The notes under the pieces were generated by a model. That model was not told where the DNA came from, made no database searches, and saw only the letters and a program-made list of their open reading frames with translations. Position numbers and translations under genes: made by a program. Below are positions 1 to 55,506 of a DNA stretch of 55,506 nt, piece by piece. This DNA comes from Limisphaerales bacterium (GTDB lineage Bacteria; Verrucomicrobiota; Verrucomicrobiia; Limisphaerales; UBA11358). The DNA lies in NCBI GenBank assembly GCA_003161635.1, contig PMOA01000066.1, forward strand, positions 8,164 to 63,669, in the 5' to 3' direction. The stretch's first letter is position 1. Each line of letters begins with the position of its first letter.

Positions 1-1652
1 ATGCGCTGCGCCTCGCCGCCGCTCAACGTGCTGCTCTCGCGGTCGAGCGTTAGGTAGCCGAGGCCGACATTTTTCAGGAACCCGAGCCGGGCGCGGATTT
101 CCTTGACGACCTCATGCGCGATTTTTTCCTCAAATTCCGTGAGCTTGAGACCGGCAAAAAATTCGTCGGCCTTTTCCACCGACAACGCGCAGACGTCCAT
201 GATGGAAAGGCCGGGAAGTATCAGTCCCGAGTCCCGAGTCCGCGGTCTCCGGTTTCCAGTTTCCGCGGATGGCGGACTGTGGACCACGGACTGTGGACTC
301 TCAACTCCGATCCTCACGGCCAAAATCTCCGGTTTGAGCCGTTTGCCCTTGCAGACGTCGCAGAACTGCGGGCTCAGGTAGGGCTTGATGCGGTTGCGGA
401 CGAATTCACTTTCGCTTTCGGTGAACAGCCGCTCCAGATTCGGCAGGACGCCCTCGAACGGGCGGTTGATGGTGCTCATTTTGCCCGCGCGCCAGAAATG
501 AAAAGCGACCTCGCTTTCGCCCGAGCCGTGCAGCAAAACTTTTTTGAAATCGTCCGGCAGGTTTTTCCAGGGCGTTTCCAGGCTGACGTTGAAATGCGCC
601 ACGACCGACCGCAGCATGGCCTTGTAATAAATGTTCATCCGCTTGCCCGCCCGCCGCCACGGCTGGACGGCGCCGTCTTCGAGCGACTTTTCCGGATCGG
701 GCACGACCAGGCTTTCGTCAAAAATCATTTTCTGGCCGAGGCCGTGGCAGACCGGGCAGGCGCCCGCCGGGGCGTTGAAGGAAAAATGTTTCGGCGTGGG
801 CGGATCGTAACTTTTGCCCGTGGCCGGGCTGCACATTTTGTTGGAATGAAGCGTTTCGGTCCAAATTGATTTGGCAGGGGTGACCTGCTGGTCGCCCTGG
901 CTGACCGGCAGGTCAGCCCTACCAGAAGAGTTGTGCAACGCCAGCATCACGCCTTCGCCCCAGCGCAACGCGGTTTCGACCGAATCACCGAGCCGCACGC
1001 GGATCTTGTTGTCAATCACCAGCCGGTCCACGACCGCTTCGATGGTGTGAAATTTCTTTTTGTCGAGCTTGACGCGCGTGTCGGCGGCGAGTTCGACGAA
1101 TTCGCCGTCCACCCGGGCGCGGACGAACCCTTCATGGGCGAGGCGTTCGATGACGTCGCGGAATTCGCCTTTTTGCCGGCGGACGACCGGCGCGAGCAGC
1201 ATCACGCGGGTCTTGGGCGGCAGCGCGAGGATTTTGTCCACGATGTCGCTGGTGGTCTGGGAGACGATGGGCACGCCGGTGTCCGGGCAGTGCGGTTTGC
1301 CGACGTGCGCGTAAAGCAGGCGGAGATAATCGTAAATTTCCGTGGTGGTGGCGATGATGGAGCGCGGGCTGGAGCCGGAGCTGCGCTGTTCGATGGCGAT
1401 GGCCGGCGACAGGCCTTCGATGAAGTCCACCTCCGGCTTTTGCATCTGGTCGAGAAACTGCCGGGCGTAGGCGGAGAGGCTTTCGACATATTTGCGCTGG
1501 CCCTCGGCATAAATCGTGTCGAACGCGAGCGACGATTTGCCGCTGCCGCTCAGGCCGGTGATGACCACCAGCTTGTCGCGCGGGATGTTCAGCGTGAGGT
1601 TTTTCAGGTTGTGCTCACGCGCGCCGCCGATGCGGATGAATTCTTTGCTCAT
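1..1652 (-). CDS. uvrA: UvrA, excinuclease ABC subunit A (N-terminal part; continues past left edge)
   Basis: DNA-damage recognition ATPase of nucleotide excision repair; it works with UvrB and UvrC in the cytoplasm. The ORF track omits this gene because it runs off the edge, but the minus frame is open from ATG at 1652 to base 1. The first Walker A is [14 protein letters not shown] near residue 30. Further landmarks are [17 protein letters not shown], then [10 protein letters not shown], and the ABC signature LSGGEAQR at the window edge. The usual CxxC just before FSFN is replaced by a single Cys (KMCSPATG). Two stretches are extra compared with my memory of E. coli UvrA. One is about 18 residues ([19 protein letters not shown]), coded by a hairpin repeat at 872-924. 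The other is about 30 residues, coded by heptanucleotide repeats at 223-313. Both keep the frame. Family assignment is secure; whether the inserts affect function is unknown. Confidence 0.96.
223..313. repeat. Degenerate heptanucleotide tract inside uvrA
   Basis: On the plus strand about 12-13 consecutive 7-mers can be read: AGTCCCG twice, then AGTCCGC, GGTCTCC, GGTTTCC, AGTTTCC, GCGGATG, GCGGACT, GTGGACC, ACGGACT, GTGGACT and CTCAACT. Copies drift gradually from one to the next. Twelve units make 84 nt, which is 28 codons, so the uvrA frame is kept. The product is a low-complexity Ser/Pro/Arg-rich insert between AVRIG and [11 protein letters not shown]. Confidence 0.8.
872..924. repeat. GGTAGGG-type hairpin repeat inside uvrA
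   Basis: The minus strand begins TGGTAGGGC and ends CCCCTGCCA, an imperfect terminal inverted repeat. Inside are the hairpins CTGACCTGCCGGTCAG and GCGACCAGCAGGTCACC. The same bracketing (TGGTAGGGC...GCCCTACCA) occurs at 49013-49074 in non-coding DNA, and a related array lies at 22788-22896. Here the element is translated within UvrA without a stop. Confidence 0.75.
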
Positions 1653-1756
1653 GGCCGCGAATTTTCAATTCAAACCAACCGGGAAATATATGCAAACCGG
1701 CGGTGAAAGCAAAGGCGGATGTTGCGCGGGCCGCTATTTCGCAGGCGATGACAATT

Positions 1757-2419
1757 TCATGCGCCGGACAATTCCTTTACGCATAATATCGCCGCGGCCT
1801 TTTCAGGATGGTTGCGGGTCCAGACGAAATGTCCCGCCAGCGAAATGATGCCCCAGAAAAAACGCGGCCGGCCTTTGATGGCATGATATTCGCCGCGCAA
1901 CTTTTTTGGCCCCAAAAATCCGGCGACCTGATATCCATAACCAGCCATTTCGGCAGGCTCCCATCCGGAAAGATGTTCTTGCAGGTCATCGTTGGCTGTG
2001 TGCCGTTGTTGAAGAAAACCGCAGGGGGTGAAGAGAATGACTTTCTTCGCCGCAATCTTTTCCATGTCCTGCATCATCTTCAGACCATCCGGCTTGATAA
2101 CATGTTCGATGACGTCAAGGCCGACACAGGCGTCAAATTGTTTGGGGCGGAAATATCGGGCCAGATCCCGCACGTCGCCATGAATCATTTCATCGTGGGT
2201 ATTAAGTCTTTTTGCCTCCGCAACCGCCGGCTCATATCCCTCAATGCCCACAATATGCGGAACCCCGATGGTGCGCATAACGGGGGAAGCTCCGCACCCT
2301 ACATCCAATACGCTCTGGCAGCCCAGCAATGCCTTGCGCAAAGCCAGCCGGACAGTAATCGCCGCCGGGTCAGTCCCCTGTTTTATCAAGTCCAATGTCA
2401 GCCTGGTTGCGCTTTTCAT
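1757..2419 (-). CDS. Class I SAM-dependent methyltransferase (hypothetical substrate)
   Basis: A 220-residue protein starting at ATG 2419. The glycine-rich SAM motif I is [10 protein letters not shown] near residue 40. An acidic residue follows the next strand (GIEGYE), and a motif-4-like segment [12 protein letters not shown] lies near residue 115. This pattern is typical of Methyltransf_11/23-type proteins acting on small molecules, lipids or polysaccharides. It stands alone: uvrA starts about 100 bp downstream on the same strand and a PEP-CTERM gene lies upstream on the other strand, so the context does not reveal the substrate. The fold assignment is firm; the acceptor cannot be named from sequence. 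Confidence 0.85.
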
Positions 2420-2884
2420 AAGCTAAATTCATCGGAAGCCTATCTTTCAAGCCGCCATCAAACAATGAATTTCCGCCAGCCGGATCGAGTGAACAAAAAA
2501 TGCCGGTGCAGTTTTGGCCAGGCTGGCGCTGTCGGCCAGCAAGCCCAAACCGAATGCCATTCCCGCGCGGGGACTTTGGAACAAGGCCACCGGCACTTTT
2601 ACGGATTCATGAGAAACTGCGTTGAAATAGAAAAGTGTTGTTTGCTGAGGGAATCGTTCCGGTTCGCGCAATCGCGTTTTAGGAGCGGTTCTTTACCAAT
2701 CAGACTCGCAACAGGAAGAACCCGTGTGGGTGTGAATAACTTATTCTGGACAGGAATGGAGGCCGGCGTAGGGTCACAATTAATCGGATGGCTTTGGTTC
2801 TGAACCAATCACAACTGCAACAAATGACACTTCGATTGGCCAGTCGTGTGCCCTCAGAAAAGCAAAAATAAACAAATTGAACCT
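2420..2884. other. Intergenic stretch without a convincing gene
   Basis: This 465-bp gap lies between the methyltransferase and the PEP-CTERM gene, which are transcribed away from each other, so promoters for both should lie here. The short ORFs on both strands look random in composition. A single DnaA-box-like TTATTCACA occurs on the minus strand near 2731-2739, without clustering. No clear sigma-70 promoter, hairpin array or heptad tract was found. Confidence 0.5.
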
Positions 2885-3652
2885 ATGAAAACAAGCAAAT
2901 CACTAAACCTCACTGAATTGTCTCTCGTTAACCTCGGACTCTCGACGACCGGGCAAACCCTGAAAAAATATCTATTAATCTCAATCGCAAGTATTCTGGC
3001 CTTAAGCGCCCCCGGTATGGCCAAAGCAAGCCCGCTTACTGTTACCTCTGCCATCGGTGGCGTTCCCACTGTGAGTGGCGCTGCGCTGGAGAATTTCAAC
3101 GAACCGTCGCCATCCATTCTGACACTTTCCGGTGCCGCCTCACTTGAAACGGGCCCTTCTTTTGGGATCATTGATGGTGGTCTTTACGTGCCGCCTTACT
3201 TCTCCGGTTCGACAGCGGCTTTTTTTGGCGAATCTCCGGCCAATGGCTACGATAGCAGCCAATTCGTTGCCGTTGCGGATGGGGGTTCAGCGAGACTCAG
3301 CTTTACAACCCCACAGAATTATTTTGGACTCCTTTGGGGAACAGTTGATGGAGGCGCAGGTGGAGTGGGCACTAACTACCTTACGTTCTACGACAATAAA
3401 AATAACGTCATCGGCACGATTTCTGGGGCCGACATTTTTCCCTTTGCTCCTGGCGGAACAGACGTGAATGGAACCGCTTACGTCAACATTACTTCGACGG
3501 TCCCATTTTCGAAAGTTGTCGCCACCAGTACGCAACCTTCGTTCGAGTTCGATGATGTAGCCTACGCGCAAGTTCCAGAACCGGCAAGCGGCGTTTTGTT
3601 TGGTGCCGGGCTTTGCCTCCTTGGTTTTGGGTTGCGACGTAAATCCGCGTAA
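2885..3652 (+). CDS. PEP-CTERM sorting-domain secreted protein
   Basis: Predicted exported protein of about 255 residues. I chose the ATG at 2885 over the GTG at 2846 used by the ORF track. The ATG gives MKTSKSLNL and then an export signal (LKKYLLISIASILALSAPGMAKA). The GTG only adds a polar extension, and neither start has a strong ribosome binding site. The C-terminus has the classic tripartite PEP-CTERM signal: VPEPA, a hydrophobic helix (VLFGAGLCLLGFG) and a basic tail (LRRKSA). Family knowledge says such proteins are processed by an exosortase and often become part of extracellular matrix. The body is beta-rich and Gly/Ser/Thr-rich with no recognisable enzymatic motif. No exosortase gene is in the window. 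Confidence 0.88.
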   Translation: MKTSKSLNLTELSLVNLGLSTTGQTLKKYLLISIASILALSAPGMAKASPLTVTSAIGGVPTVSGAALENFNEPSPSILTLSGAASLETGPSFGIIDGGLYVPPYFSGSTAAFFGESPANGYDSSQFVAVADGGSARLSFTTPQNYFGLLWGTVDGGAGGVGTNYLTFYDNKNNVIGTISGADIFPFAPGGTDVNGTAYVNITSTVPFSKVVATSTQPSFEFDDVAYAQVPEPASGVLFGAGLCLLGFGLRRKSA

Positions 3653-3766
3653 GCTGCGGCTATCGAGCTGGATAGAGCCTCGCATCAGTTTTGGAAGTCG
3701 GATTCGCCTCATTCAACTTAACGGGCAAATCCAGACCGCGGTGAAAGCAAAGCGGGATTGCGGACC

Positions 3767-3901
3767 GGAGCGCCGGGCGCATTTTGAGGCAGTGCCCCCG
3801 GAGCGCCGGCTTGCCGGGGCATAGCTCAGCGACGACCGGCCTCTGGCCCGGCGGGTGTTGAGATTCCAGCAGAAACGCGCCGGATCGGAAATCGGCGCTC
3901 C
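3767..3901. repeat. GGAGCGCCG...CGGCGCTCC palindromic element
   Basis: Terminal inverted repeats GGAGCGCCG and CGGCGCTCC bracket about 117 bp that contain further stems (CCGGCTTGCCGG; CCGGCCTCTGGCCCGG). The same 9-bp ends bound a 71-bp element inside the glycosidase gene at 47617-47687, which supports a mobile or expanding family. Confidence 0.7.
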
Positions 3902-3953
3902 CAGGAACGGGAAGAACAATGGCGGCAATGAGGCCGCGGCCACGCTTGCGTTT

Positions 3954-4015
3954 GGAGCGCGGACAGCTTTGTCCGCGCGTTCATATCAACTCGCGGGCAG
4001 GGCTGCCCGCGCTCC
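3954..4015. repeat. GGAGCGCGGAC palindromic element
   Basis: 62 bp starting GGAGCGCGG and ending CCCGCGCTCC. It holds two hairpins (GCGGACAGCTTTGTCCGC and GCGGGCAGGGCTGCCCGC). Its left half closely resembles 16257-16286 in the N-terminal coding region of the neighbouring protease gene. Confidence 0.75.
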
Positions 4016-4026
4016 TTCCAGTCACC

Positions 4027-7000
4027 TCACGGATATTCGACGAGCCGATAGAATTTCATGGCCGTCGGCGCGTTCGTGTCCACGAAGGTGAAATTGGTGG
4101 TGATGGAAGTGATGTAGGGCGGGCCGGGCGGGATGTAGTTCCACACCATCGGCGGCATGAGGTTGGTCGTCCAGGCCACCTGGAACTGATAATTGGTGGG
4201 CGCGGACCATTGCAATTGGAAGTTGCCATTGGTCAGCACGCTGACGCTGGAGATGGACACCGAGGGATAACCGAAGATGACTTGAAAGACGAAGGTGACA
4301 TTGGTGGCGCCAAGGTTTTGAAAACCGAGGTAATAGTTCGTGCCCGGCACGAGCGGCGGCACGGAATTGCTGGTGAGCACGAAGGCGCCGGCGCTGGTGG
4401 CGGACAGCATCAGGAAATCGCCCGCGTTGGTGTTGCCGGTGGGCGGATTGGTCTGGTTGAACCACACGTTCAACGGGCCGGTGGCGGAAATCAGGATGTT
4501 ACTTGCCGAGATGGCGTTGGCCGGCACCGTCACCACCGCCTGCGACATGGCCCCGGCCGGGACGGTGTTGGTGGCGGGACCCGAACCGGTGATCGGCCCC
4601 AGATTCAGGCCGCCCAGGACCCGGTAGAATTTCATGGGGCCAAACCCGCCGGTCAGAGTGCCGTCGTCAAAGAAACTGAAATGTCCGTTGGTCGCCGTCA
4701 CGACGACGTTGATGACCGGGTTCAGGACCGTGTTCCACACCGGCGGCGCGAGATTGGTCGTCCACTGAATCTCGTACTGGAAATTCGTCGGACCCTGCCA
4801 CTGAAGCAGGAAGCCGTTCGTCCCGCCGATGTTGGTGGCCGTGATGCTGGTAATGAAAATGGTGTTGGTCGGCGGCGGCACGTTGGTCGAAGTCAACAGA
4901 TGGAAATCCACCTCGATGCTGAAACTGACGGCAAAGCTGTTCGTGTTTTGCACGCCGAGCCAATAAGTCCCGCCGGGCACGATATTCGTCGGCGCACTGG
5001 TGGTGCTCAAAACGGAAATGCCATTCGTCGCGCCCGCCAGCAGGGTGTAGTCACCGGCGTTCGTCCCCGTCCGCGGCGTGGTCGGGTTGAACAGCAGGTT
5101 CACCGGCCCGGTGGCGGAGAGCAGCAGGTTGGTCGCGAAATCCGCGTTCGTTGGCACGTTGACCAAAAAGTAGTCAATGCCGCCGGCCGGAACGGAGCTC
5201 GTCTGCGGTGCGCCGTTGGTCAGAGACTGCAAAAGTATCAACCGGTAAAAGCGCATCGGGCCAAACCCGCCGGTTTGCGAGCCATCGTCGAAGAAGCTGA
5301 ACAGTCCGTTCGTGGGCGTGGGCGGGCCGGTGTAAGTAACGATGTTGCTGAAGGTGTTCCACGCGGGCGGCGCGAGGTTGCCCGTCCATTGCACCAGGAA
5401 TTCATCATTGGTCGGCGCATACCAGGCGAGCAGGAAGCCGAACTTTCCGCCGATATTGGTGGCCGTGATGCTGGAAATGACAATCGGGCCGGCCGGGGCG
5501 TTGGTCGAAGTCAACAGGTGGAAATCCACCTCGATGGCGTAGGTGACGGCGAAGCTGTTCGTGTTTTGCACGCCGAGATAATAAGTCGAGCCGGGCACCA
5601 GCGGCGGCGTGGTGCTGGCGCTCAACACGACGGAACCGTTCGTTCCGGACGGATACGTGCCGTCCGGCAACAACAACAGGTTGGTCGTGGGCGGGAAATT
5701 GGTGTCGAACCAGACGTTCACCGGGCCGTTCGTTGCGAAGAGCAGGATGTTCGTCGCGAAATCCGCATTCGTCGGCACATTCACCACATAATAGATAATA
5801 CCACCGGCACCGACCGAGTTCGTTTGCGGCTGGCCGCCCGTCAGGTTTATCAACGTGGTGACAGTGACGGTGAAACTGTTGGTCGCGCTCAACGAGGTGG
5901 CGTTGACGGCGGGGGGATTTGTATCGGTAACAACCGTAGTAAAGATGTTGGTGGTTCCGGCTTGTGCCAGGGTTGGCGTCCAGGTGATGACGCCATCGGT
6001 GTCAATCGTGGCACCGGCTGGGAAGCTGATCAACTGGTAAGTCAAGGGGTTCGCCGGAATGTCCGTATCGGTCGCCGTGTTCATGACGGTGAGCGTGCTC
6101 AACGCATTGATAATATAATTTGTCTGGCTGGGAACATTCGCCGGCCAGAACGGCGGGGTGTTCACTTCATTCACTGTCACGGTGAAACTGTTGGTGGCGC
6201 TCAACGGCGGCGCGCCGTTGTCCGTGACGACGGCGGTGATGATGTAAACCCCCGGTCCCTGAGCCTCACTTGGTGTCCAGGTGATGACGCCGTTGCTGTT
6301 GACGACCGGCGGCGGATTCGTTGTCGCATAATTCAACGGCCAGCCGTTTGTGATCATGGCGTTCGTGTCAACGAGCATCGTCACTGTGTAAGTCAGCGTC
6401 TGCGGCGGCAGGTCCGAATCGTTCGCGGTGTTCGTCACCAACAGCGTCGTCAATTCATCCAGCGTCTGTGGCGGCAGATTGGTTGTCAGCCAGAACGGCG
6501 GAGTGTTCGTGAGGTTGACGTTGAATGACGAGGCGAGCGCCAGATTATGAAAATAACCGCTTGAGATGGCCACCACGTTGCTCAAGCCGGGGGGTATGCT
6601 CGTTTGATTGGTGCTATTGTCGCCCCAGGCCAGCACACTTCCGTCATTCTTCAACACCAGGCTGTGGAACCCACCGGCGGCGACCGCCACCACATTGTTC
6701 AAGCCCGGCGGCACATCCGTTTGACCGTCGCTGTCGTCGCCCCAGGCCACCACCGTCCCGTCGTATTTCAAGGCCAGACTGTGAAAACCTCCACCCGCGA
6801 TGGCCACCACATTGCTCAAGCCCGCTGGCACATTGGTCAGGCCGGCGATATTGTAGCCCCAAGCCACCACCCGGCCGTTGCTCTTCAACGCCAGACTGGA
6901 CCATCTGCCGCCCGCGATAGTCACCACACTGTTCAAACCCGCCGGCACATTCGTCTGACCATGGAACCCATCACCCCAGGCCAGCACCGTCCCGTCGTTT

Positions 7001-10000
7001 TTCAAGGCCAGGCTGTGATCATGAGCGGCGGCGACGGCCACCACATTGCTCAAGCCCGACGGCACGTCCGTCTGGCCGAGGTAATCGGCACCCCAGGCCA
7101 CCACGCCCGTTTCATCAAAAATCTGGTCGAAGCCATAGACCACTCCCAAGACATTGCTCACCACCAGGCGGAAATGATACGGCTGGTTCATCACCAAACC
7201 GTTGATCTGATTGGCCACATAAACCACATTGAAGCTGCCGCCCACACTGACCGGCGGCGTCTGGTTTCCGTAGGTTGCGCTGGTTCCCCATTCGAACCAG
7301 GCCGTGGTGGGCGGGCCATTGGGCGTGGCCATGCCGTTCAACTGGGCGCTCGTTCCCGTGACGGAAGTGGCCGGTTGCGTGAACGCAAACGGCGACAGGG
7401 CACCCGTCACGAAGACGGTGAAGTAATTCGTGGCGCTCAAGATCTGGTTGACCGGCGCCCAGGCATTGAAGTCCGTCACCACCGTGGCGATCAGGTTGGT
7501 GGTGAGAGCCTGCGCCAGCGTCGGCGTCCAGGTAATGGCACCATTGGTGTCAATGGTCATGCCGGCCGGCGGGTTGAGCAGCGTGTAAGTCAGCGGATTG
7601 GTCGGGATGTCCGAATCACCGGCCGCGTTGGTCACGATCAGCGTGTAAAAGGCGTTGATGGTCTGATCGGCCGGTGTGCCCAAAAAGAACGGCGGCGTGT
7701 TCACTTCAATCACGATCACATTGAAACTGTTGGTCGAATGCAACGGCGGCACGCTGCTGTCGGTGACGGTGGTCTGGATGAAATAAAATCCCGGCCCCTG
7801 CGCTTCTGTCGGCGTCCAGGTAATGATGCCATTGGTGCTGATGGCCACGCCGGGCGGACCGGACACCGAGTAAGTCAACGGCGGGTTCGCGCTGGAGGCG
7901 GTGTTCGTCACCGTCATCAGGGTCAATTCATCAATGATTTGCGTGCCAATGGACGGCAGCACGGGCGGGAATAACAAGTGGAAGTCCACCTCGATTCCGT
8001 AGGTAATGTTGGAGGTGCCCGTGTTTTGCACGCCGAGATAATAAGTCCCGCCAGCCGCGAAATTGGTCGGCGCGCTGATGAGGCTCAAAATGGAGGAGCC
8101 TCCCGTCGAGTTGGGTATCAACAGATAATCCGGCGGATTTGTGCCGGCGGGCAGCGTGGTCTGGTTGAACCACACATTCAACGGGCCGGTGGCGAAGAGC
8201 AGGCGGTTGGTGGCAAAGTCCGCATTGGGCGGGACGATGACCAGATAATACGCCATGCCGCCGGGGGGAATGACATTGGTCACCGCCAATCCGTTGGTGA
8301 GCACGCCGATGGAGTTGAAATTGGTGGCAAAGTTGAACCGCAATTGCCAGCTTACGAGCGTGTTCGTGAGACCGGCGCCGACGCGATTGTCCCAAATTTC
8401 AAGCTGCCACTGGCCCAGCGCGTTCAGCCCCTTATAGGTGTCGAGCGATTGCTCGGGCAGGTAATACACGTCGCCACTGCCACTGATCACGTTGGTGGTC
8501 ACAACATTGTTGGTAACAAATACAAGCTGGCTCAGGGCGAAATTATCCAGCAACATGCCCGGCTCGATTCCGGTGATTTGCAGGACCGTGTTGCTCAGCG
8601 CGGCAGTGAAGGTGATGTTCGTGGTCTGCCAGTTGGTGTTGTTGCCGAAGAAAAGGAGATTAGTGCCGCCCACGGTCACCTGGGCCTCGGCCAGGCCTTG
8701 AGCGATGGATGGCGCTGCCAGATCGTATTTGCCCATGATGCCGTGATTGAAAATGGCCTTGATTTCCGAAGCCGAAAGCGGGCGGTTATAAATGCCCGGC
8801 TCGTCCATCATTCCATTGAAATGATTGGCAAAATTACCTGCCGGCCTGACACCCAGGAAAAAATCAACGCTGGTCCAGGGGGTAAAGCCAGTACCCAAAT
8901 CCAGGCTTTGAACGACCACGCCATTTTTGTACAGAACCGCCAATCCCGTTGCTTTGTCAAACGTCACGGCCACATGCTGGAAGATGTTTCCCGTCATGGT
9001 CCCGACCGCCGAACTCAGGGAGTGTGCGGTGAGAGTGGTATCCATAATATTGGCGTAGAGATCACCGTCATAATTCCCCGAAAAACCAAATTGGGCGGCG
9101 ATCGGCGCGGCGCCACTGCCGGAACCTACATTCCACTCCAACAGCGATTGGAGATTGTTGATTGTGGCGCCCACCGGGTTGACCCAGGCATCGATGGTGT
9201 AACCGCTGTTGTTGATTCCAACATCAAGACTGGCACTGGCGGGGACCCTTACTTGTGAACTGACACCATCGAAGACAAACGCCGTCCCAACCACGCCGCT
9301 GGCGTAGGTCATGCTGCTGGGGGTGCCCGGGTTGTTGCTGATGCTGTCGTTCCCATTATTTTCCCCCCGCCACAGGCTCACAATGCCCGGCCCGCGATAC
9401 GCATACGACAGAGTGTAAGTCTGTCCCGGCACCGTGGGCAGAATGCGCGAAATCTGGCCATCGGCCAGTGCCAGCAGGTTGCTGCCCTGATAGGCCAGAT
9501 TGGTATCAGTGATCACCGTGACCTGATTGGTGTTTTCGGCCCAGCCGTCAAAAAACGATCCGCTTTGGGTGTAATCCCCGGCCGCTGCTCCTTCAAAACC
9601 ATTGGCCCCATAATTGGTCCAATAAGTGGTATTGGTCACATAGGTGAAGTTGGTCATAACAACAAAGTTGGTCAGAACAAAACTGTCCAGCAACATTCCC
9701 GGCTCGATTCCAGTGATTTGCAGCGGCGTGTTGGTCTGGGTGGCGGTGAAGGTGATGTTCGTGGTCTGCCAGTTGGTTGTTCCAACGACGATATTCGTTG
9801 ATATGCCGTTCAAAACAGCTTGTGCGGCTTCAGCGCAAACCGACGGCGGTGTCGCCAGACCGCATTTGCCGGCATGACCGGCATTGTAGATGGCTTGGAT
9901 TTCATTCGAAGAAAGCGCACGGTTGAAAATCGCAGATTCATCTATTACGCCTTGGTAATAAAAATTGCCAAAATCCATTCTTCGCCCAAGCAGTAATGCG

Positions 10001-13000
10001 GTGTCAGTTTTTGGTGTGAAGCTGCCCAAATTGCTCGACGCTACAAGCGAACCGTTGTAATATATTTTGCCCACCCCACTAGCCTTGTCGTAGGTAAGGG
10101 CTACATGCTGAAGTATGCCGGCCTGAACGATTCCTGTAGGCGATGCAAAAATGTGAAGGCCACCCACCGAATCAACAATGTTCGCATAAATGCATCCCGG
10201 ACCTCCAACCCCGCCGAAAACCCCCGAGATCCAAAAATGAGCTCCATTGTGGATACTGCCACCGTTTCCTCTCCACTCCATCAGTGGTTCCTGATTGGTC
10301 ACGGATGTCGGTGCTGTCCAACATTCCAAAGTGAATCCCTGTCCTGTCCCCACATTAAGCGAAGGTGAAGCGGGCACGCTGACCGTGCCAGCAATGCCGT
10401 CAAAATTGAATGCCTGCCCCACTTCGCCGGGTGCAAAACCAAGCCCGCCTTGTAAAATACCGTTGTTGAGACCCATGATGTCGTTGGCATTGTTTTCGCC
10501 CGGCCACCAGCTTACCAAGCCTTGCAGTGGCGGCGCTTCGCGATATGCATACGACAGGGTGTAAGTCTGGCCCGGCACCGTGGGCAACAGGCGCGAGATC
10601 ACACCGTCGGCCAGCGCCAGCAGATTGGTGCCGGAATAGGCCAGCGTCGCATTGCTGATCACGGTCACTTGGTTGGCGGTCACGCTCCAGCCGCCAAAAA
10701 CCGGATTGACTCCTTGTACATAGTCCCCGGCCACCGTTTTTTCAAAACCATCGTTCAGGCCTGACGACAAATTGATCGCGTCCAGCAGCACCCCGTAGGC
10801 AACGTCCGGCCATGGTTTTCCAGCATCCAAGGAATGAAAGGTCAGGAGTGTGGACGAAGAGGTGGCGGTGAACACGTAAGACGTCGAATGCCAATTGAGG
10901 CTTGCCCAGGTGTCGTTGAAATTCGCAACCAAAGTGCCCACCGGATTGTTATTAATCAAAACGTTGGCGCTGGGGATGGTAAGACCGACGCTGTCTGCGT
11001 TCCGCGAATAGGCAAGGCTGAGCACGTAGTTTTGGCCCGGCACGGTGGGGATGTTCGTGGATATCGTTCCCGCATCAACACCATCCAGATCCATCATCCA
11101 ATTCCCTTCATCGGCTTTATTTCCAAACCAAGTTCCATTGATTGCAAGATCCACACTTCCGGAGTCAACATGCCATCCCTCAGGAAAATATTGTCCCGCC
11201 GTGGGTGAAAAACTGATCGTGTTGGTGCTCTCAAAACCACTGTGCCATTCGGCGGCGGCCGGCACCATATTGGTTGTATATGCCGTATTGGTTACCACCC
11301 ATGTATTGGTTACCACTACCGCATTGGTGACCGGCACCATGATGGTTGTCACCACCACATTGGTGACCGGGGTGAGGGTCGGGGTGCCGTGAAACGGCGG
11401 CACGGCATATTTGATGGGCGTCGTCGTCTTGTTCGTGTCTTCCGTCAGCACCAGATAGGTATAGTAGGCCTGCGACGAATTTACCGTGTAATCCCATATG
11501 GTGCCCGGCTGCGGGTTGCCGTTGGGATTCATCACAATGGTCAGCACGGAGGAATTGGTGTAGGCGATGTTGAACACGCCGCTGAAGCTGATGAAGCCGG
11601 AATCAAAAATCAAATTCCCGCCCTGGTCGAACACGACCATCTCGTCCGCCAGGCTCTGAAAATCGTAATACACCGTCAGTGTGCCGTTGATCGAGGCGGT
11701 GGTCACGAGGTTGGTCACGGGCGACGCGCTGCCGTGAGACGAGACCGGGATGATGTTCGTGATGGCCAGGGTCGCACCCATGCCGTTGGTGGTCGTGCCG
11801 CCGCGATTTTCCACGAGCAGACAACGCGTGCCGTCCGGGCTGATCAAATGGAACACCAAATCGGACACGCGCGGATGATCCACGCGCAAGCCGACGTCCA
11901 CCGACGAGAGGTTCTGGGCCGCCGATACGTAAATGGAATTTGTCATCACGGCGTCGTCCAGAATCGGCGCCGGCCCGCTGGAACTGAAAATCACCTGCCC
12001 GGGCACTTTGCCGATGGTGAAGTTCACAATCACATAATTCGACTGCGCAATCGCACTGTCATTGTACACGCCGTACCAGTAGCGGCCTGGTGCCGGCGAG
12101 CTGATGGTAATCGAATTGCCCGGTGGAGTGCCGTTGGTAAGTCCCGCCGGCCCATATTCATTGGTGTCTGTCAGTGTCGGAATGGAGCCGTATTTGACGT
12201 AAAGGGACTCATACGGGGACGGGGACGGAGTTAGATTCGTGGCCGATACTGTCATGCTGCTCACCCCGGAAGGCACGTCAATGTAATCACGGGGCCCCCA
12301 ACCAAACGGTCCGGCCGTGCCATAAACCCCCTTGGTCGGATCCTGGTGCGGTTCGATCAACATTTGGAAGCTGGTCACACTGCCTGTCTGTGTCAGCGAA
12401 TCATCCACCTCGGTCAGCAACCACACACCATTGCCCTGTTGACCGGTAAACGTGTTCAAGCTGCCCGGGCCGTCCGACGGTTGCGATCCGATGATGTCAC
12501 CCTGCCCGCTGTCGTCATAAATCTGCGTGTAAATCCCTGATGAATTGTAGAGCGAGTCGTGATTGTTCAATACGATGCTTCCCGACAATCCATTATTGCC
12601 CCCGTGCGTGAGAGTGCCGATGAGGTCGCCAAAATTCTGGTGCGCGATGAGGTCGGTCACCACCACCTGCTGCACCTGCATCGGATAAAGGGCAAGACCG
12701 AAGACATAACCCGAACCCGGATGCGCCGGGCTGCCGTCGGGAATGTCCACCGGCAACGGCACGCCGAAGACGCTCTGGCTGCCGTTGGGATTCAACTGGC
12801 TGAACGGGTGCTGGCTGAAAATGGGGATGAACCCGTATTCGGACGCCTCCTGGTCCTCCGAATACACACCCACGTAATAAACCTCGCCGGGAATGGAGGG
12901 ACTAGAATTCGTATCCACGACAAATTCCGTGCCTCCGCGACCCAACGACGCACCGTTGAAGATGTTGCCCGATGACGCTCCAACTTGCGCGCCGTTGACA

Positions 13001-16000
13001 CAGTTGGAAATGGCGACCGGGTTAAGATTCATCAATGTCGGATCCGTGGTCACATAAAGATCAATGTCCGCCCCCGGCCGCGTGGCGTTGCCCGCCGAAT
13101 CGGCAAACACCCCCATGCGCGGAATCGAAAGCGTGTTGGGAATGAAGGTGATGAACGCGGCGTTGGTGAAGCCGGTGGTGTTCGTCACCACGTAGAAATG
13201 CCACTGGTTGGTCATGCCCAGCGTGATGACACTGTTCGCTCCACCCCACACCAGATTGGTTCCCAGTGGTATTGTGTTCGTGCCAAGCAACGGCGTGCTC
13301 GCGCCGACCAATTGATTCAGCAACGGCGCGTTGGTCGTGGTCACAAACGTGACGTCCTGATCGGTCGTGGGATTGGAAATGATCGGATTATCCGTCACCG
13401 TGAATGCGTTCGTCACTTCGCCGTTGCCGCAGGAAATGACCAGCGCGTAGTCCTGCACCACGTTGGGCGCGTAGACTCCGGCGGCGTTGTTGGTTTGGGC
13501 GGTGACGGCATTGACGTTCACGCCGCGCCCGATGACGGTGATGGAATAATTCGCGCCCAGCAGTGGCGAAATAAACACGTTTTCAACGTTGTTGATGGAA
13601 TCCAAATTCTGCGCATTCGTGCCTTCCGGAGTGTTGTAGATGCTCCCCGATGCAATGTCGTTGCCGTAAAAGATGATTGGATTGGCCGGGTCATCGAAAT
13701 TGGTCACGATGAGGTCGAGATTGTTGACGAGCTTGATAGCGGCGGCCGGGTCCCCGGGCGGGTCCGTCCACGCCAGCGTGATGCGCAACGGCAATGCCGC
13801 CGCCGCACCGGCGACGGTGACGTGATACGTATGGCTGTCGCCCGTGGCCAGCGCGCTGGCCGGACTCTGGTCGAGAACAAGCATCGCCTCGCCGGTTGCG
13901 TTGTTCACGTTCGTCGTAATTCCCGGTGGCAGCGAGTTGGGCAGGTTGATCAAGCCCCAGCCTTCGTAGTTGATCGCATTTTGCGGGTGAAAGTTGTAAA
14001 ACCCGGTCGCCCGCGCGCCATTGATCAACATGGCTTTGAGCAGCGCCGGGCTGGGCGTGGCGTACAGCGTGTTGGTGAAGTAATCCTGCATCAACGCCAG
14101 AACGCCCGACACGTCCGCCGCCGACATGCTCGTGCCGGTCTCGTAGCGGTAATACGGCCCCGGCCCGGTGCTGGCCAGGTTGATCCCGCCGAGGGACTGG
14201 TCCAAATTGCTATACACCAGAAAATAATTTCCGGGGTTGTTCGTCGTGATGGTATCGAGAACGATATCGAAATTGATGGGTTCGCTGGTGATGTTGCTGA
14301 TGGCAAAATTGAAACCGTAAAAAGCTTCACTGCTGAGTATGTCAGGGATGGTCAGGCCACCGTCCGGCGGTATCGAAACTTGGTTGTTCGTGGTGACGTA
14401 AGGGTAGGTTGGGGAACCCAACAATCCGAAATAAATCGGCAGATCGGGGAAAGGAACCGGCGAAGTCGCGTTGGGGAACAACTGGATGGTGACTTGAACG
14501 GTATTGGCCGGCACCAGCGGGAATTCGCCCGCCCCCAGCGAATCCGCCTGAACGATCACGGAGAAATTCTGCACGTTGAAATTTGTCGGACTTTGATAGA
14601 AATAGTCTGTGATGTCCCATTGGCTGGAACGGGTGGAAACGATGAACGTTCCCGGTGCGACCACGTCCGGCTTGTAACGTCCGTAGGTGCCTTCCGTCCC
14701 AATGCCCACGTTGCCCCGGCTGGAAAAACCGGCGATGCGATAACTCGTACTCGTCTCTGGTTGCCATGGCGCGCTGATGTTGGTCGTGCCATCCGCCGCA
14801 ATCGTCATCACTTGATTGGTAATATCGCGAAATTCCTGAATGGCCCCCACCGTAATCACGTTCTTGGCTGTCGCCGGCGATTCAATGCTGTCCGGAGTGC
14901 CGCTGCCGGGATCGGTTGTGTCATCACCGTTGCCGGCGTTGCCCGCCGAAAACACGAACAGCACGGGCTGCGAACCGGTCACCTCCGGCAAAGCATCGCG
15001 CACCGCCGCGTCGTAACTGGCCGCCGCCAAGTCGTAGGCGGTATCGCCGCCATTGTTCCAACTGTTGTTGGAAATCAGCGCGTTCGTTCGCGCCGCTGCT
15101 TCCTGAAGTTCCTGGTCTGATGCGTTCCAGTCCATGGACAGCAAATTCGCCAACGGCGCCATGCCGCGAAACTGGCCAGCCACTGCAAAACCATTGGTTG
15201 CCAATATCGAACCGGGCGCATTGCTCACGGTTGTGGATTCCGTGCCGTCACCCGCAATGATGCCCGCCACGTGCGTCCCGTGACCGTTGGTGTCCACCAG
15301 ACTGAGCGCGGAGTCGCCGAACACACGGATCGGAGGACCCCCGCCTGTTCCAAAATCCGGATGGTTGGCGTCAATGCCCGAATCGTTCACTTCCACCAGT
15401 ACGTTCTTGCCGGTCAAGCCTAGATAATTCGATGAAACTTGTGTGTCCGCCGCCACGCCCACCGTTGCGCGGCTCAAATCATTCGCGTGAACGCGTTGGC
15501 GGAGCGGTTCGACAATTTGCACGCCCGGCAGCGTGGCCAGCGCAACCCAGTCCGCCGGCGGCTGCACGCGCACCACTGGACCGAACGGCGAGTTGTCCCG
15601 CGCAACAATCTGACCGCCGAGTTTTTCAATCTGCGCGACCGTCGCCGCCGCGCCGTCGTTGAACAAACCGAGCGTCAAATAAGTTCCCGCAGGCAGCGGC
15701 GCCTGTTTCACCGCCAGCGCAAGCAAGGAAGGCCCCGCCGCCCGGTTGGTTTTCATTGGCACGGAAGAAGACGACTTTTGTTTAACCGTCACGGGCATTG
15801 ACGAGGATATTTTGTAATATGGCTCATAGGGAATCACCGCCTGCGTGAGCGGATTTCCCGCCAATCCATTGGCCACGCCCGCCGGGGCGCGCACGAGGTA
15901 GGCGTCGTTCGGGATGTAGGAAACGATTTCCGCGCCCGCCGACGCCAGCATCGCACGGAAAGCGTTGTCAATCGGCCCGCGCGCCTGGACGATGTAAGCT

Positions 16001-16362
16001 CCCGGATCGCCCGGCGATTGCAGATTTTTGGGAATCGAAAAGTTCAGCTTCGCGCCGGTGTCAATCAGCGCGTTCTCCAGCAGTATCGCATGACGGTCGC
16101 TCACCAACTGGCCGATGGTCTTGGTCGTGTTGCTGAGGCGGTAGGCGAATTGGTTTGTTTTAGCCGAAGTTGCGCCGTTGGTGGAAACGGTGGCCAAAAT
16201 GTTCGGCGCGGTGGAAGCGGGACGGACCGTCGTGACCGTCGGCACGGCAACTTTTGGGAGCGCGGACGGCCTCGTCCGCGTGTTCGCTGGCTGGTGCCAG
16301 AAGAACCACGCGCCCGCCAGGCACAGCAGGCACAACGACAAAATCAACCAACGCGTACGCAT
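4027..16362 (-). CDS. Giant secreted subtilisin-like (S8) multidomain protease, about 4100 aa
   Basis: Predicted exported serine protease. I start at ATG 16362 (MRTRWLILSLCLLCLAGAWFF, a signal peptide or anchor) rather than the upstream TTG at 16371. A propeptide-like region covers roughly residues 40-300. The S8 triad is visible: Asp in VNDSGIDANHPDF (about 330), His in NGHGTHVAGI (about 365) and Ser in GTSMSAADVSG (about 748). An insertion of about 130 residues separates the Asn region from the Ser. Downstream are P/homo-B-like domains (GLRVDHPRVSDL; LGQWQLEIWDNR), two LamG-like lectin domains (about 1950 and 2330), cadherin/Ig-like repeats (GVITWTPSEAQGP), and RCC1-type VVAWG-GQT repeats (about 3085-3280). 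Several repeats contain YYLGVQNT...VDFHL. The C-terminus ends FYRLVEYP. It lies 234 bp beyond the pseudopilin cassette on the same strand, so it may be exported by that system (inference). Confidence 0.93.
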   Translation of the reverse strand: MRTRWLILSLCLLCLAGAWFFWHQPANTRTRPSALPKVAVPTVTTVRPASTAPNILATVSTNGATSAKTNQFAYRLSNTTKTIGQLVSDRHAILLENALIDTGAKLNFSIPKNLQSPGDPGAYIVQARGPIDNAFRAMLASAGAEIVSYIPNDAYLVRAPAGVANGLAGNPLTQAVIPYEPYYKISSSMPVTVKQKSSSSVPMKTNRAAGPSLLALAVKQAPLPAGTYLTLGLFNDGAAATVAQIEKLGGQIVARDNSPFGPVVRVQPPADWVALATLPGVQIVEPLRQRVHANDLSRATVGVAADTQVSSNYLGLTGKNVLVEVNDSGIDANHPDFGTGGGPPIRVFGDSALSLVDTNGHGTHVAGIIAGDGTESTTVSNAPGSILATNGFAVAGQFRGMAPLANLLSMDWNASDQELQEAAARTNALISNNSWNNGGDTAYDLAAASYDAAVRDALPEVTGSQPVLFVFSAGNAGNGDDTTDPGSGTPDSIESPATAKNVITVGAIQEFRDITNQVMTIAADGTTNISAPWQPETSTSYRIAGFSSRGNVGIGTEGTYGRYKPDVVAPGTFIVSTRSSQWDITDYFYQSPTNFNVQNFSVIVQADSLGAGEFPLVPANTVQVTIQLFPNATSPVPFPDLPIYFGLLGSPTYPYVTTNNQVSIPPDGGLTIPDILSSEAFYGFNFAISNITSEPINFDIVLDTITTNNPGNYFLVYSNLDQSLGGINLASTGPGPYYRYETGTSMSAADVSGVLALMQDYFTNTLYATPSPALLKAMLINGARATGFYNFHPQNAINYEGWGLINLPNSLPPGITTNVNNATGEAMLVLDQSPASALATGDSHTYHVTVAGAAAALPLRITLAWTDPPGDPAAAIKLVNNLDLIVTNFDDPANPIIFYGNDIASGSIYNTPEGTNAQNLDSINNVENVFISPLLGANYSITVIGRGVNVNAVTAQTNNAAGVYAPNVVQDYALVISCGNGEVTNAFTVTDNPIISNPTTDQDVTFVTTTNAPLLNQLVGASTPLLGTNTIPLGTNLVWGGANSVITLGMTNQWHFYVVTNTTGFTNAAFITFIPNTLSIPRMGVFADSAGNATRPGADIDLYVTTDPTLMNLNPVAISNCVNGAQVGASSGNIFNGASLGRGGTEFVVDTNSSPSIPGEVYYVGVYSEDQEASEYGFIPIFSQHPFSQLNPNGSQSVFGVPLPVDIPDGSPAHPGSGYVFGLALYPMQVQQVVVTDLIAHQNFGDLIGTLTHGGNNGLSGSIVLNNHDSLYNSSGIYTQIYDDSGQGDIIGSQPSDGPGSLNTFTGQQGNGVWLLTEVDDSLTQTGSVTSFQMLIEPHQDPTKGVYGTAGPFGWGPRDYIDVPSGVSSMTVSATNLTPSPSPYESLYVKYGSIPTLTDTNEYGPAGLTNGTPPGNSITISSPAPGRYWYGVYNDSAIAQSNYVIVNFTIGKVPGQVIFSSSGPAPILDDAVMTNSIYVSAAQNLSSVDVGLRVDHPRVSDLVFHLISPDGTRCLLVENRGGTTTNGMGATLAITNIIPVSSHGSASPVTNLVTTASINGTLTVYYDFQSLADEMVVFDQGGNLIFDSGFISFSGVFNIAYTNSSVLTIVMNPNGNPQPGTIWDYTVNSSQAYYTYLVLTEDTNKTTTPIKYAVPPFHGTPTLTPVTNVVVTTIMVPVTNAVVVTNTWVVTNTAYTTNMVPAAAEWHSGFESTNTISFSPTAGQYFPEGWHVDSGSVDLAINGTWFGNKADEGNWMMDLDGVDAGTISTNIPTVPGQNYVLSLAYSRNADSVGLTIPSANVLINNNPVGTLVANFNDTWASLNWHSTSYVFTATSSSTLLTFHSLDAGKPWPDVAYGVLLDAINLSSGLNDGFEKTVAGDYVQGVNPVFGGWSVTANQVTVISNATLAYSGTNLLALADGVISRLLPTVPGQTYTLSYAYREAPPLQGLVSWWPGENNANDIMGLNNGILQGGLGFAPGEVGQAFNFDGIAGTVSVPASPSLNVGTGQGFTLECWTAPTSVTNQEPLMEWRGNGGSIHNGAHFWISGVFGGVGGPGCIYANIVDSVGGLHIFASPTGIVQAGILQHVALTYDKASGVGKIYYNGSLVASSNLGSFTPKTDTALLLGRRMDFGNFYYQGVIDESAIFNRALSSNEIQAIYNAGHAGKCGLATPPSVCAEAAQAVLNGISTNIVVGTTNWQTTNITFTATQTNTPLQITGIEPGMLLDSFVLTNFVVMTNFTYVTNTTYWTNYGANGFEGAAAGDYTQSGSFFDGWAENTNQVTVITDTNLAYQGSNLLALADGQISRILPTVPGQTYTLSYAYRGPGIVSLWRGENNGNDSISNNPGTPSSMTYASGVVGTAFVFDGVSSQVRVPASASLDVGINNSGYTIDAWVNPVGATINNLQSLLEWNVGSGSGAAPIAAQFGFSGNYDGDLYANIMDTTLTAHSLSSAVGTMTGNIFQHVAVTFDKATGLAVLYKNGVVVQSLDLGTGFTPWTSVDFFLGVRPAGNFANHFNGMMDEPGIYNRPLSASEIKAIFNHGIMGKYDLAAPSIAQGLAEAQVTVGGTNLLFFGNNTNWQTTNITFTAALSNTVLQITGIEPGMLLDNFALSQLVFVTNNVVTTNVISGSGDVYYLPEQSLDTYKGLNALGQWQLEIWDNRVGAGLTNTLVSWQLRFNFATNFNSIGVLTNGLAVTNVIPPGGMAYYLVIVPPNADFATNRLLFATGPLNVWFNQTTLPAGTNPPDYLLIPNSTGGSSILSLISAPTNFAAGGTYYLGVQNTGTSNITYGIEVDFHLLFPPVLPSIGTQIIDELTLMTVTNTASSANPPLTYSVSGPPGVAISTNGIITWTPTEAQGPGFYFIQTTVTDSSVPPLHSTNSFNVIVIEVNTPPFFLGTPADQTINAFYTLIVTNAAGDSDIPTNPLTYTLLNPPAGMTIDTNGAITWTPTLAQALTTNLIATVVTDFNAWAPVNQILSATNYFTVFVTGALSPFAFTQPATSVTGTSAQLNGMATPNGPPTTAWFEWGTSATYGNQTPPVSVGGSFNVVYVANQINGLVMNQPYHFRLVVSNVLGVVYGFDQIFDETGVVAWGADYLGQTDVPSGLSNVVAVAAAHDHSLALKNDGTVLAWGDGFHGQTNVPAGLNSVVTIAGGRWSSLALKSNGRVVAWGYNIAGLTNVPAGLSNVVAIAGGGFHSLALKYDGTVVAWGDDSDGQTDVPPGLNNVVAVAAGGFHSLVLKNDGSVLAWGDNSTNQTSIPPGLSNVVAISSGYFHNLALASSFNVNLTNTPPFWLTTNLPPQTLDELTTLLVTNTANDSDLPPQTLTYTVTMLVDTNAMITNGWPLNYATTNPPPVVNSNGVITWTPSEAQGPGVYIITAVVTDNGAPPLSATNSFTVTVNEVNTPPFWPANVPSQTNYIINALSTLTVMNTATDTDIPANPLTYQLISFPAGATIDTDGVITWTPTLAQAGTTNIFTTVVTDTNPPAVNATSLSATNSFTVTVTTLINLTGGQPQTNSVGAGGIIYYVVNVPTNADFATNILLFATNGPVNVWFDTNFPPTTNLLLLPDGTYPSGTNGSVVLSASTTPPLVPGSTYYLGVQNTNSFAVTYAIEVDFHLLTSTNAPAGPIVISSITATNIGGKFGFLLAWYAPTNDEFLVQWTGNLAPPAWNTFSNIVTYTGPPTPTNGLFSFFDDGSQTGGFGPMRFYRLILLQSLTNGAPQTSSVPAGGIDYFLVNVPTNADFATNLLLSATGPVNLLFNPTTPRTGTNAGDYTLLAGATNGISVLSTTSAPTNIVPGGTYWLGVQNTNSFAVSFSIEVDFHLLTSTNVPPPTNTIFITSITATNIGGTNGFLLQWQGPTNFQYEIQWTTNLAPPVWNTVLNPVINVVVTATNGHFSFFDDGTLTGGFGPMKFYRVLGGLNLGPITGSGPATNTVPAGAMSQAVVTVPANAISASNILISATGPLNVWFNQTNPPTGNTNAGDFLMLSATSAGAFVLTSNSVPPLVPGTNYYLGFQNLGATNVTFVFQVIFGYPSVSISSVSVLTNGNFQLQWSAPTNYQFQVAWTTNLMPPMVWNYIPPGPPYITSITTNFTFVDTNAPTAMKFYRLVEYP
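16257..16286. repeat. Half of a GGAGCGCGGAC element inside the protease gene
   Basis: GGGAGCGCGGACGGCCTCGT and the following CCGCGTGTTC match the left half of the element at 3954-4015, with a few substitutions. On the coding strand it encodes part of the Thr/Arg/Pro-rich linker just after the signal segment (NTRTRPSALP). Confidence 0.6.
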
Positions 16363-16420
16363 AAACTTCAAATGGTCAAATAATTATCTCACACAATTTT
16401 CGCCAAAGCGAGGATGGATT

Positions 16421-16549
16421 GGGGAGCGCGCCCGCCCCGGGCGCTGTTCGGCGCGCCCCCGCGCCGAACTCTGAAACACACAGGCAAAGCAGCCAAGGAT
16501 GCCATCAGCGAGGGCGCCGATGGCTACAGCCGGGGCGGTTGTGCTCCCC
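16421..16549. repeat. GGGGAGCGC-type long palindromic element
   Basis: 129 bp beginning GGGGAGCGCGCCCGCCCCGG and ending CCGGGGCGG..GTGCTCCCC, with internal stems (GTTCGGCGCG...CGCGCCGAAC). The ends match the element at 21707-21855 inside a pseudopilin gene. It lies in the spacer between cassette gene A and the protease gene. Confidence 0.72.
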
Positions 16550-16550
16550 A

Positions 16551-16599
16551 TCTTCCATGTTTCATCCTTCATCCTTCATCCTTCATCCTTCACTTTTCA
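16551..16599. repeat. Heptad tract that supplies the stop codon of cassette gene A
   Basis: On the minus strand the unit TGAAGGA is repeated four times, flanked by the variants TGAAAAG and TGAAACA. The TGA stop of the cassette A gene (16597-16599) is the first three bases of the first unit, so gene end and repeat start coincide. Confidence 0.78.
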
Positions 16600-19500
16600 G
16601 TCCGGCGGCAAAATGTTAAAGTTCTCGATGACGGCGTTGTTGTTCGTCACCACGGGTTGGCTGACCCAATTGGCGGTGTTGAGGTCAAACACAACATTGT
16701 TGGTCAGCGTGCTGCCAAATCGCACGACAGCGCGGGTGGCGATTTCCGACATGACTTGATAATTCGTAACCATGCCGAAGAACGCGCCGCCGCCGGTGTA
16801 AACCGAATTCGGCGCGGGCTTGAGCGCCTGGCCGTAACAATAAATCACATAGCGCGGTGAACCACTCACGCGCAACAGCGACATCGTCTGTTGCGGCAGC
16901 CATTCATACATCTCGTCGTTGATGCCTTTTTGTTGTTGCACAGAGTCGTTCCAATTCAGGAACGGCGATCGCTCCGTGAGTTGCGGCACGGCGAGAATGT
17001 AGCCAACGTGCTCAAAGGCTCCTCTGACTCCATCCGGATTCAAAAAATTCGTGCGCGTGTTGTAAATGCCTTGCACGATTTGCCCCAACGGCGAGTTGGT
17101 GCTCGCGCCCGCCGGGCCGGCGGGATTGATGATCGTATAGGTGTTGGTAAGCGTGGTTGGCACAACGATTCCGCTGAACAACGCCGACCACGCGGCGAGA
17201 CTGGCTGCCGGGTCGGGATTGTCGGTGGCCACGTTCACCGAAAGCTGGCCGCGCGTGGCGTTGTCATTGAACGCCGTGGTGAAAAGGTCGAACAACAACC
17301 AATCCTTCTTCGGCGCGGTGTTGGTGGCGTCAAACGGATTCACGTTGCCCGTCCATCTATTAATCCAGAGGTCGGGGCCGTTGTTGCCATAAACGTTGAA
17401 ATAGTTCGGGTAAGACAAAACATCCGATGCCTTGAGATAGACCGTCTGCCACGGCGTGCCGCGATGGACGCGACCCAACCAGCCAACACCGGGGAATTTG
17501 TTCGTGGGAAAATTCCAATCATCCGAACAAGTAACCAGCGGGTCCTTGACCGCCAGCATATTCGTGCCCACGCCCGTCGAAGGATTGCCGCCCCACGGCA
17601 TGTAACGCTGATTCAACTGGCCGAGATTGCCGGGCCAATTAAGCGTTTCTTGGAACCCGCTTTTGGTCGCGAAATTATCGGCATATGTGTAATTATTATA
17701 CCATGTGAATGGAAACCCTGTGAAAGTGCTGGCAGCGGGGTTAACCAAATCGCTGGCCATGTAATGCACCAGCGGGTCGTTCGCCTGCCAGACGATGTCT
17801 TGGACGACAGTCGCCGTGGGCGTGTAAGCCATCTGCATGGCATTGGTCATTTTGGCCGCGGCGATTTGACCCGGGTGGGACACATAGCCGGGATAAGTCA
17901 GCGTAAAAGCACCACTGCCCACCGTGAAGACAAGAAAGGCATTCATCTGGTCATAAGCCATCTGTTGGTCCTTGCCCCATAATGAGGAACTCCAAATCGG
18001 ACTTCCTTTTCCTTGGGAGACGTTAAACTGCCAGGCAAACCCGTTGGGCACACCTTTAATCAGGTTCATGTCCCATAGATCATTATATCCAGTATTGTTT
18101 CCTGAACCTACCGTGTCATACCCCGTCTGAATTTCCGCAGTCAAATCGCGGATGCTGTTCGGCCCGCTCAACTGCACATAATCAATCAATCTCCCGGTGT
18201 TGTGGTCCACCATGATGACCTGCAGGTTGTTGGTCATCACCAGACCCCAATGCGGTTGCGGATATTGACCAAAGCCGGTGGGACCCGTTTCGTACCACAA
18301 ATTCAGATTGGTGGTCAGGAAGGGGTTGCCGCCGTTGAACCGATACATGGAAACCGCCACGGCGGCGAAGTTTGTCGGCATGGTGCCGAAATTTGTCTGG
18401 AATGATTGGGGGTTGGGACTGAGAGAATTGTAAGTTCCCGGCCAGTAGTTGGGGGGTGTAAACTGTAGGAACCCTCTGGCAGTCAAATTGGTGGGATAGC
18501 TGAAATTGTTCTCGTCGTTGGTCAGCGTCATCGTCAGATAATCGTTCACGTAAATGTCAGTTGGCCGGGTGTAATTGGAACGGTAGGAGTTCCAGCACTC
18601 CACGCCAAACTGGTTGGTAAGGCTCAGATTGAACATCTCGTAATAACCCCAAAACGAACTCGTCGGGTCCGGCGCCGGTGACGGCACATTGGTGCTCTGG
18701 CGGGTGACCATCAGCTTGCGCGTGAGCTGAAAAGCACTCTCCATGTAAAACTCGTTGTAGTTCGGAAACCCTTTCTTTGCGCCGATGATCATCGGCACAC
18801 CGAACACGTTAATGGCCAAAAGGCCGTTAAGGCCGTTGTGAATTCCTGGTGTGAGACTTGCCAAAACAACCGGATTTGCCAAGTTATACGGCTCCGACAA
18901 AGGCACGTCGCCTTCGGTAATATTTGTTACTTCACTAAACCCGCAGATATAGACATTGGTCGTTGTAAGAGTAACTGCCTTGTTGAAAATCGGCCGGAAC
19001 ACGCTGGGCAGCGGTGTTGGCGGCAGCAAAGTGTCGTAATAGCGATTCGCCGTGGCGTCATACATGTTCGCCGCGAGCTGGAGCAGGCGGTTCACGGCGG
19101 GCGAATAAACGAACCGGTTATTCACCAGCACCGGAACGTTCCCGATGCCAAAGGCCGGATAATTGGTCCATAGGGACGGATTAAAAAACATCGGACTGAA
19201 ATCGGTCACGCTGTAAAACGTGGTGGCGAAGTTGGTGGGATTGCTGTTGCGCCACTGGGTGGTGTAGGCGCGCAGCAGCCGGTCGGCGGCGTTGGTGAAA
19301 AATTCAATCGCCGTCCACGGATAAAAATTCGTCTCCAAGCCGGGCACAACGACGCCGTTGGTCACATTCCGGTAATTGAGGTTCATCTTGCCCGAATCCG
19401 GCGCGGAATCGGTGCCGAGTTGCGAGAGCAGCCGGTAAAACGTGTAGCGGTCGTAGGTGGAGACGTTCGTGCTGGCCTGCTTCAAATGATCGGAAAAACC

Positions 19501-20841
19501 AAGTGTGGGCGATATCACTCCGGTTTGCGTCTTCGTCGGATCGAACAATTCCTGATGGGTGAAGAAATGATTCGTGTTGTCCGCGCCAGCCCATGGCAAA
19601 GTAACATCTTGGAAGTAATCGTTAGTGCCCGACAGGGTTATCATCAGCGGCCCGTCGCTGTAACCGTCAATGTTGTTTCGAAACGCCGCCTGGCCGGGCG
19701 CGCCGTAGAGCGCACTCACATTGACCAGGCTAATGTAATTGTTCGCATAACGCCAAGCCAGCAACGCGCGGGCGTCCTCAAAGGCTCTTCCCTGATTGGG
19801 TGATGCAGGCTGATAGTAACCGTAATATGTGTTGTTAGGCGGCAAAGTTGGAAGCCATACGTTCGTATTCAAATCGGCCAGAAATGCGGCCAAATTGATT
19901 TCCCACGAACCTACGCCTTGGTTGCGCAGAAAAACATCTCCCGCAATAGGAGGATTCAGCACCCGATTGGCTATGGGATCGAAGGTCTGATTGTGAATGG
20001 CGTTCAAATCGAGCGCGTTGCCGACGGGCACGGCGATGAAGGCGTAGCGCGCAATGAATTTGTTGTTCGGACCGTAAGGCGCGTCGGGCCGTTCCAAAAC
20101 CCCAATCCATTCCGGGTCGCCAACATGAAAACTGGTGCCGAGAAAAATATTATTATTGTCAAACTCCCCGACGACCCCGTTGGTATCGAACCGTCCGTTA
20201 CGGTTCAAATCCAGATAGTAGCGGAAATCGGGCGGCAGGGATGAATTCGTCGAGTTGGCAATGAAAACCGGCGGACGCGGACTGTAATACAAGTTTTCGA
20301 GGTTTTGCAGGAACTGGTTTTGATTCAGTGCACCACCAGCGGCCAAATAATCGTAGTTGACGTTGGTCGGGTTTACTATGTTGGGCTGGAATCCAAATGG
20401 GTTGATGTAATTGGTCGAGACGAGCAAGGTGAAGTTGTAGGGATTGGTGGTGGCGAGAACGTTGGCGATGACCTGGGCCTCGGCGTTGGCCAGCGCGGCA
20501 TCGGCGGCCAGCCGCGCGCTGGCGGTGTCGGTGACGGTGGTGACGGCGCTGCGTTCACGGCGGCTGAGGGCCAGAAAGGTGATGGCCATGAACGTCACCA
20601 CGGACAGCAAAATCAGCGTGATGATCAGCGCAACACCTTTCTGAGAGTGACGGGTGACACGGGACGAGGGACGAGAAGAACGGAAACATCGAACATCGAA
20701 CTCCGAACTTCCAACATCGAATATGAAATTTAAGCCATCGTGACGGCGTTCGATGTTCGGCGTTCGGGTTCCCCTGTGGAATAGGGGCGGCAATTCCACG
20801 GGGCGGACGTTGTTCGATGTTCGTTTGGTTCTCATTCTCAT
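16597..20841 (-). CDS. Verru_Chthon cassette protein A-like, large pseudopilin-type protein
   Basis: 1414 residues. After an unusually long leader of about 70 residues comes a PilX/GspK-like N-terminus: QKGVALIITLILLSVVTFMAITFLALS. A charged stretch and a Thr/Ala-rich helix follow, as in minor pseudopilins. The remaining 1300 residues are Asn/Tyr-rich and look extracellular. Size and N-terminus fit the family named Verru_Chthon cassette protein A, known from Verrucomicrobium and Chthoniobacter; its role is uncharacterised and probably lies in an extracellular pseudopilus or surface appendage. The ATG at 20841 overlaps the stop of gene C as ATGA, which implies translational coupling. The leader is coded by heptanucleotide repeats (20688-20841). 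Confidence 0.82.
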   Translation of the reverse strand: MRMRTKRTSNNVRPVELPPLFHRGTRTPNIERRHDGLNFIFDVGSSEFDVRCFRSSRPSSRVTRHSQKGVALIITLILLSVVTFMAITFLALSRRERSAVTTVTDTASARLAADAALANAEAQVIANVLATTNPYNFTLLVSTNYINPFGFQPNIVNPTNVNYDYLAAGGALNQNQFLQNLENLYYSPRPPVFIANSTNSSLPPDFRYYLDLNRNGRFDTNGVVGEFDNNNIFLGTSFHVGDPEWIGVLERPDAPYGPNNKFIARYAFIAVPVGNALDLNAIHNQTFDPIANRVLNPPIAGDVFLRNQGVGSWEINLAAFLADLNTNVWLPTLPPNNTYYGYYQPASPNQGRAFEDARALLAWRYANNYISLVNVSALYGAPGQAAFRNNIDGYSDGPLMITLSGTNDYFQDVTLPWAGADNTNHFFTHQELFDPTKTQTGVISPTLGFSDHLKQASTNVSTYDRYTFYRLLSQLGTDSAPDSGKMNLNYRNVTNGVVVPGLETNFYPWTAIEFFTNAADRLLRAYTTQWRNSNPTNFATTFYSVTDFSPMFFNPSLWTNYPAFGIGNVPVLVNNRFVYSPAVNRLLQLAANMYDATANRYYDTLLPPTPLPSVFRPIFNKAVTLTTTNVYICGFSEVTNITEGDVPLSEPYNLANPVVLASLTPGIHNGLNGLLAINVFGVPMIIGAKKGFPNYNEFYMESAFQLTRKLMVTRQSTNVPSPAPDPTSSFWGYYEMFNLSLTNQFGVECWNSYRSNYTRPTDIYVNDYLTMTLTNDENNFSYPTNLTARGFLQFTPPNYWPGTYNSLSPNPQSFQTNFGTMPTNFAAVAVSMYRFNGGNPFLTTNLNLWYETGPTGFGQYPQPHWGLVMTNNLQVIMVDHNTGRLIDYVQLSGPNSIRDLTAEIQTGYDTVGSGNNTGYNDLWDMNLIKGVPNGFAWQFNVSQGKGSPIWSSSLWGKDQQMAYDQMNAFLVFTVGSGAFTLTYPGYVSHPGQIAAAKMTNAMQMAYTPTATVVQDIVWQANDPLVHYMASDLVNPAASTFTGFPFTWYNNYTYADNFATKSGFQETLNWPGNLGQLNQRYMPWGGNPSTGVGTNMLAVKDPLVTCSDDWNFPTNKFPGVGWLGRVHRGTPWQTVYLKASDVLSYPNYFNVYGNNGPDLWINRWTGNVNPFDATNTAPKKDWLLFDLFTTAFNDNATRGQLSVNVATDNPDPAASLAAWSALFSGIVVPTTLTNTYTIINPAGPAGASTNSPLGQIVQGIYNTRTNFLNPDGVRGAFEHVGYILAVPQLTERSPFLNWNDSVQQQKGINDEMYEWLPQQTMSLLRVSGSPRYVIYCYGQALKPAPNSVYTGGGAFFGMVTNYQVMSEIATRAVVRFGSTLTNNVVFDLNTANWVSQPVVTNNNAVIENFNILPPD
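20688..20841. repeat. Heptad blocks forming the leader of cassette gene A
   Basis: Three blocks: ACATCGA-type units near 20688-20736 (ACATCGA, ACATCGA, ACTCCGA, ACTTCCA, ACATCGA), GTTCGAT/GTTCGGC/GTTCGGG near 20750-20771, and GATGTTC/GTTTGGT/TCTCATT near 20812-20841. The outer two are roughly complementary to each other. The start codon itself lies in the last block. Together they encode a basic, Ser/Arg-rich leader ahead of the pseudopilin helix. Confidence 0.72.
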
Positions 20842-21893
20842 TGATAGGCCGAGGGATCAACGTTGCGAATCCAGACGCGCTGCCGGAACAGGTGAACCTT
20901 GCCGGCCTGTTTCGCGAGATAATTGGTTTGGGCCTGAAACGAACCGCCTAAAGACTCGATACGTTGTAACGCGCGGTCTTCGAGGATGCCGAGTTCAATT
21001 TCCACCGACGCCGGCAATGCGTTGCTGAATATGTAAAAAGCCGAGGGTTCGCCCCCAGTTAACAAATTTGTCGGATCCGCCCACACGTTGGTTGAAGCGC
21101 CATTGTTCACGACCACGTTGGTGGTTATCCAGACGCCATTGGTGTCAAATACCCGAACCTTGAACGCCATGACGCCATCTAGAATCCGGCTGACGCCGTT
21201 GGTGGGGTTGACGCCCTGGCGGGCCCGATCATAAGCCGCAAACGGCCCATCCGGCGTTTGCGCAACCCGGGCGAACCGGTTGGCGGAATAGTTCGTCTCG
21301 AAGCGATACAGGACACCGGGAGTCCTGACCATGCCCGATACGAAAAGGTTCGAACGCACAAAGTAGCCGACGCCCTTCCAAGTCTGGTTTTCGCGGGTGA
21401 TGAAAAAAACATCCTCCATGACGTATGTGCGCGAAGCGGAACTGCCGGTCAGCGGTTGCGTGAAACTGTTGCTCACTGCCGCATAGAAATTGGGAGGGAA
21501 ATTCGGCGCGTTCAAAAAGCACGGCGTCATTGGTTCCAGATCGCTTTTGATCAGCCCCATCACGCTGCGGCCGCCTTCCAGCACGTCGGTCTGCGTGATG
21601 CTCGCGCGGAACGCGGCCTGCGTGCTGCTGAACACCGCCATCAACGCCAGCACGATGAGCGACATCAACACCACCACCACGAGAATTTCCACGAGCGTAA
21701 AAGCGCGGGGAGCGCACCCGCCTCGGGTGCGGTTTTTCGCGCCCTCGCGAAAAACATCGGCGACATGTGGAAATTTCCCAGGCGCAATCAACGTCCTCTC
21801 CCGCACCACTGGACGCGAGGCGCGTCCAGCCACACCCGGGGCGGGTGTGCTCCCCAAACAATGCGAATGCAAAATTTTAAATGTCAGGTTCAC
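20838..21893 (-). CDS. Verru_Chthon cassette protein C-like pseudopilin
   Basis: About 351 residues. The ORF track starts at 22097, inside gene B. I prefer GTG at 21893, because it overlaps the TGA of gene B as GTGA and gives a continuous operon. The prepilin motif is CAPRAFTLVEILVVVVLMSL, with the conserved Glu at position +5 of the mature protein. GspJ/PilW-like helices follow (VLEGGRSVMGLIKSDLEPMT). Family knowledge: a prepilin peptidase removes everything before the Phe/Ala. Here that leader is about 55 residues instead of the usual 5-20, and is almost entirely coded by a palindromic repeat (21707-21855). The ATGA overlap with gene A follows downstream. Confidence 0.82.
   Translation of the reverse strand: MNLTFKILHSHCLGSTPAPGVAGRASRPVVRERTLIAPGKFPHVADVFREGAKNRTRGGCAPRAFTLVEILVVVVLMSLIVLALMAVFSSTQAAFRASITQTDVLEGGRSVMGLIKSDLEPMTPCFLNAPNFPPNFYAAVSNSFTQPLTGSSASRTYVMEDVFFITRENQTWKGVGYFVRSNLFVSGMVRTPGVLYRFETNYSANRFARVAQTPDGPFAAYDRARQGVNPTNGVSRILDGVMAFKVRVFDTNGVWITTNVVVNNGASTNVWADPTNLLTGGEPSAFYIFSNALPASVEIELGILEDRALQRIESLGGSFQAQTNYLAKQAGKVHLFRQRVWIRNVDPSAYQ
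21707..21855. repeat. GGGGAGCGC-type palindromic element inside cassette gene C
   Basis: 149 bp with ends GGGGAGCGCACCCGCC and GGCGGGTGTGCTCCCC (one mismatch when reverse-complemented). Internal stems are TTTTTCGCG..CGCGAAAAA and GGACGCG..CGCGTCC. It is fully translated as the pre-cleavage leader of protein C, and its ends match those of the element at 16421-16549. Confidence 0.78.
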
Positions 21894-22924
21894 GGCGTGT
21901 TGACGAAGGATTGCGACTGGTAAAAATATAAAATCTGTCCGGCAACGATGTTGGTCACGATTTGTCCGGCAACCATCGTGCGAAAGGTCTGGCGGCCGGG
22001 GCCTACTTTGCCGTTGGGCTGTTGCGGCCAGAGAAACGTCAGCCGCAGTTCGTGCAGGTTGGCGGCGAGTTCCTGGGGGTAAAGAATCCGTGCCCACCTA
22101 ACTGAACTATCGGGAACATTGCTCGACCGCGGCGGCAGAGGTGGTTGCCCTGCAATGATTGCCTGCCAATAAGTTGTCTGTCCGTTCAAGATGTAAGAAA
22201 CATAGTCACCCGCGTTGTATGACTGCGCCGCCCAGAGTGGAGGCGTGTAAACCGCCACCGGTGCGTTGACGCACAGGACGCGGTAGCCGAAAGAATCTTC
22301 GCGAATGACGCTATCGTTGGGTTGTGGCGGCTTTTCCACCGCCGGCCCGCTGATGGAACGGACATAGGCAACGATGTGGTTGCTGTAACCGCCCATGAAA
22401 AGATTGTTGATCGGATTAAGATTAGTCAAATCCAAGAATTCCGGCGAACTCAACAACCCGACGATAATCATGCCGTTGGTCAGAAGAAGTGAACCATTGG
22501 CATATGTGAACCCGAGAGGAATCTGGGATGAAAACGTGCCGTCTCGATTGTAAATTCCATGAAAATTCGTGATGGCATAGACGTAATTGGTCAGATCATC
22601 CATGCCGCGCGCGCCGCCACGGATGGCTTCCATCAAAATGGTTGCGTCCTGATTGATGATGGTTTCCTCGCGGTTGTCCCGCTGCGTGTTCATGCCAATG
22701 GGCAGGACGCCGATGATGGCGACGAGGGCGATGCCGATGACCGCCAGGCTGATGGCAATCTCGACCATGGTGAAACCGGATTGCCGCCGTAGGGCAGACA
22801 TTCCTGTCTGCCGGTTGGGGCGACTTTCGAGTCGCCCGTCGGATTGCCGGACTGGAAAGTCCGGTGAACCAGCAGGCTGGAAAGCCTGCTCTACCAGATG
22901 AAATTGTCGCTCACCTGTTTTCAT
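21890..22924 (-). CDS. Verru_Chthon cassette protein B-like pseudopilin
   Basis: 344 residues from ATG 22924, which overlaps the stop of gene D as ATGA. The prepilin motif RRQSGFTMVEIAISLAVIGI lies near residues 47-66 and is followed by a GspI/PilV-like segment, AIIGVLPIGMNTQRDN. That segment is characteristic of cassette protein B as I recall it. The C-terminal part is beta-rich. Residues 10-47 of the leader (LVEQAFQPAGSP...SALRR) are coded by a hairpin array (22788-22896), so the leader is much longer than in ordinary pseudopilins. Predicted inner-membrane and periplasmic pseudopilus subunit. Confidence 0.83.
   Translation of the reverse strand: MKTGERQFHLVEQAFQPAGSPDFPVRQSDGRLESRPNRQTGMSALRRQSGFTMVEIAISLAVIGIALVAIIGVLPIGMNTQRDNREETIINQDATILMEAIRGGARGMDDLTNYVYAITNFHGIYNRDGTFSSQIPLGFTYANGSLLLTNGMIIVGLLSSPEFLDLTNLNPINNLFMGGYSNHIVAYVRSISGPAVEKPPQPNDSVIREDSFGYRVLCVNAPVAVYTPPLWAAQSYNAGDYVSYILNGQTTYWQAIIAGQPPLPPRSSNVPDSSVRWARILYPQELAANLHELRLTFLWPQQPNGKVGPGRQTFRTMVAGQIVTNIVAGQILYFYQSQSFVNTP
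22788..22896. repeat. Hairpin array (GTAGGGC...GCTCTACC) inside cassette gene B
   Basis: Four perfect or near-perfect hairpins in a row: GGCAGACAGGAATGTCTGCC, GGGCGACTCGAAAGTCGCCC, CCGGACTTTCCAGTCCGG and GCAGGCTTTCCAGCCTGC (minus-strand or equivalent reading). Each has a different stem but a similar 4-5 nt loop. The first and last variants recur at 24971-25098. The whole array reads through in frame as the prepilin leader. Confidence 0.82.
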
Positions 22925-23796
22925 GGCGCCATCTTTTGATACTCCAAAATGGCGCGGCCCGTCAGCCGGTCAATGTGAACGATGTTGTAGGAGGAATTGG
23001 TGCTGTTGCCGGGCGGCATTTCCGAGGCATCCGGCGGATTGAATTGAAACGTTTTGGTCGCCGGATCCCTCGCGAACAACACGCTGCCTTTCGCGATCGG
23101 GATGTATTCGTCCCGGCCGGCAACCGTCTGCCCATCAAACGTTAGTTGGCCGAGATAATTGAACGCAATCCAAGGCAGCGGGATCGCGGGCGCATCCGCC
23201 GTGGGGAATGGGATTGCGTTGGTATTGAAGCCGTAAATTTTTACGTTGGGATCGTATTGGGCGATGGAGTAATACAGGCTGGGCGAAATGAATTTATTCG
23301 TGGCAATGAATGTGCCATCCGGCAACGTTTGCCACGACGCGAGATAGTTCGTCCTGCCCCGCCCCGGCTGGTCGCCCACCGAACGCAGGCTGACAAAGGT
23401 ATAGCCGGTAAATTGCTTGTCGCACAAGTTGGTGGCGGCGGTTTGCTGGGCCGGATTCAGGCTGCTCCACCAGGTGTTTGGCCATGTTCCGGAAATGTTG
23501 TTCCAAAAATTCGGCGGGACGAAAACCATATAGACCGTCGTGCGCTGGCTGACGGCCAGTTGCCGCGCGCGGGCGACACCGTCGAGCAACTGGCGCGAGG
23601 CGCCGAGGGTGGCGTCCGACTTGGCGAAATTTTTGAGCACCGGCACGGTCAACGCCGCCATAATGCCGAGGATGGCAATCACCACCAACAACTCGATGAG
23701 CGTGAAGGCGGAGCAAGCGAAGGCTGAAGGCTGAAGGCTGAAGGCTGAAACCTTTTTCCGCGCCTCGCGCGCAAATTTTATTTTAGACTTTAGCAT
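22921..23796 (-). CDS. Verru_Chthon cassette protein D-like pseudopilin
   Basis: 291 residues with ATG 23796. The prepilin site is CSAFTLIELLVVIAILGIMAALTVP (about residues 29-53), followed by GspH/FimT-like sequence (ASRQLLDGVARARQLAVSQRTTVYMVF). This matches what is known of Verru_Chthon cassette protein D. The start codon lies in a heptad run (GCTAAAG, GCTAAAT, GCTAAAG), and the leader contains four TTCAGCC units (KVSAFSLQPSAFA). The gene begins 20 bp after the stop of the GspG-like gene and ends in an ATGA overlap with gene B, so D-B-C-A form one transcriptional and translational unit. Confidence 0.84.
   Translation of the reverse strand: MLKSKIKFAREARKKVSAFSLQPSAFACSAFTLIELLVVIAILGIMAALTVPVLKNFAKSDATLGASRQLLDGVARARQLAVSQRTTVYMVFVPPNFWNNISGTWPNTWWSSLNPAQQTAATNLCDKQFTGYTFVSLRSVGDQPGRGRTNYLASWQTLPDGTFIATNKFISPSLYYSIAQYDPNVKIYGFNTNAIPFPTADAPAIPLPWIAFNYLGQLTFDGQTVAGRDEYIPIAKGSVLFARDPATKTFQFNPPDASEMPPGNSTNSSYNIVHIDRLTGRAILEYQKMAP
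23721..23748. repeat. Heptad tract in the leader of cassette gene D
   Basis: Four perfect copies of AGGCTGA on the plus strand (TCAGCCT on the coding strand), followed by a decayed copy, AACCTTT. In frame it encodes SAFSLQPSAFA, immediately before the prepilin cleavage motif. Confidence 0.85.
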
Positions 23797-23812
23797 TTAG
23801 CCTTTAGCTTTT
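23783..23812. repeat. Heptad tract carrying the start codon of cassette gene D
   Basis: On the minus strand GCTAAAG, GCTAAAT, GCTAAAG and TCTAAAA follow each other. The ATG of gene D spans the junction of the second and third units, so the start codon appears to have been made by the repeat. Confidence 0.75.
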
Positions 23813-23816
23813 TTAA

Positions 23817-24734
23817 TTACTGCCAGCTCAGGACGTTGTCCCTGTTTTCACGGTCATCAGCGGGTTCGACGGGATCAATCTTCCGGTTTGGCCCGGCGGA
23901 CCAGACCATGACCTTGCCGTGATACAGGAAATTGTCCGTGATGCCATTCGCATCAGGGTTGAACAAACCGTTGTAGCCCGCCTGGCTGCTGCTGAGGGGC
24001 GGATTCTGAGAGACTAGATGCCGGCAGTAAATAGCATCACTGCATTGCTCGTCGTAATTCAAATCCATCGAGATGACGTAAGGACTGCCCCACGGATCGC
24101 GATAAACGCCGGCGTTGTCCACGCCTCCCGGCGGCTGCGGGTCATTGGCCGCGGGATCGTAGCCCGACATTTTGGCGTTCAGAAAGATGGTGCGCTGCGG
24201 ATTTTTTTGATGATTGGTATTCACCGTCAGGCTGCCATTGGGATAATTGGTCAGGTCCATCAAAATGGCGATCACTTCGGAGTTGTTGGTAGTATAGGCA
24301 GCATAAGCCGCAGGAAGCAAAGAAAGGTTGCTGGCAATCACGCTGCCCCCGTAAGTGAAATCACCGCCCAGCGTGCTTGCGGTTTGCTGCACGGCTGACG
24401 AAACCGGAAAGCGGCCATAGACGGAATCGTATTGCTGGATGCCGCCGACAATCTGGCTCATCTCCACCGCCGCCTGCTTTTTCTGCGCGCTGATTTTGGC
24501 TCTCGACAACACCGGCAGGAGCATCGCCGCCAGGATGGCGATGATGGCGATGACGGTGAGCAATTCGACGATGGTGAATGCTGGTCGAGAGCCGAGGGTC
24601 GAGGGTCGAGAGCCAGCCGAGCGCCGCACTCCGGATTTTCTGCCCTCGACTCCTTGGCGCGGCGAAGCGCAGCGAAGACGGCTCGACGCTCGACTTTCGT
24701 CTGTCTGATAATTTTTCATAGGGATGGTTTTCAT
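23817..24734 (-). CDS. GspG-like type II secretion pseudopilin (second copy)
   Basis: Up to 305 residues. Prepilin motif SRPAFTIVELLTVIAIIAILAAMLLPVL near residues 50-77, then AAVEMSQIVGGIQQYDSVYGRFPVS, the hallmark of GspG/PulG major pseudopilins. The internal ATG at 24719 (MKNYQTD) is a likely alternative start. The other GspG-like gene begins with the same codons in the same context. The C-terminal part (DPWGSPYVISMDLNYDE...VMVWSAGPN) matches the conserved GspG calcium-site region in style. The leader of about 35-50 residues is coded by TCGAG-type heptads (24584-24712). It sits between the chimeric ORF upstream and cassette gene D downstream. Confidence 0.88.
   Translation of the reverse strand: MKTIPMKNYQTDESRASSRLRCASPRQGVEGRKSGVRRSAGSRPSTLGSRPAFTIVELLTVIAIIAILAAMLLPVLSRAKISAQKKQAAVEMSQIVGGIQQYDSVYGRFPVSSAVQQTASTLGGDFTYGGSVIASNLSLLPAAYAAYTTNNSEVIAILMDLTNYPNGSLTVNTNHQKNPQRTIFLNAKMSGYDPAANDPQPPGGVDNAGVYRDPWGSPYVISMDLNYDEQCSDAIYCRHLVSQNPPLSSSQAGYNGLFNPDANGITDNFLYHGKVMVWSAGPNRKIDPVEPADDRENRDNVLSWQ
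24584..24712. repeat. Heptad blocks in the leader of the second GspG gene
   Basis: Plus strand: GGTCGAG, AGCCGAG, GGTCGAG, GGTCGAG, AGCCAGC near 24584-24620, and GGCTCGA, CGCTCGA, CTTTCGT, CTGTCTG near 24680-24707. The two blocks are related as inverted copies around a GC-rich middle. Everything is translated as the prepilin leader. Confidence 0.72.
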
Positions 24735-24846
24735 AGGTTTAAAAATAAATCCGGTTGCGGCGCGGAGGAGGCGAAATGGAGGATGAGGCGGGTGATCGTT
24801 TTGTCACCAGCCGGCAGAGGACGCATCCTGGCGGCCCGTTAAAGAA

Positions 24847-24923
24847 GTAGCAGCCGACGTGAGGAGGCTCTGAACGAATGATCGTTTCCAAGGAAATTTG
24901 AGCCTCGTTACCCCGGCTGCTAC
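24847..24923. repeat. GTAGCAGCCG...CGGCTGCTAC palindromic element
   Basis: 77 bp with perfect 10-bp ends, GTAGCAGCCG and CGGCTGCTAC, plus internal complementary stretches (GAGGAGGCTC / GAGCCTCGTT). It lies inside the chimeric ORF. Confidence 0.75.
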
Positions 24924-24953
24924 GAGAGAAGGCGTTTTTGAACGGGCTGCCAG

Positions 24954-25132
24954 GGGCGTGTTGCCCAAATTGTAGGGCAGGCTTTCGAGCCTGCCGGTTG
25001 CGAAGTTTTCCAACTTCGCAGACCAAAGCTGACAGTTTGACGCGGAATCCGGGGACTGGAAAGTCCCCAGAACCGGCAGACAGGAATGTCTGCCCCACAT
25101 CCGAAGCGGAAAATGATTTGGGCAACACACCC
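24954..25132. repeat. Nested repeat: hairpin array inside a GTGTTGCCCAAAT palindrome
   Basis: The outer ends GGGCGTGTTGCCCAAAT and ATTTGGGCAACACACCC are inverted copies (16 of 17). Inside, from about 24971 to 25098, lies a GTAGGGC-type array with hairpins GGCAGGCTTTCGAGCCTGCC, TGCGAAGTTTTCCAACTTCGCA, GGGGACTGGAAAGTCCCC and GGCAGACAGGAATGTCTGCC. One element appears to have landed in the loop of another. Confidence 0.78.
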
Positions 25133-25255
25133 TCAAGCTGCGCCGCCACCGGACGGCGCACCACGATGCGCGGAGACCACGCGCAATCGCGCCAGTCAAC
25201 GGCGACGGAATATTCGCGGCCAGGTCCGGATTTTCGCGCAACGCACATAAAAAGT

Positions 25256-26059
25256 TCAGGGCAACGGGCTGTTAATCTGCACTTGTTTGGTCCAGTTGCA
25301 GATGAGATTGGATTGTTTGCCAATCACAAGCTGGACCCACAAATCATAGGAGCCGGGATTGTTGGTGGGGCTGGACGAATTATAGCGCCAGGGATTCACG
25401 TCCGGCGAACCCAACGGCTGGTAATTGGCATCCGGCCCGCCCACCGAGCTGATGAGTATGGTCACAGGAACCGTGTTGTTCGAATAAACTATAATCTGGT
25501 TCGGTTTCAAGTCCGGGAGAAAATTCCGGGCTGCCGCCGCGTCTTCACCCGCGCCGGGTTTGGTGCAATTGATAAACCCGCCGATGCCCGTAAAAGCACT
25601 GGCCACTTGGCCGGCCGATAATATCTGGGCGCTGCCGTCCAAGGGCGTGTAATTAAGGTTGATTGGGCTGTAGACTGTTCCCTCCAATTCATAATAGAGC
25701 TGGTTGACGAGCGTTGACGGGTTGCCCGCCGTCGGCGGAGTGGTTGGACTTGGCGGATAAAAGCCATAGGCGGCCTTGTAACGGTCAATGGCCGTCTCCA
25801 ACTTCGCCATTTCCGCCTGGGTGTTGTAAATGTACTGGTGTTTTTTTACCGCGGCCACCACCGGCAAAATCAGCGCGGCCAAAACACCCATGATGGCGAT
25901 GACGACGAGCAGTTCGATGAGGGTGAAGGCGCTGGCATCGGAGGGACGAGTTACACGAGTCCCTAATTTGAAATGATAAAAAGAGCAAGGTTGGGGGCTC
26001 GTGTAACTCGCCCCTCCGAAAATCGTCTCTCGACCTTCGACTGTCTGATAATTTTTCAT
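25256..26059 (-). CDS. GspG-like type II secretion pseudopilin (first copy)
   Basis: 267 residues from ATG 26059. Prepilin motif DASAFTLIELLVVIAIMGVLAALIL near residues 42-66, followed by AEMAKLETAIDRYKAAYGFYPPS, typical of GspG. The C-terminal region (DVNPWRYNSSSP...YDLWVQLVIG) is the expected extracellular beta part. The leader of about 43 residues contains a palindromic repeat (25940-26017) preceded by TCGA heptads. It begins six bases after the stop of the BrnA-like antitoxin and shares its first codons (ATGAAAAATTATCAGACAG) with the second GspG gene. It is probably the major pseudopilin or a minor paralogue of the same machine. Confidence 0.88.
   Translation of the reverse strand: MKNYQTVEGRETIFGGASYTSPQPCSFYHFKLGTRVTRPSDASAFTLIELLVVIAIMGVLAALILPVVAAVKKHQYIYNTQAEMAKLETAIDRYKAAYGFYPPSPTTPPTAGNPSTLVNQLYYELEGTVYSPINLNYTPLDGSAQILSAGQVASAFTGIGGFINCTKPGAGEDAAAARNFLPDLKPNQIIVYSNNTVPVTILISSVGGPDANYQPLGSPDVNPWRYNSSSPTNNPGSYDLWVQLVIGKQSNLICNWTKQVQINSPLP
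25940..26017. repeat. GGAGGG...CGAGTTACACGAG palindromic element in a pseudopilin leader
   Basis: 78 bp. The left arm GGAGGGACGAGTTACACGAG and the right arm CTCGTGTAACTCGCCCCTCC are inverted copies with one mismatch. Each arm also contains a small self-complementary core, CGAGTTACACG. It is translated in frame as the leader of the first GspG-like protein. Confidence 0.82.
26027..26059. repeat. TCGA heptads at the start of the first GspG gene
   Basis: Plus strand TCGTCTC, TCGACCT, TCGACTG, TCTGATA. The block plus ATTTTTCAT is nearly repeated at the second GspG gene (TCGACTTTCGTCTGTCTGAT and then AATTTTTCAT at 24689-24719), so the first seven codons of both pseudopilins share one origin. Confidence 0.7.
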
Positions 26060-26065
26060 GTCAAT

Positions 26066-26359
26066 TCATTTTTCGCGCAATTCGTCTTCCATTCGTTCGC
26101 TGAGCCATTGCTTGATCATGCTCTGATAATTCAAATACCGCGACCGGGCGAGCCGCTTGATCCGCGCCAGCATCCGCGGGTCAATCCGCAGCGTGATGGT
26201 CACGGACTCGGCGGCTTCCGCGTTGCCGGCCGTGGCCGCCTCCATCAGGCGCAAGTCCGGCCGGTTCTCCACCCAAAATTCCGCCTCGGCCTCTTCGCTG
26301 TCGAAGATCGGCACCTCTTCCCAATTGGCAAAAGTTCGCATCATTGTGTTACGTGACAC
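26066..26359 (-). CDS. BrnA-like antitoxin
   Basis: Up to 97 residues. Start candidates are GTG 26359, four bases after the toxin stop with GAGAAG upstream, and ATG 26344 (MMRTFANWEE). The C-terminal half has the ribbon-helix-helix pattern of BrnA/CopG antitoxins: VTITLRIDPRMLARIKRLARSRYLNYQSMIKQWL. The acidic N-terminal half (EEVPIFDSEEAEAEFW) resembles the toxin-binding segment common to BrnA proteins. Family knowledge: BrnA neutralises the RNase toxin BrnT and autorepresses the operon. The toxin-then-antitoxin order seen here is the one typical of brnTA. It is wedged between gspF and the first GspG gene. Confidence 0.8.
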   Translation of the reverse strand: MSRNTMMRTFANWEEVPIFDSEEAEAEFWVENRPDLRLMEAATAGNAEAAESVTITLRIDPRMLARIKRLARSRYLNYQSMIKQWLSERMEDELREK

Positions 26360-26362
26360 GCA

Positions 26363-26659
26363 TCACTTCTCACCGGCATTCAAAGTCCGGTCCAGTTTCC
26401 GCTGATAAAAGAACCGTTCTTCCGGTTCAAAAGCGCGGGCGCGCAACACCCGCGCCACCCGGCCGTTGGTCCGATACACGCTGCAAATTCCGATCCCGCC
26501 CGCCGACATTCCCAGGTTGAAAAAGCGCGCCTGCACGCCAAATCGCGGCGAGTCCGGCAACAGCCGAATGGCAAACGGGTCCTCAAAGGACTCTTCAATT
26601 TCCCGCTGAGTCAAAGAACCATCCAACTCAAAGGGCGGATTGTTCCAATCGAACTCCAT
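26363..26659 (-). CDS. BrnT-like toxin (RelE-fold ribonuclease)
   Basis: 98 residues from ATG 26659. MEFDWNNPPFELDGSLTQREIEESFEDPFAIRLL follows the BrnT layout of an FxWD/N start and a (V/I)xFEDP-like segment. VYRTNGRVARVLRARAFEPEERFFYQRKL corresponds to the conserved basic strand and the Arg/Glu-rich end. BrnT proteins are RNases that arrest growth when free. Divergence is noticeable (no HGVSFEE), so activity should not be assumed. Pairing with the adjacent BrnA-like gene and the upstream inverted repeats supports the call. Confidence 0.72.
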   Translation of the reverse strand: MEFDWNNPPFELDGSLTQREIEESFEDPFAIRLLPDSPRFGVQARFFNLGMSAGGIGICSVYRTNGRVARVLRARAFEPEERFFYQRKLDRTLNAGEK

Positions 26660-26679
26660 AACGAGTTAACTGTAAATAG

Positions 26680-26729
26680 AACGCTCATGCCCATGCAATG
26701 TCTTTACATTGTATTTACGCATAAGCGTT
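26680..26729. promoter_or_regulatory. Nested inverted repeats upstream of the toxin-antitoxin pair (putative operator)
   Basis: CAATGTCTTTACATTG (26696-26711) is a perfect inverted repeat. It lies almost concentrically inside AACGCTCATGC...GCATAAGCGTT (26680-26690 and 26719-26729, one mismatch). A minus-strand TTGACA (26736-26741) stands upstream, with a weak -10 overlapping the repeat. This arrangement fits repression by a ribbon-helix-helix antitoxin. Confidence 0.55.
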
Positions 26730-26809
26730 GTTATCTGTCAAGTTTTTTGTGCCTTTTTCAGAAATAAATGGCTTTTTCAGAGACAAACGGCCTTTGAGGC
26801 GGTCGCCGG

Positions 26810-28126
26810 TCAATCGCCGCCACCGGGACCACCACCACCTTCACCGCTAAGGCTGGTAATCATGGCAATCAGGGGCAGAAACATCGCAATGACGATGCTG
26901 CCGACCATAACCGCCAGGAAGACAATCATGACGGGTTCCAAAAGCGAGGTCATGGAGGCCACGGCATTGTCCACTTCCTCGTCGTAATTGTCGGAAATTT
27001 TCAGCAACATTTCCGGCAGGGCGCCGGTTTGTTCGCCGACGTCCACCATGCTGACCACCATGGGCGGGAAAACACCGGATGCCTCCAGCGGCGCGGTGAT
27101 GGTTTCGCCTTCTTTCACGCTTTCATGCACGCCGGCGATGGCGTTGCTGATGATGACGTTGCCGGCGGTTTCCTTGACAATGGTCAGCGCCTGCAAAATG
27201 GGAACACCGCTGCTGACGAGTGTGCCCAGTGTGCGGGTGAAACGGGCGATGGACACCCGGCTGATGACCGGCCCCAAAATCGGCATCTTGAGTTTGACCT
27301 TGTCCCAGACATAACGCCCGATTTTCGTCTTGATGGCCAGCATGAACAAAATCACCACCACCGTCACCCCTCCAAGCGTTTGCAGAATGTGGAGTCTGAT
27401 GGCGTCACTGATCGCCAGCACAAACAGGGTGAACCCCGGCATCTTGACATTCATGCCGGCGAAAACCTCCTTGAACTTGGGCACCACCATGACCATCAAC
27501 AAAATCATGATGCCCACCGCCACGATGAGCACCGCCACCGGATAAAACAGCGCGGCCTTGACCTTGCCTTTGATCTTCTGCGCCTTTTCGGAAAATTCCG
27601 CCAGGCGTTTCAACACCACTTCCAACACTCCGCCCAATTCGCCCGCCTTGATCATGTTCACGAACAAGCGGTTGAAAACTTTTGGATGCTGCGCCAGCGC
27701 CTCGGAAAACGTGCTGCCGCCTTCAATCGCCAGCGCCAGTTCGCCGAGAACTTTTTTGAGCACGGCGCTGCGTTCCTGCTTTTCGAGCACGCGCAGTCCG
27801 CGCAAGAGCGGCAGACCCGCGTCCACCAGCGTCGCCAATTGTCGCGTGAACGCGGTCAGAACCTTCGGTTTGACCTTTCCGCCCAACCCCGGGATGCTGA
27901 GGTTGATGTTGAGGGCGCCGCTTTTTTTGCCGCCGGTCCTGGATGCGGACCGGGTTTTCTTTTGGGATGACTTTTTATACTGACTTTTTTCGGTTTCCAC
28001 GATTTTGGTCGGGAACAAGCCCATTTCCTTGACCCGGCCAATGGCCTCGTTCTGGCTGGCGACTTCAACCGTGCCTTTCGTTTCCTTGCCACGGTTGTCC
28101 AAAGCGACGTAATCGTATTTCGGCAT
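26810..28126 (-). CDS. gspF: GspF/PilC-like inner-membrane platform protein of type II secretion/type IV pilus
   Basis: 438 residues from ATG 28126. N-terminal MPKYDYVALDNRGKETKGTVEVASQNEAIGRVKEMGLFP is the standard GspF start. Two T2SF domains follow (FTRQLATLVDAGLPLLRGL near residue 95; FTRTLGTLVSSGVPILQALTIV near 300). Membrane segments lie near 205-230, 255-275 and 405-430. A Lys/Ser-rich linker (KKSSQKKTRSASRTGGKKSG) is inserted at 50-75. It anchors the assembly ATPase at the inner membrane. The gene follows gspE with a 33-bp spacer holding a perfect palindrome, and the toxin-antitoxin pair lies downstream. Confidence 0.95.
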   Translation of the reverse strand: MPKYDYVALDNRGKETKGTVEVASQNEAIGRVKEMGLFPTKIVETEKSQYKKSSQKKTRSASRTGGKKSGALNINLSIPGLGGKVKPKVLTAFTRQLATLVDAGLPLLRGLRVLEKQERSAVLKKVLGELALAIEGGSTFSEALAQHPKVFNRLFVNMIKAGELGGVLEVVLKRLAEFSEKAQKIKGKVKAALFYPVAVLIVAVGIMILLMVMVVPKFKEVFAGMNVKMPGFTLFVLAISDAIRLHILQTLGGVTVVVILFMLAIKTKIGRYVWDKVKLKMPILGPVISRVSIARFTRTLGTLVSSGVPILQALTIVKETAGNVIISNAIAGVHESVKEGETITAPLEASGVFPPMVVSMVDVGEQTGALPEMLLKISDNYDEEVDNAVASMTSLLEPVMIVFLAVMVGSIVIAMFLPLIAMITSLSGEGGGGPGGGD

Positions 28127-28141
28127 AGCAAATTGGTTCAG

Positions 28142-28159
28142 CCCCGAACGCGTTCGGGG
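28142..28159. terminator. Perfect 18-bp palindrome between gspE and gspF
   Basis: CCCCGAACGCGTTCGGGG lies directly after the gspE TAA stop and 15 bp before the gspF start. There is no T-tract, so it is more likely an mRNA-processing or attenuating hairpin, or a short member of the local palindrome families, than a true terminator. Confidence 0.45.
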
Positions 28160-29869
28160 TTACGTGTATTTGACGACTTCCTCGATAGTAGTATCACCTT
28201 CAAAGATGCTGCGCAAGCCGTCCTCGCGCAGCGGCACCATGCCCAGCTCGATCGCCTTTTGCCGCAACACGATCGTCGGCGCGCGCTCGTTGATCAACCC
28301 CCGGATCACCTCGCTGATGATGAGCAGTTCAAAAATGCCTTTCCGCCCCTTGTAGCCGGTGTCGTTGCACACCGAGCAGCCGCGGCCGTAATGAAAGACC
28401 TTGTCGCCCAAATCGTGCGCCGAAAGATTCAACAGGGACAGTTGATCCTCCGTCGGCTCGAACGGCGTCCGGCAATTCTTGCAAATGGTCCGCACCAGCC
28501 GCTGCGCCAGCACGGCCATCAGCGTCGAAGAAATCAAAAACGGCTCAACGCCCATGTCAATCAGGCGCGTCACCGCGCCCGTCGCGTCATTGGTGTGGAG
28601 CGTGCTCAGGACCAGGTGGCCGGTCAGCGACGCCTGAATGGAAATTTGCGCGGTTTCCAAATCGCGCATTTCACCCACCATGATGATGTCCGGGTCCTGG
28701 CGCAAAAACGACCGCAGCGCCTTGCCAAAGGTCATCCCCACCGCCTCGTTGATGGCGACCTGCATGATGCCTTCGATGTCGTATTCGACCGGGTCCTCGG
28801 CGGTGAGCAATTTGGAATCAATCGTATTGACCCGCCGCATTGCGGAATAAAGCGTCGTCGTTTTGCCCGAGCCGGTGGGCCCCGTCACGATCAGAATGCC
28901 ATTGGGCCGCTGAACCGCTTCGGCCATATAATCATGCAGGTATTTGGGAAACCCCAGCGTGTCGAGGTCGAGATTGACCGAAGCGCGGTCGAGCACGCGC
29001 AACACGACGGATTCGCCGAACAGCGTCGGCAGCGTGGACACGCGGAGGTCAACCTGGCGGTTGGCCACGGTATAACTGATGCGACCGTCCTGCGGCAGCC
29101 GCCGCTCGGAAATGTTCAGGTTCGACATGACTTTCAGGCGCGAAATCACCGGCAAGGCCAGGTGCTTCGGCGGCGGCGCCATTTCATAAAGCGCGCCGTC
29201 CACGCGGTAACGGATGCGAAATTCGGTTTCAAACGGTTCGAAATGAATGTCGCTCGCGCGGTCCTGGATGGCCTGAAACAAAACCAGGTTCACGAACTTC
29301 ACGATGGGCGCCTCGTTGGCCAGACTCTCGACCAGTCTCACATCATCCGACGCATCCGCTTCGCTGACTTCGCGCTCTATTTCCTTGTCGGAACCGAGTT
29401 CCTTGAGGATTTTCGAAAAATCCTCGGTTTCCTCCTGGCCGTAATAACGGTCAACCGCTTTTTCAATTTCGGCGGGATCGGCCACCACCACTTGCACGTC
29501 GCGTTTGCTGGCAAAACCGATTTCATCCGCGTGCGCCGGATCGAGCGGATCGGCCAGCGCGACCTGCAACATCCCATTGTTCAACGCCACCGGCATGCAA
29601 TGATACATCCGCGCGACATTGGCTGGAATCGTTTTCAAAAGGTCGGGCGAAAATTCACGGTCGCGCAGCGAAACGACCTCCGTGCCCAGATTGCTGGCCA
29701 TCGCATGCAGGATGTCGGCGAGCTTCATGATCCCGAAATCCTGCAGGAGCTGGAACACCGGCGCGCCGCTGCGCTTGAGTTCGGTGGCGACTTCCTCGTA
29801 TTGCAGGTCGTCGATCAGCCCCTGTTCTTTGACGAGGGACAGCAACGGGTTTGAAATCTCTTCCGCCAT
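28160..29869 (-). CDS. gspE: GspE/PilB-type assembly ATPase
   Basis: 569 residues from ATG 29869. An N-terminal MshEN/GspE_N-like domain (about 5-150) is followed by the ATPase core. Core motifs are Walker [14 protein letters not shown], Asp box [11 protein letters not shown], His box [11 protein letters not shown] and the tetracysteine zinc motif CKNC...CSVC. It hydrolyses ATP in the cytoplasm to drive pseudopilus or pilus growth through GspF. It lies between pilT and gspF. With the second ATPase at 31077-32792 there are two extension-type motors plus one retraction motor in the same operon. Confidence 0.95.
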
Positions 29870-29878
29870 GTTATAAAA

Positions 29879-30973
29879 TCATCTTTTGGTCCCGGCCTGG
29901 GCCAGTTCCAATTCCTGCAATTTCTGCAGCACCGTCGTCGGGTCTTGCGCCTTGGTGATCACTTCTTCGCGCGCAATCATGCCCTGCTGGTATTTGTCGA
30001 TCAGAAAACTGTCGAGTGTCACCATGCCGAATTTCGCGCCGGTTTGAATGTCCGAATTGAGGCGGAACGTTTTGTTGTCGCGAATCAACGCGGCAATGGA
30101 CGGGGTGTTGACCATGATTTCAAAGACCGCCACGCGGCCCGGCTTGTCAATGCGCGGAATCAGCAGTTGCGAAATCACGGCTTGCAGCACGGTGGAAAGC
30201 TGGATGCGAATTTGCTCCTGCTGATTGTTCGGAAAGGCGTTGACAATACGGTCAACTGTCTTGGCCGCGCCCGTCGTGTGCAGCGTGCCGAAGACCAGGT
30301 GACCCGTTTCCGCCGCGGTGATCGCCGCGTCAATCGTTTCCAGGTCGCGCATTTCACCCACGAGAACCACGTCCGGATCCATGCGCAGCGCGCGGCGCAA
30401 TCCTTCGGCAAAATTCGGCACATCCACGCCGATTTCGCGCTGCGTGACCAGCGCTTTTTTGTGTTTGTGGTAATACTCAATCGGGTCTTCGATGGTGATG
30501 ATGTGCGCCTCTTCGCGTTCCTCGTTGATGATGTTGATCATCGAAGCGAGCGTGGTCGTCTTGCCGCAACCGGTGGGTCCCGTTACCAGCACCAAACCGC
30601 GCGGTTTATAGAGCAGTTCCTTGGCGCTCGGCGGAATGCCGATTTCCTCCATCGTCAGCATTTTGGTCGGAATCTGCCGGAGCACGATGCCGAAGTTGCC
30701 TTTCTCCTTGAACACGCTCACGCGAAACCGCGCCGCGTCGCCAAAGGCAAAACCGAAGTCCGCCCCGCCGCGTTCGCGCACGCTTTGAATGTGCTCCTCC
30801 GACGTGATGCTGCGCATCAACTCCTCGGAATCCTCCGGTTTGATCACCGGGCCTTCAACGCGGTGCAAAATGCCATGCACGCGAATGGTCGGCGGCGCGC
30901 CCACGCGAATATGCAGGTCGGACGCTCCTTCGGCCACGACCAACTGCAACAAATCAGACATCGAGTATGACAT
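29879..30973 (-). CDS. pilT: PilT-type twitching/retraction ATPase
   Basis: 364 residues; ATG 30973 ([10 protein letters not shown]) or ATG 30961 (MSDLLQ). Family landmarks: [17 protein letters not shown] near residue 20, Walker [14 protein letters not shown], Asp box [14 protein letters not shown], the AIRNLIRE-like segment AALIRDNKT, and [15 protein letters not shown]. PilT disassembles type IV pili, so its presence suggests retractile pili rather than a pure type II secretion system. It sits nine bases before the gspE start. Confidence 0.95.
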
Positions 30974-30985
30974 AAAAATTCAAAT

Positions 30986-31013
30986 GCAGATTGCAGAATG
31001 CAGAATGAAGAAA
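30986..31013. repeat. Heptad tract upstream of pilT
   Basis: GCAGATT, GCAGAAT, GCAGAAT, GAAGAAA on the plus strand, in the 103-bp pilB-pilT spacer, 13 bp before the pilT start on the coding strand. Confidence 0.72.
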
Positions 31014-31042
31014 CTTGCTCCACCGGTTGCATCTGGTTTTAA

Positions 31043-31070
31043 TTCTTCATTCTTCATTTTTCATTCTTCC
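31043..31070. repeat. Heptad tract just after the pilB stop
   Basis: TTCTTCA, TTCTTCA, TTTTTCA, TTCTTCC on the plus strand, starting seven bases from the pilB stop codon. Its unit resembles the reverse complement of the neighbouring GAAGAAA/GCAGAAT tract, so the two could pair. Confidence 0.72.
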
Positions 31071-31076
31071 TTTCCA

Positions 31077-32792
31077 TTATGACTCATCGCCGAGCGTCGA
31101 GCGGATGACCTCCTCAGCCGTCGTGAGCCCGGCGAGCACCTTGCGAATGCCGTCCTCGCGCAGGGTGCGCATGCCCATTTCGCGGGCGCGCGCGCGCAAA
31201 ACCGAGGCGGTCGCCTTGTCGTAAATCAACTTCCGCGTTTCATCGTCAATGACGAATATTTCAAAGATGCCAAAGCGGCTGCGGTAACCCGTGTTCGAGC
31301 AATCGTTGCAGCCGCGGCCCTTCCGGAGCGTGTCGCTCTGCACCTGGTCCGGGGTCAGGTTCAAGGCGCGCATTTCCGCGTCCGTGGGCTGATACGGCTG
31401 CGCGCACTTTTTGCAGATTCTGCGCACCAGCCGCTGCGCCATGAGGCAGCGCGTGGAAGACGCGACCAGGAAGGGCTTCACGCCAATGTCCATGAGACGC
31501 GTGACGGCGCTCGGCGCGTCATTCGTGTGCAGCGTGGAGAAAACCAGATGACCGGTAAGCGACGCGTTGATGGCGATGGTCGCGGTTTCCAGGTCGCGAA
31601 TTTCACCGATCATCACCACGTTCGGCGCCTGGCGCAGGATCGAACGCAGGGCCATGGCGAACGTCAGCCCGACGGCCTCGCTCACCTGCACCTGGTTGAT
31701 GCCGGCCAGAATGTATTCCACCGGGTCTTCCACCGTGATGATCTTCCGGTCGGGCCGGTTGATGAAGTGCAGGCAGGAATACAGCGTCGTCGTCTTGCCG
31801 GAACCGGTCGGCCCGGTCACCAGCAGGATCCCGTCCGGCAAACCGATGATCCGCTCGAACGTCTGCTGGTCGTCCGTGAAAAACCCGAGTTCCGGCAGCC
31901 CCAGCTTCAACCCTTCCTTGTCCAAAATACGCATCACGATGCTTTCGCCATGATACGTCGGCAGGCAGGACACGCGGAGATCAATCAACTTGGTGCCCAC
32001 CTTCGACTGGATGCGTCCGTCCTGCGGGATGCGGTGCTCGGAGATGGACATGTTCGACTGGATTTTCAGCCGGGTGATGATGGACGCCTGCAACCGCTTC
32101 GGCGGCGCCTTCATCTCCTGCATGACACCGTCAATGCGGTAACGCAAACGAAACCGCTTGGCCAGCGGCTCCAGATGAATGTCCGACGCCCGCACCTTGA
32201 AGGCGTCCACGATGATCTGGTTCACCAGGCGGATCAGCGGCGCGTCCGCGTCCACCGCCCCACCGTCATCCGAGCCGGGCAGGCTGGCTTCAACGTTATC
32301 CTCCGTGAGTTCCTGGATGACGTCCTTGAAGCGGCTGTCCTCGGCAATGCCTTTTTTTTCTCCGCCGTAATATTTGTTGAGCGCGGCCTCGATGTCCTGC
32401 TCCGACGCCACGCGCAGCTCGATTTCCGCGTTGAGCAAATGCGTCAGCGTGTCAATGGTGTTCAGGTCGGACGGGTCGGCAATGGCAACGGCGACCTTGC
32501 CCTCGGTTTTGAAGACGGGAACGACGCGGTATTTTTTGGCGATGTGGCGCGGAATGATGGCGATGACGTCGTCGGGAATCTGTATTTCGGCCAGTTGAAC
32601 CACTTCCGCGCCGAATTGCGCGGCCTTGGCCTGGGTCACGTCCGCCGGCCGGATGAGCTTGTTGGCCAGCATCAAATCCACCACGCCCACGCCCGAAGCC
32701 TTGGCCTCCGCGCGCGCCTTGGCGACCTGCTCGGCGTTCACCAAGCCAAGGTCCACCAACGAATCCACCAGATAATCGTCTTGTTCTGCCAC
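31077..32792 (-). CDS. pilB: PilB/GspE-type pilus extension ATPase (second paralogue)
   Basis: 571 residues with a GTG start at 32792 (AEQDDYLVDSLVDLGLVN). The N-terminal MshEN-type domain (about 5-150) is followed by the catalytic core: [48 protein letters not shown] and the zinc motif CKKC...CNDC. It is first in the minus-strand operon, upstream of pilT and gspE. The two ATPases are clearly paralogous across the core but differ in their N-terminal parts, so they may power different assemblies or bind different platform partners. Confidence 0.95.
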   Translation of the reverse strand: MAEQDDYLVDSLVDLGLVNAEQVAKARAEAKASGVGVVDLMLANKLIRPADVTQAKAAQFGAEVVQLAEIQIPDDVIAIIPRHIAKKYRVVPVFKTEGKVAVAIADPSDLNTIDTLTHLLNAEIELRVASEQDIEAALNKYYGGEKKGIAEDSRFKDVIQELTEDNVEASLPGSDDGGAVDADAPLIRLVNQIIVDAFKVRASDIHLEPLAKRFRLRYRIDGVMQEMKAPPKRLQASIITRLKIQSNMSISEHRIPQDGRIQSKVGTKLIDLRVSCLPTYHGESIVMRILDKEGLKLGLPELGFFTDDQQTFERIIGLPDGILLVTGPTGSGKTTTLYSCLHFINRPDRKIITVEDPVEYILAGINQVQVSEAVGLTFAMALRSILRQAPNVVMIGEIRDLETATIAINASLTGHLVFSTLHTNDAPSAVTRLMDIGVKPFLVASSTRCLMAQRLVRRICKKCAQPYQPTDAEMRALNLTPDQVQSDTLRKGRGCNDCSNTGYRSRFGIFEIFVIDDETRKLIYDKATASVLRARAREMGMRTLREDGIRKVLAGLTTAEEVIRSTLGDES

Positions 32793-32959
32793 GATGCTTT
32801 TGCATCACACGATATCACAACGTCCCGTGAAATGCGCGGAGAAGTTACCCGTCTAAAACCCCCAATGTCAATGCGGACTGACGATTCCCTGTCTGAATTT
32901 TAGTTTTGCTCCACCATTTGGGATTGTCATTTCGAGTTGCATTGACTAGCTCTGTGATT
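32793..32959. promoter_or_regulatory. Divergent intergenic region (pilus operon / GH127)
   Basis: This gap separates the divergent pilB and GH127 genes and should contain promoters for both the pilus/secretion operon and the glycosidase cluster. No strong -35/-10 pair or operator could be picked by eye, and no repeat element was seen. Confidence 0.4.
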
Positions 32960-34969
32960 GTGAAAGCCGAATTTCCCCGCAACTGTCTTTTTGTCGCCAC
33001 ATTTTTCATCATTGCCAGTTCGAATTTGTCCGCTGCCATTCTCGCGTCGCGCGATTATCCCGTCAAGCCCGTGCCTTTCACCGGCGTTCATCTGGACGAC
33101 GTTTTCTGGGCGCCGCGCCTCGAGACCAACCGCGCCGTCACCATCCCCTATGCCTTTGGACAGTGCCAGGCGTCCGGGCGCATGGACAATTTCGACCGCG
33201 CCGCCGCCGTGTTGCGCGGCGAAAATATTGAAAACCGCAAACCGCCGGGATTTCCGTTCGACGACACCGACCCTTACAAGGTCCTCGAAGGCGCCTCCTA
33301 CGCGCTGGCGGTCCAGCCGGACCCGAAAATGTCGGCCTACCTGGACTCGCTCATCGCCCGGTTCGCCGCCGCGCAGGAACCGGACGGCTATCTTTACACC
33401 ACCCGCACCATTGACCCGCAGCATCCGCATCAGTGGGCCGGCACGAACCGATGGGTGAACGACCCGCAACTGAGCCACGAACTTTACAACGCGGGCCACT
33501 TGTTCGAAGCCGCCGCCGCGCACTGCCAGGCCACCGGCGAAACCAACCTGCTCAACGTCGCCACCAGGGAAGCCGATTTGTTGTGCAAAACCTTCGGTCC
33601 CGGGACCAACCAATTGCATCTCTGGCCCGGCCACGAAATCGTCGAAATGGGTCTCGTCAAACTCTACCGCGTCACCGGCAACCAGCGCTACCTCGACCTC
33701 GCCAGATACTTCATTGATGTCCGCGGCAGCCGCCCGGGTGGCGACGACTACCACCAATCCCGCATCAAACCCGTGGACCAGACCGAAGCCATCGGCCACG
33801 CCGTGCGCGCCGGTTATCTCTACAGCGGCATGGCCGACGTCGCGGCATTGACCGGCGACGAACGCTACGTTCACGCCATTGACACGATCTGGGAAAACGC
33901 CGTCGGCAAAAAACTTTACCTCACCGGCGGCATCGGCGCACGGGCGGCGGGTGAAGCCTTCGGCGATAATTATGAACTGCCCAACCTCACCGCTTACAAC
34001 GAAACCTGCGCCGCCGTGGCCAATGATTTTTGGAACCTGCGCCTGTTCCTGCTCCACGGCGACGCCAAATACGTGGACGTGATGGAACGCACGCTTTATA
34101 ACGGGCTGCTCTCCGGCGTCTCCCTCGACGGCACCAAATTCTTTTATCCCAACCCGCTCGAATCCGACGGCTCGCACCAGCGCAGCCCCTGGTTCGGCTG
34201 CGCCTGCTGCCCGGGCAACCTCACCCGCTTCCTGCCGTCCGTGCCCGGCTGCGTTTACGCGCAATCGGGCCACACGCTTTACGTCAATCTCTACGCCGGC
34301 GGCACCGCCAACATCAAACTGGACAACGGTCGCACGATCAAAATCACGCAGGCGACGCGGTATCCGTGGGACGGCGCGGTCAGGATGACCATCGTCCCGG
34401 ACAAAAAAGCGAAGTTCACCGTCAACGTGCGCATCCCCGGCTGGGCGCGCAATGAACCGGTGCCCGGCGATCTCTACAAATTTCTGGATGCGGTGAAGGA
34501 GCCGGTGACTCTCAAAATCAACGGCCAGGAAGTGCCGATCAAGCTCAACCAGGGTTACCTGAGCCTGAACCGTTCGTGGAAATCCGGCGACGTGATCGAA
34601 CTCAATCTGCCGATGCCCGTGCGCCGCGTCGTGGCCAACGCAAACATTCAGGCGGACCGTGGCCGCGTGGCATTGCAGCGCGGCCCGATTGTTTATTGCG
34701 CCGAATGGCCCGACAATCCAAACGGCAAAGTTCGCAACCTGCTGTTGCCCGACGACCAGCCGCTCACCGCCGGGTTCGAGCCGGCGTTGCTCAACGGCGT
34801 CGAAACCATCAACGGCAGGGCATTCGCCGTTTCCAAAAACGCGGACGGTCAGTTCATGAAAACGGAGCAGAACTTCAAGGCCATCCCTTATTACGCCTGG
34901 GCCAATCGCGGGCGCGGTGAAATGGCCGTCTGGATCGCCAACTCGGAGAGCACCGTCCGCGCTCCGTGA
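32960..34969 (+). CDS. GH127 beta-L-arabinofuranosidase-like (DUF1680) exported enzyme
   Basis: About 669 residues. I prefer GTG 32960 (VKAEFPRNCLFVATFFIIASSNLSAA, a clean signal peptide) to the TTG 32906 of the ORF track. The fold is an (alpha/alpha)6 barrel. DYPVKPVPFTGVHLDDVFWAPRL is typical of the N-terminus. The known GH127 zinc and nucleophile residues are visible: Glu and Cys in YNETCAA, and the Cys pair in FGCACCPGN. Members release L-arabinofuranose from plant glycans and glycoproteins; some DUF1680 proteins have other pentose specificities. It opens the carbohydrate cluster and is followed by GH2. Confidence 0.92.
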   Translation: MKAEFPRNCLFVATFFIIASSNLSAAILASRDYPVKPVPFTGVHLDDVFWAPRLETNRAVTIPYAFGQCQASGRMDNFDRAAAVLRGENIENRKPPGFPFDDTDPYKVLEGASYALAVQPDPKMSAYLDSLIARFAAAQEPDGYLYTTRTIDPQHPHQWAGTNRWVNDPQLSHELYNAGHLFEAAAAHCQATGETNLLNVATREADLLCKTFGPGTNQLHLWPGHEIVEMGLVKLYRVTGNQRYLDLARYFIDVRGSRPGGDDYHQSRIKPVDQTEAIGHAVRAGYLYSGMADVAALTGDERYVHAIDTIWENAVGKKLYLTGGIGARAAGEAFGDNYELPNLTAYNETCAAVANDFWNLRLFLLHGDAKYVDVMERTLYNGLLSGVSLDGTKFFYPNPLESDGSHQRSPWFGCACCPGNLTRFLPSVPGCVYAQSGHTLYVNLYAGGTANIKLDNGRTIKITQATRYPWDGAVRMTIVPDKKAKFTVNVRIPGWARNEPVPGDLYKFLDAVKEPVTLKINGQEVPIKLNQGYLSLNRSWKSGDVIELNLPMPVRRVVANANIQADRGRVALQRGPIVYCAEWPDNPNGKVRNLLLPDDQPLTAGFEPALLNGVETINGRAFAVSKNADGQFMKTEQNFKAIPYYAWANRGRGEMAVWIANSESTVRAP

Positions 34970-35036
34970 TGAAGCACGAAAAGCAGTCCCGAGACCTCGG
35001 GACCGCAGTTCAAAATGCAAGCGGACAACGAAACTC

Positions 35037-35117
35037 GCGCCAGTGTCCTGGCGTGCGCCAGTCCTTCCGCCTTCGCGGCGCGTCATGGCGCCGCTCCGGC
35101 GCGACGGCGGCTGGCGC
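35037..35117. repeat. GCGCCAG...CTGGCGC palindromic element
   Basis: Ends GCGCCAG and CTGGCGC bracket hairpins (GCGCCAGTGTCCTGGCG; CGGCGCGTCATGGCGCCG). A separate small hairpin, GTCCCGAGACCTCGGGAC, lies nearby (34986-35003). Both are in the GH127-GH2 spacer. Confidence 0.6.
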
Positions 35118-35208
35118 TTTTGGAATCTAGCGGAATCCAGCACGCCATTAATTTTGACGACAGATTTTGGCGTTGCCTTTGTGGATTCGATTCTTAACTT
35201 GTACGGTT

Positions 35209-38118
35209 ATGAACTCTACCACGTTTTTTCGCCGTTTTTTTATCGCCACCTTGTTTGCCAGTCTGACGGCCGGCCTTTTCGCCGCCGACACCCGTTCGCC
35301 GCGCGAACAGTTGCTGCTCGACAGCGGCTGGAAATTTCATCTCGGCAACGAGTGGGGCTTCGCCCAAAACCGCGCCAAGGCCGGCACCGGCAGCGGCCCG
35401 GCCAGCCGGTCCTTCAGCGACGCAAGCTGGCGCACTGTGAACCTGCCGCACGATTGGGCGGTCGAACTGCCGTTTAACCAGGGCGCCGATGCCGGGCATG
35501 GATTCAAACCGGTCGGACCGGGCTTCGCAGCCAATAACGTCGCCTGGTATCGTCGCACCTTTGAATTGCCAAATGAAGACGCCGGCAAACGCCTCTGGCT
35601 GGAATTCGACGGCGTGTTCCGCAACTGCGAAGTTTTTGTGAACGGCTGGTTCGTCGGCCGTCATGAAAGCGGTTACAGCAGCTTCCGTTACGACATCACC
35701 GACATGGCCAATCCCGGCGGCAAAAACATTGTCGCCGTGAAAGTGGACGCCTCGCAATTCGAAGGCTGGTTTTATGAAGGCGCGGGAATTTACCGTCACG
35801 TCTGGCTGGTGAAAACCGCGCCGCTGGCCATCGCGCCGGATGGAATTTTCGTTTACAGCCGGTTCAAAAACAATGTTCCGAAAGGTGACACGGAAATTCA
35901 TATTCAAACAACCGTTCTGAACAAACTTGCAAACAGAGCCATTGCGACTGTTGTTGCCGAGGTCATTGGGCCGGATGGAAAAATTATTGGAAGCGTACAA
36001 AGCCAGGATGGCGTAGGCCCTGACGCGCAGTCCGAGTTTGAACAAACCATTTCAGTTTCAAAGCCAGTGCTTTGGTCACCAGAAACGCCCAAACTTTACA
36101 AAGTCGTCGTCAAAGTTTTCGGTGCCGATTCGACTGACCATTCTGCGAATCCGAAAGAGACAGTTGATTTGAAAGAAACCGAGTTCGGCATCCGCACCGT
36201 GGCGTTTGACAAGGACAAGGGATTTTTGCTGAACGGCAAGCCCTACGTTTTGAAAGGCACGTGCAATCACCAGGACCACGCCGGCGTTGGCGCGGCGTTG
36301 CCGGACGGCTTGCAGTATTTCCGCATCGCGAAGCTAAAGGAAATGGGCGACAACGCGTATCGCACGTCGCACAACCCGCCCACGCCGGAGTTGCTCGATG
36401 CGTGCGACCGCCTCGGCCTGCTGGTCATGGACGAAAACCGGCTGCTCGGCAGTGACGAGGAAAATCTGCGGCGCTGGAAAGGCCAGATCCAGCGCGACCG
36501 GAATCATCCGAGCGTGGTCATCTGGTCCCTGGCCAACGAGGAATTCCGCGTGCAAGGCACGCCCGCCGGCAGACAGGTCGCCCTGACCATGCAAAATTTT
36601 GTCAAGCAACTCGATCCGACGCGGCCCGTGACGTACAACGCACCGGTCGGCAACGAGTTTCCCGGCATCAACTCCATCATCGAGGTCCGCGGCTGGAGTT
36701 ACCACATCGGCACGAGCAACATGGACGCCTATCATGCGGCGCATCCAAATCAGCCGAACGTCGGCAGTGAACAAGGCAGCACCGTCAGCACGCGGGGCAT
36801 TTACGGGAACGACAAAATCCGCGGCTACGTGAGCGCCTACGACACCAATGCGCCGGATTGGGCGAACCGGGCCGAGGCGTGGTGGAGTTTCTTCGCCGTG
36901 CGACCGTGGCTTTCCGGCGGTTTCATCTGGACGGGCTTTGATTATCGCGGCGAACCGACACCGTATGGCTGGCCGTGCATCAATTCGCATTTCGGCGTCA
37001 TGGACACGTGCGGTTTCCCGAAGGACAACTTTTATTACTATCAATCGTGGTGGACGGACAAACCCGTTTTGCACCTGCTGCCGCATTGGAACTGGCCGGG
37101 CAAGGAAGGCGTGGAAATCGAGGTGCGCGCCCTGAGCAATTGCGAAGAGGTCGAGTTGTTCCTCAACGGCCAGAGCCTCGGCCGGAAAACGATGGAAAGA
37201 AATTCACACCTGACCTGGATGGTGAAATACGCACCCGGCACGTTGAGCGCAAAAGGTTACAACGGCGGCAAGGCCATTGCCGAAACGAAAGTCGAAACGA
37301 CCGGCGAACCCGCCGCCGTCCAGCTCAGGCCCGACCGCGCCACCCTCAACGCCGACGGCGAGGACGTGAGTGTGTTCACGGTTTCCGCGACCGATGCACA
37401 AGGCCGCGTCGTGCCGGCGGCAGCGAATTCGATTCATTTTGAATTGAGCGGCCCCGGAAAAATTCTGGGCGTGGGCAACGGCGACCCGAGTTGTCACGAA
37501 CCGGATGTTTTTCTCCCGCAATTTTCAGTGCGATCGGTCCCTTTGAACGACGGCTGGCGTTGGAAAAAATTGCCGAATGTTTACGATCCGAAGCTCGCCG
37601 AATTTAAAACGAATTTTGACGATTCGGCCTGGGAGACGGCGAATCCGCAATCTGACAGCGGCCCGCTGGGAGAGCGTGACCAGGCGGTTTTCCGCGTAAA
37701 AATCCAGGTGACCGGACAGGACCTCGCCGCCCGGGCGGTGGAGTTGCGCTGCGGCATGATTGACGAGGACGGCTGGGTTTATGTGAACGGCAAGCAGATC
37801 GGCGAATCGCACGACTGGCAGGTGCCCGCCGTCTTTGATTTGAAGCCGTTCCTGCATCCGGGCGAAAACACCATTGCTGTGGCGGTGGCGAACTGGGGCG
37901 AACAGGGCGGACTCAACAAGGGCGTGCTGCTGGAATTTCAGGAAAAATCCGTCGCGCCCGAATGGCAGCGCAGCGTGTTCAACGGCCTCGCTCAAATCAT
38001 TATCCAATCCACCAGGGAACCCGGCGAAATCAAGCTGACCGCCAGTGCGGAAGGTTTGTCGTCGGCCACCGTGTCCGTGTCATCGCAACCCTGCACGTCC
38101 CGGCCGGCGGCGCCTTAA
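35209..38118 (+). CDS. GH2 beta-galactosidase/beta-glycosidase, exported
   Basis: About 969 residues from ATG 35209, with signal peptide FFRRFFIATLFASLTAGLFAA. Domain order: GH2 sugar-binding jelly roll (LDSGWKFHLG...VNLPHDWAVE), immunoglobulin-like domain, TIM barrel (FGIRTVAFDKDKGFLLNGKP), then DUF4982/Big-type domains. A further jelly-roll-like insert lies near residues 770-910 (WRWKKLPNVYD...VYVNGKQIGES). The acid/base Glu is in WSLANEEF, and the nucleophile candidate is Glu in NVGSEQGS. Likely cuts terminal beta-galactose (or related sugar) from hemicellulose or pectin side chains in the periplasm. The last 15 residues look unstructured. Confidence 0.92.
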   Translation: MNSTTFFRRFFIATLFASLTAGLFAADTRSPREQLLLDSGWKFHLGNEWGFAQNRAKAGTGSGPASRSFSDASWRTVNLPHDWAVELPFNQGADAGHGFKPVGPGFAANNVAWYRRTFELPNEDAGKRLWLEFDGVFRNCEVFVNGWFVGRHESGYSSFRYDITDMANPGGKNIVAVKVDASQFEGWFYEGAGIYRHVWLVKTAPLAIAPDGIFVYSRFKNNVPKGDTEIHIQTTVLNKLANRAIATVVAEVIGPDGKIIGSVQSQDGVGPDAQSEFEQTISVSKPVLWSPETPKLYKVVVKVFGADSTDHSANPKETVDLKETEFGIRTVAFDKDKGFLLNGKPYVLKGTCNHQDHAGVGAALPDGLQYFRIAKLKEMGDNAYRTSHNPPTPELLDACDRLGLLVMDENRLLGSDEENLRRWKGQIQRDRNHPSVVIWSLANEEFRVQGTPAGRQVALTMQNFVKQLDPTRPVTYNAPVGNEFPGINSIIEVRGWSYHIGTSNMDAYHAAHPNQPNVGSEQGSTVSTRGIYGNDKIRGYVSAYDTNAPDWANRAEAWWSFFAVRPWLSGGFIWTGFDYRGEPTPYGWPCINSHFGVMDTCGFPKDNFYYYQSWWTDKPVLHLLPHWNWPGKEGVEIEVRALSNCEEVELFLNGQSLGRKTMERNSHLTWMVKYAPGTLSAKGYNGGKAIAETKVETTGEPAAVQLRPDRATLNADGEDVSVFTVSATDAQGRVVPAAANSIHFELSGPGKILGVGNGDPSCHEPDVFLPQFSVRSVPLNDGWRWKKLPNVYDPKLAEFKTNFDDSAWETANPQSDSGPLGERDQAVFRVKIQVTGQDLAARAVELRCGMIDEDGWVYVNGKQIGESHDWQVPAVFDLKPFLHPGENTIAVAVANWGEQGGLNKGVLLEFQEKSVAPEWQRSVFNGLAQIIIQSTREPGEIKLTASAEGLSSATVSVSSQPCTSRPAAP

Positions 38119-38161
38119 AAACCGGATACGGAAGACACATAAAAATTCCCCTGATTGGACA

Positions 38162-38197
38162 TACAAAACTTTGTCCCACGTGGGACAAAGTTTTGTA
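38162..38197. promoter_or_regulatory. 36-bp perfect palindrome between GH2 and GH3 genes
   Basis: TACAAAACTTTGTCCCAC is followed immediately by its exact reverse complement. There is no loop, which is unusual for a terminator. It could be an operator for a dimeric regulator or a cruciform-type repeat. It lies 44 bp after the GH2 stop and about 70 bp before the GH3 promoter. Confidence 0.7.
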
Positions 38198-38230
38198 ATG
38201 GCTGACACACCATCGTATGACAAAAACATG

Positions 38231-38258
38231 TTGGCGCGCATCATTCCTGCCGTATAAT
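38231..38258 (+). promoter_or_regulatory. Sigma-70-like promoter of the GH3 gene, possibly leaderless
   Basis: TTGGCG, 16 bp, then a perfect TATAAT (38253-38258). The expected start site, about 7 bp later, falls one or two bases from the GH3 ATG (38267), and no ribosome binding site is visible. This suggests a leaderless or nearly leaderless transcript. Confidence 0.5.
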
Positions 38259-38266
38259 TTGGGCTC

Positions 38267-40987
38267 ATGCAACGGACGATTCTTTGCGCGCTGGCAGGTT
38301 TCACCGTCTGCCTTTCAACCAGCATCGCCTTCGCCGACGAGGAAACCTGCGTGGCCTGTGACCGGAAGGTCCTGGTCAGCGGCCAGTTCGAACACGGCCG
38401 GGGACATGAAAGCCTGGCGATCCAGGGCGCGCCGAAACGCGGCGAGGAAGCGTTCCGCGAGGAAATTTACGGATCCAATTTCATTGTGTCCGTCCCCAAT
38501 CTTTCCGCAGGCAAATACACCGTCCTGATCGGGCTCGCGGAAATCGTTTTCACCAACGCCGGCCAGCGCGCGTTCGACATCACCTGCGGCAACCAGACGC
38601 TCGCGCGCAATCTCGACGTTTTCATCGCCGCCGGCGGCGCGGGCCGGGTCCTCCTGCTCACCAACCGGATTGATTTTCCCGGTGACGCGGCACACGGGCC
38701 GTTCACCCTCGCCTTCACCGGGCGCACCAACACGGCCAAGCTGAACACGTTCGAACTCAAGGATGCCTCCGGCCAGTCGCTCATTTCGATGCAGGCGGCG
38801 GATTTGATCAATGCCGAAGACACCAACGCGCTGCAAGCGCCCGTCGTCGCCGGGCCGGAAATCTGGAAGGACGCCGCGCAACCCACCGCCGCACGGGTGG
38901 ACGACCTCGTGCAACGCTTGTCGCTCGCCGAAAAGGTGCAGCAGATGCGCAACGCCGCCCCGGCCATTCCGCGGCTGGGCATTCCCGCCTACGATTATTG
39001 GAGTGAATGTCTTCACGGCGTCGCGCGCGCCGGCACGGCCACGGTTTTTCCCCAGGCCATCGGCATGGCCGCCGCGTGGGACGTGCCGCTCCTGCACCAG
39101 GCCGCCGACGTCATCGCCACCGAGGCCCGCGCCAAACACAACGACTACGCCGTCAAGCACAACGGCGACAGCGCGCGCTATTTCGGCCTCACGTTCTGGA
39201 CGCCGAACATCAACCTCTTCCGCGATCCGCGCTGGGGCCGCGGCCAGGAAACCTATGGCGAAGACCCGTTCCTCACCGCCCGGCTCGGCGTGGCGTTTAT
39301 TCGCGGATTGCAGGGTGACGACCCGAAATATGTGAAGGTCATGGCGTGCGCGAAACATTATGCCGTCCACAGCGGACCGGAATTGGAGCGGCACCGTTTT
39401 GACGTTGCGCCGTCCGAACGCGATTTTTACGAAACGTATCTGCCGCAATTCGAGGCCGCCGTCCGCGAAGGCCGCGTCGGCGCAGTCATGGGCGCCTACA
39501 ATTCCGTCTATGGCCAGCCGGCCTGCGCCAGCCCGCTCCTGCTCACGGACCTTTTGCGGAAGCAGTGGGGCTTTGACGGTCACGTGGTTTCCGATTGCGG
39601 CGCGATTTACGACATTTACGCGAATCACAAATTCACGGCCACGCCGGCGGAGGCCGCGGCCGCGGCGGTGAAGGCCGGCGACGATCTCTGTTGCGGCACG
39701 GATTACAACTCACTGGTGCGCGCGGTCAAAAAAGGTTTGATTTCGGAAAAGGAAATTGACACCGCGGTCGGCCGCGTGCTCGAAGCGCGGTTCCGGCTGG
39801 GGCTGTTTGATCCGCCGGGAAAAGTCCCGTACGCGCAAATTCCCATTTCGCAAAACGACACGCCCGCCCATGAGGCCCTGGCATTGAAAATGGCGCGCGA
39901 ATCCATCGTGCTGTTGAAAAACGACAGCCTGTTGCCGCTCGACCGTGCCAAAATCAAACGCATTGCCGTCATCGGCACCAACGCCAGTTCCGTGGCGGTG
40001 CTGCTCGGCAATTACAACGGCACGCCAGCCCGGCCGATGACCATTCTTGACGGCATCAAAAGTGTGGCCGGTACAAACATCCAGGTGATTTATGAACCGG
40101 CTTGTCCGCTGGCGCTGCGCAAGGACGGGACGGACAAGCCCAACGCCCAAATGTGGACCAAAGCCATTCAAACTGCGTGGATGTCGGACGTGATTATTTA
40201 CGTCGGCGGCATCAGCCCGCGGCTGGAGGGCGAGGAAATGAAAGTGGACTACGACGGCTTCAGCGGCGGCGACCGCACGCAGATTGAACTGCCGGCGGTG
40301 CAAAATGAATTGCTCAAGGCGTTGCAGGCGACCGGCAAGCCGGTCGTATTCGTCAATTGCAGCGGCAGCGCCATTGCCATGCCGTGGGAAGCCACCAACC
40401 TGCCAGCGATTTTGCAGGTGTGGTATCCGGGCGAACAGGGCGGGCGCGCCGTGGCCGACATTCTATTCGGCGATGTAAACCCCTCCGGACGGCTGCCGGT
40501 TACTTTTTACCGCGCCACCGCCGACCTGCCGGCGTTTGACAATTATTCGATGTCCAACCGCACCTACCGTTACTTCAACGGCCGGGCGGACTTCGCCTTC
40601 GGCCACGGTTTGAGCTACACCAAGTTTGATTACAACAGCCCGAAGCTCAACGGGACAAATTTCACGGCGAACGACACGATCAAACTCACGTTTTCGCTGC
40701 TGAACGCCGGTGCCTGGGATGGTGATGAAGTGGCGCAGGTTTATTTCCGGCATGTGAACTCCGCCCGGCCCCAGGCCAAGCTCGCGCTGTGCGGCTTTGT
40801 GCGGATTCATTTGCAGGCCAGCCAGGGGGACAGATTCACCATGAACATTCCGGCGGAACGATTCCGCTGTTGGGACGCGGCCAAAAAGCAGTACACCGTC
40901 GAGCCCGGCAATTACGAACTGCTGGTGGGCGCGGCGTCCGACGACATCCGCCTGCGCTTGCCGCTGAAAATCACCGCCACTAAATGA
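38267..40987 (+). CDS. GH3 beta-xylosidase/beta-glucosidase with N-terminal malectin-like domain
   Basis: 906 residues from ATG 38267, signal peptide MQRTILCALAGFTVCLSTSIAFA. Residues 30-185 form a malectin-like carbohydrate-binding domain (DEETCVACDRKVLVSGQFEH..., FTNAGQRAFDI). The GH3 N-domain follows: LSLAEKVQQMRNAAPAIPRLGIPAYDYWSECLHGVAR, and KHYAVHSGPE with the conserved KH. The nucleophile Asp is in VVSDCGAIYDI. The C-domain and a fibronectin III-like end (GRADFAFGHGLSYTKF) complete the family layout. The YDYWSECLHGVAR region is typical of the xylan 1,4-beta-xylosidase type. It probably trims xylo-oligosaccharides or xyloglucan products. Confidence 0.93.
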   Translation: MQRTILCALAGFTVCLSTSIAFADEETCVACDRKVLVSGQFEHGRGHESLAIQGAPKRGEEAFREEIYGSNFIVSVPNLSAGKYTVLIGLAEIVFTNAGQRAFDITCGNQTLARNLDVFIAAGGAGRVLLLTNRIDFPGDAAHGPFTLAFTGRTNTAKLNTFELKDASGQSLISMQAADLINAEDTNALQAPVVAGPEIWKDAAQPTAARVDDLVQRLSLAEKVQQMRNAAPAIPRLGIPAYDYWSECLHGVARAGTATVFPQAIGMAAAWDVPLLHQAADVIATEARAKHNDYAVKHNGDSARYFGLTFWTPNINLFRDPRWGRGQETYGEDPFLTARLGVAFIRGLQGDDPKYVKVMACAKHYAVHSGPELERHRFDVAPSERDFYETYLPQFEAAVREGRVGAVMGAYNSVYGQPACASPLLLTDLLRKQWGFDGHVVSDCGAIYDIYANHKFTATPAEAAAAAVKAGDDLCCGTDYNSLVRAVKKGLISEKEIDTAVGRVLEARFRLGLFDPPGKVPYAQIPISQNDTPAHEALALKMARESIVLLKNDSLLPLDRAKIKRIAVIGTNASSVAVLLGNYNGTPARPMTILDGIKSVAGTNIQVIYEPACPLALRKDGTDKPNAQMWTKAIQTAWMSDVIIYVGGISPRLEGEEMKVDYDGFSGGDRTQIELPAVQNELLKALQATGKPVVFVNCSGSAIAMPWEATNLPAILQVWYPGEQGGRAVADILFGDVNPSGRLPVTFYRATADLPAFDNYSMSNRTYRYFNGRADFAFGHGLSYTKFDYNSPKLNGTNFTANDTIKLTFSLLNAGAWDGDEVAQVYFRHVNSARPQAKLALCGFVRIHLQASQGDRFTMNIPAERFRCWDAAKKQYTVEPGNYELLVGAASDDIRLRLPLKITATK

Positions 40988-41184
40988 CCGGGGCGGCCTG
41001 ACCCTGTCACCGTCTGGAGTTTCGCGTTTACGGCAAAGGTTGTTTACTCCACCCGGCCACTTGACGGCGGAACTCTCCAAACGGATCTTGTCCCGTCGTT
41101 TGCAGACGGTGTCGGATTACACCCTGCCATGACCGGCGATATAAAATTCTCGCAACTGGAAACGGAACTGAGAGGATGTTTTGC

Positions 41185-43524
41185 ATGAGCCACACATTCA
41201 AAAAATTCACGACCGCCGCCGCGCTGGTCTTTCTGGGAGCAGGAGCGGCGGCATTCGCCGGCGATCTTGTCCTGTGGTACCAGCAACCGGTGGGAAGCGC
41301 CATTAACGAGGCGTTGTCAGCCGCCAAGGCCGCCCCACCCCTCGGCCTGGCCGGCGGCAAGGCGTCGCCGTTCGTCAACGAAGCGCTGCCCATCGGCAAC
41401 GGGCGCCTCGGCGGGCTGATTGCCGGTGGAACGGCTCGCGAACGGATCGTGCTCAACGAGGACAGCCTGTGGACGGGCGACGAAAATCCCGGCGGCAACG
41501 ACGACCGGATGGGCGCCTACGAGTGCCTGGGCGATGTGTTCATCAATTTGCCGGGACACGAAAACCTCGCGAATTACCGGCGGGATCTCGGCCTCGACGA
41601 CGCGCTGGCACACGTCAGCTACCAGTCGGGCGGCGTGAATTACCGGCGTGAATATTTTTGCAGTCATCCCGACGGCGTCCTCGTCGTGCGGCTCACCGCC
41701 GACCAGCCCGGCCGCTACACGGGCAGCATTGAATTGCAGGATGCTCATGGCGCGCAAACCGTCGCCGGGAAAAACCACCTGGCTTTTGTGGGCACGCTCA
41801 ACAACGGCCTGAAATACGAGGCGCAATTGATCGCGCTCCCGGAGGGCGGTTCGATGCAAACCAACGGTGCGACGCTCGAATTCAAAAATTGCAACGGCCT
41901 TACGCTCATCGTCGCGGCAGGCACGGATTACGCGATGGATTACGCCCGGCATTATCGCGGCGAGCCGCCGCACACGCGCGTTTCAAAACAGGTCGAAAAG
42001 GCCGCCGCCAAAAAATACGATGCCCTCAAGGCGGAACACGAAAAGGATTTCCATTCGTTGTTCGACCGCGTGGCACTTGACCTGGGCAAATCCTCCGCCG
42101 GACAAATCGAGTTGCCCACCGACGTGCGCAAGACCATGGCCGTCGGCACGGTGGACCCCGGGCTCGAGGAACTGCTGTTTCAATACGGCCGGTACCTGCT
42201 GATTTCGTGTTCGCGTCCCGGCGGATTGCCCGCAAATCTGCAGGGTCTCTGGAACGACAGCAATAATCCGCCGTGGCATTCCGATTATCACGCGAACATC
42301 AACGTGGAGATGAATTACTGGCCGGTCGAAGTGGCGAACCTGTCCGTGTGCCACCAGCCGTTCTTTGACCTCGTTCTGAGCCAGCTCCCGGCCTGGCGCA
42401 AAGCCACCGACGCCTCGCCCGAACTCCAGACCCCTTCCGGCGCGATGACCGCGCGGGGCTGGGCCATCCGCACCTCGCACAATATTTACGGCGGCATGGG
42501 CTGGAAATGGGACAAGACGGCCAATGCCTGGTATTGCCATGGCTTCTGGGAATATTACGCCTTCACCGGCGACAAAAAGTTTTTGAAGCAGACGGCCTGG
42601 CCGGTGATGAAGGAAACCTGCGAATTCTGGATGGACCATTTGAAGGAATTGCCGGATGGCAAACTGGTCGTGCCCAACGGCTGGTCGCCCGAACATGGGC
42701 CGGTCCTGGACGGCGTGAGTTACAATCAGGAAATCGTCTGGGACCTGTTCAACAACACGATCGCCGCGGCGGACGCGCTCGGCGCGGACAAGGCGTTTCG
42801 CGATAAAATCGCCGCGATGCGCGACAAGCTGGTCACGCCAGGGATCGGCAGTTGGGGCCAGTTGCTCGAATGGATGACCGAATTGCACGACCCGAAATAT
42901 CCGGAGCTTGACACGCGCAACGACCATCACCGTCACACGTCGCATCTGTTCGCGGTGTATCCCGGCCAACAGATCAGCATCGTCAAAACGCCCAAGCTGG
43001 CGGTGGCGGCGAAGGTCTCGCTCGATGCGCGCGGCATTAATCCGGGCAGCGACGTGTGCGAATGGTCGTTCGCCTGGCGCACCGCCCTGCACGCGCGCCT
43101 GCACAACGCCGAGGGTGCGCATTTGATGCTCCAGCAGTTGTTTTCCGCGCGCAACACCTGTCCGAACCTCTTCGGTCTGCATCCGCCGATGCAGATGGAC
43201 GGCAACTTCGGCATCACCGCCGGCATCTGCGAAATGCTGCTGCAAAGCGATCAACTCGAACTCCGAACTCCGAACTCCCAACTCCGAATTCTGGATTTGC
43301 TGCCTGCGTTGCCGAAGGCCTGGCCCGACGGCAGCGTGAAAGGCCTGCGCGCGCGCGGCGGCTTCGCGGTGGACCTGGCATGGAAGGACGGTAAATTGGT
43401 TTCCGCCACCGTGTATTCGCTCCTCGGCAATCCCTGCCGCCTCCGTTACGGCGACGTGACCCGCGACGTGAAAATCAAGAAGGGCAAAACGTTCCAGTGG
43501 GACGGACAGTCCGGTTCGAAGTAA
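41185..43524 (+). CDS. GH95 alpha-L-fucosidase-like enzyme, exported
   Basis: 779 residues. ATG 41185 has GAGAGG at suitable spacing; the ATG at 41176 overlaps that site, so I prefer the second. Signal peptide [25 protein letters not shown]. The N-terminal beta domain has [15 protein letters not shown] and LNEDSLWTG; the catalytic barrel has [31 protein letters not shown]. The Asn pair in that motif and the Glu in NGWSPEHGP match known GH95 catalytic positions. GH95 enzymes remove alpha-1,2-L-fucose, or L-galactose in xyloglucan. Near residue 690 six heptanucleotide units are inserted in frame ([14 protein letters not shown]) just before [13 protein letters not shown], which is normally continuous with EMLLQS. 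Confidence 0.93.
43251..43292. repeat. Six-unit heptad tract inside the GH95 gene
   Basis: TCAACTC, GAACTCC, GAACTCC, GAACTCC, CAACTCC, GAATTCT: 42 bp, exactly 14 codons. The count is a multiple of three, so the frame survives. The tract sits in a loop before the conserved LLPALP segment. Confidence 0.82.
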
Positions 43525-43549
43525 AATTATTTAGCGCCAGAGGCGCGGC

Positions 43550-43707
43550 AGAAAATAGCCCACGGCGCGAGCCGTGGGATTGCCATCGCAAAAGCGACGA
43601 GCCCCGGAGGGGCGACAGATTTTCACCCGTCAAACTTTTTCTGCCGCCTCTCCGGGGCTGATTTGTTTTTTGCCTTGTTACCCACTGAAGCCCGTGGGCT
43701 ATTTTCT
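43550..43707. repeat. Composite palindromic element AGAAAATAGCCCACGG...CCGTGGGCTATTTTCT
   Basis: 158 bp with perfect 16-bp inverted ends. Inside are the hairpins CCCACGGCGCGAGCCGTGGG and AGCCCCGGAGGGGC, plus a second CTCCGGGGCT copy paired with the latter. It lies in the 281-bp gap between the converging GH95 and DUF2264 genes and may serve as a terminator for both. GCCGCTCCGCGGC follows directly. Confidence 0.78.
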
Positions 43708-43805
43708 ATCGCCGCTCCGCGGCTTCAGATGGATTTCCACGTTCCACACTCACAACGGGAGCACTCCTTTTGGTCCCCGGACGGATTTCGCCGTTGGGAA
43801 CCGGG

Positions 43806-45062
43806 TCAACCGCCCAGGGCATGGTCCGCCGGAAGATTTTGGCCGGACCAGATTTTGCGGGCCGTCCAGTCCGCGGCCGGCCCGCTCCAAAACGCGTGGC
43901 GGGCGGGCAACCCCAGCGGCAAAAAGACAAACGTGCAGAGATACAGGCTGCCGGTGCTGATGTAGGGTTCCGCCAGGCCCGGTTGATGGCCGGCCAGACC
44001 GACCCGCAACCAGCCATCGGCGTCAAAGGTGTCCGCCGCTCCCAAGGTGCGCCGGATCACCGCCGTCAACGCCGCCCGCACTTGCGGGGGTTTGACGCCC
44101 TCCGGCAATTCATCGCGCAACGCCATTTGCGCCAGCAATTGGAACGCGCCACACCGGTAGGTGATGGAACGGCCAATCGCCGGATAGCTGCCGTCCGGTG
44201 CAATCAAGCGTTCCTGCACGGCCGCATAACGTCGCGCCCGTTGCCGCACCGCGCCGAGCGGCTCCGCCCATCGGTTTGAAACCTTGCCGATGTGTTCCAA
44301 CACGTCCAGCAGGAACGGCTGGATGACGAAACTGTTGTAATAGTCCCAGTGGAATTCCGCGCCGTCGCCATACGCACCGTCGCCTTTATACCATTGTTCG
44401 AAGGCACGAATGGCGGTTTCGATGGGCTGTGGCCGCCATTCTTCGCCGATGCTGGCGAGAAAGGTTTCAATCATCGCGGGAAAAAGCAGCCAGTTGCTCT
44501 GGCCGGCTTGGAAGCTGCGGGTTGATTTCAATGCCGTCACCAGCCGTTCCTGTGTTGGTTTCTCCAGTTTTCCCCAAAGTTCGCCCGGCGACCGCAACAA
44601 GGCATGGGACAGGAACGCCGCGTCCACCAGACACTGCCCGCCCACAGTGAAGTTGATGAAGTCCGGCGATTCCGGATTCGTCGCCTGGGCCAGTCCCCGG
44701 CAGGCGAAGTCGGCGAAACGGCGCCTCAGCTCCGCTTCCTCGGCGGTTTTATCCACCAACTCCAGCCACGGCGCAAGGCCGGACAAGGTGCGTGCAACCG
44801 CTTCGAGATGCGTCACCGGCCGCCGCCCGGCGACATTACCGGTCGGACATTCCACCGGCATCCGCTCGCGAAGTTTGCCGACCGCCAGATTGCTCAACAC
44901 CGGCCTGGCGACCCGCTCGAGCATTTTCAGCCAATAGGCCCGGTCGCTTTTGGCGCTGGAAAAATCATCTTTCGTCACGGCTGGACTGGCGTCCAGTTTG
45001 GGCAAAACGAGAAAAGTCCCCGCTATCCCCAAATCCCGAAAAAACCGGCGGCGCGAGTTCAT
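43806..45062 (-). CDS. DUF2264 family protein with Tat-like signal
   Basis: 418 residues from ATG 45062. The N-terminus NSRRRFFRDLGIAGTFLVLP has the twin-Arg pattern (RRxFF) of Tat substrates. The body is alpha-helical with PVECPTGNVAGRRPVTHLEAVARTLSGLAPWLEL, INFTVGGQCLVDAAFL and EFHWDYYNSFVIQPFLLDVL, all hallmarks of DUF2264 as I know it. The predicted fold is an (alpha/alpha)n toroid like other glycosidases or polysaccharide lyases, often found near pectin-degradation genes. The exact reaction cannot be read from sequence. It is 15 bp downstream of the sugar-kinase gene, same strand, so probably co-transcribed. Confidence 0.85.
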   Translation of the reverse strand: MNSRRRFFRDLGIAGTFLVLPKLDASPAVTKDDFSSAKSDRAYWLKMLERVARPVLSNLAVGKLRERMPVECPTGNVAGRRPVTHLEAVARTLSGLAPWLELVDKTAEEAELRRRFADFACRGLAQATNPESPDFINFTVGGQCLVDAAFLSHALLRSPGELWGKLEKPTQERLVTALKSTRSFQAGQSNWLLFPAMIETFLASIGEEWRPQPIETAIRAFEQWYKGDGAYGDGAEFHWDYYNSFVIQPFLLDVLEHIGKVSNRWAEPLGAVRQRARRYAAVQERLIAPDGSYPAIGRSITYRCGAFQLLAQMALRDELPEGVKPPQVRAALTAVIRRTLGAADTFDADGWLRVGLAGHQPGLAEPYISTGSLYLCTFVFLPLGLPARHAFWSGPAADWTARKIWSGQNLPADHALGG

Positions 45063-45077
45063 AAACGAAAATGCCTC

Positions 45078-46667
45078 TCAGGTTTTGGCCGGAGGCGGCA
45101 ACGCCTTGCGTTCGCACGCGGCGTATTTCTTGATGAGCTGGTCGTAAACGCGTGCGGCCTTTGGATTCGGACGAATTTCGCTGTTGGAAACCGGGTCGGT
45201 GAAACCGGCGACGACTTGTTCCCATTTCGGTTTTTCCCCGGTCTGAACGAGCCAGCCGTGCGCAGCCCGCAACGCGGCACCCAGCGCGGCGCTCTTGGAG
45301 ACTTCAATGCGCAGGACGGGGCAGTTCATCACGTCAGCCATCACCTGCAAAATGGGTGAATCCTGGGAAGCCCCGCCGGTGGCGTAAATGCAGCCGGGAG
45401 CGACCTTCATCCATTGTGAATGCAGCCGCATCGTCATCATCTGCGCCTCGACGATGGCGCGGCAGTTCGCCGCGGCGTCCTTTTCATCGAGGTCGAAACG
45501 GTGGATACCCGGTTGGTTCACGCGCGGAACAATCTCCGCCTCAAACCACGGCAATAGGATGCCGCCGTTGTTGCCCGGTGGCGTGGCCGTCAGCGCCGCG
45601 CCAAATTTTTTCCAGTCCCTGATGCCATAGGCGTCGCGGATTTTTTCCCGGGCGAGCGAACCGTTCTTGAAACAAATCAACGTCATGTAATCGCCCGTGG
45701 GCGAGCCGAATACGTGGCCTTCGCCGTGTTCGTCGGTCTGGCATTTTTTCATCGAGCCGAAATACGTGTCGCTGGTGCCCAGGCTGATGGCGACCATGCC
45801 TTCGCGAATCAAACCAAGCCCGATCACACTGCACGGATTGTCACCCGACCAGACCAGGGTCTGCGCTTCCGGGTTCAGGCCGAATTTTTTGACGAAATAG
45901 GGACTGACCGCGCCGACGATTTTCCAGGATTCGGCGAGCGGCGGCAGTTTTTTCTTCAAATCCGGCGCGGTGGCATTGAGCGCATTTGGATGCCAGACCT
46001 TTTTCCGGATGTCCATCAGGTTCATGCCCGCGCCGTCGCCGTGATCAATTGGCGCGATCTTCCCCGCCAGCAACGACGCCATGAACGAACTGACCAGCGC
46101 GATGCTCGCAGTTTGGTCGTAGGCGTCGGGCTCGGTTTTGTAAAACTTGCGGATTTGCGGGCCGGTGAACCGCTCGAACGTGTCCGAACCGGTCAGTTGC
46201 GCGGTGGCTTTGATACCGCCAAGCTTTTTGCGGATTTCGGCGCATTCGGCGGCAGTCGAGGAATCCATCCAGATGGGCGAGGTCGGACGCGAAAAAATGC
46301 CGTGCAGATTTTCGACCAGTGTCTTTTGCGGGTTCAACTTTGCCAGCGCACCGGCGGCGCGGTCATTGAGGTAAATCGAGCCGTGCTGCTGGCCGCTGCC
46401 GCTGATGGCCAGAATTTCGCCCAATACGACGCCGTCCTTTTTCATTTCGGCGAACAGCCGGTCGAGCGCCTCGGCCCACATCAGCGGCGAGCTGTGTTTG
46501 ACCAGCGGGTCGGGATGGGGCAGGACGCCGTTTTGGGTTCCGTATTGCGGCAGCGCCTTGTCAAAATTCAGTGATTTTTCATAAACCACCTTGCGGCGGT
46601 CGCAGTCAATGACCACCGCGCTCACGCTTTGCGTGCTGGAATCGAGTCCGAGAAATAATTTGGCCAT
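45078..46667 (-). CDS. FGGY family carbohydrate kinase, xylulokinase-like
   Basis: 529 residues. I start at ATG 46667 (MAKLFLGLDSSTQSVSAVVID); the ORF-track start at 46721 adds a non-conserved tail. The phosphate-1 motif is LGLDSSTQS. ISGSGQQHGSIYL and TSPIWMDSSTAAEC follow the substrate-binding pattern of XylB-like kinases. The second domain has DNPCSVIGLGLIREGMVAISLGTSDTY and the adenosine motif IYATGGASQDSPILQVMADV. Such enzymes phosphorylate a ketopentose or a deoxyketohexose (xylulose, rhamnulose, fuculose) in the cytoplasm. The surrounding L-sugar glycosidases leave the substrate open. It is divergent from the GH65-like gene across a 52-bp promoter region. Confidence 0.88.
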   Translation of the reverse strand: MAKLFLGLDSSTQSVSAVVIDCDRRKVVYEKSLNFDKALPQYGTQNGVLPHPDPLVKHSSPLMWAEALDRLFAEMKKDGVVLGEILAISGSGQQHGSIYLNDRAAGALAKLNPQKTLVENLHGIFSRPTSPIWMDSSTAAECAEIRKKLGGIKATAQLTGSDTFERFTGPQIRKFYKTEPDAYDQTASIALVSSFMASLLAGKIAPIDHGDGAGMNLMDIRKKVWHPNALNATAPDLKKKLPPLAESWKIVGAVSPYFVKKFGLNPEAQTLVWSGDNPCSVIGLGLIREGMVAISLGTSDTYFGSMKKCQTDEHGEGHVFGSPTGDYMTLICFKNGSLAREKIRDAYGIRDWKKFGAALTATPPGNNGGILLPWFEAEIVPRVNQPGIHRFDLDEKDAAANCRAIVEAQMMTMRLHSQWMKVAPGCIYATGGASQDSPILQVMADVMNCPVLRIEVSKSAALGAALRAAHGWLVQTGEKPKWEQVVAGFTDPVSNSEIRPNPKAARVYDQLIKKYAACERKALPPPAKT

Positions 46668-46719
46668 GGAAATTTGAATGTGTCGTTTGCGTCTTATTTG
46701 GTAACAATAAACTTGAACC

Positions 46720-48981
46720 ATGCAATCGAAAACCGCGCTTTGGCTTCATTTTCATAGTATTGTCCTGCTCTGCACCGTCGCGGCCCACGCCGGTCCGACC
46801 CCGGCTGCGCCGGAGGCTTCGCCGAGGCGAGTTGACCGGCAGGCGCTGGTAACGCGGCACAATATCGTGTTGCACCAGTTCGACGCCAACAATCCTTTGA
46901 CGGTCGGCAACGGCGAATTCGCTTTCACAGTGGACGCCACCGGGTTGCAAACCTTTCCGGAAGCGTTCGAGCAAACGACGCCGCTCGGCACGTTGTCGGA
47001 CTGGGGCTGGCACACGATCCCAAATACGAACGGCTGGAGCATCGACACTTTTCAGTTCAAGGAATTCGCCGACCTGAACGGGCGCAAAGTTCCCTACGCC
47101 GACGTGCCCGGCAACAATCAAACGCCCGAAATCAAATGGCTGCGCGCCAATCCGCATCGGTTGCACCTCGGCCAGATTGGTTTTGTCCTCACGCACGCGG
47201 ACGGTTCGCCGGCGCGGACGAACGATTTGATCGACGTTGAGCAGACGCTGGATTTGTGGGATGGCCTGCTTACCAGTCATTTCAAATTCGATGGCCAACC
47301 GGTTACGGTAAAAACCGTTTGCGATCCGAAACTCGATGCGATTGCAGTGCGCGTCGAGTCGCCGCTAGTGAAACAAGACCGGTTGGCGATTCAAATTCAT
47401 TTTCCCTATGGCACGGGCGAAACGAAAACGGCGGATTGGAGCAAGCCCGATGCGCATGAGACTTTTCTAAACCAGCCCGGGCCCAACGAGGTCGATTTTT
47501 TCCGCAAGCTGGACAACGACGAGTATTTCGCGGCGGCAAGCTGGACGAAGAACGCGACGTTGCGCGAGGTCGAAAGGCATCGGTTTGTGATTTGCACCAG
47601 CACGGATTCGAGGGCGGGAGCGCCGGTCTCCGACCCGGCACGTTTGGACAAATCACGGCATCGAGCCGAATCGGAGTTCGGCGCTCCTTCGGATACGCTG
47701 GAATTGGTCTGCGCTTTTTCATCAACGAATCTCACGGCTAAAAGTTTGCCGACGTTTGCTCAATCCAAAAGCGCGGCGCAGGAGCATTGGAACCATTTTT
47801 GGCGCACGGGCGGCGCGATTGATTTGTCCGGCAGCAAGGACCCGCGCTGGTTTGAACTCGAACGCCGCATTGTGTTGTCGCAATACCTCACGGCCATCCA
47901 GGACGCCGGACAGCATCCACCGCAGGAAACCGGGCTGACTTACAATACGTGGGAAGGCAAGTTTCATCTGGAGATGCACTGGTGGCACGAGGCGCATTTC
48001 GCGTTGTGGAATCGCATCGGGCTGCTTGAGAAAAGCCTCGGTTACTACCAGAAAATTTTGCCACGCGCAGAGGCCACGGCACAAAAACAGGGCTACGCCG
48101 GCGCGCGTTGGCCGAAAATGACCGGTCCCGGCGGCGCGGAATCACCGTCGCCCATCGGGCCTTTCCTCATCTGGCAGCAGCCGCATCCGATTTTCTATGC
48201 CGAGCTTTGCTATCGCAGCCACGGCGACGGCGACCGCAAAACGCTGGAAAAATACAGCAACATCGTTTTTGCGACGGCGGGTTTCATGGCCAGCTACGCG
48301 ACGTGGGACGACGCAACCAAACGTTACGTGCTCGGTCCGACGTTGCAATGCGCGCAGGAAATTTTTCCGAAGGACAAAACCTTCAACCCGACGTTCGAGC
48401 TGACCTATTGGCGCTGGGGGCTGGAGACGGCGCAGCTTTGGCGCCAGCGCCTCGGCCTGCCGCGCGATGAAAAGTGGGACGCGGTCTTGAAGGACCTCGC
48501 CAAGCCGCCGGTGGGCGACGGCAAATACCTCTTCACCGAAAGCACGCCGGATTGTTACACGAACTCGAAATGGAATGCCGATCATCCATCGGTGACGGCG
48601 GCGCTGGGACTGTTACCCGGCCCGGGCGTGGACGCGGAGACGATGCGGCGCACGCTGGATTGGGTCTGGAAAAACTGGAACTGGCCGGACACGTGGGGTT
48701 GGGATTATCCGATGCTGGCAATGTGCGCCGCGCGGCTGGGCGAACCGGAACGCGCCGTGGACGCGCTGCTGCTCGACACGCCGAAAAACCATTACGCGCT
48801 CAACGGCCAGGTTTATCAACGGCCCGGCCTGACGATTTATCTGCCCGCCAACGGCGGCCTGCTTTATGCCGCGACGATGATGGCCGCCGGATGGGATGGT
48901 GCGCCGAAAAAGAACGCGCCCGGATTTCCAGACAATGGCCAATGGAATGTGCGCTGGGAAAATCTGCGGTCGGCGCCGTGA
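46720..48981 (+). CDS. GH65-like (alpha/alpha)6 glycoside hydrolase, exported
   Basis: 753 residues from ATG 46720, signal peptide ALWLHFHSIVLLCTVAAHA. N-terminal beta-sandwich (ANNPLTVGNGEFAFTVDATGLQTFPEAF), then a helical barrel with PPQETGLTYNTWEGKFHLEMHWWHEAHFALW and LTYWRWGLETAQLWRQRLGLP. The layout and motifs resemble GH65/GH95-clan proteins often annotated as glycosyl hydrolase in Verrucomicrobiota. The specific sugar is not predictable. Residues about 300-325 (RAGAPVSDPARLDKSRHRAESEFGAPSD) come from a palindromic repeat (47617-47687) translated in frame. It is transcribed away from the kinase gene. Confidence 0.8.
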   Translation: MQSKTALWLHFHSIVLLCTVAAHAGPTPAAPEASPRRVDRQALVTRHNIVLHQFDANNPLTVGNGEFAFTVDATGLQTFPEAFEQTTPLGTLSDWGWHTIPNTNGWSIDTFQFKEFADLNGRKVPYADVPGNNQTPEIKWLRANPHRLHLGQIGFVLTHADGSPARTNDLIDVEQTLDLWDGLLTSHFKFDGQPVTVKTVCDPKLDAIAVRVESPLVKQDRLAIQIHFPYGTGETKTADWSKPDAHETFLNQPGPNEVDFFRKLDNDEYFAAASWTKNATLREVERHRFVICTSTDSRAGAPVSDPARLDKSRHRAESEFGAPSDTLELVCAFSSTNLTAKSLPTFAQSKSAAQEHWNHFWRTGGAIDLSGSKDPRWFELERRIVLSQYLTAIQDAGQHPPQETGLTYNTWEGKFHLEMHWWHEAHFALWNRIGLLEKSLGYYQKILPRAEATAQKQGYAGARWPKMTGPGGAESPSPIGPFLIWQQPHPIFYAELCYRSHGDGDRKTLEKYSNIVFATAGFMASYATWDDATKRYVLGPTLQCAQEIFPKDKTFNPTFELTYWRWGLETAQLWRQRLGLPRDEKWDAVLKDLAKPPVGDGKYLFTESTPDCYTNSKWNADHPSVTAALGLLPGPGVDAETMRRTLDWVWKNWNWPDTWGWDYPMLAMCAARLGEPERAVDALLLDTPKNHYALNGQVYQRPGLTIYLPANGGLLYAATMMAAGWDGAPKKNAPGFPDNGQWNVRWENLRSAP
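47617..47687. repeat. GGAGCGCCG...CGGCGCTCC element inside the GH65-like gene
   Basis: 71 bp with the same 9-bp ends as the non-coding element at 3767-3901. It reads through in frame as an Arg/Ala/Pro-rich loop between two beta-strands (RFVICTSTDS and TLELVCAFSS). Confidence 0.78.
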
Positions 48982-49012
48982 TTAGTGCCATTTCTCAGAG
49001 AGAATAAGTGAA

Positions 49013-49074
49013 TGGTAGGGCGGCGCTGCTGCGCCGCCGGATTGTCATGGCCGCACGGCAGCGCGGCCCTACCA
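49013..49074. repeat. TGGTAGGGC...GCCCTACCA hairpin element
   Basis: 62 bp. The ends TGGTAGGGC and GCCCTACCA are perfect inverted copies. Internal stems are GGCGGCGCTGCTGCGCCGCC and GCCGCACGGCAGCGCGGC. It is the non-coding counterpart of the element in uvrA, and lies 31 bp after the GH65-like stop where it could end transcription. Confidence 0.78.
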
Positions 49075-49098
49075 TCAGCAAAGGCTGTTCACAGAAAT

Positions 49099-49350
49099 TT
49101 ATTTCTCTGCGATCTTTACCGGCAGCGTCAACTGCGCCAGGCGCAGCGTCGCATCGGTTTCCGATGCGATGATGGCCCCGCCGTTCAAATCCACCGAAGT
49201 CACTTCATTCGCCGCGTCTTTGGGGAGATTGAAAATAAGCGTATCCGTGCCGCTGCCGGAGGCGTAATGGGCGAAAGTGCCGTCGCTCAATTTTAACTGT
49301 GGCTTGCCTTTCACCGTGGTGTTGCTCGGCGGCTTCACGACGAACTTCAT
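49099..49350 (-). pseudogene. C-terminal fragment of a beta-strand (Ig/cadherin-like) repeat protein
   Basis: Roughly 65 meaningful residues: KPQLKLSDGTFAHYASGSGTDTLIFNLPKDAANEVTSVDLNG...LTLPVKIAEK. The LSDGT-YASGSGTDTL pattern is typical of one Ig-like or bacterial cadherin-like repeat at the end of a large surface protein. The first 17 or so codons of the ORF are antisense to the RhaT fragment and are not real sequence of this protein. There is no signal peptide or start context, so it is a truncated remnant meeting the RhaT fragment head to head. Confidence 0.6.
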
Positions 49351-49765
49351 CTGGTGCGTGCTGCTGAATTTGAAAAATCGCAGTGGTTACCAGTATTTTT
49401 CCTCCCATATCCGTCCTGAACACGCTCCCGCGCCGGGCGCGGCGGCGAATGTCCCGCCAGCCGATCTCAAGGTGCCGGTTTTGGCCAACTACCTTTTCTC
49501 CGCGCTGGCCGGCATCTGCTGGTACTTCCAGTTCTTCTTCTACACGATGGGTGCAACGCAGATGGGCAAGTACGATTTCGCCTCATGGACGCTGTACATG
49601 GCCAGCATCATCATCTTCAGCACCATGTGGGGATGGATTCTCCACGAGTGGAAAGGCTCCGGCAAAAAGGCTCATTTGCTGATTGGCGGCGGCATCGCCA
49701 CGCTGGTTCTTTCCACCATCATCATCGGCTACGGCACCTATTTGAAAAGCCAGGCCGGCCAATGA
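49304..49765 (+). pseudogene. rhaT: RhaT-type L-rhamnose/H+ symporter, C-terminal fragment
   Basis: About 153 residues matching the C-terminal half of RhaT: LPFTVVLLGGFTTNFIWCVLLNLKNRSGYQYFS, then ANYLFSALAGICWYFQFFFYTMGATQMGKYDFASWTLYMASIIIFSTMWG, and a last membrane helix ending YGTYLKSQAGQ. Four membrane segments are visible where the full transporter would have about ten. The upstream sequence stops matching at about 49304, where the fragment on the other strand begins. The 5' half is therefore missing: either a deletion/rearrangement scar or an assembly join. A rhamnose transporter would fit the pectin-directed cluster. Confidence 0.78.
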
Positions 49766-49826
49766 ACGAAGAGTGGCGGACATCGGGTTGCCCGCCTGTG
49801 TCGTTGTCGATCGGGGGAATCCAACC

Positions 49827-50873
49827 TCACGCCGCAACCGCAAACGCGGCCGTCTCATCGGTGGCAGGACGGTCGCGCTCCTCCATTCCTGCCCGCAATT
49901 TCTTGAGCGCCTCCTCCTGAATCTGCCGGATGCGTTCGCGGGTCACACCAAAATGCTCACCGACCTCCTCCAGGGTTTTCGGCCTGCCGTCATTCAGCCC
50001 AAAGCGCAGGGTGAGGATCGCGCTTTCGCGCCCGGTGAGGGTGGCCAGAACTTCCCGCACCAGGTTCGTGTCGGTTTCCCGGATGAGCCGGTCAAAGGGC
50101 AATGCCGCATTCGGGTCGGCCACGACTTCCGAGACGCGGCTCGACTCGTCGTCACCCATCGGCGCGTCCAATGAAACCGGCGCCCGGGACGCCTGGCGAT
50201 ATTGCCGCACGCGCCGCGGATTGAGTCCCAAAGCGTCCGCCACCTCCTCATCAGTTGGATCCCGGTCGAGCACTTCACGGAGCTTCCGTTCCGCGCGGCG
50301 GATATGGGCCATCTTATCGACCACATGGACCGGCAGGCGAATGGTCTTCGACTGGTTCGCCAATGCCCGCAGGATGCTCTGCCTGATCCACCACGAGGCG
50401 TAAGTGGAGAGCTTCGCGCCCTTCCTGGGGTCAAACCGTTCCACCCCCTTCATCAGGCCGATGTTGCCCTCATTGATGAGGTCGAGCAGCGGCAGGCCCA
50501 GCCCGTCATAGTCGCGGGCGATTTTCACCACCAACCGCAGGTTGGCCTTGATCATCTGTTCGCGCGCCGCTTTGTCACCCCGCTTGATTCGCCGGGCGAG
50601 CGCGATTTCCTCCTTGGGCGTCAGCAATTGCACCTGGCCGATCTCGCGGAGATAGAGTTGCAAGGCGTCGCCGCGTGCCGAATCCACCGGCCATGGCTGG
50701 ACCGGCTCGCTTTCCGTGACCGCCGGTTTCGCCCGCCGGACCCCGGCGGTGGGTGACGCCGACAACGACAAAGCACGACTTCGCTTCGCCAGACGCGACG
50801 GGGCCAAATGGATGCGGGACGGTGTGAGGCTGGTCGCCCTCGACCGGTAAGTCCGCTGAAATGTGGTTTTCAT
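49827..50873 (-). CDS. RNA polymerase sigma-70 factor, group 2 (RpoD/RpoS-like)
   Basis: 348 residues from ATG 50873 with AGGGA five bases upstream. Region 1.2: GDALQLYLREIGQVQLLTPKEE. Region 2: ANLRLVVKIARDYDGLGLPLLDLINEGNIGLMKGVERFDPRKGAKLSTYASWWIRQSI. Region 3: IRRAERKLREVLDRDPTDEEVADAL. Region 4: LTGRESAILTLRFGL and TLEEVGEHFGVTRERIRQIQEEAL. The long region 1.1 of the housekeeping factor is replaced by a basic 60-residue tail, so this is an alternative factor. It lies nine bases after trxA and shares its promoter, which suggests a stress-linked (perhaps redox) response. Confidence 0.94.
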   Translation of the reverse strand: MKTTFQRTYRSRATSLTPSRIHLAPSRLAKRSRALSLSASPTAGVRRAKPAVTESEPVQPWPVDSARGDALQLYLREIGQVQLLTPKEEIALARRIKRGDKAAREQMIKANLRLVVKIARDYDGLGLPLLDLINEGNIGLMKGVERFDPRKGAKLSTYASWWIRQSILRALANQSKTIRLPVHVVDKMAHIRRAERKLREVLDRDPTDEEVADALGLNPRRVRQYRQASRAPVSLDAPMGDDESSRVSEVVADPNAALPFDRLIRETDTNLVREVLATLTGRESAILTLRFGLNDGRPKTLEEVGEHFGVTRERIRQIQEEALKKLRAGMEERDRPATDETAAFAVAA

Positions 50874-50882
50874 TTGTTTCCC

Positions 50883-51245
50883 TCAGTTCTTTTGGATGAG
50901 TGAGTGTGAGCCTCCGGCGGCCACGGCCAGCGCTTCCAGTTTGGAAATAATTGCCTTCTTACCCACGACCCCCGCGGTTTGATGACGCACTTCGCCGCCG
51001 GCGAAATAGAGCAACGTCGGAATCGCCTGGATGCCGAAGCGCTCCGCCAGCACGGGATGGTTGTCCACGTTGACCCTGGCAACTTTCACGCGACCGGATT
51101 GTTCGGCGGCGATTTCGTCGAGCACCGGCGCGAGCATTTTGCACGGCCCGCACCACCCGGCCCAAAAGTCCACGAGGACGGGTTGCGCTGATTTCAGGAC
51201 TTCGGTTTCAAAATTCGCTTCGTTGATTTCAATGGTCGCTTTCAT
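50883..51245 (-). CDS. trxA: Thioredoxin
   Basis: 120 residues from ATG 51245 with AGGA eight bases upstream. Active site WAGWCGPCKM near residue 32, cis-proline loop IPTLLYF, and the VARVNVDNHPVLAERFGI strand. The protein has the standard thioredoxin length plus a 12-residue polar tail (GGSHSLIQKN). It reduces protein disulfides in the cytoplasm. It sits between the small unknown gene and the sigma factor, in an operon that begins downstream of the Rrf2-type inverted repeat. Confidence 0.96.
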   Translation of the reverse strand: MKATIEINEANFETEVLKSAQPVLVDFWAGWCGPCKMLAPVLDEIAAEQSGRVKVARVNVDNHPVLAERFGIQAIPTLLYFAGGEVRHQTAGVVGKKAIISKLEALAVAAGGSHSLIQKN

Positions 51246-51293
51246 ATTTCAGTTCCTGGTTGTTTCAATTGTCGGAATGCGCCGACATCCCCG

Positions 51294-51614
51294 TCAGGCC
51301 GCCAGCACCAAAACCGGGTTTGCACGCCGCACGGATTGCTGCTGCCGGTCCCAAGCGATGACCGTCTGGACTTTCTCCGTAGCGAGCGCCGGGAAAACGA
51401 GGTGGGGATACCCCGTCTGCCAGGCCACCGCCTCGGCTTCATTCAACGCCAGCCGGAGCAGGCGTTCCTGCGATTGGAGCGCCTGCTGGGATTCGGCGAA
51501 GATCGCCGCCTTGGCCCGCGCGAGAATCTTCCGGCACGAGGCCCGGCAGCCGACCTTGAACCCGGTTCCGGCTTCCGCGTTTCCGCGGTTCCGGTTCGTA
51601 TCATTCAGTTTCAT
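51294..51614 (-). CDS. Small protein of unknown function in the trxA operon
   Basis: About 106 residues from ATG 51614 (KLNDTNRNRGNAEAG); AAAGG lies about 10 bases upstream. The helical middle KAAIFAESQQALQSQERLLRLALNEAEAVAWQTGYPHLVFPALATEKVQTVIAWDRQQQSVR resembles small helical proteins found beside thioredoxin genes in related bacteria, but I cannot name a family. There are two Cys in GCRASCRK. First gene of the operon, with the 17-bp inverted repeat 23 bp upstream. Confidence 0.75.
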   Translation of the reverse strand: MKLNDTNRNRGNAEAGTGFKVGCRASCRKILARAKAAIFAESQQALQSQERLLRLALNEAEAVAWQTGYPHLVFPALATEKVQTVIAWDRQQQSVRRANPVLVLAA

Positions 51615-51635
51615 ATTCCGCACCTTTCACTTTTA

Positions 51636-51654
51636 TGTAACATTTATAGTTACA
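51636..51654. promoter_or_regulatory. Inverted repeat upstream of the trxA-sigma operon (putative Rrf2 operator)
   Basis: TGTAACATTTATAGTTACA: GTAAC, 7 bp, GTTAC. The same half-sites and spacing (GTAAC, 7 bp, ATTAC) occur in front of the Rrf2 gene at 52139-52155, which points to one regulator acting on both promoters. Confidence 0.65.
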
Positions 51655-51677
51655 TATTAATCCAAAAAAAGAGAACG

Positions 51678-52124
51678 TCAATCAACTTTTTTCCGGGCGC
51701 AGACGCCCGAGGCCTTCACCGCACTGATCACCCCGGCCAGGGTGGTCTTCTCCAGGTCCCGTTCCAGGGCGGCCTGGGCCGACGCAAAAACCTTGTCCAG
51801 CGTTTCCCGGATGCAGTGGCCCACCGGGCACGCCGCGTTGGGTTTTCGCGAAGGCGTGGCAAAAGGTTCAACATCCTCGACTGCCCGATAAACTTGGGCC
51901 AGATTGATGTGCCCGGGCGAACGGCTCAAACGGGAACCCGACCCGGCCCCTTTGCCGGTCTCCACCAGTTTGGCCCGTTGCAAGGCCAGCAGGAGCCGCC
52001 GGACAATGACCGGGTTGGTGTTGACGCTGGCCGCCAGCAAGGCCGACGTGACCCGGTCGCCCTCCTTGTAAGCGAGGACGGCCAGCACGTGAACCGCCAT
52101 GGCAAAGCGACAACTGGTTCTCAT
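51678..52124 (-). CDS. Rrf2 family transcriptional regulator
   Basis: 149 residues from ATG 52124. N-terminal winged helix: SCRFAMAVHVLAVLAYKEGDRVTSALLAASVNTNPVIVRRLLLALQRAKLVETGKGAGSGSRLSRSPGHINLAQVYRAVED, the standard Rrf2 pattern. Cysteines in AACPVGHCIRE could act in redox sensing, although the three-Cys spacing of iron-sulfur Rrf2 members (IscR, NsrR) is not clear. It is encoded upstream of the small gene, trxA and sigma factor on the same strand. The shared inverted repeats suggest autoregulation plus control of that operon. Confidence 0.93.
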   Translation of the reverse strand: MRTSCRFAMAVHVLAVLAYKEGDRVTSALLAASVNTNPVIVRRLLLALQRAKLVETGKGAGSGSRLSRSPGHINLAQVYRAVEDVEPFATPSRKPNAACPVGHCIRETLDKVFASAQAALERDLEKTTLAGVISAVKASGVCARKKVD

Positions 52125-52138
52125 AACCTGCAAATTAA

Positions 52139-52155
52139 GTAACTTCAGTGATTAC
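52139..52155. promoter_or_regulatory. Inverted repeat upstream of the Rrf2 gene (putative autoregulatory operator)
   Basis: GTAACTTCAGTGATTAC, 17 bp, 15 bp before the start codon. It matches the half-site arrangement at 51637-51653. Confidence 0.6.
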
Positions 52156-52260
52156 ATTTGTCAACTGGAAATTGAAAGGGAAAGGGATTCGCGTCACGCA
52201 CCCTGGAGTTGATGCTGAAAATCCGGCTCTTCCCGCCCCAGTCAGGCCGGGGAGTTGAAT

Positions 52261-53331
52261 TCAGTTCCCGGCTTTCCGGTGCATGGCCTGTTTGAAAAAC
52301 TCGCCGGACCCGGTGAGATCATAATCCCATGAGGCCAACAGGCTCGGTCCCCACTCGGGATCAAAACACCAGGCCATCCAACTGATCCCCTTCCCTTCCA
52401 GATAATTGATGATGAGATTTCCGTAGTCGTCATCCTTCAGTGCGGTTCCCTTGGGCACGGTAAAACCAAACTCGGTCGCGATGACCGGGTAACGGCCGGC
52501 GGCGAACCCAAAATCCTCCTCCCACTTCGGTTCCCAGGGCTTCGACCGCTTGTTCGCATAGGGATGCGTCACATATCCGATGCCTTCCGCTTCGAGGGGC
52601 TCGAGGTTGAGCGGAGTCAGGTCGTACGCCCAATCGAGACCGGCCACGAGGGGAATCTTTTCGGTGTCAAACGCCCGAATCAGCCGGATCATGTCCTCGT
52701 TCAACTTTTTCCATTCACTCCACGACATGCTGCCCAACTGGCCCCGGTAGAGGGTCGGTTCATTGAACAGTTCATAAAAGGCAATGGTGTGGGTCCCCTT
52801 GAAATGTTGCGCCATCGTCCGCCAGAATTCGAACGTCTCCGGTTGCGTGGTGTCGTACATGGGGTCCTGGAACAGTTCCATCTGCAAGTTGCCGATGCTG
52901 TGCCAGTCGATGATGATGCGCAGGTTCAGTTCCGTGCACCAATCCACCGCCTGGTCGAGCAGTTTGAGATACTCGCGCGGCGTGCGCTCGCGCCAGGCCG
53001 CCGGATGAACCGGGATGCGGACGAGGGTGGCGCCCATTTCCTTCACCTTCTCAAAATGGTTTTTGTTCCAGTGCCCCTGATGTTCGAGCTTGTCGGGATC
53101 GGAAATTGACAGGCCCCGGAACAGGACGGCTTTGCCGTCCGGATCGACAAATTTGTTCCCTTGCACCCGGATCAGGGGAAGTTGGTTCGTCTGGGAACTG
53201 GTGAAAGGCGGGCCGAAGGGCCGGTCCTGCCACCAGCGATGGTAGTCATTGGTCCGGGCGGTTGGCTGGGCGTTGGCGTGTTGGAGACAGAGCAAGGCTG
53301 TGCCGAGAATGGTAAAGACGGTTTTTTTCAT
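52261..53331 (-). CDS. GH5 family endoglucanase-like enzyme, exported
   Basis: 356 residues. I start at ATG 53331 (MKKTVFTILGTALLCLQHANA, signal peptide) rather than 53379. TIM-barrel landmarks of GH5: LFRGLSISD, GATLVRIPVHPAAWR, LRIIIDWHSIGN, acid/base Glu in FYELFNEPT, THPYANK, nucleophile Glu in VIATEFGFT, and the aromatic GISWMAWCFD. The family covers cellulases, mannanases and related endo-beta-glycanases; specificity is open. It stands alone behind the Rrf2 gene with its own promoter region, but fits the plant-polysaccharide theme of the window. Confidence 0.92.
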   Translation of the reverse strand: MKKTVFTILGTALLCLQHANAQPTARTNDYHRWWQDRPFGPPFTSSQTNQLPLIRVQGNKFVDPDGKAVLFRGLSISDPDKLEHQGHWNKNHFEKVKEMGATLVRIPVHPAAWRERTPREYLKLLDQAVDWCTELNLRIIIDWHSIGNLQMELFQDPMYDTTQPETFEFWRTMAQHFKGTHTIAFYELFNEPTLYRGQLGSMSWSEWKKLNEDMIRLIRAFDTEKIPLVAGLDWAYDLTPLNLEPLEAEGIGYVTHPYANKRSKPWEPKWEEDFGFAAGRYPVIATEFGFTVPKGTALKDDDYGNLIINYLEGKGISWMAWCFDPEWGPSLLASWDYDLTGSGEFFKQAMHRKAGN

Positions 53332-53720
53332 TTTTTGCCACCCAGTCAATACCGCCATCGCCGTCCGCTTGGCAAGCACGGGATGAATTGACTCCTTTCT
53401 CCCCTGCCCGGTTTAATTTTGCCGGAACGTCCCAGCCAGCCGGGACCGCCGCGCAAGGATTGATGTCGCTCAAGGCTTGTCACGCCGGCTTTTTTCTCTG
53501 AAATTCGATGCGGCTTTCAGCCGCCGTCCCGTGTTCTTCGGGATTCAGCGTTCGGTGTCCCGCCTTCAGGCGGCCCATTCGACGTTGGATGTTGCAGCGG
53601 TCAATGCCTGCGACACTTTGATGCTTCGATGCCGGTTTTGAACGATTTCAACAACTACGGCCTTTCCGCGAGGAAAGGCCGTAGTCACCACAACCCAGAT
53701 GTTACACTAGTCCTAGATCA
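53332..53720. other. Intergenic region with hairpins and weak heptads
   Basis: 389 bp between the GH5 start and the stop of the beta-rich secreted protein. It holds hairpins (CCGCCTTCAGGCGG; the strong stem at 53654-53685) and a short heptad-like run (CATTCGA, CGTTGGA, TGTTGCA) near 53576-53596. I see no gene: the ORF 53629..53871 on the plus strand is antisense to the neighbouring CDS. Confidence 0.55.
53654..53685. terminator. Strong hairpin downstream of the beta-rich secreted protein gene
   Basis: ACTACGGCCTTTCC and GGAAAGGCCGTAGT form a perfect 14-bp stem with a four-base loop, 35 bp after the minus-strand stop at 53721. The sequence after it on the minus strand (TTGTTGAAATC) is only mildly T-rich, so factor-independent termination is likely but not certain. 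Confidence 0.6.
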
Positions 53721-55166
53721 TCAAGGATTAGACAAGCGGAAGAATACCGCCGGATTGGCCGGGTTTATCGCGATAGTAAACGGACTGTTCGTGCCGCTGC
53801 CTGTTGGGAGCCATGAGTGGGAGAGATTGGTTATAACACCCGCACTGTTTGTCAGAGCCAGAACGCTATAACCCGGGAAAGTGGTGCTGTCCCAAGACAA
53901 GGTCAGCAGCCCGCCGCTTTGGGACAAAGTAATGATTGGGGAACCAGCGCCACCGTTGGCAACGGCAATTGATCCACTCGAAAGCAGATTATCAACCCAG
54001 ATGAGGCCGGGAGAAAGGCTCGGAAAACTAGTGGAAGCGAACGCGCCGCCATAATTCGTAGCACTAAAATATTTATAGCTGTTGCCCAACACCGGCGCAG
54101 GACCAGAGTTGATAACATTCAATATTCCGCTATAGAATAACCAATTCGTCCCGGCCTTGAGAACAATCTGGTTGGTTTTGGCAAGGTCGAATACCAGTGT
54201 TCCATGTAGTGTCGGCGTGTTGGTGGTGAGGGTTATCGTGGTGCCGATGGTATAGGTTCCATTGACCGTTATGGTCGGGATCGTCAGCGAATTGCTGCCG
54301 GTGATGATGCCCGTGCCGTCAAAAGAGATGCTGCCATATCCCGCGCCAAATATAGATCCATTATTTGTAAGACTCCCGTCGATACCCCACGTCGTTACGT
54401 CTGACACATACCAACCATTCGTATAGACGCCGCCAGACCAAGTCTTTACACTGGTGCTGGGGCCGGCGACGATTACGTTGCCGTCAATGTGGTTGGTACC
54501 CAGCGCGCCGTTCAAATCCTCCAACAAACCATAAACATAAACATTACCCCCCACCGTTAAAACGTCCCCAGAGCAATCCCAGGCGCAGCCTGAGCCAATG
54601 ATCAGATTGCCATTGATGGTAATCGGTGCTCCTCCGTTTCCTTGTTGAACTTTGACAGCTCCCATCAAAGTCATGTTGCCGGCAATAGTCATGGGCGTAG
54701 GCCCAGCGGCACTGGAGAAGTTGTTAAAGTCTGCCCATGGGGAGCCATACGGCGCTAATGGGTTAACATAATTGGTTTGGACAAGCACGAGATTGTAATA
54801 ATTGCATTGCTTGGCACCGAAAGGGTTGGCTGAATAAATGACGGTGTTGCCGGGTGCCGTGGTAACTAAGGTTGTATGCGTATCAATCGCTGCATCTTCG
54901 GTCAAGTTTAGAGAGGAATTCGCCGCCATGGTTACCGTTCCAGAGTCGTAAATAAATTGAATCGTCACATTTGTATCCACAGTAACGTTGATGCCAAACG
55001 GGACATCTACATCGTCGGTTGCTCCCGGCACGGTTCCGCTGTCCCAAATAGTAACGTCGGACCAGTTACCGCTGTTGGTAGCAATGATATCTGCCGCGCG
55101 GCTCATCGAAGCGAAAAGCACGATGGACAGGATGGTTAAAACCGCAAAGATTTGTTTTGTTTTCAT
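53721..55166 (-). CDS. Secreted beta-helix-like surface protein of unknown function
   Basis: 481 residues. ATG 55166 gives the signal peptide MKTKQIFAVLTILSIVLFASMSRA; the ORF-track start at 55268 adds an unrelated tail. The body is a series of short beta-strand repeats (GNMTLMGAVKVQ, GNLIIGSGCAWDCSG, GNVYVYGLLEDLNG, GNVIVAGPS), as in right-handed beta-helix or adhesin proteins. The C-terminus is a bacterial-Ig-like strand set (ITLSQSGGLLTLSWDSTTFPGYSVL) ending VFFRLSNP. That end resembles the FYRL ending of the giant protease. No catalytic motif is evident. Likely a cell-surface or matrix protein; confidence in export is high, in function low. Confidence 0.82.
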   Translation of the reverse strand: MKTKQIFAVLTILSIVLFASMSRAADIIATNSGNWSDVTIWDSGTVPGATDDVDVPFGINVTVDTNVTIQFIYDSGTVTMAANSSLNLTEDAAIDTHTTLVTTAPGNTVIYSANPFGAKQCNYYNLVLVQTNYVNPLAPYGSPWADFNNFSSAAGPTPMTIAGNMTLMGAVKVQQGNGGAPITINGNLIIGSGCAWDCSGDVLTVGGNVYVYGLLEDLNGALGTNHIDGNVIVAGPSTSVKTWSGGVYTNGWYVSDVTTWGIDGSLTNNGSIFGAGYGSISFDGTGIITGSNSLTIPTITVNGTYTIGTTITLTTNTPTLHGTLVFDLAKTNQIVLKAGTNWLFYSGILNVINSGPAPVLGNSYKYFSATNYGGAFASTSFPSLSPGLIWVDNLLSSGSIAVANGGAGSPIITLSQSGGLLTLSWDSTTFPGYSVLALTNSAGVITNLSHSWLPTGSGTNSPFTIAINPANPAVFFRLSNP

Positions 55167-55506
55167 TGGTTGGGTTGGTTGGGTTTGTCGGGTTGAAATT
55201 ATTTGTTCGAGCAACAGGGCTTGGAGATAGCAGAACGACACATGGTTGGAAGCAAATGATCGAATCAAATAATCATAATGGTATTGCAGTGTTTGGTTAC
55301 AGGCATTGACGCAAAATCAAGTGGCCAATCCCTGATAAATTTATTTTAAGCTCTGTCGCGATAATTTTGTCACTTTAACCGGCAACCAGCAAGCAACGTA
55401 ACTGACCTTGCCGCTCCATTTCAAGTCCCGGTTGATTTACGAATGTGAACATGCATGAATTTACTCTGATTTACCGGTCCAGAGTAGTCGCATGAAACGG
55501 TGACAG
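55167..55506. other. Intergenic sequence at right edge
   Basis: 340 bp upstream of the secreted-protein gene. It begins with a GT-rich run (TGGGTTGGTTGGGTTTGTCG, plus strand) within the 5' leader of that gene. The rest is AT-rich and holds no recognisable gene, hairpin or RNA. Confidence 0.45.

Follow-up and report, generated by a model that had tools for sequence, protein, structure and literature searches.

The 71-bp palindrome located at positions 47617-47687 of the window (the whole stretch of 55,506 nucleotides from a Limisphaerales bacterium that was analysed here) is very probably a REPIN, composed of two inverted REPs with a GGAG(C) foot, that was most likely inserted by a RAYT and is probably tolerated as a disordered loop by the enzyme containing it. 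The initial annotation, which described a palindromic element translated within a glycoside hydrolase, is partly supported: the palindrome is real and is read in frame. What was missed is the REP/REPIN type of the family, whose foot is GGAG and which is linked to a RAYT.

The element and its host gene

The element consists of two inverted 23-nt arms separated by a 25-nt linker, each arm being made of GGAGC followed by an 18-nt hairpin. The left arm (47617-47639, + strand) starts with GGAGCGCCG at 47617 and carries GGAGC and the hairpin GCCGGTCTCCGACCCGGC, whose stem covaries across 48 arms. The linker (47640-47664) is absent from other copies, and the right arm (47665-47687, - strand) is the reverse complement GGAGCGCCGAACTCCGATTCGGC and ends with CGGCGCTCC at 47687. 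Folded as RNA, the 71 nt reach -39.7 kcal/mol (z = -5.1), and none of 200 shuffles folds as well. A pyrimidine precedes 52 of 58 arm ends; the copy of the window is without one, having G and A instead.

The host gene (46720-48981, + strand) encodes a 753-aa enzyme and is open through the element, which is translated as residues 300-323 (GAPVSDPARLDKSRHRAESEFGAP). These 24 residues lie at the low end of the 24-28 initially proposed. No family of Pfam or NCBIfam matches this enzyme above cut-off, Pfam GH65 reaching 14.4 bits for a cut-off of 27. An AlphaFold2 model obtained with 28 homologues as input (mean pLDDT 86) has GH65 7fe3 as its best structural match (E 8e-22, TM 0.62) and GH95 as a close second. 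Since the modelled fold best matches GH65 and GH95 enzymes (clan GH-L type), the initial designation "GH65-like" is a fair name. In the model, the element occupies the turn joining strands 288-292 and 326-334, and pLDDT falls below 50 at residues 299-317 and otherwise only at residues 22-34 near the N-terminus.

Homologues of the host enzyme were found in 48 of 146 relatives. They mostly align in two pieces (1 to about 293 and about 323 to 753) and have short turns where the enzyme has residues ~293-323, i.e. the loop is missing in most of them. Two relatives have an equally long insert, in which the same turn is filled in frame by an unrelated palindrome (CCCTCACCCC..CTCTCCC); a loop both as long and similar in sequence, which the annotation had held to be contrary to an insertion, was not encountered among the homologues. 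A literature search on the peptide motif of this second palindrome gave no match. Furthermore, a canonical GTAG-footed doublet (GTAGGGCGGCGCTGC...GGCCCTAC) is located at 49015-49072, 33 bp past the stop codon of the gene.

A family dispersed in the genome and the genus

Elements were collected by pattern search and from extracted stretches; the genomes are fragmented assemblies. In the 4.3-Mb genome, the half-site GGAGCGCCGNNNTCCGANNNGGC has 48 matches (control 0) and the strict two-ended pattern GGAGCGCCG...CGGCGCTCC has 28 copies (reversed control 0). The elements are mostly 67-78 bp long, with arms of 23 nt and linkers that are mostly unique. A length that is a multiple of three was ruled out as a property of the family, lengths being variable and the copy of the window having 71 bp. 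Inspection of the 12-base flanks of 29 elements revealed no consistent direct repeats that would indicate target-site duplication.

The stems are maintained by compensatory changes. Among 48 distinct arms, changes on both sides occur in 45 cells versus 15 in shuffles (the last row of this alignment carries one extra padding base, which should only lower the score), and 90.6% of stem positions pair versus at most 56% in slid controls. Moreover, the left and right arms of an element resemble each other at 8.18 of 11 core positions versus 7.21 when permuted (maximum of 5000 permutations, 8.02). The two-ended pattern was found in 23 of 49 genomes of the genus, with a dominant stem that differs by species. 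The relatives found through HemE belong to Verrucomicrobiota, largely to Limisphaerales / subdivision 3.

The window contains a second copy, at 3836-3901, with an eroded left end. The annotation had considered 3767-3901 as a non-coding element with ends identical to those of the coding one. These ends do recur, at 3767 and 3893-3901, but the interval is composite and is not one comparable intact element: the comparable doublet covers about 3836-3901, has an eroded left arm and lies behind two stray occurrences of GGAGCGCCG, one at 3767 and one at 3800. C58 and C115 carry copies in which the linker of this doublet is seen again. At 3954-4015, the window also contains a member of another GGAG family, GGAGCGCGGACAGC...GCTGCCCGCGCTCC, whose two-ended form was matched 7 times in the genome (control 0).

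In-frame copies in other genes

The search of the genome for elements bounded by these ends, which had been proposed with the initial annotation, showed that 11 of 32 elements lie in frame in recognisable genes and 21 outside any recognised gene frame; these counts cover host genes free of frameshifts and may miss genes without Pfam hits. The hosts are a P-type ATPase, the glycoside hydrolase of the window, ValS, an aminotransferase, a RAYT, a MoaE-MoeA junction, a GH106, HemE, a UvrD-type helicase, RecQ and Lnt, the elements of HemE, RecQ and ValS being placed by alignment to solved structures. Between them, the host genes read the element in all three forward frames. The insertion looks to have cost little in ValS, whereas a few native residues were apparently replaced in HemE and RecQ. 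In two relatives, 11 of 35 (G023) and 4 of 34 (G018) elements are in frame by coding score, most of them with Pfam hits, in hosts that include TsaD, RrnaAD (KsgA-type), DnaX, MutS and HemE.

Arms without stops in all six frames amount to 58 of 64, versus 39% of shuffled arms. Selection of coding copies for open frames was considered and is unsupported, since they have a mean of 4.8 open frames out of 6 versus 4.7 in the rest. Several other elements are covered by long ORFs (L022, L034, L035, L046 and similar ones) that were dropped, their domain being absent or starting beyond the element. In one locus (L042, 1110-2873), the element (residues 131-155) joins MoaE (28-121) and MoeA (from 157) in one open frame and may thereby have fused the two genes.

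Association with RAYT transposases

The genome has ten Y1_Tnp matches above cut-off. The RAYT gene on C41 has one element on either side and one in frame inside, between PNHVH and YIESNP (HUH and Tyr motifs). Four species (G000, G032, G001 and G043) have a palindromic insert of this type at the site, with an arm sequence own to each, and the site is empty in most other RAYTs. At the level of the genus, GGAGC hairpins with varied stems flank many RAYT genes on both sides, and the density of GGARCGCCG is five-fold higher in RAYT loci (4.6 per 10 kb) than in ValS and GH loci (0.9). Other RAYTs of the genome have GTAG hairpins instead. In a tree of 31 RAYTs, GGAG was found for 14 of the 15 tagged members of a supported 19-member clade versus 3 of 9 elsewhere. 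REP feet other than GT[AG]G may thus belong to a definable group of RAYTs. The shuffle test of the GGAG label on this tree was not significant (the label changes 9 times, and 124 of 500 shuffles need no more changes), and the tree does not give a single clean origin of the label.

Insertion hotspots and concerted arm changes

Some loops have received several types of inserts. Between QWFLKYP and RWAKVY of ValS, the turn is short (102 nt) in most relatives; in others it is extended in frame by inserts of several unrelated sequences, of which many are palindromes. Likewise, several species have GGAG or GGAA doublets in a six-residue turn of HemE that is plain in 53 of 80 homologues. In one HemE (L299), a GTAG-type doublet, GTAGGGCGGGCAG...GCGCCCTACC, is in frame at the loop where other species have GGAG doublets. 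The HemE gene of G001 (L267/L300) has a 23-bp arm-only palindrome at this site, GGAACGCCGGAGGCCGGCGTTCC, which looks like a REPIN whose centre was lost with the frame maintained. In ValS of two relatives (L156 and L163), the same loop contains a far larger in-frame insert of about 150-200 residues, domain-like (...SLSHAFSHLGAANI...).

The ValS element is common to G000 and G023, with a linker identity of 88%; for random linkers, the mean is 43% and the 95th percentile 56%. All seven arm differences turn the AAC/ATC type into the GTC type, which is common in G023, where the ValS palindrome is perfect. Both arms have thus changed in concert, as DNA, inside an essential coding sequence, with conversion and re-insertion, in either direction, as candidates alike. 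More tentatively, the coding REPINs of these Verrucomicrobiota may be live members of the genomic REPIN population and not fossils, the HemE, ValS, RAYT and GH loops may be standing landing sites repeatedly invaded by GGAG, GTAG and other palindromes, and the arms may be rewritten to the current REP type of the host through conversion or renewed RAYT action. If this is true, a selfish DNA element would edit the protein sequence of essential enzymes.

Origin of the element

We infer that a RAYT mobilised the element and that its loop is tolerated without having a function; the events would have occurred in the following order. Two REP units, each with a GGAG(C) foot and an 18-nt hairpin, would form one long hairpin in inverted arrangement as single-stranded DNA. 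This REPIN would then have been inserted into single-stranded target DNA by a Y1/HUH RAYT, from a clade flanked by the same GGAG-footed hairpins. The landing site in the glycoside hydrolase gene would be a tight turn joining two beta strands, with a net insertion that preserved the frame. Since the frame is preserved and the arms are almost stop-free in six frames, the protein probably tolerates the element as a disordered loop, and the intact frame together with a turn permissive to such a loop would explain why the REPIN was kept. The encoded peptide is most likely not under selection: the arms would evolve on as DNA palindromes and the residues would follow. In GTAG REPs, the AG that ends the foot is proposed to select a CT cleavage site (PMC8266576); the GGAG foot, which retains AG, would fit a conserved cleavage chemistry, short of proving it.

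A MITE, i.e. a DDE-type transposon in truncated form, bounded by long terminal inverted repeats and in frame by chance, would share the inverted ends of the element and, at the small end of the MITE range, its length near 70 bp. This origin is very improbable: unlike MITE ends, each arm of the element is itself a hairpin that shows compensatory changes, consistent direct repeats were not found beside the copies, and the transposase associated with the family, which has hairpins on either side, belongs to the Y1 (HUH) enzymes. Still less probable is a domesticated protein segment, in which the loop would be kept for enzyme function (e.g. surface binding) and the palindrome would be incidental. 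The in-frame inserts at the same GH loop in relatives, and likewise at the same HemE and ValS loops, are in favour of such a segment. However, all three forward frames are used across genes, inserts at one site encode unrelated peptides, the loop is absent from most homologues and disordered in the model, and the ValS arms changed together, altering the peptide and keeping the palindrome. The least probable reading is that of an RNA element, an attenuator or mRNA-stability hairpin regulating from within the coding sequence. Although the hairpin is very stable as RNA (z = -5.1), the same element is also found in unrelated genes and in intergenic DNA, no T run follows it, and REPs acting as single-stranded DNA explain the covariation equally well.

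Comparison with known REPs and REPINs

A REPIN is a REP doublet (Bertels & Rainey 2011, PMC3116915). As in REPs and REPINs, the elements described here are dispersed, short, imperfect palindromes, arranged as an inverted doublet with a spacer in one hairpin, with compensatory stem changes and a Y1_Tnp RAYT on C41 flanked by the same REPs. They share with REPINs (PMC3116915) two inverted REP hairpins, a variable spacer, dispersed copies and an associated RAYT. Unlike these, they have a GGAG foot and tens of copies instead of hundreds, a copy number below that of most REP families. Moreover, about a third of them are in frame in genes, whereas 14 of 1067 16-mers overlap genes in P. fluorescens SBW25 (PMC3116915). 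Characterised REPs carry a GT[AG]G foot (PMC6006769, PMC3733652). Here the foot is GGAG and the three preceding bases do not form GTA; hence, the elements are filed as a GGAG variant and not as canonical GTAG REPs.

In-frame REPs are already known (Di Nocera 2013, PMC3733652), and the element of the window is a vivid example of a rarely documented phenomenon. In core and repair genes, REP dimers tagged by GTAG add 20-30 in-frame residues; intragenic GTAG repeats are most numerous in the verrucomicrobium Opitutus terrae, and insertion at the same site is reported for recB of two Xanthomonas species (PMC3733652). The elements analysed here are also REP dimers in frame in core genes, with insertions at the same site, but they have a GGAG foot, one loop is hit in many species by several families, and the arms of an orthologous coding copy have changed in concert. 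Compared with the published accounts of REPs and REPINs (PMC3733652, PMC3116915, PMC6006769), the GGAG foot, the third of copies in frame, the multi-family loops across many species and the concerted change of coding arms are new. The initial parallel with Rickettsia palindromic elements is valid in kind, both being palindromes inserted and tolerated in reading frames. The family is indeed another one, since RPE-4 and RPE-6 are tagged by CGTC (PMC3733652) and the elements described here have no CGTC foot, are unrelated in sequence and are associated with a RAYT.

With these data, a short selfish element inside essential proteins can be followed comparatively across many species. Its states include empty loops, filled ones, loops refilled by other families or shrunk to a 23-bp remnant, and elements with both arms rewritten. 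Since they can be compared across species, the choice of insertion site by RAYTs and the evolution of REPINs as DNA during translation become testable. In addition, such loops in models or alignments should be viewed as insertions and not as conserved protein features.

In tnpAREP of subclass 2.4, REPs are inserted in frame between the HUH and Tyr motifs, and double-foot REPs arise through central deletion (PMC6006769). The elements described here resemble them in both respects, but have a GGAG foot and occupy the RAYT site in four species, with an arm sequence own to each. At the RAYT site hit by GGAG elements elsewhere, the RAYT of another relative (L177 of G022) has a different palindromic peptide in frame, GGDGSSPQAADLECGDEPSPP.
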